Made by a program: the position numbers and the translations under genes. Below the pieces are notes generated by a model. The model did not search any database and was not told where the DNA came from. It worked only from the letters and a program-made list of their open reading frames with translations. A stretch of 31,389 nt of DNA. It comes from a virus. This document shows, one piece after another, positions 1-31,389 of the stretch. The stretch lies in the IMG/VR virus record IMGVR_UViG_3300032214_000879, positions 1 through 31,389 of that record. One strand, given 5' to 3'. Each line of letters opens with the position of its first letter. The first letter of the stretch is position 1.

Positions 1-59
1 ATTAGTTAAATAGTCTCGGGATGACTTTAAAAGCGCACTGGTCGGGAGCAAAACCCCTT

Positions 60-293
60 ATGTCTAAAACAAGTATCCTACGATATCTTGGAAACATTCT
101 CCTCATTATTGGTTATCAAATCATGTTGTGGGGAGATTTTAAATGTGGACTACTGGTAAAGTTTATTGGTGGCGCTTTAACTATACCATTTGCAATTAAA
201 TTAAAACTCTACGATGTTTTGGTTTTATGTGCATTCTTTTCTGTGAATGAACTTGCAAAACTGTCCCAACTTTTCCTAGTTTCCCAAAACTAG
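60..293 (+). CDS. Small conserved cyanophage-type membrane protein
   Basis: A 77-residue protein, mostly hydrophobic. Residues about 8-25 and 28-45 form two membrane-like segments and residues about 48-62 a third weaker one, with a short polar tail. It resembles small unnamed inner-membrane proteins I associate with T4-like cyanophages, but I cannot assign a function. An in-frame ATG at 21 would add 13 residues (MTLKAHWSGAKPL). I prefer the ATG at 60 because the hydrophobic core begins soon after it, although its possible Shine-Dalgarno (GGGAG at 44-48) is rather distant. The stop codon lies inside the first hairpin of the repeat array downstream. Confidence 0.6.
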   Translation: MSKTSILRYLGNILLIIGYQIMLWGDFKCGLLVKFIGGALTIPFAIKLKLYDVLVLCAFFSVNELAKLSQLFLVSQN

Positions 294-402
294 GTGGTGG
301 AGTCAAATATGACCCTCTATGAGTTTCCAGTTTCTCTCAAAAACTGGTGGTGCGGATGGGACTCTCTCCCGCCTGGTTTCCAATTTCCAGTCAAAGAATT
401 GG
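275..402. repeat. Three tandem hairpin units, 52-53 base period
   Basis: Three inverted repeats occur at 275-294 (CCTAGTTT/AAACTAGG), 327-347 (CCAGTTT/AAACTGG) and 380-402 (CCAATT/AATTGG). Each is preceded by TTCC-like sequence and followed at once by GGTGG or TGGTG. The stem bases differ from unit to unit but remain paired, which suggests a conserved structure rather than simple sequence duplication. Shorter hairpins sit between them (GTCA AATA TGAC at 302-313; GGGA CTCTC TCCC at 358-370). The function is unknown. It could be a structured RNA, a processing site, or the by-product of a short coding sequence at 309-452. Confidence 0.6.
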
Positions 403-452
403 TGGCGAGCCTGAGTTACATAAGAGGGGTTTACACAACCCCTCTTTTTTAG
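309..452 (+). CDS. Possible 47-residue ORF across the hairpin array
   Basis: An ATG at 309 follows GGAG at 299-302 with good spacing and opens a 47-residue frame that ends at TAG 450-452, inside the U-tract of the terminator. The predicted peptide is rich in Trp, Phe and Pro (for example a KNWWCGWDSLPPGF stretch) and repeats an F-x-F-P-V-like element, because it reads through two of the hairpin units. A stop codon inside the terminator tail is unusual, and the hairpins offer another explanation of the sequence. I treat this as a low-confidence gene. Confidence 0.25.
   Translation: MTLYEFPVSLKNWWCGWDSLPPGFQFPVKELVASLSYIRGVYTTPLF
422..450 (+). terminator. Rho-independent terminator
   Basis: A perfect 10-bp stem (AAGAGGGGTT at 422-431 with AACCCCTCTT at 437-446) has a five-base loop TACAC and is followed by a run of T to 450. 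It ends transcription of the preceding genes just ahead of the glycan operon. The loop and the end of the left arm contain a -35-like hexamer (see the promoter at 430-458). Confidence 0.88.
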
Positions 453-458
453 TATAAT
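430..458 (+). promoter_or_regulatory. Sigma-70 type promoter fused to terminator
   Basis: TTTACA (430-435) and a perfect TATAAT (453-458) are separated by exactly 17 bases. The -35 box lies in the loop of the terminator hairpin and the spacer consists of the right arm and the T-tract. It is well placed to drive the glycan operon, whose first start codon is at 480. This would be an early or host-polymerase promoter; no late-type ATAAATA is seen here. Confidence 0.7.
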
Positions 459-479
459 TTTATAAAATTCTTTTTGTAT

Positions 480-986
480 ATGAAAGTTGGTTTTAATTGT
501 AGTTCATTTGATTTGTTTCATGCTGGGCATGTCACTATGCTTAAGATGGAAAAAGAAATGTGCGATTATCTGAAAGTCGCTCTTCAAGTTGATCCAACAA
601 TTGATCGTCCTGGTATTAAAAATAAACCAGTGCAATCAGTTTACGAACGTTACGTTCAACTTCAAGGGTGCAAATATATTGATGAGATTCTTCTTTATGA
701 AACAGAAGAAGATCTACTTAATTTGATTCAATCTCAAACAATTCACATCAGATTTCTGAGTGAAGAATATAAAGACAGAGATTTTACTGGAAAGCAATAT
801 TGTATTGATAATGGCATAGAATTATTCTTTCACTTACGAAGGCATAAATATTCTTCAACTGAAATTAGGAATAGAGTCTATCTTCTTGAAAATCAAAAAA
901 GAATCGAGAAATTAGATACTGATATTGTAGATCAATATTCACCAAAACTTTTGGAAAAATATTCTATTAAAAATGTTGAATCATGA
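480..986 (+). CDS. Glycerol-3-phosphate cytidylyltransferase-like nucleotidyltransferase
   Basis: A 168-residue protein of the small cytidylyltransferase fold (TagD/RfaE-C/Fcf-like). The N-terminus FNCSSFDLFHAGHVTML carries the HxGH nucleotide-binding motif (HAGH near residues 15-18), and SSTEIRNRV near residue 125 matches the second family signature (usually STSxIxxR). These enzymes join CTP to a phosphorylated alcohol or sugar, releasing pyrophosphate. The substrate cannot be read from sequence. I chose ATG 480; an upstream TTG at 474 is in frame but less likely. No clear Shine-Dalgarno is present. It is the first gene of the glycan operon and overlaps rmlB by 4 bases. Confidence 0.75.
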   Translation: MKVGFNCSSFDLFHAGHVTMLKMEKEMCDYLKVALQVDPTIDRPGIKNKPVQSVYERYVQLQGCKYIDEILLYETEEDLLNLIQSQTIHIRFLSEEYKDRDFTGKQYCIDNGIELFFHLRRHKYSSTEIRNRVYLLENQKRIEKLDTDIVDQYSPKLLEKYSIKNVES

Positions 987-1909
987 CTATTTTAGTAACA
1001 GGTGGAGCTGGGTTTATTGGAAGTAATCTGCTTCATCATCTAGCAACTATTTCTGATGAAGAGATTATTTGTATTGACAAATTAACTTATGCTTCTAATT
1101 GGAAGAATGTTCCAGATAATGTAAAACTTTATACCACGGATATTGTTGATGAACATAATTGTGAGTTTATCTTCAAAAAACATAAACCAAAAGTAATCTT
1201 TCATCTAGCCGCAGAAAGTCACGTTGATAATTCAATTAAAGATTGTTCCGAATTTATTCATACAAATATTAATGGAACTGTCAATCTTCTAAAGCTTTCG
1301 TTGAAATATGAAGTTGATCGTTTCATGCATATCTCAACAGATGAAGTCTATGGATCTATAGAGGAAGATTCCTTCACCGAACGTTCTAATTACGATCCAA
1401 GAAATCCATATTCTGCATCTAAAGCATCTAGTGATCATTTTGTAAAGGCATTTCATAATACCTATGGATTGCCAACAATCATTACAAACTGCTCAAACAA
1501 TTATGGTCCTATGCAATATAAAGAAAAGTTGATTCCACAAACAATTCTTAATTTGCTTCAAGGCAAAAAAGTTCCTATCTATGGTGATGGAAAACAGATT
1601 CGTGATTGGTTATATGTCCAGGATCATTGTGAGGCTCTTACAGAAGTTTGGTTAAAAGGAAGAGCAGGACAGAAGTATAATATTGGTGGAGAATGTGAAG
1701 TTAAGAATATTGATTTGATACGTATGATTCTTAGCTATTTGAATATGGGAGAAGATATGATAGAATATGTTGAAGATCGTCCAGGACATGATAGGAGATA
1801 CTCCACAAGTATTTCTAAAATACGACATGAACTCAAATGGACACCTAGATTTACCCTTGAACAAGGATTAGAAAAAACTATTAAATGGTATGAAAGTAAT
1901 AGAGACTAA
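983..1909 (+). CDS. rmlB: dTDP-glucose 4,6-dehydratase-like (RmlB family SDR)
   Basis: A 308-residue extended SDR. GGAGFIGS at 7-14 is the NAD-binding glycine motif. STDEVYG at 118-124 has the Asp-Glu pair diagnostic of sugar-nucleotide 4,6-dehydratases, and YSASK at 143-147 supplies the catalytic Tyr and Lys. NNYGP follows near residue 172. The reaction is conversion of dTDP-glucose (or a related NDP-hexose) to the 4-keto-6-deoxy sugar in the cytoplasm. It is a little shorter than typical RmlB (about 330-360 residues). The gene overlaps the next one, an RmlC-like epimerase, by 20 bases, which supports dTDP-deoxysugar synthesis. No rmlA or clear rmlD is visible, so dTDP-glucose must come from the host. 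Confidence 0.88.
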   Translation: MTILVTGGAGFIGSNLLHHLATISDEEIICIDKLTYASNWKNVPDNVKLYTTDIVDEHNCEFIFKKHKPKVIFHLAAESHVDNSIKDCSEFIHTNINGTVNLLKLSLKYEVDRFMHISTDEVYGSIEEDSFTERSNYDPRNPYSASKASSDHFVKAFHNTYGLPTIITNCSNNYGPMQYKEKLIPQTILNLLQGKKVPIYGDGKQIRDWLYVQDHCEALTEVWLKGRAGQKYNIGGECEVKNIDLIRMILSYLNMGEDMIEYVEDRPGHDRRYSTSISKIRHELKWTPRFTLEQGLEKTIKWYESNRD

Positions 1910-2432
1910 TTTACTTGATGCGTATGTTATCAAATGCGATGTCTATGAGGATCCTCGGGGATCCTTTATGGAATCTTTTAATTTAAAAAAATTCAAAAAA
2001 GAAGTATCTTCTCATGATGAATTCATTCAGGATAATCATTCAGTTTCTAAAAAAGGAGTTCTAAGAGGACTTCATTATCAGGTTGAAAATCCACAGGGAA
2101 AATTGGTTCGATGCACCTCAGGTAGGGTTTTGGACGTTCTTGTAGATCTTCGTAAATCATCTCCAACTTTTGGTAAACATACTACGATTTTACTTGACGA
2201 AAAATATAAACAAGTTTGGGTTCCTGCTGGATTTGCTCATGGGTTTTACGTCCTTTCTGATAAAGCCGATGTAGTCTACAAGATTACTGATTATTATCAT
2301 CCAGAACATGAAAGAACTTTGCTATGGAATGATCCGCAATTGGGAATTGATTGGAGGATAGAAGGAGAGCCCATTATCTCTGAAAAAGATAAGAATGGAA
2401 AAACCTTTGAAGAATGTGAAAAATATGACTGA
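1890..2432 (+). CDS. rmlC: dTDP-4-dehydrorhamnose 3,5-epimerase-like (RmlC)
   Basis: A 180-residue cupin of the usual RmlC length. DNHSVSKKGVLRGLHYQ spans about residues 48-64 and includes the catalytic His (62) and substrate-binding Arg (59). DVLVDLR (82-88) and VPAGFAHGF (111-119) are family signatures, and Tyr130 in VVYK fits the catalytic Tyr. It epimerises C3 and C5 of the 4-keto-6-deoxy intermediate made by the upstream gene. Start and stop codons overlap neighbours on both sides. A related isomerase acting on a different 4-keto sugar cannot be excluded. Confidence 0.9.
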   Translation: MKVIETNLLDAYVIKCDVYEDPRGSFMESFNLKKFKKEVSSHDEFIQDNHSVSKKGVLRGLHYQVENPQGKLVRCTSGRVLDVLVDLRKSSPTFGKHTTILLDEKYKQVWVPAGFAHGFYVLSDKADVVYKITDYYHPEHERTLLWNDPQLGIDWRIEGEPIISEKDKNGKTFEECEKYD

Positions 2433-3246
2433 TAATATTTCTGTTTATGGTGCTACTGGATTTATTGGTAGCACCTTTTGCAATATGTTCCCAAAGGATG
2501 TAATTGAAGTTCCCAGAGAAAAAAGAGTACCTCAGTCAAGGAATATTCTTTATTTGATTAGTACAGTATCAAATTATAATGTTTTTGATAATATTCATTT
2601 GGATGTCGATACTAATCTGACAGTTCTTCTAGATGTTCTTCAGCATTGCAAAGAGAATAATATAATCTTCAACTATGTCAGTACTGGATTTGTCTACGGT
2701 TCAGATATTGTTTATGCAAAGGAAGATGATCCTTGTGATCCAAGAGGATTTTATTCAATTACGAAAAGAACTGCAGAACAGTTACTAATCTCTTATTGTA
2801 AAACATTTGATATAAAATATCGCATTATGCGGATCGCAAATGTTTATGGACAAGATAAAACAGTCTCATCGAAGAAGAATGTTTTGGGATTTCTCATTGA
2901 ATTGATGAAAGAAAATAAACCCATTACTCTTTATGATGATGGTATGCAGCTGAGAGACTATATGCATGTTAGTGATATTTGTCGTGCATTAAAACTTGTA
3001 GTTGATAATGGCGAAGTCAATGAAATTTACAATATTGCAAGTGGTACTGCATTGCCTTTTAGGGAAATTATAGAAACTGTAAAAAATATTCTTGGAAGTC
3101 AAAGTGAATTGCTTTCAGTAGAAACTCCAAAATTTAATCAAATAGCACAGGCAAAGAACTTCGCATTGAATGCGGACAAACTTAAATCGTTGGGATTTGA
3201 GCAAGAAGTTTCTTTGCTTGATGGGTTGCATTCCATCTGTTTATAA
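2425..3246 (+). CDS. NAD-dependent epimerase/reductase (extended SDR)
   Basis: A 273-residue SDR with GATGFIGS at the N-terminus, STGFVYG around residue 85 and YSITK as the catalytic Tyr-Lys motif. The C-terminal half keeps the sugar-nucleotide epimerase pattern (LYDDGMQLRDYMHVSD, then IYNIASG). Because it directly follows rmlB and rmlC it could be the 4-keto reductase that finishes the dTDP-6-deoxysugar, the role of RmlD, although it is not an obvious RmlD. I chose ATG 2425, which overlaps the end of rmlC by 8 bases; a start at 2395 would add ten residues ahead of the Rossmann motif. The exact product is undetermined. Confidence 0.75.
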   Translation: MTDNISVYGATGFIGSTFCNMFPKDVIEVPREKRVPQSRNILYLISTVSNYNVFDNIHLDVDTNLTVLLDVLQHCKENNIIFNYVSTGFVYGSDIVYAKEDDPCDPRGFYSITKRTAEQLLISYCKTFDIKYRIMRIANVYGQDKTVSSKKNVLGFLIELMKENKPITLYDDGMQLRDYMHVSDICRALKLVVDNGEVNEIYNIASGTALPFREIIETVKNILGSQSELLSVETPKFNQIAQAKNFALNADKLKSLGFEQEVSLLDGLHSICL

Positions 3247-3280
3247 TGTACAATATATAATAGGAGTAATTTGTTAATCT

Positions 3281-4339
3281 ATGAGTGATCATAAAAAAAC
3301 AGCACTTGTATTGGGTGCTGGTGGTTTCATCGGAAGTCACATGGTTAAAAGACTGCGTTCTGAAGGATATTGGGTGCGTGGAGTGGATATTAAAACTCCA
3401 GAATATTCTAAAACTGCAGCAAATGAGTTTATTCTAGGAGATCTTACAGAAGCAGATTTTGCTCGTAGAGTTCTTGAATTCAAAGGATACCTAGGAAATT
3501 TTTATCAATCTATTCCATATAATATGATCGATTCTTTTGATGAGATCTATCAGTTTGCTGCTGATATGGGTGGAGCTGGATTTGTCTTTACTGGTGAGAA
3601 TGATGCAGACATTATGCATAATTCAGTAACTATTAATCTCAATGTTCTTGAAGAACAATTCAAATTGAATGAAAGAATTGGAAAGAATAAAACTAAAATT
3701 TTCTATTCTTCCTCTGCTTGCATGTATCCTGAGCATAATCAATTAGATCCAAACAATCCAGATTGCCGTGAAGAATCTGCATATCCAGCAAACCCCGATT
3801 CTGAATATGGGTGGGAAAAACTGTTTTCAGAACGTCTTTACTTTGCTTATAATAGGAATCATGGTATTCCTGTACGTGTGGCTAGATATCACAATATTTT
3901 TGGGATCGAAGGCACCTGGACTGGAGGAAGAGAAAAGGCTCCTGCTGCAATCTGTAGAAAGGTTGCAGAGCTTCCTGAAGAGGGAGGGACTATTGATGTA
4001 TGGGGAGATGGAGAGCAAACAAGATCATTCCTCTATGTAGATGAATGTGTTGAAGCAACTAGAAGATTGATGGAATCTGATTTCATGGGTCCAGTTAATA
4101 TTGGTTCCGAAGAAATGGTTACCATTAACCAACTTGTAGATACTGCCGCTAAAGTTGCAGGAAAAATCGTAGAGAAGAATCATATTCCAGGACCTCTTGG
4201 AGTTCGTGGACGCAACTCAAATAATGATTTGATTCGCGAAAAACTTGACTGGGATTACGCTCAAACATTGGAAGAAGGAATTTCAAAAACATATAAATGG
4301 ATTGAATCTCAGTTTAAAGTAGCTCATCATCCTGTTTGA
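3281..4339 (+). CDS. gme: GDP-mannose 3,5-epimerase (GME-like)
   Basis: A 352-residue SDR with strong resemblance to plant GDP-mannose 3,5-epimerase, which makes GDP-L-galactose and GDP-L-gulose. GAGGFIGSH lies near residue 12. AADMGGAGF (93-101) and SSSACMYPE (143-151) include Cys147, equivalent to the catalytic Cys145 of the Arabidopsis enzyme. YGWEK carries Tyr176 and Lys180, and GGREKAPAA contains Lys219, equivalent to Lys217. HIPGPLGVRGRNSNN near residue 300 is a further GME hallmark. There is an insertion of roughly a dozen residues around 67-82 relative to the plant enzyme. A Shine-Dalgarno-like AGGAG lies at 3262-3266, somewhat far upstream. Confidence 0.87.
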   Translation: MSDHKKTALVLGAGGFIGSHMVKRLRSEGYWVRGVDIKTPEYSKTAANEFILGDLTEADFARRVLEFKGYLGNFYQSIPYNMIDSFDEIYQFAADMGGAGFVFTGENDADIMHNSVTINLNVLEEQFKLNERIGKNKTKIFYSSSACMYPEHNQLDPNNPDCREESAYPANPDSEYGWEKLFSERLYFAYNRNHGIPVRVARYHNIFGIEGTWTGGREKAPAAICRKVAELPEEGGTIDVWGDGEQTRSFLYVDECVEATRRLMESDFMGPVNIGSEEMVTINQLVDTAAKVAGKIVEKNHIPGPLGVRGRNSNNDLIREKLDWDYAQTLEEGISKTYKWIESQFKVAHHPV

Positions 4340-4341
4340 AT

Positions 4342-5193
4342 ATGAAAATTACAATCTTAGGATCCAGTGGACAGATTGGTGCCTATCTTTCAGAATATCT
4401 TCGTAGTAAGGGACATGTAGTTATTGATTTTGATAAGGTAGAAACACCTAATCATGATATGACTGTGATTCCTAATCAATACCTTGAGAATGCAATCGAG
4501 ACTGCAGACTTTGTATTCTTTCTTGCATTTGATGTGGGGGGTTCTCGTTATCTCAAGAAGTATCAACATACTTTCCAGTTTATCGATAACAATGCTCGCT
4601 TGATGGCAAATGCTTTTGGATTGCTTCAAAAGCATAATAAAAGGTTTATCTTTGCATCATCTCAAATGAGTAATATGAGTTACTCACCTTATGGAGTTCT
4701 CAAGAACGTTGGGGAACTGTATACCAAATCACTCAGAGGACTGATTGTTAAGTTCTGGAATGTTTATGGTATTGAGAAAGATCATGAGAAAGCACATGTC
4801 ATCACAGACTTTATTCGTAAAGGATTTGAGACTGGTGTGATTGATATGCTTACTGATGGTGAAGAGGAACGTGAGTTTCTTTATGCTGAAGATTGTTGTG
4901 AAGCACTTGAATCAATTATGGATAATTATACTGACTTCACTTCAGAAGATAATCTTCATATTACTAGTTACCGTCCAACTAAGATTATCGATATTGCAAA
5001 TACGATTGTTGGGCAATTTAATTTAATTGGTAAGTATGATGTAAAACTTCAACCATCTACTGAAAAGGATAGTGTTCAGATGGATAAGAAGAATCGTCCA
5101 GACATGTATTTGTCTAAATGGTGGATTCCTAAAACTACAATCGAACAAGGAATCGCAAAAGTTTTTACTGAAATGAAAGGAGAATACCTCTAA
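4342..5193 (+). CDS. NAD-dependent sugar epimerase/dehydratase (SDR)
   Basis: A 283-residue extended SDR. GSSGQIGAYL is the dinucleotide-binding motif at residues 7-16, and SPYGVLK gives the catalytic Tyr and Lys. TDGEEEREFLYAEDCCEA is a variant of the GDGxQxRxFxYVxD stretch common to sugar-nucleotide epimerases. It is more divergent than the other SDRs here and the substrate is unknown. It follows the GME with its start two bases after the stop, so it may act on the GDP-sugar made by GME. An in-frame TTG at 4336 would add two residues. Confidence 0.7.
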   Translation: MKITILGSSGQIGAYLSEYLRSKGHVVIDFDKVETPNHDMTVIPNQYLENAIETADFVFFLAFDVGGSRYLKKYQHTFQFIDNNARLMANAFGLLQKHNKRFIFASSQMSNMSYSPYGVLKNVGELYTKSLRGLIVKFWNVYGIEKDHEKAHVITDFIRKGFETGVIDMLTDGEEEREFLYAEDCCEALESIMDNYTDFTSEDNLHITSYRPTKIIDIANTIVGQFNLIGKYDVKLQPSTEKDSVQMDKKNRPDMYLSKWWIPKTTIEQGIAKVFTEMKGEYL

Positions 5194-5765
5194 TGCCAAT
5201 GCTAACAATTGAAAAATTAAATACTGTTGTAGAAGAATTTGATATTGATTCTGATGGGTTTTCTGTTTGTATTGAAACAGGGACTTACATGGGAGATACT
5301 GTAAGAAATATGCAACCATATTTTGAACAGTATCATACTATTGAAATTTCTCCTTTTCTCCATCAAAAGTTTCTTGCGGAACATCCTCCATATGGAAATG
5401 TAACTATTCATTTGGGAGATAGCTCTAATGTAATTCCAGAACTTCTTGAAAAGTTCAATGAAAATCAGAAGTGTGTGTTTTGGCTTGATGGGCATTTTTC
5501 TTCTGGATGTACCTCAAAGGGCGATAAAGACGTTCCTCTTCTTGAAGAATGTAAGGCAATTGATGATCTTTACAAACCCGATGAAGGACTCATTTTAGTT
5601 GATGACTTGAGATTGTTTGGAACCGATCATGCTGAAGACTGGGTAGATATTACTGTAGAAAATGTTCTTGAGTGTTTCAATAATTTTGAAGTAAAGTCAT
5701 ACGAACATCCAGATGATATGCTTTGTCTCCATATTACTAGAAAAGAAGTAGAATTTACCGAATGA
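5193..5765 (+). CDS. SAM-dependent methyltransferase-like protein
   Basis: A 190-residue protein with a class I methyltransferase-like Rossmann pattern. CIETGTYMGDTVRNM near residue 26 fits motif I, HTIEISPF the acidic end of strand 2, HLGDSSNVIPEL motif II, and FWLDGHFSSG the following strand, with a conserved-looking DGH. It most resembles TylF-like or related sugar O-methyltransferases, but it is short. A role in methylating a glycan residue fits the operon. The last codons overlap the next gene (ATGA). Confidence 0.6.
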   Translation: MPMLTIEKLNTVVEEFDIDSDGFSVCIETGTYMGDTVRNMQPYFEQYHTIEISPFLHQKFLAEHPPYGNVTIHLGDSSNVIPELLEKFNENQKCVFWLDGHFSSGCTSKGDKDVPLLEECKAIDDLYKPDEGLILVDDLRLFGTDHAEDWVDITVENVLECFNNFEVKSYEHPDDMLCLHITRKEVEFTE

Positions 5766-6577
5766 CATACTCAGTCTCCCATTGGTCTGGGAGGTTGGGA
5801 AATAATATTCAGCAAGTAGCAAACGCAATTATGCTTGCTGAATATACTAAAAGTACCTTTTCTCAATCGCTAGATCATGAAATTATCAATAAATTTTCTA
5901 TAAAATTTGGGGAAAATCTAGATTCTGTATCAGGTAGATTTTATTCTTGGGAACCTTTGGTTCATTGTGAAAAGGGAATACGCGAAGGTGGCAATGAAAT
6001 TGGATTGAGTGTAGAATATATTTACAAAAATATTCAAAGAATTTGTAAAACTCATATTGCCCCAAATTTAAAAATACCAAAAAAGGATATTATTGATAGT
6101 AATACTATCGTAATGCATTTGAGAAGCGGGGACAATTATCATAGAGTGTTTGATCCACCAACAAATTATGTTCCAAATCCTTTAGTCTATTATTTGAATT
6201 TGGTTGATTCATTTGATAATTGTATAGTTATTACAGAACCAGATACGAATAATCCAATTATTCATGAATTGATGAAGATTGATAATGTTAAAATTCAATC
6301 CTCATCTGTAGCGGAAGATTTCTCTACTTTGATGTATGCAAAAAATATTGCTTTATCTGGAGTAGGAACTTTTGCTATGGCATCTGCATTGTGTTCGAAT
6401 TGTCTTGAAAATTTATATACAACAGATCTTTTATTGACAGAACATCTAAATTATAGTATGCTTTTTGATACCAATGTAACTGTAAACGTAATGGAACTGG
6501 AAAATTATATTCCAGTTTTTCCTTGTAGTTGGAAAAACACTGAAGAACAACAAAAATTTATTTTAGAATACCGATGA
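5762..6577 (+). CDS. Fucosyltransferase-like glycosyltransferase
   Basis: A 271-residue protein. The N-terminal SGRLGNNIQQVANAIMLA resembles the G-x-GNQ-x-F opening of GT11 and related GT-B fucosyltransferases. VMHLRSGD near residues 118-125 is the HxRxGD-type donor-binding motif of alpha-1,2/alpha-1,6/O-fucosyltransferases. ALSGVGTFAMASAL takes the place of the usual I-A-x-S-T-F-S-W stretch. Donor and acceptor are unknown. It is more divergent than the two clear GT11 proteins further along. Its start and stop both overlap neighbours by 4 bases. Confidence 0.65.
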   Translation: MTYSVSHWSGRLGNNIQQVANAIMLAEYTKSTFSQSLDHEIINKFSIKFGENLDSVSGRFYSWEPLVHCEKGIREGGNEIGLSVEYIYKNIQRICKTHIAPNLKIPKKDIIDSNTIVMHLRSGDNYHRVFDPPTNYVPNPLVYYLNLVDSFDNCIVITEPDTNNPIIHELMKIDNVKIQSSSVAEDFSTLMYAKNIALSGVGTFAMASALCSNCLENLYTTDLLLTEHLNYSMLFDTNVTVNVMELENYIPVFPCSWKNTEEQQKFILEYR

Positions 6578-7566
6578 AAATATTTGTAACAGGTTGTGCC
6601 GGACTTCTTGGCGCAAATTATACTCGCCATTTAATTTCAAATGGACATCAAGTTATTGGTATTGATGATCTTTCTGGTGGATATAAGGCATTCATTCCAA
6701 AATCAGAAAATTTTACTTTTGTAAAATTTGATCTTGAGAGAAGAAAGAAAGTTGTAGAATTGTTTGATGAACATAAACCAGATGTTCTTCTGCATTTTGC
6801 TGCATATGCTGCAGAAGGACTTTCTCCTTTTATTAGGAATTATAATTATCGCAACAATCTTATTTGCTCTGCAAATTTAATTAACGAATGTGTAAAGCAT
6901 AATACTAAGTTTATCTTTACATCCAGCATGGCAGTATATGGGGCGCAAGAACCTCCATTTACTGAAGATAAAACTCCTCAACCTATTGATCCATATGGAA
7001 TTGCAAAGTATGCTGTTGAGTGTGATCTTAAATTAGCTAAGGAACAATTTGGACTTCGCTATAACATTGTTCGTCCTCATAATGTTCTGGGAATCTATCA
7101 GAATATTTGGGATAAATATCGCAATGTAATTGGAATCTTTATTCGCAAGACTTTGAATGGGGAACCAATTCTTGTTTATGGTGACGGTGAACAGACAAGA
7201 GCTTTCTCAGACATTAAATATTATATGGAACCATTTGATCTTCTTCTTACAGACTTTGATGGGGAAATATTTAATATTGGTGCTGATAAACATTTTACTT
7301 TGAATGAAGTCGCAAAGGCAGTTCAAGAAATTGGTAAGAAATATGGTTATGAAGTACCTATTGAACATGGTGAACCAAGGCATGAAGTAAAACATGCATA
7401 TTGTGATCACACAAAAGCAAAAACAATCCTTAACTTCCAAGATAATACTAACTTAGAAGAATTGATTGAAAGTATGTTTGTTTGGGCAATAAAACAACCA
7501 AACAGAAAAGTTAAAAAAATGGACTATGAAATCACAAAAGACATTTACGAATATTGGAGAAACTAA
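6574..7566 (+). CDS. UDP-glucose 4-epimerase-like SDR
   Basis: A 330-residue extended SDR of GalE-like length. GCAGLLGANY at 7-16 is the NAD motif. FTSSMAVYG and PYGIAKYAVE carry the Ser-x-x and Tyr-x3-Lys catalytic residues. VYGDGEQTRAFSDI and IFNIGAD are the usual substrate-domain signatures. It resembles the UDP-glucose or UDP-glucuronate 4-epimerase branch, so a GlcA-to-GalA or Glc-to-Gal step is plausible, especially with a UDP-glucose dehydrogenase downstream in the same operon. The substrate is inferred, not shown. Confidence 0.75.
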   Translation: MKIFVTGCAGLLGANYTRHLISNGHQVIGIDDLSGGYKAFIPKSENFTFVKFDLERRKKVVELFDEHKPDVLLHFAAYAAEGLSPFIRNYNYRNNLICSANLINECVKHNTKFIFTSSMAVYGAQEPPFTEDKTPQPIDPYGIAKYAVECDLKLAKEQFGLRYNIVRPHNVLGIYQNIWDKYRNVIGIFIRKTLNGEPILVYGDGEQTRAFSDIKYYMEPFDLLLTDFDGEIFNIGADKHFTLNEVAKAVQEIGKKYGYEVPIEHGEPRHEVKHAYCDHTKAKTILNFQDNTNLEELIESMFVWAIKQPNRKVKKMDYEITKDIYEYWRN

Positions 7567-8270
7567 TGACTGATTTTAAATATGTAAATCCAAACACATA
7601 CTTTAAAGATTATTATGAAAATCTTAGAGTTAAATTTGATACCGCACAAGATTTAAAACAAAATTATTCCCAATCCCTTCAAGACATTTTTACTTTGAGT
7701 GTTTTGAATGGAAAAAGAAATGGAACTTATCTTGAAATTGGTGGAGCAGATGGTATTGATATAAACAATACTTTTCTCTTAGAATCCGAATATGATTGGA
7801 AAGGTCTTGCTTTTGAATGGTTGGAACCAGGATGGAATAGTTATACTTCCAAAAGAAAAAATCCTTGTCTATGTGAAGATGCAACTAAGGCAGATTATGC
7901 TAAACTGCTAGTAGATTATGATTTTCCAAGTCAGATTGATTTCTTGCAAGTTGATATCGAACCTGCGCAACAAACTTTAGATGCACTTAAAGCGATTCCT
8001 CATGATAGATACAGATTTTCTGTTATCTGTTTTGAAACTGCAATTTATTGTGGAGAAGATATGCATGTTCAACAAGAACAAATTGATCTTCTAGAATCTC
8101 TTGGGTATGTAATGATTGCTAAGAATGTTTCAAACGTTGGTAATGATCCCTTTGAAGATTGGTGGGTTGATCCTACTGCAGTTGATATGGATAGGGTAGT
8201 ACCTTATATTGAAGGCGGATTCACTGACGATAGGGAAAAGCGTTGTTTGGAAGTCATTTACAAGAGTTGA
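7566..8270 (+). CDS. FkbM-family methyltransferase
   Basis: A 234-residue protein with the FkbM pattern. SQSLQDIFTLSVLNGKRNG precedes motif I TYLEIGGADGIDINNT (about residues 57-72), then GLAFEWLEPG at the acidic loop and IDFLQVDIEPAQ. FkbM enzymes O-methylate sugars or polyketides using SAM. I chose ATG 7566, which forms TAATG with the previous stop and sits behind GGAG at 7555-7558; the upstream in-frame TTG at 7554 is less likely. It probably methylates a residue of the glycan built by this operon. Confidence 0.8.
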   Translation: MTDFKYVNPNTYFKDYYENLRVKFDTAQDLKQNYSQSLQDIFTLSVLNGKRNGTYLEIGGADGIDINNTFLLESEYDWKGLAFEWLEPGWNSYTSKRKNPCLCEDATKADYAKLLVDYDFPSQIDFLQVDIEPAQQTLDALKAIPHDRYRFSVICFETAIYCGEDMHVQQEQIDLLESLGYVMIAKNVSNVGNDPFEDWWVDPTAVDMDRVVPYIEGGFTDDREKRCLEVIYKS

Positions 8271-8273
8271 TAT

Positions 8274-9137
8274 ATGAAAATATTTGATTCGTTTATTTTT
8301 TTCAATGAATTAGAACTATTAGAACTTCGTCTTAATATTCTTAACGACGTTGTAGATTATTTTGTTCTAACGGAATCTCCTTTTACTGTAAGTGGAAATG
8401 AAAAACCACTCTATTATCAGGAGAATAAAGATAAATTTGGTAAGTTTAATGATAAGATCATTCATAATATTACCGAAACAATTCCAAATGATTTCACAGA
8501 TTATCTAGAAAAGAAACCATACCATACTGCTTATGGAAGTAAAGCAGTTGATTTGGATCCTTCTGGGATTAGGTATGCTGATCTTCCTATTAGATTCCAA
8601 AGAGCAATCTATAATAGAGAATGTAGCATGTATGGAATTCTAAAATCTGGTGCTGAAGACGGTGATCTAATCATTACCAGTGATGCAGATGAAATTATCA
8701 ATCCACTTGTTCTAGAAGATTTGGATTGGTTTGATCCTGATAATCATTATGTTGCCTTACAGAGGGCATTCTATTACAACTTAAATACTCTCTATCAAGA
8801 GGATTGGTTGGGATCAAGACTGTGTTCTCTTAAGAGACTTAAGCAAACGACTGTAGATAGGCACAGGCAAGAACATCCATCTGCATATAAGATTCAGCAA
8901 GGTGGATGGCATTGGAGTTTCTTTGGTGATGCTGATAATTTTAGATTGAAAATTGAGTCATATGAGCACACTGAAAATAACACTGAAGATGTGCGTAAAA
9001 ATGCAGAGAATCAAATAGATAACAATCTAGATCCATTTGGAAGATCCTTCCAAATCACTACAGTTCCCATTGATGATAGTTATCCAGAATATATTGTTAA
9101 TAATCAGGAAAAGTATTCTAATTATATTAAATCATGA
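8274..9137 (+). CDS. Glycosyltransferase family 17 protein
   Basis: A 287-residue protein whose opening KIFDSFIFFNELELLELRL and following DYFVLTESPFTVSG are typical of GT17, the family of N-acetylglucosaminyltransferase III and many bacterial and phage relatives. SDADEI near residues 137-142 is the metal-binding DxD motif. GGWHWSFFGD near residue 212 also fits the family. Transfer of GlcNAc or another sugar to a glycan acceptor is expected; the donor is not determinable. It starts 3 bases after the FkbM gene and overlaps the next gene by 4 bases. Confidence 0.85.
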   Translation: MKIFDSFIFFNELELLELRLNILNDVVDYFVLTESPFTVSGNEKPLYYQENKDKFGKFNDKIIHNITETIPNDFTDYLEKKPYHTAYGSKAVDLDPSGIRYADLPIRFQRAIYNRECSMYGILKSGAEDGDLIITSDADEIINPLVLEDLDWFDPDNHYVALQRAFYYNLNTLYQEDWLGSRLCSLKRLKQTTVDRHRQEHPSAYKIQQGGWHWSFFGDADNFRLKIESYEHTENNTEDVRKNAENQIDNNLDPFGRSFQITTVPIDDSYPEYIVNNQEKYSNYIKS

Positions 9138-10066
9138 AATTGATTGAAGGTGTAGAACTTTCTAAATTGTGTGATTATTCTTTCGGAGATCAGTCAGGTC
9201 AATGGGGGAGTATTCACACTTCTTTTATGAAAGATGCAAATCTTACAAACGTCGAATTTGTAAGTAAACTATTTGAAGTTAAAAAAAGCAGAGATTATAT
9301 GACTCTGTTTATAGATAACATTCGTTTATATAAAAGACATATTGAAGAGGTTAGTGAATCTGATCGTCCTTATGTTGATGGACTAATGGAAAAAAGTGAT
9401 CTTCTCAATCTTTGCTCTCATTTCCCAGAAATGAGATTTGTCATTTTTACTAATTTAGAAGATACTCCAACGGATGAATTTATTTTTGATGCCGTTCCCA
9501 ATAACGTTTTGTGCATTTGTGCTGTCAATGCTATTGCTCATGGTAATAAAATCATACCCGCTCCATATGGACTTCAAAGAGCAATGAATCCTCAGGATGG
9601 TAGAATTAGTATCATTGAAAATTTCCTGAAGTTTCCTCCAACAAAACCACTTACTCTTTTATATGTAAGTCATAATGATTCATCAAATCAAGAAAGACTA
9701 GGTATTAAAGATCTATTTCGTGAAAAGAGGTGGGCAATTGTTGACGAATCTAGGAGTTCTTATTCTGAATTTCTTGGAAAAATGAGTCAAGCAAAATTTA
9801 TGATTTGTCCAAGAGGTAATGCTATAGATTGTCATCGTAACTGGGAAGTCTTGTATATGAGAAGAGTTCCTGTGATGAAGAGACATCCATATCTTGAAGT
9901 ATTGTTTAAAGATTATCCAGTTCTTTTTGTTGATAATTATTCTGAAATTACTGAAGAATTTTTGATTGAAAATGATAATCTTTATCAACAAGCACAAGAG
10001 ATGGATATTACTCCATTGACTTTGCCATATTTTTTTGATAACGTAGTAGAAAAAAGTATTAAATGA
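9134..10066 (+). CDS. Probable exostosin-like (GT-B) glycosyltransferase
   Basis: A 310-residue protein without an obvious N-terminal domain match. The C-terminal part FMICPRGNAIDCHRNWE followed by MRRVPVMKRHPYL and FVDNYSEITEEFL resembles the nucleotide-sugar-binding half of GT47/exostosin-type and related bacterial glycosyltransferases, where a C-P-R-G-x-x-x-D-x-H-R-x-x-E stretch sits in the donor site. The upstream part could be the acceptor domain. I infer a glycosyltransferase; the family assignment is tentative. Confidence 0.55.
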   Translation: MKLIEGVELSKLCDYSFGDQSGQWGSIHTSFMKDANLTNVEFVSKLFEVKKSRDYMTLFIDNIRLYKRHIEEVSESDRPYVDGLMEKSDLLNLCSHFPEMRFVIFTNLEDTPTDEFIFDAVPNNVLCICAVNAIAHGNKIIPAPYGLQRAMNPQDGRISIIENFLKFPPTKPLTLLYVSHNDSSNQERLGIKDLFREKRWAIVDESRSSYSEFLGKMSQAKFMICPRGNAIDCHRNWEVLYMRRVPVMKRHPYLEVLFKDYPVLFVDNYSEITEEFLIENDNLYQQAQEMDITPLTLPYFFDNVVEKSIK

Positions 10067-10743
10067 CAGTGACAAAAACTTTAGTAGTTACAAATCATAA
10101 CTCCGATTTGGAGTGGATTAAAATGACATATGATTATGGATTCTCCCCAGAGAATACTGTAATTTATGATAGAAGTGATGAAGAGAAAGACTGGTCTCAT
10201 TTGGGAACCAGTCTCCGTTCTCCCAATGTTGGAGAAAACATTTATGATATGATGAGATTTATTGTAGAAAATTATGACAATTTGCCTGATGTAAGTGTTT
10301 TTATTAAGGGCAATCTATTCTCTCGTCCTGAGGAAAAGGGAGGAGAAGGTTACTATACTACAAAAGAAAGATTTATTAGAGCACTTCAGGCAAACTACTT
10401 TCTTCCAATAGAACGTTATCATCCATCAACATCTTTTAATATAAATGCTGGGGGATATATTGAACCTGCATGGTATCAGCATCAGGCTCCATCAAAATAT
10501 TTTATATCTTATTCTCAGTTAATGGAGCTCTTGTTTGAAGATCCTATTAGTCCTGAATTTATCAGATTCGCTCCAGGAGGAAATTATGTTGTTCCTAAAG
10601 GAAATATTCTCAAGTTCAGCAAAAAACTTTATGAAAAATTGATGAAATATTGTGCTCATTGTGAGATAGTTTGTGCAGAAGCTTATTTGATTGAAAGAGC
10701 TTTATATGCAATATGGACTGAAGATTTTGTGGAGAAAAAATGA
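10063..10743 (+). CDS. DUF3431-like putative glycosyltransferase
   Basis: A 226-residue protein. It opens with TKTLVVTNHNSDLEWIK. It then shows NVGENIYDMMRFIVENYDNLPDVSVFIKGN, split here by family order into an N-V-G segment and a D-V-x-V-F-x-x-G segment, both of which I associate with DUF3431. The C-terminal FAPGGNYVVPKGNIL and EAYLIERALYAIW also fit. That family often occurs in glycan clusters and is suspected to contain glycosyltransferases, but no activity is established to my knowledge. It overlaps both neighbours by 4 bases. Confidence 0.55.
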   Translation: MTVTKTLVVTNHNSDLEWIKMTYDYGFSPENTVIYDRSDEEKDWSHLGTSLRSPNVGENIYDMMRFIVENYDNLPDVSVFIKGNLFSRPEEKGGEGYYTTKERFIRALQANYFLPIERYHPSTSFNINAGGYIEPAWYQHQAPSKYFISYSQLMELLFEDPISPEFIRFAPGGNYVVPKGNILKFSKKLYEKLMKYCAHCEIVCAEAYLIERALYAIWTEDFVEKK

Positions 10744-11516
10744 TTACTCTAACTACAACTTTATATGAAGGTAATTTTAGATTTCATCTAAAAGAGAATC
10801 CCTGGTTCAGAGAATTTAAAAGTGATTATATTAGTAAGAAAAGATTGTTGATCAATAATTTAGAATCTGTTGGTGAACTTGAAGATATTCTTAATGAACT
10901 TTATGATCCTGAAGAAGTTGAATTGGTATATGTGAGTGATCATGCAGAAGAGGTAATTGATTATTTCAAATTAGATATCAAAGAAGGTGGTTTAGGATAT
11001 AATTATACTGTTCCTTACTTTGTTAACATATACACTTGTAACACCCCATATTTTTTCAATGTGACTTCTGATTGTTGTGTTGATATATGTGTTAAGGATA
11101 GTTTTTTTGAGAAATCAATTAAACTATTGGAGAAAGATAATTTTTATCCAATTACTGCTCTTTCTTGGGAAAAGGACTGGTCGATCTATGGATATCCCGA
11201 TGAGATTGCTCGCAGAGATATAACCTGTGTTGGACAATGGGAACAAGTTAACATTCCAAATCTATCAGAAAACCTTGATGATTTTTGGTGTAGTGAAGTT
11301 TTCTGGGATGGTATCTTCCTAGCGCATACAAATAAACTTAAATCAATTAATTATCAAGAGTGCTTTGGTGCCAATCAGAAAATGGCAGTGGCTCCTTATG
11401 GTGGAAGAGGTTCTTTTGAATGTAGGATTGCGGATTATTTGAAACATAAAAATATCTATCGTCCTATTCTAAAGAGTAAAACTCAGTATGCACTGCACAC
11501 TAGTTCAGCACCTTGA
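10740..11516 (+). CDS. Unrecognised glycan-operon protein
   Basis: A 258-residue protein that I do not recognise. It opens with ITLTTTLYEGNFRFHLKENP, has no signal peptide or membrane segment, and is Tyr-, Cys- and Trp-rich (CNTPYFFNVTSDCCVDIC around residues 98-115). The alternation of short hydrophobic strands and acidic loops would suit a GT-A-like transferase, and its position between likely glycosyltransferases points that way. This is an inference from context only. It overlaps the preceding gene by 4 bases and ends just before a 47-base gap with a candidate promoter. Confidence 0.5.
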   Translation: MITLTTTLYEGNFRFHLKENPWFREFKSDYISKKRLLINNLESVGELEDILNELYDPEEVELVYVSDHAEEVIDYFKLDIKEGGLGYNYTVPYFVNIYTCNTPYFFNVTSDCCVDICVKDSFFEKSIKLLEKDNFYPITALSWEKDWSIYGYPDEIARRDITCVGQWEQVNIPNLSENLDDFWCSEVFWDGIFLAHTNKLKSINYQECFGANQKMAVAPYGGRGSFECRIADYLKHKNIYRPILKSKTQYALHTSSAP

Positions 11517-11541
11517 CTAAATCTAAATTTTGTAGTATCCT
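11513..11541 (+). promoter_or_regulatory. Candidate internal promoter ahead of the E1-type dehydrase
   Basis: TTGACT (11513-11518) and TATCCT (11536-11541) are separated by 17 bases. They lie in one of the few real gaps of the glycan operon, 23 bases before ATG 11564. The -10 matches only four of six consensus bases, so this is tentative. It may boost the second half of the operon. Confidence 0.35.
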
Positions 11542-11563
11542 AATATGAGGTTAAATTGGTAAT

Positions 11564-12862
11564 ATGTATCAACTTATTGAAAAATTTTTAGCATCTTCGA
11601 AAGAAATTGAAGACAACATCTTCCCCTTCATTGCCAATAAGAAGAACTTCAATCCAGAAACTGATTCAGTTTATTACTCTGGACCTTATTGGGATGATAG
11701 TGAAATTATTGAAATCATTCACTCTGTAACTAAGGGCAAATGGTTGTCTTCTGGTGAAAAGGTTCATAAATTTGAACGTGAATTTTCAAAGAAGTTCAAA
11801 TTCAATCATTCTGTGATGGTGAACTCTGGTAGTTCTGCCAACCTTGTAATGTTTGCTGCACTTAAGAAGCACTTCGGGTGGAAAGACGGGGATGAAATTA
11901 TTGTTTGTGCCTGTGGATTTGCTACCACTATTGCCCCCATTGTCCAAAATGGATTGAAACCAGTTTTTGTTGACATTAACTGGGATGATCTTAATTGGGA
12001 TTTGGACGAGATTGAAAAGAAAATTACAAATAGAACAGTAGCAGCTATTTCCTCACCTGTTCTTGGTAATCCATATGACATTGGAAAATTTGTAGATCTT
12101 TGTCGCAGAAAGAGTATTGCTATTATTGCCGATAATTGTGATAGTCTCGGCAGTAAGTGGAATGGAAATTATCTGACTGATTATGCAGTTGCTGCATCCT
12201 GCTCTTTTTATCCTGCGCATCACCTTTGCACTATTGAAGGTGGTATGGTTTCGTCCAATGAAAAGGAAATCGTTGATCTTGCTCGTAGCTTTGCTTGGTG
12301 GGGACGTGATTGCTATTGTGTAGGCGCACAGAATCTTTTGTCTTGTGGAACTTGTGGAAAGCGTTTTGATCGTTGGTTGAAAGACTATGATGGAATCGTT
12401 GATCACAAATACATCTTTGCAAATATGGGTTATAATCTTAAGCCCCTAGATCTTCAAGGTGGAGTTGGATCCGTTCAATTGACTAAGTTTGAAGAGATTC
12501 ATGATCTGCGTAGGCAGAACAAGGAAAGGATTCAAACTATTCTTGAAAAGATTCCTGGTGTTCGTGTTGTAAACGAACTTCCTCAGGCAGAAACTAGTTG
12601 GTTTGGAGTTCCTACAATTTGTGATACCAAGGAATTAAAAGAGTCTCTGGTTTCTTATCTTGAAAAGAACAAAGTACAAACTCGTAATTATTTTGCTGGT
12701 AATATTCTTCTCCATCCTGGATATTCTCATCTAGATGATGCGCTGAAGTATCCAAAGGCAAATCAAGTTCTAGATAAGGTTTTCTTCCTAGGATGCTCTC
12801 CGACAATCAATGATGCAATGATTGATTACATTGATCAAGTAGTGACAAAGTTTATTGGTTGA
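11564..12862 (+). CDS. rfbH: CDP-4-keto-6-deoxyglucose 3-dehydrase type (RfbH/E1)
   Basis: A 432-residue DegT/DnrJ/EryC1-fold protein. The PLP lysine of aminotransferases is replaced by His in SFYPAHHLCTIEGG (His219-His220), the hallmark of the E1/ColD dehydrases that remove the C3 hydroxyl of 4-keto-6-deoxy sugars. Four cysteines match the E1 iron-sulfur arrangement: Cys192 in DNCDSLG, then after 57 residues Cys250 and Cys252 in GRDCYC, then Cys261 and Cys264 in SCGTCGKRF. This favours the CDP-sugar E1 enzyme over the cluster-free ColD. It would make a 3,6-dideoxyhexose precursor in the cytoplasm. The partner reductase (E3), CDP-glucose synthase and CDP-glucose 4,6-dehydratase are not seen here. 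Confidence 0.88.
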   Translation: MYQLIEKFLASSKEIEDNIFPFIANKKNFNPETDSVYYSGPYWDDSEIIEIIHSVTKGKWLSSGEKVHKFEREFSKKFKFNHSVMVNSGSSANLVMFAALKKHFGWKDGDEIIVCACGFATTIAPIVQNGLKPVFVDINWDDLNWDLDEIEKKITNRTVAAISSPVLGNPYDIGKFVDLCRRKSIAIIADNCDSLGSKWNGNYLTDYAVAASCSFYPAHHLCTIEGGMVSSNEKEIVDLARSFAWWGRDCYCVGAQNLLSCGTCGKRFDRWLKDYDGIVDHKYIFANMGYNLKPLDLQGGVGSVQLTKFEEIHDLRRQNKERIQTILEKIPGVRVVNELPQAETSWFGVPTICDTKELKESLVSYLEKNKVQTRNYFAGNILLHPGYSHLDDALKYPKANQVLDKVFFLGCSPTINDAMIDYIDQVVTKFIG

Positions 12863-12863
12863 T

Positions 12864-13799
12864 ATGGTTATTACTGAATTTTATCACGGACAGGGGTTTG
12901 GTAATCAACTCTTTGCTTATGTTGTGACTAGAATGATTGCACATAAGCGTGGTTTTGATTATGGGTTTACTGGACTAGAAAATTTTGGTGATAGGAGATT
13001 CAATGATAAGGGAGTCTACTTCATGGATCTTGATCTGGGTAAGGAGGTAGTGGGTGGATCCAGTCCACCTGGAGGACCTCCTGATACCCTACCAGAAGGT
13101 ATTATTAACTATTATCGGGAATATCGACATGGACTTCATACTGATCCCTATCTCCAAACAGATATTCGCTTAACAGATAAAAAACTTTTTGAAATCTCTG
13201 ACAATACAAAAATTGATGGGAGCTTTCAGTCTGAAGAGTATTTTTATGATGAACTTGATCTTGTTCGCGAGTGGTTGAAAATCAAACCAGAATATGATCA
13301 CTACGACACTAATGGTGAAAATATTTGCATCATAAATTTTCGTGGTAGTGATATGATTGGTAATGCTGGATGCTGGTTGCCAAGATCATATTATGACAAT
13401 GCTATCAAGGCAATGGTTGCGCATAATCCAAATATGGAATTTGCAATCGTAACTGAAGATGTAAGAACTGCAAATGCAGTACTACCAGAATATCCTGCTT
13501 ACCATGAGAGTGTTGCTTGGGATTATGTTGCAATCAAAAATGCCAGACATGTTATTTGTGGAGCATCGACATTTGCATGTTGGCCTCTGTGGACAAGCAC
13601 TACTTTAGAGTACTGTATTGCTCCAAAATATTGGTTTGATCACAATCGTTCTCAGGGATGGTGGTCTCTTGGATCAAGCATATATAGTTACCCAACCCAT
13701 TATATGGATAGGGAAGGAAATCTTTTCACACCTGATCAATGTAGGGTAGAATGGGAAGAGTATAAAATAATTTCAGATATCTATCAAGGTGACTTATGA
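12864..13799 (+). CDS. GT11-like fucosyltransferase homologue
   Basis: A 311-residue protein. HGQGFGNQLFAYVVTRMIA at the N-terminus matches the GT11 opening (G-x-x-GNQ-x-F-x-Y). INFRGSDM near residue 155 stands for the HxRRxD donor motif. HVICGASTFACWPLW resembles the I-A-x-S-T-F-S-W-W block. The HVRR His is replaced by Asn, so donor binding may differ from true alpha-1,2-fucosyltransferases. A Gly/Pro-rich insert (GGSSPPGGPP) near residue 65 is encoded by a GC-rich palindromic stretch. I chose ATG 12864; a TTG at 12855 is in frame. The C-terminus overlaps the next gene by 4 bases. Confidence 0.68.
   Translation: MVITEFYHGQGFGNQLFAYVVTRMIAHKRGFDYGFTGLENFGDRRFNDKGVYFMDLDLGKEVVGGSSPPGGPPDTLPEGIINYYREYRHGLHTDPYLQTDIRLTDKKLFEISDNTKIDGSFQSEEYFYDELDLVREWLKIKPEYDHYDTNGENICIINFRGSDMIGNAGCWLPRSYYDNAIKAMVAHNPNMEFAIVTEDVRTANAVLPEYPAYHESVAWDYVAIKNARHVICGASTFACWPLWTSTTLEYCIAPKYWFDHNRSQGWWSLGSSIYSYPTHYMDREGNLFTPDQCRVEWEEYKIISDIYQGDL
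13046..13093. repeat. GC-rich nested palindrome inside a coding region
   Basis: Within AT-rich coding sequence, GGTGGA (13053-13058) pairs with TCCACC (13064-13069). GGAGG (13071-13075) pairs with CCTCC (13077-13081) about a single base. Both are enclosed by GGTAG (13046-13050) and CTACC (13089-13093). The element keeps the reading frame and encodes a Gly/Ser/Pro loop. It could be a small in-frame hairpin insertion or simply a chance composition of Gly and Pro codons. Confidence 0.45.
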
Positions 13800-14473
13800 T
13801 CAATCTACCTAATGTAACATTATTTTGCATTTCATCGAATCAAGTTCCTGGTGCAATTTATGCTCTGAAGAAGAGTATGGAAAAAATCACTTATGGAGCA
13901 GTGAAATTAATTACTCATGCAGATCCTGGTGATCTTCCTGAAGGAATAGAATTTTGTAAATCATTATACGAAATTAAATCAATTCATGATTACAACTATT
14001 ATTGCATCTATAATCTCTCTCAACATATTGATACTGATTATTGTTTACTTGTTCAACCTGACGGATTCGTAATCAATCCTGAAAAGTGGGACAATGATTG
14101 GTTTAATTATGATTATATTGGTGCTCCTTGGATGATTGCTCCAGATGCTTATTTGGATCCTTGGGGCAAAGGACATCGAGTTGGGAATGGAGGATTCTCA
14201 TTCCGTAGCAAAAAACTTCTTGATGTTCCTAAAAGAGCTTATGTTCACTTTGATGTAAATTGGGGAGATTTCTATAAGCATATGGATGTGGGATTCACCT
14301 CCGAGGATGGAATCATCTGCGTTCATAATCGCCATATTTACGAAGCACTTGGATGCAAAATTGCTCCTATTGAAGTTGCTGCTAGATTCTCCCACGAAAG
14401 ACAACTTTCCGAAACAGAAGGAATTGCTCCTTTTGGTTTCCATTATCATCTTCCCCCTGGTACTAAACTATGA
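13796..14473 (+). CDS. DUF5672-like glycosyltransferase
   Basis: A 225-residue protein. YCLLVQPDGFVINPEKWD near residues 82-99 followed by YIGAPW, then VGNGGFSFRSKKLL (126-139) and SEDGIICVHNR, are features I associate with DUF5672 proteins found in capsule and LPS clusters. VQPDG may act as a DxD-like site. The fold is probably GT-A; donor and acceptor are unknown. Both ends overlap neighbouring genes by 4 bases, so it is translated as part of the operon. Confidence 0.7.
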   Translation: MINLPNVTLFCISSNQVPGAIYALKKSMEKITYGAVKLITHADPGDLPEGIEFCKSLYEIKSIHDYNYYCIYNLSQHIDTDYCLLVQPDGFVINPEKWDNDWFNYDYIGAPWMIAPDAYLDPWGKGHRVGNGGFSFRSKKLLDVPKRAYVHFDVNWGDFYKHMDVGFTSEDGIICVHNRHIYEALGCKIAPIEVAARFSHERQLSETEGIAPFGFHYHLPPGTKL

Positions 14474-15273
14474 TCGGACACAATCACTTAGGTAGAAACG
14501 GACGTTTTGGTAATCAAATGTTCCAATATGCAGCAACAAAGGGAATTGCTGTAAATCGTGGATATGACTGGTGCATTCCACCAGGTCCAGCATCTGATGA
14601 AGAGTTTACTGATGAAGAGAATCAGCATAAACTCTTTATGGCATTTAAACTTCCTTCTGTTAAAGAAGTAAATCTTTTCCCAGCTCCTTATCGCGAAGAA
14701 GCAAGTTTTACTTTTGATCAGGATCTATTTGATAATTGTGAAGATAATATCAACCTTTACGGTTATTTCCAATCAGAGAAATATTTCAAGAATATTGAAA
14801 ACGAAATCCGTCAAGATTTTACTTGGCGAGATGATGTTTGGAATATGTGTAAAGAAATATTTGATAACATTGCTCCAGACGGAAAAGCAATTTCTCTTCA
14901 TGTTCGTAGAACCGATCATCTTATTAAACCGACATATCATCCAGTTCTTCCCCTGAGTTATTATGCGGAAGCACTATCTAAGTTTGATAAAGATCTTCCA
15001 GTTCTTGTATTTTCAGATGATCCAAAGTGGTGCAATAAGCAAGAATTTTTCAGTGATGATCGATTCCTTGTTTCTGAAGGTGGAGACAATATCACCGATA
15101 TGTGCATGATGAGTATGTGTGAATATCAAATCATTGCAAACTCTACTTTCTCTTGGTGGGGTGCTTGGCTATCTGGATCTGATAATGTTATTGCTCCTAA
15201 ACTTTGGTTCGGTCCAGATGGACAAGATCCTAGTGACATTTATGTTGATCGTTGGGAGTATCTAGATGTCTGA
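14470..15273 (+). CDS. Alpha-1,2-fucosyltransferase family protein (GT11)
   Basis: A 267-residue protein with all classic GT11 blocks: GRFGNQMFQYA (11-21), LHVRRTD (about 143-149, donor binding) and IIANSTFSWWGAWL (about 219-232), then VIAPKLWFG. It should transfer L-fucose, or a similar L-hexose such as L-galactose, from a GDP donor onto a glycan. It is a paralogue of the protein at 16822-17679; the two share GYFQSEKYFKNIENEIR almost exactly. No GDP-fucose synthesis pair (Gmd/WcaG) is identifiable in the window, while a GDP-L-galactose-forming epimerase is. Confidence 0.9.
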   Translation: MIGHNHLGRNGRFGNQMFQYAATKGIAVNRGYDWCIPPGPASDEEFTDEENQHKLFMAFKLPSVKEVNLFPAPYREEASFTFDQDLFDNCEDNINLYGYFQSEKYFKNIENEIRQDFTWRDDVWNMCKEIFDNIAPDGKAISLHVRRTDHLIKPTYHPVLPLSYYAEALSKFDKDLPVLVFSDDPKWCNKQEFFSDDRFLVSEGGDNITDMCMMSMCEYQIIANSTFSWWGAWLSGSDNVIAPKLWFGPDGQDPSDIYVDRWEYLDV

Positions 15274-16030
15274 AATTTCGGTATGTATTCCAACTTATGA
15301 ATATAAGGGCGATGGTGTAAAATATCTTTCTGATATTTTTGATGGACTTCGCAGACAAACCTTTCAAGACTTTGAAATTGTTATCGCTGATCATAGTGTA
15401 GATAATGAAATTCATGATTTCTGCGAAAAGAATAGTGAAGAATTTTCAATCACGTACATGAAAAATCCCAATGATCGGGGATACCAAGCTTCTAATATTA
15501 ATTGTGTGATTGAAAATGCAGAAGCAAGAATTATTAAATTGATCCTACAAGATGATATTTTTGTGGATGATACTGCTCTTGAGAAAATAAAGAATGCTTT
15601 TGATGAGAGCGGATGCAAGTGGTTATTTCATGGATTTACTCATACTACAGATGGAGTAGAAACTCATAGGGATTGTGTTCCAGAATGGGCAGAGATGTTA
15701 CTTGAAGGAAATAATCTTTTAGGAAGTCCTTCCTGCGTTGCCTTTCTGAACGAATCCAAAATGTATTTGGATAGGAAGTTAAAACTATTAGTTGATACTG
15801 AGTTCTATCATAGGATGAGAATGGAACATGGATTGCCTCACATTATCCCAGATGTTTTAATTGCAAATCGTGAGCATGAAGGTAGAACTAGTGCAAGTGG
15901 AATTGATTATGATCTAGTTGTTGAAGGAACTGATGGAAGAAGATGGTTAGTTAATAGTGGAGAAATTAATTATCTTCAACAAAGACATGTAGAATTTTAT
16001 AAATTACGGAGGTATCCCGATGAGGCATGA
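15266..16030 (+). CDS. Glycosyltransferase family 2 protein
   Basis: A 254-residue protein opening with ISVCIPTYEYKGDG and then RRQTFQDFEIVIADHSVD, the GT2 (GT-A) N-terminus with the nucleotide-binding Asp. LILQDDIFVDD near residue 90 supplies the metal-binding acidic motif. No membrane segment is seen, so it is a cytoplasmic transferase of the kind that extends O-antigen or capsule repeats. Start and stop each overlap neighbours (8 and 11 bases). Confidence 0.88.
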   Translation: MSEISVCIPTYEYKGDGVKYLSDIFDGLRRQTFQDFEIVIADHSVDNEIHDFCEKNSEEFSITYMKNPNDRGYQASNINCVIENAEARIIKLILQDDIFVDDTALEKIKNAFDESGCKWLFHGFTHTTDGVETHRDCVPEWAEMLLEGNNLLGSPSCVAFLNESKMYLDRKLKLLVDTEFYHRMRMEHGLPHIIPDVLIANREHEGRTSASGIDYDLVVEGTDGRRWLVNSGEINYLQQRHVEFYKLRRYPDEA

Positions 16031-16835
16031 TCTAACAAATGCAACTTTTATTATTCCAGTTAGAGTTGAAACTGAAGATCGTTTGAGAAATGTTGTTACA
16101 ACAACAGCATTTCTTTTGGAAAATTTTGACACTAACATTATTATTAAAGAAGTAGATAGAGAATCTACAATTAAAAAACATGTAATTCCAACTCTGGAAG
16201 ATATTCTGGATGTAGATGTAAATATCAATCATATTTTTGAATGGAGTGAGGATCCATCTTTTCATCGTCAAAAAATTCTAAATGAGATGTTGATGGAATC
16301 TAAAACAGAAGTTGTTGTGAATTATGACTGTGATGTTATTCTCCCAATTGATTCTTATCTTACAGCATATAAAGGAATTCTAGATAAAACATATGATGTC
16401 ATCTATCCTTATGGGCAAGGAAATTATCAAAGACAAGTTGACGCTGATGATTCTTTAGTCTCTAAGTTTTTGGAAACAGGTGACTATTCTGTTCTCGATG
16501 AAAAATCAATTGTCCATACTTCAGACTTTGGTTGGGCACAATTTTTTAATCGTCAAGTTTATATTGATGGGGGAATGGAGAACGAAAATTTTGTTGCCTA
16601 TGCTCCTGAAGACAAAGAAAGATTTTACAGATTTGTTACGTTGGGCTATAATGTCGGAAGAGTTCAAGATGTAGTCTATCATCTAGAACATGCAAGAGGA
16701 GAAAACTCTTGGACACATAATCCACATATGGAAAAGAATCATTACGAATGGATGAAAATTCAAACCATGAGTAAAGAAGAAGTGGTAGAATACTATTCAA
16801 ATCAAGAGTATCTTAAAAAATATGTTAGCGTTTAA
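16020..16835 (+). CDS. GT-A glycosyltransferase with galactosyltransferase-like C-domain
   Basis: A 271-residue protein. TFIIPVRVETEDRLRNV opens a GT-A fold, and NYDCDVILP near residues 101-109 gives the DxD metal site. SDFGWAQFFNRQVYIDGG followed by YAPEDKERFYRF and later YHLEH resembles the GT7 C-terminal (galactosyltransferase/chondroitin polymerase) block, in which a G-W-G-x-E-D element binds the acceptor. A hexosaminyl- or galactosyltransferase is the likely role. An SD-like GGAGG at 16008-16012 precedes the ATG. Confidence 0.75.
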   Translation: MRHDLTNATFIIPVRVETEDRLRNVVTTTAFLLENFDTNIIIKEVDRESTIKKHVIPTLEDILDVDVNINHIFEWSEDPSFHRQKILNEMLMESKTEVVVNYDCDVILPIDSYLTAYKGILDKTYDVIYPYGQGNYQRQVDADDSLVSKFLETGDYSVLDEKSIVHTSDFGWAQFFNRQVYIDGGMENENFVAYAPEDKERFYRFVTLGYNVGRVQDVVYHLEHARGENSWTHNPHMEKNHYEWMKIQTMSKEEVVEYYSNQEYLKKYVSV

Positions 16836-17679
16836 TCAAATTGGTAGTCTGGGAAGACTTGGAAACCAAATGTTTGAGTATGCAGCATTGAGAGGAATTG
16901 CTGCTAAACATGAGTATGAATGGTGCATTCCTCCATTCAATAGAGCTGGTATCGAAAATTACAGTCTTCATAATTGCTTTAAGTTAGAATCTGTAAAGGA
17001 AGAGAATCTAATTTATGTTGATCACTATCAGTATATCTCAGAAAGATTTTTTCATTTTGATGAGGAACTTTTTGATAAGTGTCCTGACGGGGTAAGTTTG
17101 CATGGATTCTTCCAATCTGAGAAATACTTTAAGAATATTGAAAATGAAATTCGCAGTGAGTATACTTTCCATGATGAACATCTAGAACCATGCAAAGAGT
17201 TCATGTCTGAATTTAAAGGACAGGAACCGATTATGCTTCACGTTCGCCGTGGAGATCCTAATCTTGTTGATCCTCGCGGATTTAAGTGGTCTTACACTCA
17301 ATGTAGTGATCAGCATCCTGTTCAGCCAATTGAATATTATGAAAAGGCACTTTCTCACTTTGATGATAATCAACCAGTGGTAGTGTTTTCAGATTCTCCT
17401 GAATGGGTAAAAGAACAAGAATTCTTTTCTGGGGATAGGTTCTTAATTTCAGAACCTCAGGAAAAGTATGGTGATGGATCTTATACTCCATACTCTGATC
17501 TATGCTTGATGTCTCTATGTTCACATGCTATAATTGCTAATAGCAGTATGAGTTGGTGGGGTGCTTGGTTAATTTCCAACCCCAATAAAAAGGTAATCGC
17601 ACCGAAAATGTGGTTCGGACCTGCTTATGCAGATAAAGATACAAAAGACCTTTATGTAGAAGACTGGATTGTACTATGA
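16822..17679 (+). CDS. Alpha-1,2-fucosyltransferase family protein (GT11), second copy
   Basis: A 285-residue GT11 protein: GRLGNQMFEYAALRGIA at 11-27, LHVRRGDP near 139-146, and IIANSSMSWWGAWL near 237-250. It shares GFFQSEKYFKNIENEIR with the paralogue at 14470-15273, but carries an extra segment after the HVRR motif (DPRGFKWSYTQCSDQH), so acceptor choice probably differs. It starts within the end of the preceding gene and overlaps nadE by 4 bases. Confidence 0.9.
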   Translation: MLAFNQIGSLGRLGNQMFEYAALRGIAAKHEYEWCIPPFNRAGIENYSLHNCFKLESVKEENLIYVDHYQYISERFFHFDEELFDKCPDGVSLHGFFQSEKYFKNIENEIRSEYTFHDEHLEPCKEFMSEFKGQEPIMLHVRRGDPNLVDPRGFKWSYTQCSDQHPVQPIEYYEKALSHFDDNQPVVVFSDSPEWVKEQEFFSGDRFLISEPQEKYGDGSYTPYSDLCLMSLCSHAIIANSSMSWWGAWLISNPNKKVIAPKMWFGPAYADKDTKDLYVEDWIVL

Positions 17680-18464
17680 ATCGTATTACTGATTATTCTG
17701 AATTAAAAACAAGAGTTGTAGGTTGGATTAAAGATTACGCTACGGCAAATAATATTAAGTCCTTGGTTGTTGGTATTTCTGGAGGTATTGATTCTTCAGT
17801 TGTATCAACTCTTTGTGCCGAGACTGGACTTCCAACATATGTCCTATCGATGCCTCTGAATCAAATTTCTTCTCAGGCAGAACTATCTGATGTTCACAGA
17901 GAATTTCTTGATAATAATTATGAGAATGTTACTCCCCTAAAAGTGGATCTCTCTTCCACTTATGAGCAGTTTACCAAGAGCTTGGGATTCTGGTTGGATG
18001 ATGAATATGTTTCGAATAAACTTGCCCTAGCAAATACAAAGTCTCGTATTCGCATGGTAACTCTCTATCAAGTTGCAGGAACTGTTGGTGGTATTGTTGT
18101 TGGCACTGGCAATAAAGTTGAAGATTATGGTGTAGGATTCTATACTAAATATGGTGACGGTGGAGTTGATATTGCTCCCATTGCCGATCTTTATAAAACT
18201 GAAGTATGGGAACTTGGAAAGCATCTTGGTGTAGATCAACGTATTATTGATGCACAACCTACAGATGGACTCTGGGAAGACGGAAGAACTGATGAAGATC
18301 AGATTGGAACATCTTACGAAATGCTTGAGTGGGCAATGGAATTGGGCGTTGGTATCCCTCCAGAACAACTGAGTGAAGAAGAGAATACTGCAATGGCAGT
18401 TCTTACAAAGTTTAACACTCAAAACAAACATAAAATGTTGTCTATTCCTACATTCAAACTATGA
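17676..18464 (+). CDS. nadE: Ammonia-dependent NAD synthetase
   Basis: A 262-residue protein of the normal length for bacterial NadE. SGGIDSS at 35-41 is the ATP-pyrophosphatase loop. VGTGNKVEDYGVGFYTKYGDGG with PIADLYKTEVWELG forms the deamido-NAD and Mg-binding core, and PTDGLWEDGRTDEDQIG (residues about 196-212) is a family signature. It amidates nicotinic acid adenine dinucleotide to NAD+ using ATP and ammonia. No glutaminase domain is present. It sits directly before a UDP-glucose dehydrogenase and in the same operon as several NAD-using SDRs, so it may raise NAD+ during infection. Confidence 0.92.
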   Translation: MNRITDYSELKTRVVGWIKDYATANNIKSLVVGISGGIDSSVVSTLCAETGLPTYVLSMPLNQISSQAELSDVHREFLDNNYENVTPLKVDLSSTYEQFTKSLGFWLDDEYVSNKLALANTKSRIRMVTLYQVAGTVGGIVVGTGNKVEDYGVGFYTKYGDGGVDIAPIADLYKTEVWELGKHLGVDQRIIDAQPTDGLWEDGRTDEDQIGTSYEMLEWAMELGVGIPPEQLSEEENTAMAVLTKFNTQNKHKMLSIPTFKL

Positions 18465-19606
18465 AAATTGGAGTTATCGGAGCAGGGAGACTTGGCATTT
18501 GCTTTGCTCTCCTTTTAGAAAAAGCAGGATACGATGTCTTAGTATCTGACGTTCGCGAAAGTTACGTTCATGATCTGAATAAAAAAATGATCGTGACTAA
18601 TGAACCTCAAGTTCAAGAATTGCTATCCGAATCTAAAAATATTAGAGCAACTGTTGACAATAAAGAAGTCATCAAAGAATGTGATATTATCTACACTCTT
18701 GTTGCAACTCCATCTCTTCCTTCAGGAGATTATGATGTGAGTGCAGTTTGGCAAGTTGTTAATGATTTTCAGGAGTGTGATTTCTCGTTAGAAGGAAAAG
18801 CATTCATTGTTGGCTGTACAACTAACCCTGGAGATTGTGATAATTTCCAAAAACAACTCAGTGAGTTTGGAGTAGATGTTTTCTACAATCCTGAGTTTAT
18901 TGCACAGGGAGCTATTGTTAGGGATTTGCAATATGCTGATATGGTTCTTGTGGGAGGACCTGAATCTAAACATAGGGAAGTCATTGATGAGTTGTACCAT
19001 AAGATTCAACTTACAGAACCAAAATTGAATTTTATGTCAACGACTGCTGCTGAACTTGTAAAGCTTGCGGTTAATTGTTATCTCACAACTAAAATTAGTT
19101 ATGCCAACATGGTTGGTGAAGTGATGACTCTTGCAGGAATGGAAGACGAAATTGCTACTGTATTGAAGGCAATCGGAGAGGACACAAGAGTTGGTTCTAA
19201 GTATATGCGATATGGATTTGGTTTTGGTGGTCCATGCCTTCCTAGAGATAATCGCTCCTTTGCAGCATATGCAAAGAAACTTGGATTGGATTTTAATCTA
19301 GGATCAACAACAGATGAATTTAATAATGAACATGCAGAGTTCTTAAAAAATTATTTCATTAAGAAAAATATTGATAATCTTCCGTATCATTTTCACTATA
19401 TTTCTTATAAAGATGGTACAGATATTCTTACTGAAAGTCAGCAATATCGCCTTTGTTTAGATCTTCTTGATGAAGGATATAAAGTTTACGTTAGCGATAA
19501 TCAAGCAATTATTGATCAAGTAAAGGACTATCTAGAATCAAAATATGGTGATAGAATTGTTCTTGGCGGAATTCCAAATGAGGAAGTGTATTGGATTGAA
19601 CTATGA
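18461..19606 (+). CDS. ugd: UDP-glucose 6-dehydrogenase family protein
   Basis: A 381-residue protein. MKIGVIGAGRLG carries the NAD-binding GxGxxG. NPEFIAQG near 143-150, KLAVNCYLTTKISYANM (201-217) and FGFGGPCLPRDN with catalytic Cys259 are diagnostic of the UDP-glucose/GDP-mannose dehydrogenase family. The enzyme oxidises UDP-glucose to UDP-glucuronate with two NAD+. The C-terminal UDP-binding domain is short and diverged (family members usually have 390-450 residues), so the substrate could be a different NDP-sugar. It overlaps nadE by 4 bases. Confidence 0.85.
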   Translation: MKIGVIGAGRLGICFALLLEKAGYDVLVSDVRESYVHDLNKKMIVTNEPQVQELLSESKNIRATVDNKEVIKECDIIYTLVATPSLPSGDYDVSAVWQVVNDFQECDFSLEGKAFIVGCTTNPGDCDNFQKQLSEFGVDVFYNPEFIAQGAIVRDLQYADMVLVGGPESKHREVIDELYHKIQLTEPKLNFMSTTAAELVKLAVNCYLTTKISYANMVGEVMTLAGMEDEIATVLKAIGEDTRVGSKYMRYGFGFGGPCLPRDNRSFAAYAKKLGLDFNLGSTTDEFNNEHAEFLKNYFIKKNIDNLPYHFHYISYKDGTDILTESQQYRLCLDLLDEGYKVYVSDNQAIIDQVKDYLESKYGDRIVLGGIPNEEVYWIEL

Positions 19607-20424
19607 TTGAATTGTTGGATAAAAATAAATCAGCATATAAACTTAAAAATATCGGTCCAATTTATTATCTCAATCTTGACGGACAACCTGAAAGGAGAGA
19701 ATATATGGAATCCCAATTTAAATATTGGGAAATTGAAAATTGGGAAAGAATTTCTGCATATGATGGTAGAGAAGATGATTTGAGTGACATCATTTCTGGA
19801 AGATACCCTGAAATGATGACATCGGGTGAAGTTGGATGTATTACTTCCCATCTAAAAGCAATTAAGCATTGGATGGAAACCTCCAATAGTCCTTATGCAA
19901 TTTTTATGGAAGATGATTGCAATCTTGATCTTGTAAGATTTTGGAATTTTACTTGGAGTGATTTTTATGCGAACATTCCATATGATTGGGATGTAGTTCA
20001 GATTGCTATTATTTCTACAGGAAACATTCATGTCAAGCTGCATAAAAGATTTGTAAATGATTTTTCAACTGCTTGCTATATGATTACTCGTCACCATGCA
20101 GAAAAACTTTTGAAGTTTCATGTACGTGGAGACAAGTATAAGCTTGATAATGGAGTTCGTCCTCGTCCCGTTGCTGATGATTTGATTTATAATTCTGGCA
20201 ATACATATGCAATCCCTCTTCTTCTTTATAAGACGGAATTGGGATCATCAATTCATCCTGAACATATTGATGCCTTCCATAAAGGAAACTTCAATGCTCT
20301 TTCTCAATTTTGGGAACAGAATGGAGCTAGGATTGATATTCGTGAGTTTATGCAGTATGATCCATATCTGGGAAGAATGGTAGAACCATCTCAACCTCAA
20401 CATCAACAAGAGAATCAAGAATAA
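19603..20424 (+). CDS. Glycosyltransferase family 25 protein
   Basis: A 273-residue protein. IYYLNLDGQPERREYM near residues 21-36, GEVGCITSHLKAIKHWM near 76-92 and YAIFMEDDCNLD near 98-109 are the three classic GT25 blocks (LPS beta-1,4-galactosyltransferase type). The acidic EDD is the metal site. The C-terminal tail is Gln-rich. It is probably cytoplasmic and acts on LPS core or O-antigen sugars. The next gene begins one base after its stop. Confidence 0.88.
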   Translation: MIELLDKNKSAYKLKNIGPIYYLNLDGQPERREYMESQFKYWEIENWERISAYDGREDDLSDIISGRYPEMMTSGEVGCITSHLKAIKHWMETSNSPYAIFMEDDCNLDLVRFWNFTWSDFYANIPYDWDVVQIAIISTGNIHVKLHKRFVNDFSTACYMITRHHAEKLLKFHVRGDKYKLDNGVRPRPVADDLIYNSGNTYAIPLLLYKTELGSSIHPEHIDAFHKGNFNALSQFWEQNGARIDIREFMQYDPYLGRMVEPSQPQHQQENQE

Positions 20425-20425
20425 A

Positions 20426-21580
20426 ATGTCTAATAAATTATTGGATTTGGGTATTCAACCATTAGTAAATAATCTCCTTTGTACAAAAGAAGAATCTATT
20501 AATGCTAAAAAATATCCAATGGCGGCGACTATTGATGATAATCTTAAAATTCAATTAGATACTGCCATTCCATCAGAAGAATTGTATGAAAAATACTTAT
20601 ACCATTCTGCTGTAAACAAGCCATATGTTTATCATTGCCAAAGTATGTGGCATAGTATTAAACATCTTAAGCATAATACTGTAATTGATGTTGGTGGTAA
20701 TGACGGTACTTTACTAAAAGCATTCCGATCACAAACTAAGGATCCACTCAATTTAATTAACGTAGATGCATCTTCTTCATTTAGAGAAGAAAATCTTGAA
20801 GCAGGAATCGAATATGTAAATGATTACTTCAATGAAGATCTGGATCTTCCTAAGGCAGATATTATTACTTCGACAAATGTTTTTCAACACACTCCTGGAG
20901 TTGAAAAATTTCTTGCTGGAGTTAAAAAACATCTTGCTCCACATGGAGTTTGGGTTCTTGAATTTCCATATACACTAAGAACTTTTGAGACACTTCAATT
21001 TGATCAGTTTTATCATGAGCATTATTATTACTGGCTAGTAACACCTCTTGTCAAATTGTTTGACGAATATGGACTCCGTATTGTTAATACGGAAGAACAG
21101 ACAATTCATGGAGGAACTCTACGTCTTTGGATTTCTCATAAAGAATATTCAAATCCAACTGGAGCACCTGATGAATATTTAAAAGTAGAAAAGAAATTTG
21201 ACTTTTTTCTTGCATCTGAAAAAATTCATAAGAAAATTGTTAAAGATAAAAGCTGGATTAAAAATTTAAATGGTAAAGTAGCATTTTTTGGTGCTGCAGC
21301 TAAGGGGTGTGTTTATTTAAATGCACTTGATATTACTCTGAAAGATTTTCCAAATTCTTATATTGTTGATGATACTGTCAGCAAGCAAAATATGTTCGTT
21401 CCAGGAACTGGGTTCGAAGTTGTGGGTAGAGAAAGACTCTATGCAGAGCAACCAGAGAATCTAATTATTCTTGCTCATAACTTTAAAGATTATATTATCA
21501 AATCATTGCGTCCACATTACACTGGTAAAATTATTACCATGCTTCCAAGCGTTCAAATTGATCTTGGAGAAAATTACTAA
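20426..21580 (+). CDS. Sugar C-methyltransferase-like protein, zinc site lost
   Basis: A 384-residue protein resembling NovU/TylC3-type sugar C-methyltransferases. The N-terminal LLDLGIQPLVNNLL resembles the L-G-x-Q-P-L-x-N opening. VIDVGGNDGTLLKAF (about 89-103) is SAM motif I, and FHEHYYYW-like YHEHYYYWL near 193-201 contains the catalytic His-x-His region. KVAFFGAAAKGCVYLN near 285-300 and YIVDDTVSKQ mark the second Rossmann-like C-terminal domain. The cysteines of the usual N-terminal zinc-binding motif are absent, leaving only Cys19. It may methylate a keto-sugar from the SDR or E1 steps. It is the last gene of the glycan operon. Confidence 0.78.
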   Translation: MSNKLLDLGIQPLVNNLLCTKEESINAKKYPMAATIDDNLKIQLDTAIPSEELYEKYLYHSAVNKPYVYHCQSMWHSIKHLKHNTVIDVGGNDGTLLKAFRSQTKDPLNLINVDASSSFREENLEAGIEYVNDYFNEDLDLPKADIITSTNVFQHTPGVEKFLAGVKKHLAPHGVWVLEFPYTLRTFETLQFDQFYHEHYYYWLVTPLVKLFDEYGLRIVNTEEQTIHGGTLRLWISHKEYSNPTGAPDEYLKVEKKFDFFLASEKIHKKIVKDKSWIKNLNGKVAFFGAAAKGCVYLNALDITLKDFPNSYIVDDTVSKQNMFVPGTGFEVVGRERLYAEQPENLIILAHNFKDYIIKSLRPHYTGKIITMLPSVQIDLGENY

Positions 21581-21583
21581 AAG

Positions 21584-21678
21584 CTTAACCGAATCTTAAT
21601 TGACAGACTTAATACTGCTATGCTATGATACTTCTGGCTTAATAGTTTCTTAAGATTCAATTAAGATAATCTTTACAT
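21584..21678 (+). promoter_or_regulatory. Array of Pho-box-like repeats upstream of porin
   Basis: Eight-base CTTAA-type repeats occur with 3-base gaps (11-base period): CTTAACCG at 21584 and CTTAATTG at 21595; then CTTAATAG at 21638, CTTAAGAT at 21649, ATTAAGAT at 21660 and CTTTACAT at 21671. The known cyanobacterial Pho box is tandem YTTAAYYW units with 3-base spacers bound by PhoB/SphR. A further CTTAATAC at 21608 is out of phase. The same DNA also contains an 11-base inverted repeat (21593-21603 with 21657-21667), so another dimeric regulator or an RNA hairpin is possible. Confidence 0.65.
21600..21629 (+). promoter_or_regulatory. Candidate sigma-70 promoter for the porin
   Basis: TTGACA (21600-21605) and TATGAT (21624-21629) are separated by 18 bases. 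The -35 overlaps the end of the second Pho-box-like repeat. A start near 21637 would place the second repeat array in the leader, so regulation might be mixed, or a second promoter may lie closer to the gene. Confidence 0.55.
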
Positions 21679-21705
21679 TGTCGTTTAGTACAAAAAAACA
21701 TTTTT

Positions 21706-23223
21706 ATGAAAATCAAACAACTGATGCTTGCACCTGTTGCTCTTGGTATGATTGCTCCTGCTGTTGCGAATGCTGCAGATCTTAATATTGCAGCAGTCAA
21801 TCAATACTCCGCTGAGCAGGCAACAAGCGTCACTCAATTCTCTGATGTCCAACCTTCTGATTGGGCATATGGAGCACTCTCCGCCCTTGTAGAACGTTAT
21901 GGTTGCGTAGCAGGTTACCCTAACGGCACCTATGGTGGTGGTAAGGCAATGACTCGTTATGAGGCAGCTGCACTTCTGAATGCTTGTCTTGATCGGGTTA
22001 CTGAAGTTACTGATGAACTCAGTCGCCTTCAAAAAGAATTTGCTCAGGAACTTGCAGTAATTCGTGGTCGTGTTGATAAACTGGAAGCACAAGTTAGTGC
22101 TCTGGAAGCAACTCAATTCTCCACCACCACCAAACTGCGTGGTGAAACCAAGTGGGTTCTGGGCGGTTTGTCTTATGGCGGTGATCGTAAGAATGATTAT
22201 GATGCTCTCCGTGAAGCAGTTTCCTTCAACTATGATGTGAAACTGAACCTGGATACTTCTTTCACTGGCAAAGATCTGCTGCGTACTCAACTTCGTGCTG
22301 GTAACTTTGATGACAGTGGTTTCGGTGCTGCTCCTACCCCTCTCACCAAACTGGATGCTGGTTTCCAAGAAAACCTTGGTAATGCTGATGGCGGTGATGT
22401 AGTTGCAATTAATCGTTTGTACTACAAGTTCCCTGCTGGTAAGGATGTAACCATTACTGCTGGTCCTCGTGTTCGTCAAGATGACATTCTGCCTGTGTGG
22501 CCTTCTGTCTACACTGCTGATAAGATTCTGAACATCTTCCAGTTCAACGGTGCTCCTGGTGCCTACAGCAAAGTTCTGGGTGGTGGTTTTGGTGCTTCGG
22601 TTAAGAAAGGTGCTTGGACTCTTGGCGGTGCCTATGTTGCAGGTGATGCAGACAAGGGTGATAGTGCTGAAGGTGGTATGTTCAACGGCAACTCTGCTGC
22701 TTCTACCACTGCTCAACTTGCTTACACCACTAAGAACTGGAACCTGACTGGTGCCTATACTTATTCCAACAATGGTGTAAGTATTCAAGGTACTCCTACT
22801 CTGACTTCTGCACTTCCTAATAGTGCAACTGGTGGGCAGACTAACTCGTTCTCTCTTGCTGGTTACTGGCAACCTTCTACCTCTGGTATTATTCCTTCAA
22901 TCTCTGCTGGTTGGGGTTATAATAACTCTGGTTATACTCAAGGTGGTGATACTATTTCTCAGTCCTGGTACACTGGTTTGGTTTGGAAGGATGTACTTGC
23001 TAAGGGTAATGCTCTTGGTTTTGCAGTTGGGCAACCTACCTTTGTTACTAAGCAGAACGATGTAAATGCTCAAGATGGCAACTATGCTTTTGAGGCATAT
23101 TACAAGATGCAAGTTACTGATAACATCGCTGTAACTCCTGCTGTGTTCTATCTGAGCAATCCTACTGGAAACGATGGGCTTGATACCTTCGGTGCTCTGG
23201 TTCAGACAACCTTCAAGTTCTGA
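21706..23223 (+). CDS. Cyanobacterial SLH-domain outer-membrane porin
   Basis: A 505-residue protein. Residues 1-23 form a signal peptide ending ANA. An SLH domain follows (FSDVQPSDWAYGALSALVERYGC at about 45-67 in two parts, then YPNGTYGGGKAMTRYEAAALLN), then a coiled segment (LSRLQKEFAQELAVIRGRVDKLEAQVSALE in the same sense), then a beta-barrel of alternating Gly and aromatic strands ending in Phe. This is the architecture of cyanobacterial Som-type porins, in which SLH binds peptidoglycan and the barrel passes small solutes. The gene looks clearly richer in G+C than the flanking glycan genes, suggesting capture from a host. With the Pho-box-like array upstream, a phosphate-stress porin is the best guess. 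Confidence 0.88.
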   Translation: MKIKQLMLAPVALGMIAPAVANAADLNIAAVNQYSAEQATSVTQFSDVQPSDWAYGALSALVERYGCVAGYPNGTYGGGKAMTRYEAAALLNACLDRVTEVTDELSRLQKEFAQELAVIRGRVDKLEAQVSALEATQFSTTTKLRGETKWVLGGLSYGGDRKNDYDALREAVSFNYDVKLNLDTSFTGKDLLRTQLRAGNFDDSGFGAAPTPLTKLDAGFQENLGNADGGDVVAINRLYYKFPAGKDVTITAGPRVRQDDILPVWPSVYTADKILNIFQFNGAPGAYSKVLGGGFGASVKKGAWTLGGAYVAGDADKGDSAEGGMFNGNSAASTTAQLAYTTKNWNLTGAYTYSNNGVSIQGTPTLTSALPNSATGGQTNSFSLAGYWQPSTSGIIPSISAGWGYNNSGYTQGGDTISQSWYTGLVWKDVLAKGNALGFAVGQPTFVTKQNDVNAQDGNYAFEAYYKMQVTDNIAVTPAVFYLSNPTGNDGLDTFGALVQTTFKF

Positions 23224-23248
23224 TCTAATCAGTAAAATCTGATACACT

Positions 23249-23274
23249 GGGGTGCTTGACACCCCTTTCTTTTT
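23249..23274 (+). terminator. Terminator after the porin
   Basis: GGGGTG (23249-23254) pairs with CACCCC (23260-23265) around the loop CTTGA, followed by TTTCTTTTT. It lies 26 bases after the porin stop. The -35 box of the following promoter is built into its loop and right arm. Confidence 0.82.
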
Positions 23275-23284
23275 CCTATATAAT
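23256..23284 (+). promoter_or_regulatory. Perfect-consensus sigma-70 promoter for the hli cassette
   Basis: TTGACA (23256-23261), exactly 17 bases, then TATAAT (23279-23284). Both hexamers match consensus fully. The -35 is inside the terminator hairpin and the T-tract is part of the spacer. Transcription would start near 23291, about 20 bases before the Hli start codon. This should be read by unmodified host polymerase early in infection. Confidence 0.85.
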
Positions 23285-23311
23285 TGTGTAACAATTCGTA
23301 ATAAAACGAAA

Positions 23312-23521
23312 ATGACTGTAACAACTAATGATCGTGGGCAACAGAATATGTTTGCCCGCGAACCCCAAATGTACATCTCTGATGCTGATGCTATTAAGTA
23401 TGGGATGATGACGCACAACGAACGAGCAGAACTTGCTAATGGACGCTGGGCAATGCTAGGGTTTGTAGCAGGTATTATTTCTTATGCTGCAACTGGTAAC
23501 TTCTTCTTCGGTGTATTCTGA
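23312..23521 (+). CDS. hli: High-light-inducible protein (Hli)
   Basis: A 69-residue one-helix protein. ERAELANGRWAMLGFVAGIISYAA (about residues 37-60, in two halves) contains the chlorophyll-binding E-x-x-N-G-R-x-A-M-x-G-F motif with Glu40, Asn43 and Arg45 in a membrane helix. Cyanophage Hli proteins are thought to protect photosystems and dissipate excess light energy during infection, acting in the thylakoid membrane. I chose ATG 23312 because upstream in-frame codons run through the promoter. Its stop overlaps the next start (TGATG), indicating coupled translation. Confidence 0.93.
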   Translation: MTVTTNDRGQQNMFAREPQMYISDADAIKYGMMTHNERAELANGRWAMLGFVAGIISYAATGNFFFGVF

Positions 23522-23607
23522 TGACTGAAGTAATCTTCACACTCACTGCAGTTGCCTTTTTTGTACTTTTGGGTTATGCTGTAGAGAAAGTTGCAGAGAC
23601 TTACTGA
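23521..23607 (+). CDS. 28-residue single-helix membrane peptide
   Basis: ATG 23521 overlaps the Hli stop, and the TGA at 23605-23607 overlaps the next ATG, so the peptide is sandwiched between two translational couplings. It encodes MTEVIFTLTAVAFFVLLGYAVEKVAETY read in two parts: one hydrophobic helix (about residues 4-19) and a charged tail. Its size and topology recall the small subunits of photosystems and cytochrome b6f, but I do not recognise any of those sequences. Placement inside an hli cassette suggests a thylakoid-membrane role. Confidence 0.72.
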   Translation: MTEVIFTLTAVAFFVLLGYAVEKVAETY

Positions 23608-23882
23608 TGAGTGCTGGAATGCTGGGGCAACTTAGTCTTGCCCTTCAAGAACTTAACTGGGATCGTGATGATGAAATTGTGGTAGAAATTGGTGGTGTAG
23701 CAGCAACAGGAACTGCTACACACCCAGATGCCAATCCAAAGTGGGCGAAACCATACGGAACTGTAACTTACCAGAATGATGCGTTTATCGTTATCAAAAA
23801 TAAAACCAGAAATCCTGTGGTTCCTTCCCAATCTAATCCCGAATTTAAACAACACCATTCTTATCAAGGAGAAACAAAATGA
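23607..23882 (+). CDS. Unknown protein of the hli cassette
   Basis: A 91-residue soluble protein that I do not recognise. MSAGMLGQLSLALQELNW is followed by a DEIVVEIGGVAATGTATHP segment, AKPYGTVTYQND, and a basic, Gln- and Asn-rich tail. The strand pattern suggests a small beta domain. It overlaps both neighbours by ATGA-type junctions, so it is expressed with the Hli proteins. Confidence 0.65.
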   Translation: MSAGMLGQLSLALQELNWDRDDEIVVEIGGVAATGTATHPDANPKWAKPYGTVTYQNDAFIVIKNKTRNPVVPSQSNPEFKQHHSYQGETK

Positions 23883-23998
23883 AAAATCTTTTTACTGAAC
23901 GTGCTGAGCGTATTAACGGTTGGGCAGCAATGATCGGAGTTATCGTTGCAATGGGCACTTATGCCACCACTGGTCAAATCATCCCTGGCGTATTCTGA
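23879..23998 (+). CDS. hli: Minimal high-light-inducible protein (39 residues)
   Basis: A very short Hli: ERAERINGWAAMIGVIVAMG at residues 7-26 keeps the chlorophyll-ligand Glu10 and Asn13 and the AM-x-G pattern of the helix. The Arg of the canonical E-x-x-N-G-R is replaced by Trp15. Its C-terminus (TGQIIPGVF) mirrors that of the longer Hli (TGNFFFGVF). It would work as a one-helix pigment-binding protein, probably as a dimer or with the other Hli. An SD-like AAGGAG lies at 23866-23871. Confidence 0.88.
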   Translation: MKNLFTERAERINGWAAMIGVIVAMGTYATTGQIIPGVF

Positions 23999-24009
23999 TG
24001 GAGGTTAAA

Positions 24010-24537
24010 ATGCGTAAAGAAGGTTATCAAATTCCCCAAGTCCAATTTGTATTTCGTGAGTCTGGAGAATTCGTAATTCGTACATCAGCAGAACTTTTTG
24101 ATGGTAAGCGTGTTGTGATTTTCTCACTGCCTGGTGCATTTACTCCCACTTGCTCTGCATATCAACTTCCTGGATTTGAGGAAAAGTACGATGAATTTAC
24201 TGCTCTTGGCATTGACGCTATTTACTGCGTTTCTGTTAACGACGGCTTTGTCATGAATGCTTGGGCACAAGATCAAAACATTCAAAACGTAAAACTGATT
24301 CCTGATGGAAACTCATACTTCACACGTTCAATGGGTATGCTCGTTAGCAAGTCGAACCTTGGCTTCGGTGAGCGCAGTTGGCGTTACGCTGCTGTGGTAG
24401 AAAACGGTATTATTGAAAAACTGTTTGTTGAAGCAGGACAGCGTGATAATGCAGACTCTGATCCTTATGAGAAAACTACTCCTGAGAATGTCTATGAGTA
24501 TGTAAAATCTACATCGCGAGAAACTGTTACCACCTGA
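24010..24537 (+). CDS. Peroxiredoxin (Prx5/AhpC-TSA type)
   Basis: A 175-residue thioredoxin-fold peroxidase. FSLPGAFTPTCSAYQLPGF (about 38-56) is the Prx5-type active site with peroxidatic Cys48, and FTRSMGMLV and RSWRYAAVVENG complete the family pattern. It reduces hydrogen peroxide or organic hydroperoxides using a host thiol donor. I chose ATG 24010 because GGAGG at 24000-24004 is ideally spaced; an in-frame ATG at 23998 overlaps the Hli stop and would add four residues. Being coupled to hli genes points to joint protection from photo-oxidative stress. Confidence 0.9.
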   Translation: MRKEGYQIPQVQFVFRESGEFVIRTSAELFDGKRVVIFSLPGAFTPTCSAYQLPGFEEKYDEFTALGIDAIYCVSVNDGFVMNAWAQDQNIQNVKLIPDGNSYFTRSMGMLVSKSNLGFGERSWRYAAVVENGIIEKLFVEAGQRDNADSDPYEKTTPENVYEYVKSTSRETVTT

Positions 24538-24545
24538 ACATAGTC

Positions 24546-24570
24546 AAAGCGTCCGAAAGGGCGCTTTTTT
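24546..24570 (+). terminator. Rho-independent terminator after the peroxiredoxin
   Basis: A 9-bp stem (AAAGCGTCC at 24546-24554 with GGGCGCTTT at 24559-24567, one G-T pair) closes a GAAA tetraloop and runs into TTTTTT. It separates the photoprotection cassette from the lysis and late genes. Confidence 0.88.
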
Positions 24571-24578
24571 AATAAATA
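24570..24578 (+). promoter_or_regulatory. T4-type late promoter
   Basis: TAATAAATA lies directly after the terminator and 23 bases before ATG 24602. T4-like phages read TATAAATA-type sites with the gp55 sigma factor; cyanomyoviruses use close variants. Confidence 0.65.
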
Positions 24579-24601
24579 TATTCAGTGTTTATAAAAAAAC
24601 A

Positions 24602-25273
24602 ATGACGTTAGATCTTCATAACTTCTTTAAATATTATGATGATGGTAACACTAACCACGTAGAAGCTGTTCAGTGGTTAGAAGATAACCTACCTGCAGAA
24701 TTTATGGATGATGCAGAGACTGACTGGATTGGTATTTTTAGAACAAAACCTCCAACACCAGAAGTTCTTGCAGTCCCATATTTTAATCAAGTAGATAACT
24801 ATAGAGATGCACATAGAACTTGTAATAGTTCATCATGTGCCATGTGCCTTGCTTTCTTTAAGCCAGGATCTATTAAGGGTGACGACGAATACGTTAAAAA
24901 GGTATTTGAGATTGGTGATACCACCGATCACGCTGTGCAGACAAAGGTTCTGGCAGCTTATGGAGTTAAGTCACACTTCAGTTACAATCTTTCTTTTGCT
25001 GATATTGATAAGAGTCTTGATGCTGGGAAACCTGTTGTTATTGGTATCCTGCATAGGGGTTCTTTATCTGCACCTACTGGTGGGCACATGTGTGTTGTAA
25101 TTGGTAAGACTCCAGATGGTAAAGGATATTATATCAATGATCCATATGGTTCACTCAATGATAACTATACTGGTCCAGTAACGAATGGTAAAAAAACCAT
25201 TTACACCAAAGCAGTTCTTAAGCACCGTTGGTGTCCAGGAGGAAACGATGGGTGGGGAAGAATCTTCGATTAA
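24602..25273 (+). CDS. C39-like cysteine peptidase with N-terminal shared module
   Basis: A 223-residue protein. Residues 1-48 form a module (LDLHNFFKYYD, then HVEAVQWLEDNLP) also found at the N-terminus of the lysozyme at 25372. The rest resembles the papain-like Peptidase C39_2 group: VPYFNQVDN with Gln63, RTCNSSSCAMC with Cys74 as the likely nucleophile, GGHMCVVIG with His162, and YYINDPYG with Asp180. A virion or lysis role in cutting cell-wall peptide cross-links is plausible. It has no signal peptide. A late promoter precedes it and the next small gene begins inside its 3-prime end. Confidence 0.75.
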   Translation: MTLDLHNFFKYYDDGNTNHVEAVQWLEDNLPAEFMDDAETDWIGIFRTKPPTPEVLAVPYFNQVDNYRDAHRTCNSSSCAMCLAFFKPGSIKGDDEYVKKVFEIGDTTDHAVQTKVLAAYGVKSHFSYNLSFADIDKSLDAGKPVVIGILHRGSLSAPTGGHMCVVIGKTPDGKGYYINDPYGSLNDNYTGPVTNGKKTIYTKAVLKHRWCPGGNDGWGRIFD

Positions 25274-25385
25274 TTTCAAGAGAAAGATCTTACAAAAAAT
25301 AAAAGATCTTACAAATCACGGAAAGCATTTAGAAGCTTCCAAACTTTTCAACAAATATTTTGGAGACGACAATGGCAAGAATTGA
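25248..25385 (+). CDS. 45-residue protein between peptidase and lysozyme
   Basis: ATG 25248 follows a near-perfect Shine-Dalgarno (AGGAGGA at 25237-25243), which argues for this start over an earlier in-frame codon at 25185. It overlaps the peptidase gene by 26 bases and the lysozyme by 14. The peptide is mostly a charged amphipathic helix (FKRKILQKIKDLTNHGKHLEA and then KLFNKYFGDD). No function is known. Placement suggests a co-expressed partner of the two wall enzymes. Confidence 0.6.
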   Translation: MGGEESSINFKRKILQKIKDLTNHGKHLEASKLFNKYFGDDNGKN

Positions 25386-26043
25386 TCTACACAACTTTTT
25401 TAAGTTTTATGATGAAAAAAACCCTAATCATGTAAAAGCAGTTCAATGGTTAGAGGATAATCTACCTGTCAGGTATCTTGAAGATACTGTGGATTGGGCT
25501 GAAATTTATAGAGGAAAAAAGGGTAATGCGGCACCAGCATCAGCACCATCTGCTGCCGCTCCTGTAGTTGGTGGTGACGATATGCCTATGATGGGCTTGA
25601 AATTGATTAAGGAGTTCGAGGGATGCCACTTAAAGGCATATCCAGATCCTCTCTCAGGTGGACTTCCAATCACAATTGGTTGGGGTTCAACCCGTAAGAA
25701 AGATGGATCTGCATTCCATATGGGTGATACTCTCACTCAAGCAGAAGCAGATGAACTTTTGATTGAACAGTGCAAGAGAGAGTTTCTTCCTTCACTCCGC
25801 AAAATTCCACATTGGAATGAAATGAGTGATGGTAAAAGAGGTGCTCTACTTTCTTTTGCTTATAATCTCGGTGCTGGTTTTTATGGTTCTGGTGATTTCA
25901 ATACTATTACTAAGAGATTGAAGAATAAAGAATGGGATTTAGTTCCTGATGCTCTTTATCTCTATCGCAACCCTGGTTCTAATGTAGAAGCAGGTCTTGC
26001 ACGTAGAAGAAAGGCAGAAGGAGATGCCTGGAAAAAAGGATAA
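25372..26043 (+). CDS. Phage lysozyme (GH24, T4-type) with N-terminal shared module
   Basis: A 223-residue protein. Residues 1-48 are the same module as in the C39-like peptidase, followed by an Ala/Pro/Ser linker (about 52-67). The GH24 domain starts near 74: LIKEFEGCHLKAYPDP with catalytic Glu83 and Asp92, TIGWGST with Thr107, then LLSFAYNLGAGFY and GLARRRKAE, which is typical of this family. It hydrolyses peptidoglycan glycan strands. I chose ATG 25372 by analogy with the paired gene; an upstream TTG at 25360 is in frame. Lack of a signal peptide means it needs a holin or is carried in the virion. Confidence 0.88.
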   Translation: MARIDLHNFFKFYDEKNPNHVKAVQWLEDNLPVRYLEDTVDWAEIYRGKKGNAAPASAPSAAAPVVGGDDMPMMGLKLIKEFEGCHLKAYPDPLSGGLPITIGWGSTRKKDGSAFHMGDTLTQAEADELLIEQCKREFLPSLRKIPHWNEMSDGKRGALLSFAYNLGAGFYGSGDFNTITKRLKNKEWDLVPDALYLYRNPGSNVEAGLARRRKAEGDAWKKG

Positions 26044-26049
26044 TAAATA
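26041..26049 (+). promoter_or_regulatory. T4-type late promoter overlapping the lysozyme stop
   Basis: TAATAAATA includes the TAA stop of the lysozyme gene. It stands about 140 bases ahead of the large secreted protein at 26190. The 146-base gap between the genes contains no other clear gene. A 12-base TCGTTTAGTACA (26155-26166) also occurs upstream of the porin. Confidence 0.6.
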
Positions 26050-26189
26050 GTTACAATCATAACTGATTCCTGATCTTAACTGGTCTGAATCCACATACCC
26101 CGAGTCCTCTGTGACTTGGTGATTACTTTACTTTTAAACATACTTCGGTTTGTTTCGTTTAGTACACACTGAGTCATAGAGGACTTTTT

Positions 26190-28355
26190 ATGTCTTACGC
26201 TAAGAAGGCGCTTGTTGTAGCGTCTGCTCTTTTAATGGGAGCACCAACTGCATTTGCAGATACGATTTCTGGTACAGATTTTGAGTCTGGAAATACTTCG
26301 GGATGGAATACTGGAACTCAGACGGGAATATTAGACAGCACAATTACTGGGCAGGGAACTGGTGTTAGTGTTGTTGATAATCCAGTAATTTTCAATGCAC
26401 CTTCTCACGGAGCAGTAGGAAGTCCAACTCTCCAAGATGGTTCTCCTAATCCTTATCACGCACCTGCGGTAACACCATCTACTTGGGAATTTGCACCATA
26501 CGGAAATGCTGGTGCTGCACTGCAACCAAATGGGCAGCAGACATTTAACCAAGCAACAGAAGCACTTGGATTAACATCAGCAGAAAATCAAGAAATCAAA
26601 ACTCTTCTTCAACAGCAGCAACAAGCATCTGGATTAGGAAATCCAAATCCAACTGATGCTGCTTGGATTACAAAGTCAGTTACATTGGAAACTGGTAAAG
26701 TTTATACAATGTCTTGGAACTACATTGGAACTGATTATGTTCCTTTCAATGACGGTTCTATTACATCACTTGTTTATCAAGGAACGGGTTCATCTCCAAC
26801 AGTAACAGTTAATAATCAACTTCAAAACTATGCACTGCTTGGATTTACTAATCCAGGAACTGGTGATTATTCCACAGGAACTTATGGTTCTACTGGATGG
26901 CAGTATTCAACATATCAAGTAGGTGCTAATGGTGATTATCTCTTAGGATTTGCGGTATTCAACCTTGGAGATACTGCATTATCACCAGTTCTTTTAGTTG
27001 ATAGTCAACCAGGAACTGTGACAAAGAATGGTGAAACATTTGCTAGTGTTGCTCCAAACAATCCAGATGCACCATCTGTTGATGAAGTAGCACCAACTCC
27101 AACTCCTGAACCTACACCAGAACCAGAACCCACTCCCGAACCTACACCAGAACCAGATCCAACTCCTGAACCTACACCAGAACCAGATCCAACTCCTGAA
27201 CCTACACCAGAACCAGAACCCACTCCTGAACCAGATCCAACTCCTACACCAGAACCTACGCCAGATCCAACACCTACACCAGATCCAACTCCTGAACCCA
27301 CTCCAGATCCAACTCCTGAACCTACACCAGAACCTCAACCACCAACATTATTAAACTCTGTGACTGTTCCTGCACCAGGACTTCCAGTTGTCGTTACTAC
27401 CGAAGTAACTCATACTGCAACAGAAGGAAATGGAGTTCAGAAGATTAGAAGAGATTTTGCAACTACATCTCAAACTCCTTTATTGCAGCAAGATACTTAT
27501 AGTGATAATAGTGTAGTTTATTCTTTACTTCTTTCTGTTGATACACAAAATACTCATGATGTTCTTTCTGGTCGCGTAGATCAACACGAAGTTTTAGATA
27601 AGATTGGTGGTGGATTACAAAACCTTCTCATCCACGAACCAACTAAACCTACTACAGATAAAGTAAGAGTATTCAGCAACAACTATTATTCCTGGTCTCA
27701 CGGTGATTATGGATACTCTGGTAAGTCACTGATTATTGGTGGTGGATTAGAAATTGACATCAAACCAACTTGGACTATTGGTGCTCAGTATAATAATGTT
27801 AATATTGATTTAGGTGGTGTTGATAGCACTTCTAATCTTGTTAAGAGTCATTATGGTGTGTTTAATATGTTCCGTGGAAATACATTCTCACTCTTAACTA
27901 ATGCTGGTTTCTCCCAGAACAAATATAATGTATCCAGAAATGTTCAGGGTATCTTTAATAATGAAAGTTCAACACAAGGAAAAGAGTGGTTTGTTAATAA
28001 CAGATTATTCTGGCATCTCAATAAGAATGTAACTCCATTCGTTGGATACACTGTTGGCAATTATCAGAGAGATGGCTTTACTGAAAGTGGTTCCATTCAA
28101 TCTAGAAGAACCGTAGATGCTATAAACAAAACTTCACATTATGGTGAGGTTGGTCTAAATATTTCCAATCGTTTTGGTGGTAAGAAAAAGAACTTATTTG
28201 GCATAACTGTCGGTGGTTCTTATCAAACCAGTGGATTAGTTGAAGCATCTGCATCTGTTGATTATAAAGAGATGGTGATTATTGAAGGAATACATCAGAT
28301 TAATGATGGTGTTTCGAATACAGTAGTGTCGGCAAAACTTCAATTTAAGTTCTAA
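26190..28355 (+). CDS. Large secreted protein: lectin-like head, TPEP stalk, barrel-like tail
   Basis: A 721-residue protein. Residues 1-23 are a signal peptide ending AFA. Residues about 25-300 form a Gly/Ser/Thr-rich head (TDFESGNTSGWN), similar in feel to carbohydrate-binding or PEP-CTERM-type exported domains. Residues about 302-385 are a Thr-Pro-Glu-Pro/Asp-Pro repeat stalk. From about 430 the protein is a series of amphipathic strands (GGGLEIDIKPTWTIGAQYNN, FVGYTVGNYQRDG) ending VSAKLQFKF, the C-terminal Phe signature of outer-membrane barrels; this resembles an autotransporter barrel. AGAGGA at 26178-26183 is the ribosome site. A phage-encoded outer-membrane protein is inferred; a virion fibre is the alternative. 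Confidence 0.68.
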   Translation: MSYAKKALVVASALLMGAPTAFADTISGTDFESGNTSGWNTGTQTGILDSTITGQGTGVSVVDNPVIFNAPSHGAVGSPTLQDGSPNPYHAPAVTPSTWEFAPYGNAGAALQPNGQQTFNQATEALGLTSAENQEIKTLLQQQQQASGLGNPNPTDAAWITKSVTLETGKVYTMSWNYIGTDYVPFNDGSITSLVYQGTGSSPTVTVNNQLQNYALLGFTNPGTGDYSTGTYGSTGWQYSTYQVGANGDYLLGFAVFNLGDTALSPVLLVDSQPGTVTKNGETFASVAPNNPDAPSVDEVAPTPTPEPTPEPEPTPEPTPEPDPTPEPTPEPDPTPEPTPEPEPTPEPDPTPTPEPTPDPTPTPDPTPEPTPDPTPEPTPEPQPPTLLNSVTVPAPGLPVVVTTEVTHTATEGNGVQKIRRDFATTSQTPLLQQDTYSDNSVVYSLLLSVDTQNTHDVLSGRVDQHEVLDKIGGGLQNLLIHEPTKPTTDKVRVFSNNYYSWSHGDYGYSGKSLIIGGGLEIDIKPTWTIGAQYNNVNIDLGGVDSTSNLVKSHYGVFNMFRGNTFSLLTNAGFSQNKYNVSRNVQGIFNNESSTQGKEWFVNNRLFWHLNKNVTPFVGYTVGNYQRDGFTESGSIQSRRTVDAINKTSHYGEVGLNISNRFGGKKKNLFGITVGGSYQTSGLVEASASVDYKEMVIIEGIHQINDGVSNTVVSAKLQFKF
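27094..27341 (+). repeat. Tandem repeat encoding Thr-Pro-Glu-Pro stalk
   Basis: Imperfect 12- and 30-base units of the form CCAACTCCTGAACCT/ACACCAGAACCA repeat for about 250 bases inside the secreted protein gene and encode alternating TPEP and PDPTP. Length variation by slippage is expected. Confidence 0.9.
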
Positions 28356-28359
28356 AATC

Positions 28360-28367
28360 CTAAATAA
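28360..28367 (+). promoter_or_regulatory. Candidate late promoter (CTAAATAA)
   Basis: CTAAATAA lies 24 bases before ATG 28392 and just after the stop of the secreted protein gene. CTAAATA is a plausible cyanomyovirus variant of the T4 late site. Confidence 0.5.
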
Positions 28368-28391
28368 AAAGAGACTTCATCACACGGATTG

Positions 28392-28754
28392 ATGGCTACT
28401 AAGAAAAACGAAAATGCTATGGGACAATTAATTCGTATATGCATCTTGGGTTGGTCTGCTGCTCTCCTTACCGCAAGTTATGCTGGGACTCTATCTAAGA
28501 TGGATCCCACATTTATTGCGACAGTCTTTACTGCATCTGCTGCCACTTTTGGTATCAATACAATGAAGAAGGGTGGTGATGATGAAGATGAAAAAAAAGA
28601 GGAACCTAAAAGAGAAGAGGTAGTTTCTGCTCCACCAGAACCAGAAGCACCAGAAACTCCTGAAGTACCAGAAACTCTTGAAGCGAGAGTTGAAGCACTT
28701 GAAACTAAAGTAGAAGATGGTGAAGGATACGTTCAACCTCGCACAGGAGCATAA
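28392..28754 (+). CDS. Two-helix membrane protein with acidic tail, holin-like
   Basis: A 120-residue protein. Residues about 13-33 (LIRICILGWSAALLTASYAG) and 38-57 (PTFIATVFTASAATFGINT) look like two membrane helices. They are followed by a long Glu/Lys/Pro-rich hydrophilic tail with a short coiled segment (ARVEALETKVE). Two helices plus a charged C-terminus match the topology of class II holins, and the nearby lysozyme would need one. The sequence itself does not identify a holin family, so this is inference. I chose ATG 28392; the TTG at 28389 is less likely. Confidence 0.6.
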   Translation: MATKKNENAMGQLIRICILGWSAALLTASYAGTLSKMDPTFIATVFTASAATFGINTMKKGGDDEDEKKEEPKREEVVSAPPEPEAPETPEVPETLEARVEALETKVEDGEGYVQPRTGA

Positions 28755-28867
28755 TGGCAAAATCTGCAAACAAAGGTAAGAAGGGTTCTGCTGGAGGTAA
28801 AAACTCTAAGCAGAATCAGGGTAATGCTACTGCTAAAAAAGCAAAGAATGGTGGTAAGAAAAAATAA
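28754..28867 (+). CDS. 37-residue Lys/Gly-rich basic protein
   Basis: ATG 28754 shares its A with the preceding stop (TAATG), and the frame ends at TAA 28865-28867. The peptide (MAKSANKGKKGSAGGKNSK at the start, KKAKNGGKKK at the end) is highly basic with Gly, Ser and Asn, with no hydrophobic core, so it is probably disordered. It could bind DNA or RNA or neutralise acidic surfaces. GGAG at 28746-28749 may serve as ribosome site. Confidence 0.65.
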   Translation: MAKSANKGKKGSAGGKNSKQNQGNATAKKAKNGGKKK

Positions 28868-28876
28868 TGAGGTTTT

Positions 28877-29077
28877 ATGCCAAGAGAGTGGAATACTCCC
28901 AAGCGTGAGTGTTGGAATCCTCCAATACATCAAATACTCAAAGCCATAGATAACCACACCCGCCTTCATTTGGAGACGGGTGATTTTTGGCATCAAGAGC
29001 AGGCACAAGTATTAAGAAAGTATGTTAAAGATTTGAAAGTTTGGATTCACAAACAAGAGGGATGTTGGAATGAATGA
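28877..29077 (+). CDS. Conserved-looking small cyanophage protein, unknown
   Basis: A 66-residue protein: MPREWNTPKRECWNPPIHQ, then a helix LKAIDNHTRLHLETGDFWHQEQAQVLRKYVKDLKVWI read in parts. It is Trp- and His-rich, soluble and helical. GAGG at 28869-28872 is a suitable Shine-Dalgarno. I do not recognise a named family. It overlaps the next gene by 8 bases. Confidence 0.7.
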   Translation: MPREWNTPKRECWNPPIHQILKAIDNHTRLHLETGDFWHQEQAQVLRKYVKDLKVWIHKQEGCWNE

Positions 29078-29222
29078 ATTTCCTTGGGGAGTTTGTATAA
29101 TTCTTTGTTCTGGTTTGATATTTACTGCCTATATCATTTATTACATATTAAAGTTAGCAAACGAGGAGATGCAAGATGAAACATCTGAGTCTGATTCTAT
29201 CAATCACAAGTCTCACCATTAG
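29070..29222 (+). CDS. 50-residue single-pass membrane protein
   Basis: ATG 29070 lies inside the end of the preceding gene behind GAGGG (29057-29061). Residues about 7-28 (GVCIILCSGLIFTAYIIYYI) form a membrane helix and the rest is an acidic, Ser/His-rich tail. The last 47 bases overlap the next membrane-protein gene in a different frame. The nested pair of small membrane proteins near lysis genes is reminiscent of spanin arrangements, though neither has an evident lipobox. Confidence 0.6.
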   Translation: MNEFPWGVCIILCSGLIFTAYIIYYILKLANEEMQDETSESDSINHKSHH

Positions 29223-29388
29223 TGGTGCGATTGGTGTGGGAGCATACATTACTTATCAAAAGGCACAAAAGATTCTAGATAATCCAGAAGCATTTGTTGG
29301 TGCTGTTGTAGAGAAGCAAGTCACCAAAGCATTTGAGAAACTACCTATCCCCAAACTAAATACTGAGAAGTTTAAGTTACCATTCTAA
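29176..29388 (+). CDS. 70-residue membrane-anchored protein
   Basis: The N-terminal helix (HLSLILSITSLTISGAIGVGAYI, residues about 3-25, read in two parts) is a membrane anchor or uncleaved signal. It is followed by a soluble helical part (YQKAQKILDNPEAFVGAVVE) and a Pro/Lys/Phe-rich end. GAGGAG at 29163-29168 is a good ribosome site. Similar proteins occur next to the nuclease gene in T4-like cyanophages as far as I recall; no function is known. It overlaps the nuclease start by one base. Confidence 0.7.
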   Translation: MKHLSLILSITSLTISGAIGVGAYITYQKAQKILDNPEAFVGAVVEKQVTKAFEKLPIPKLNTEKFKLPF

Positions 29389-29807
29389 TGGCTGACAAAG
29401 ATCCTTACGTCTATAGAATACGTTCAGTTCACAAGGTAGTAGATGGTGACACTATTGACGCTGACATTGATTTGGGTTTTGATATCTCCCTTACTAAGCG
29501 AATTCGTCTTGCTGGTATCGATACCCCAGAGAGCAGAACACTTGATGTGTATGAAAAGAAACTTGGTATTGAGGTTAAAGAATGGCTCAAGGAAAGATTG
29601 AAGTTTGCTAAAGACATTTTAATCAAAACCGAACTTCCAGATAGCACAGAGAAGTATGGTCGTATCATCGGACATCTGTACATTAATGGTGAAGAAACAT
29701 CAATCAATAATCAAATGATTGCTGAAGGTTATGCTTGGGAATATGATGGCGGCACGAAGAAAAAAGATTTTGCTTTGTTGGAATCAAAAAGAAAGGCGGG
29801 CTGCTAA
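29388..29807 (+). CDS. Thermonuclease (staphylococcal nuclease family)
   Basis: A 139-residue SNase-fold protein. VVDGDTIDADI carries Asp19, Asp21 and Thr22; KRIRLAGIDTPE carries Arg40, Asp45 and Glu48; KYGRIIG carries Arg92. These align with catalytic Asp21, Arg35, Asp40, Glu43 and Arg87 of the staphylococcal enzyme, so activity is expected (calcium-dependent cleavage of DNA and RNA). There is no signal peptide, so it probably acts in the host cytoplasm, or in the virion. Its 3-prime end overlaps the convergent minus-strand gene by 24 bases. Confidence 0.9.
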   Translation: MADKDPYVYRIRSVHKVVDGDTIDADIDLGFDISLTKRIRLAGIDTPESRTLDVYEKKLGIEVKEWLKERLKFAKDILIKTELPDSTEKYGRIIGHLYINGEETSINNQMIAEGYAWEYDGGTKKKDFALLESKRKAGC

Positions 29808-30644
29808 TTTTTTAGCAATCTTTTTAGCAGGGGCATAGAGAGACTTGAATCTTTCTTGCCCTTCTTTTGTGAATTTTTGTTTGATTACATCATCAATAAT
29901 AATCTTATTTTCAATTTCATATAATACATTCTTTTCTACTTCATCACGAAGGTATTGCTCCACATTAGTTGTTTGAGCAATGAGGCGTGTTCCTTCTGAT
30001 GAGTATTCAAATATATCAATATGCCCACCGTCCGACATAACATAATGTAGGACAGGTTTAACTTGTTTGATTTTAATTTTAAACTTATTCTTTGTTGCTT
30101 CCTTAATGAATGGTTCCGCAGCATTTTTGAGAACATTAAGAACTGCTGATGATGCCATCGTAGCGGCAGTTGTTACTACTGCGACAGCGCCAGCCGTAGC
30201 AACAAGAGAAGGATCAGGTAGATCGATATTGACTCCATAAACACTAAAAGTTGGTGTAGTTGTTTTATCTGATGGTATCTCAGTAATGGGCACTTGAGGA
30301 GGGGGGGTTTGCGCAATTTGTGGCACTTGAGGAGTAGCATCAGGCAAACCCCTACTCTTCTCTTGCTGAGGTTGTTGTTCCTGCTGCTTTTGTGCATTTA
30401 CTGCAGCATCAAACTCTGCTTGTGTTGGGACATTGATGACTGGATATTTGATAGAAGTATTTGGAACATCAACAATAGGAACTGACAATCCACGAACAAC
30501 GGGAACTTCCATACTATGAAGTACTGGTGGATCTATTGTTGAAATAACACTAGGACCATTAATACCAACTTTTGGTATTTGGTTGGCATTATTCTTTATA
30601 TTGGCAATTCCGTTGGCGTTATTTATTTGCTGTATTGGTTCCAT
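29784..30644 (-). CDS. Probable cyanophage virion protein, Pro/Gln-rich with Ala helix
   Basis: A 286-residue protein. Residues 1-70 are rich in Asn, Ile, Pro and Val. Residues 85-130 are Gln/Pro-rich and probably extended. Residues about 148-172 form an Ala/Val/Thr hydrophobic stretch that may cross or insert into a membrane. The C-terminal 110 residues are a charged alpha/beta domain (KFKIKIKQVKPVLHYVMSD). I believe similar proteins occur among T4-like cyanophage structural genes, but give no specific role. GAGG upstream on the minus strand (revcomp of 30652-30655) fits the start. It overlaps the gene upstream by 26 bases. Confidence 0.6.
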   Translation of the reverse strand: MEPIQQINNANGIANIKNNANQIPKVGINGPSVISTIDPPVLHSMEVPVVRGLSVPIVDVPNTSIKYPVINVPTQAEFDAAVNAQKQQEQQPQQEKSRGLPDATPQVPQIAQTPPPQVPITEIPSDKTTTPTFSVYGVNIDLPDPSLVATAGAVAVVTTAATMASSAVLNVLKNAAEPFIKEATKNKFKIKIKQVKPVLHYVMSDGGHIDIFEYSSEGTRLIAQTTNVEQYLRDEVEKNVLYEIENKIIIDDVIKQKFTKEGQERFKSLYAPAKKIAKKLAARLSF

Positions 30645-31191
30645 TAGGATACCTCACAACTACGTCAGCACAGATTTTGTAATATGGACTGTCTGGGTGA
30701 AATGAAAGCCCAGACTTATATGCCTCACCACACTTCAGTAATCTAACTAATTCAAAATCTAATCTTGCTTTATCAGTTTCTGCTTGTTGTCTTTTGATTT
30801 CTGTTCTCGCTCTTTCTTTGCATAGTTCAGTTAAACTACCATCCAAAGGAAAGTTGAAACCCATTGATACTCCAGCGTTTCCATTATACGATTGAAATGC
30901 TTCTGGATCGGTACTACCGTTTGTGTTACCTAGAATAAAGGGAGCAAAACTCATGGTTGGACCTTGGCAAGAAACACCACCACCATAAGTATTCATGGCA
31001 TAAGGACCTTGAAGCACCTGAACTGCTTGGTTGGTAACATTACCAGTAGCAGATGCACTGGGACCAGCAATGTTAGTATTACTAGGAGCTTGTTGTGCTC
31101 TACCTGATGCAGTCAATAAAAAAATTATTATTGGGTAAATACAGAAACTGAGTTTGTGATAGATTGTTGTTCTGTTGTTCTGTCTATCCAT
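30619..31191 (-). CDS. Secreted-type cyanophage structural protein
   Basis: A 190-residue protein. A hydrophobic segment LSFCIYPIIIFLLTASGRA (about 14-32) ends in a plausible signal-peptidase site. It is followed by Asn/Ser/Thr/Gly-rich sequence (SNTNIAGPSASATGNVTNQ), a VSMGFNFPLDGSL strand, a coiled helix (ERARTEIKRQQAETDKARLDFELVR in two parts) and a Cys-containing end (CGEAY, YYKICADVVVR). The domain order matches proteins I recall as conserved in cyanomyoviruses, function unknown. No strong ribosome site precedes ATG 31191, which overlaps the upstream gene by 64 bases, so a later non-ATG start is possible. Confidence 0.6.
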   Translation of the reverse strand: MDRQNNRTTIYHKLSFCIYPIIIFLLTASGRAQQAPSNTNIAGPSASATGNVTNQAVQVLQGPYAMNTYGGGVSCQGPTMSFAPFILGNTNGSTDPEAFQSYNGNAGVSMGFNFPLDGSLTELCKERARTEIKRQQAETDKARLDFELVRLLKCGEAYKSGLSFHPDSPYYKICADVVVRYPNGTNTANK

Positions 31192-31389
31192 GTTTCTTTA
31201 GCCACTCCAGTGCCTAGGATTGTCTCACTAAACTGGAATGGAGCACCCTGATTCATAATGCTGTAATTTGCTCCTGCTGCAGGAGTTCCAGGAATATTAA
31301 TATTCGTTCCAGTTACAGTATAAGATGTGCCAGTTGTATATTCAACTTGGCGAATGGTTTCTACAATCTTTGTAGTTGTTTCTGTTGTA
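31128..31389 (-). CDS. C-terminal part of a virion-like protein, runs off window
   Basis: On the minus strand an open frame enters from the window edge and ends at TAA 31128-31130, giving 86 residues of a C-terminus (TTETTKIVETIRQVEYTTG ... TNSVSVFTQ). It is Thr-, Gly- and Asn-rich with beta-like alternation (TSYTVTGTNINIPGTPAAG), like phage structural or fibre-associated proteins. It is truncated by the window, not broken. It is the first visible gene of the leftward operon. Confidence 0.6.
   Translation of the reverse strand, partial: TTETTTKIVETIRQVEYTTGTSYTVTGTNINIPGTPAAGANYSIMNQGAPFQFSETILGTGVAKETWIDRTTEQQSITNSVSVFTQ

Follow-up and report, generated by a model that had tools for sequence, protein, structure and literature searches.

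Cyanophages place pstS and some other genes under the control of host PhoB. The closest known case to the locus described here is the pstS operon of the Prochlorococcus phage P-SSM2, which is reported to be under host PhoBR control (PMC10976474), and whose promoter reads CTTAACCT-tct-CTTAGTTTACA-N16-TATAAT. In the phage S-PM2d, host PhoB binds at replication and hypothetical genes whose boxes are degenerate, and the predicted Pho boxes of this phage were unreliable in gel shifts (PMC10976474). The cyanobacterial Pho regulon is itself characterized by 8-bp CTTAA-type repeats with 3-bp linkers (Su et al. 2007). It includes a porin gene of Synechocystis, slr1908, whose Fe-selective product is induced through the binding of PhoB; in this organism binding by PhoB needed three TTAA cores (PMC11126600).

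Here we analyze a viral sequence of 31,389 nucleotides (hereafter the window), in which a sigma-70 promoter with a Pho-type box precedes a gene for an outer-membrane porin. The window is from a virus of freshwater cyanobacteria; its hli, peroxiredoxin, lysozyme and other genes and its DNA matches place it among the Synechococcus phages, the closest DNA matches being the Synechococcus phages DSL-LC02 and DSL-LC03 (80-82%).

The porin locus shares the basic layout of the P-SSM2 operon. In both, a repeat of the box lies over the -35 element, the P-SSM2 box being CTTAACCT-tct-CTTAGTTT with 27 bp from its last repeat to the -10, and in both the first gene codes for a barrel-like protein, which in P-SSM2 is a small secreted DUF680 protein followed by pstS. 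The differences are that P-SSM2 has this small protein instead of a 505-aa SomB porin, and that its promoter shows three recognisable repeats, has TTTACA as a poorer -35 and lacks an inverted copy of the box after the -10. With the cyanobacterial Pho regulon the locus shares the 8-bp repeats, the 3-bp linkers and, as in slr1908, a porin gene as the target; however, the site in the window is phage-borne, has two repeats rather than three, and is combined with a consensus -35 and an inverted second site. The S-PM2d genes are alike in being phage promoters that use host PhoB, as is proposed here for the porin, but in the window the target is an outer-membrane porin and the box is near-consensus and conserved. 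While phage use of host PhoB is thus already known, the target gene and the two-box layout appear to be new; a literature search, which covered few subscription papers, found no paper on a phage porin controlled by a Pho box.

Architecture of the porin promoter

The porin gene (21706..23223, + strand) is preceded by 125 bases that contain a sigma-70 promoter, CTTAA repeats paired at 21584/21595 and, over 21638-21665, the array CTTAAT-CTTAAG-ATTAAG. The promoter comprises a -35 TTGACA (21600..21605, + strand), which is kept in relatives, and a -10 TATGAT (21624..21629, + strand) with a TG ahead of it at 21621-21622; together they amount to 11/12 sigma-70 matches. The pair had been noticed from the letters alone in an earlier note on this DNA, and it is indeed exact, with CTTAACCG at 21584 and CTTAATTG at 21595. 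Read as a box, CTTAACCG-aat-CTTAATTG (21584..21602, + strand) takes the activator position: its second repeat overlaps the -35 and starts 29 bp from the -10, a spacing in keeping with Pho promoters. Against YTTAAYYW repeats with a 3-bp linker, of which a Pho box has at least two in tandem, it has 2 mismatches in 16 scored positions. Downstream of the porin stands a terminator-like hairpin (23249..23265, + strand), overlapped by an hli promoter (TTGACA-17-TATAAT, 23256-23284) with a 12/12 sigma-70 match, and therefore the box probably controls the porin alone in the window.

The motif CTTAN7CTTA was observed 3 times in the window against 1.47 expected, so that its count by itself is not special, but all 3 sites of the 31-kb window precede the porin, within 82 bases. 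Local dinucleotide shuffling of 21581-21705 gave three copies of CTTAA-N6-CTTAA in 0 of 20,000 trials, and three TTAA at 11-base steps, which occur at a single place in the window, in 0.12%. We built a Pho-box matrix from 27 published triplets (Su et al. 2007, PMC1906773 Table 1). A position-matrix scan of this kind was what the earlier note had advised, and it bore out the pair, which at 13.8 bits was the top two-repeat match on both strands of the window, and did not bear out the array, whose + strand triplet at 21638 ranked 11th. The score of 13.8 bits was reached by 26% of shuffled whole windows; when the 125-base intergenic region alone was shuffled, the figure was 0.33% (local p 0.003). 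A possible third repeat, ATTACTAA at 21573, is weak, and the three-repeat score is lower than the two-repeat score. The small number of good repeats in the upstream site, two, counts against it as a PhoB site; a third repeat is also missing from the pstS boxes of freshwater phages, and hence may not be required here.

The earlier note had stressed the array, read as four CTTAA-type repeats at 21638-21678, but the analysis does not support it as the main box. The 11-base phase holds for CTTAATAG (21638), CTTAAGAT (21649), ATTAAGAT (21660) and CTTTACAT (21671), but CTTAA is found in the first two only, the third having ATTAA and the fourth CTTTA. We rejected a three-repeat + strand Pho box at 21638, because its score is weak and it lies on the wrong side of the -10: the array begins about 8 nt 3' of the -10, whereas an activating box would lie upstream of it on the coding strand. 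Read on the minus strand, the triplet in the same DNA ranks 4th, and the array is more aptly described as the upstream box repeated in inverse orientation, CTTAATTG-aat-CTTAAGAA-act-ATTAAGCC (21636..21665, - strand). The 11-base inverted repeat that the earlier note also reported is perfect, with a left arm ATCTTAATTGA at 21593..21603 and a right arm TCAATTAAGAT at 21657..21667 (both given on the + strand), and is nested in a 16-base pair, 21584-21599 / 21650-21665, that is 88% complementary. In most loci the first half-site likewise comes 7-9 nt after the -10, and from its start about 8 nt past this element the array is seen to cover the start region.

Further downstream, the element TGTCGTTTAGTAC (21679..21691, + strand) is kept in most relatives whatever the promoter type. 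In the leaders of L001-L082, TGTCGTTTAGTAC or TGTCCTATAGTAC stands directly before the porin start codon with any promoter, which suggests a conserved element of translation or RNA stability. Additionally, in many relatives (L005-L082) the DNA that separates the inverted box from the start codon holds a TAAATAA resembling a T4 late promoter and then a small hairpin, at about 60-100 nt from the porin start; this stretch is missing in the window.

Conservation, linkage to pstS and apparent promoter turnover

Relatives were collected from IMG/VR by protein search alone, yielding 79 loci. As these are mostly metagenomic fragments, many of them near-identical, locus counts overstate independence and counts of distinct promoters are to be preferred. 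Counting the window, the promoter could be read in 71 porin loci; the Pho-type box is present in 52 of them, and the inverted downstream copy accompanies it in 49/52 box-bearing loci as against 3/19 box-less ones. Among the relatives, 28 of 43 distinct porin promoters have the box at a fixed offset with at least 8 bits, its first repeat starting exactly 16 nt ahead of TTGACA; this figure is made up of 22 porin promoters counted directly and 6 with leaders longer than 160 nt that were moved from the 'other' class. The remaining 203 TTGAC..TAnnnT sites of these loci served as a control, and the box was absent from all of them, the maximum score being 1.8 bits. One branch has variable linkers (GTT, TTT, AGT, GAT, ATT, TAT), while CTTAACC and CTTAA remain constant, as expected of a site recognized by a repeat-reading protein. 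A scan of IMG/VR DNA for CTTAACCNAATCTTARTTGACA recovered 47 stretches, nearly all 5' of this porin; a scan with CTTAACCNNNNCTTAACC was left out of all counts.

Several copies of the box stand after tRNA genes. Two exact porin-type boxes after a tRNA precede non-porin genes, at 12123-12144 (-) of L093, before a small ORF upstream of a dps-like gene, and at 214-235 (-) of L117, before a secreted protein whose start, MFKFAIAAVAAAPFLATAAFAGPYVN, resembles that of the P-SSM2 DUF680 proteins. No box was found in front of the SLH protein of S-PM2 or the porins of S-CREM1 and S-SRM01. Genes 169 and hli 172 of S-PM2, just 3' of its SLH barrel protein, are reported to be up under phosphate depletion (PMC10976474); we found no Pho box in the p168-p172 region (L003 4932-6774).

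A connection to phosphate is provided by gene order. No pstS is present in the window itself, but in 19 fetched relative loci pstS lies 3' of the porin on the same strand, often followed by dps. All six porin-pstS gaps examined contain a Pho-type box, and 3 of these 6 are nearly identical to that of the porin (CTTAACC[TA]-NNN-CTTAGTGGAC, compared with CTTAACCA-aat-CTTAGTTGAC). The distance from the start of the last repeat to the -10 is 28-29 for the porin (29 in the window), 28 for freshwater phage pstS, 27-28 for those marine phage omp-pstS operons with a clear box, and about 28 for most boxes of host pstS genes in Cyanobium-family genomes, the last read by eye; the operon promoters of P-SSM4 and S-SSM7 offered no clear case of this spacing. 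These host pstS promoters carry boxes, most of the clear ones at approximately 11-22 bits. The marine cyanophage order is similar, with the gene of a DUF680 barrel-like protein first, pstS second and frequently hli or phoA after it, and in several genomes of Cyanobium-family hosts a SomB-type porin is found directly beside pstS (G001 C32 (L253), G046 C1, G073 C1, G065 C1 and G060 C85). The start could be placed in 2 of 7 pstS-adjacent host porins, and these two showed no convincing box.

The distribution of the box over a tree of 50 porins takes 8 changes to explain, and the starred branches force at least 5. The promoter of the window resembles the L039 promoter most (82% over 88 bases), which stands before a porin only 54% identical, whereas L004, the nearest porin relative of the window (98%), has an unrelated promoter (58%) without the box. 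The promoter hence seems to move between porin lineages; the absence of the box from so close a relative also counts against a PhoB site. Copying of the promoter from a host porin gene was considered and rejected, as most of the sampled host porin promoters lack a Pho box, L346, L324 and L288 being exceptions. An invertible promoter between the inverted repeats was likewise discarded, the orientation being the same in every locus read. Box-bearing and box-less promoters stand before porins that are near-identical (up to 98%), and on these natural matched pairs the benefit of host-controlled regulation could be tested directly.

Regulation and substrate of the porin

A Pho-type box in front of a phage SLH/OprB porin, as the earlier note had proposed, is by comparative criteria much the best reading of 21584-21602, given its offset in relatives, the pstS boxes and the spacing. 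Box conservation, the pstS boxes and the shared spacing to the -10 similarly lead us to believe that the segment is probably a working host-PhoB site. Under this proposal, the porin would be transcribed from a sigma-70 promoter whose -35 (21600) is overlapped by the two-repeat Pho box. In a phosphate-starved host, phosphorylated PhoB (SphR) would bind the box and recruit host RNA polymerase, raising porin transcription early in infection. The porin would then add outer-membrane permeability for scarce nutrients, most likely phosphate, as a step that precedes the host or phage Pst system. Several points speak against it: the strong -35/-10 could also work without PhoB, the window has no pstS of its own, a Pho box is missing from most of the sampled host porin promoters, and Pho-box predictions in phage S-PM2d have proved unreliable in gel shifts. 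If the proposal is true, there are freshwater phages that bring along the outer-membrane as well as the periplasmic step of nutrient uptake and time them by host starvation.

The target is an SLH-barrel porin, Pfam OprB (78 bits) and SLH (40 bits) both scoring above their cut-offs. The protein also matches the NCBIfam model NF033921, 'iron uptake porin', with 307.5 bits against a cut-off of 100, which places it in the SomB family. That phosphate enters across the outer membrane via the porin is plausible given the synteny with pstS in phages and hosts, and we put the chances that the porin serves phosphate in particular at roughly even. A real PhoB site before a porin that mainly admits iron, or nutrients in general, like slr1908, is possible though somewhat doubtful. 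The score of 307 bits to the iron uptake family, the PhoB-bound and PhoB-induced precedent of the Fe-selective slr1908 (PMC11126600), and the presence of dps, a ferritin-family gene, after the porin in many relatives are consistent with it. On the other hand, a family name is not a tested substrate, and the linked transport gene in phages and hosts alike is pstS and not an iron gene.

The inverted site may act through PhoB, as a brake or a loop partner, or through another protein; it is present at the porin and absent from the pstS boxes read. One tentative scheme, which we consider rather unlikely, is a two-site PhoB switch in which the upstream site activates and the inverted site acts as a brake or by looping, so that porin is made in a pulse or up to a ceiling, the cassette coming and going as a unit through promoter swaps between porin lineages. 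It is improbable that the inverted sites are instead operators of another OmpR-type host regulator or of a phage repressor, closing the promoter from both sides. Such operators would accord with the near-constant inverted copy over the start region of box-bearing loci, with an AAT linker that is also kept in one branch, and with the matching of each arm to its own partner slightly above that to swapped arms (p 0.008, relatedness not removed). Yet the upstream site shares its layout and spacing with host and phage pstS Pho boxes, and the same box precedes pstS without any downstream copy.

That the box is a generic element of early promoters in these phages, or a product of chance in intergenic DNA rich in A and T, is very improbable: more than a quarter of whole-window shuffles reach the score of the pair and several copies follow tRNA genes, but the empty control of 203 promoter-like sites largely refutes it, and the CTTAACCNAATCTTARTTGACA stretches of IMG/VR stand nearly all before this one porin. 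Least probable of all is an RNA hairpin or attenuator in the leader, which the earlier note had offered as an alternative on account of the perfect inverted repeat: the predicted fold of a read-through transcript has -22.1 kcal/mol (z -1.75), but transcription starts downstream of the left arm, the leader of the porin's own transcript is less stable than its shuffles (z +1.34), the linkers of one branch are unpaired and 20 leaders give no consensus fold. An Rfam search likewise had no match in the porin leader, and compensatory pairing between the arms was set aside, as the excess was small and confounded by relatedness.

Two other features of the window were observed apart from the porin locus. 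At 26190-28355 it encodes a secreted protein of 721 aa that has weak family matches only; this protein contains a long PTPEPTPEPD repeat, and its C-terminus is barrel-like in look, as in autotransporters. At 319-416 there is a cis-regulatory wcaG RNA (Rfam RF01761, 103.7 bits), which precedes a cluster of sugar-epimerase genes.
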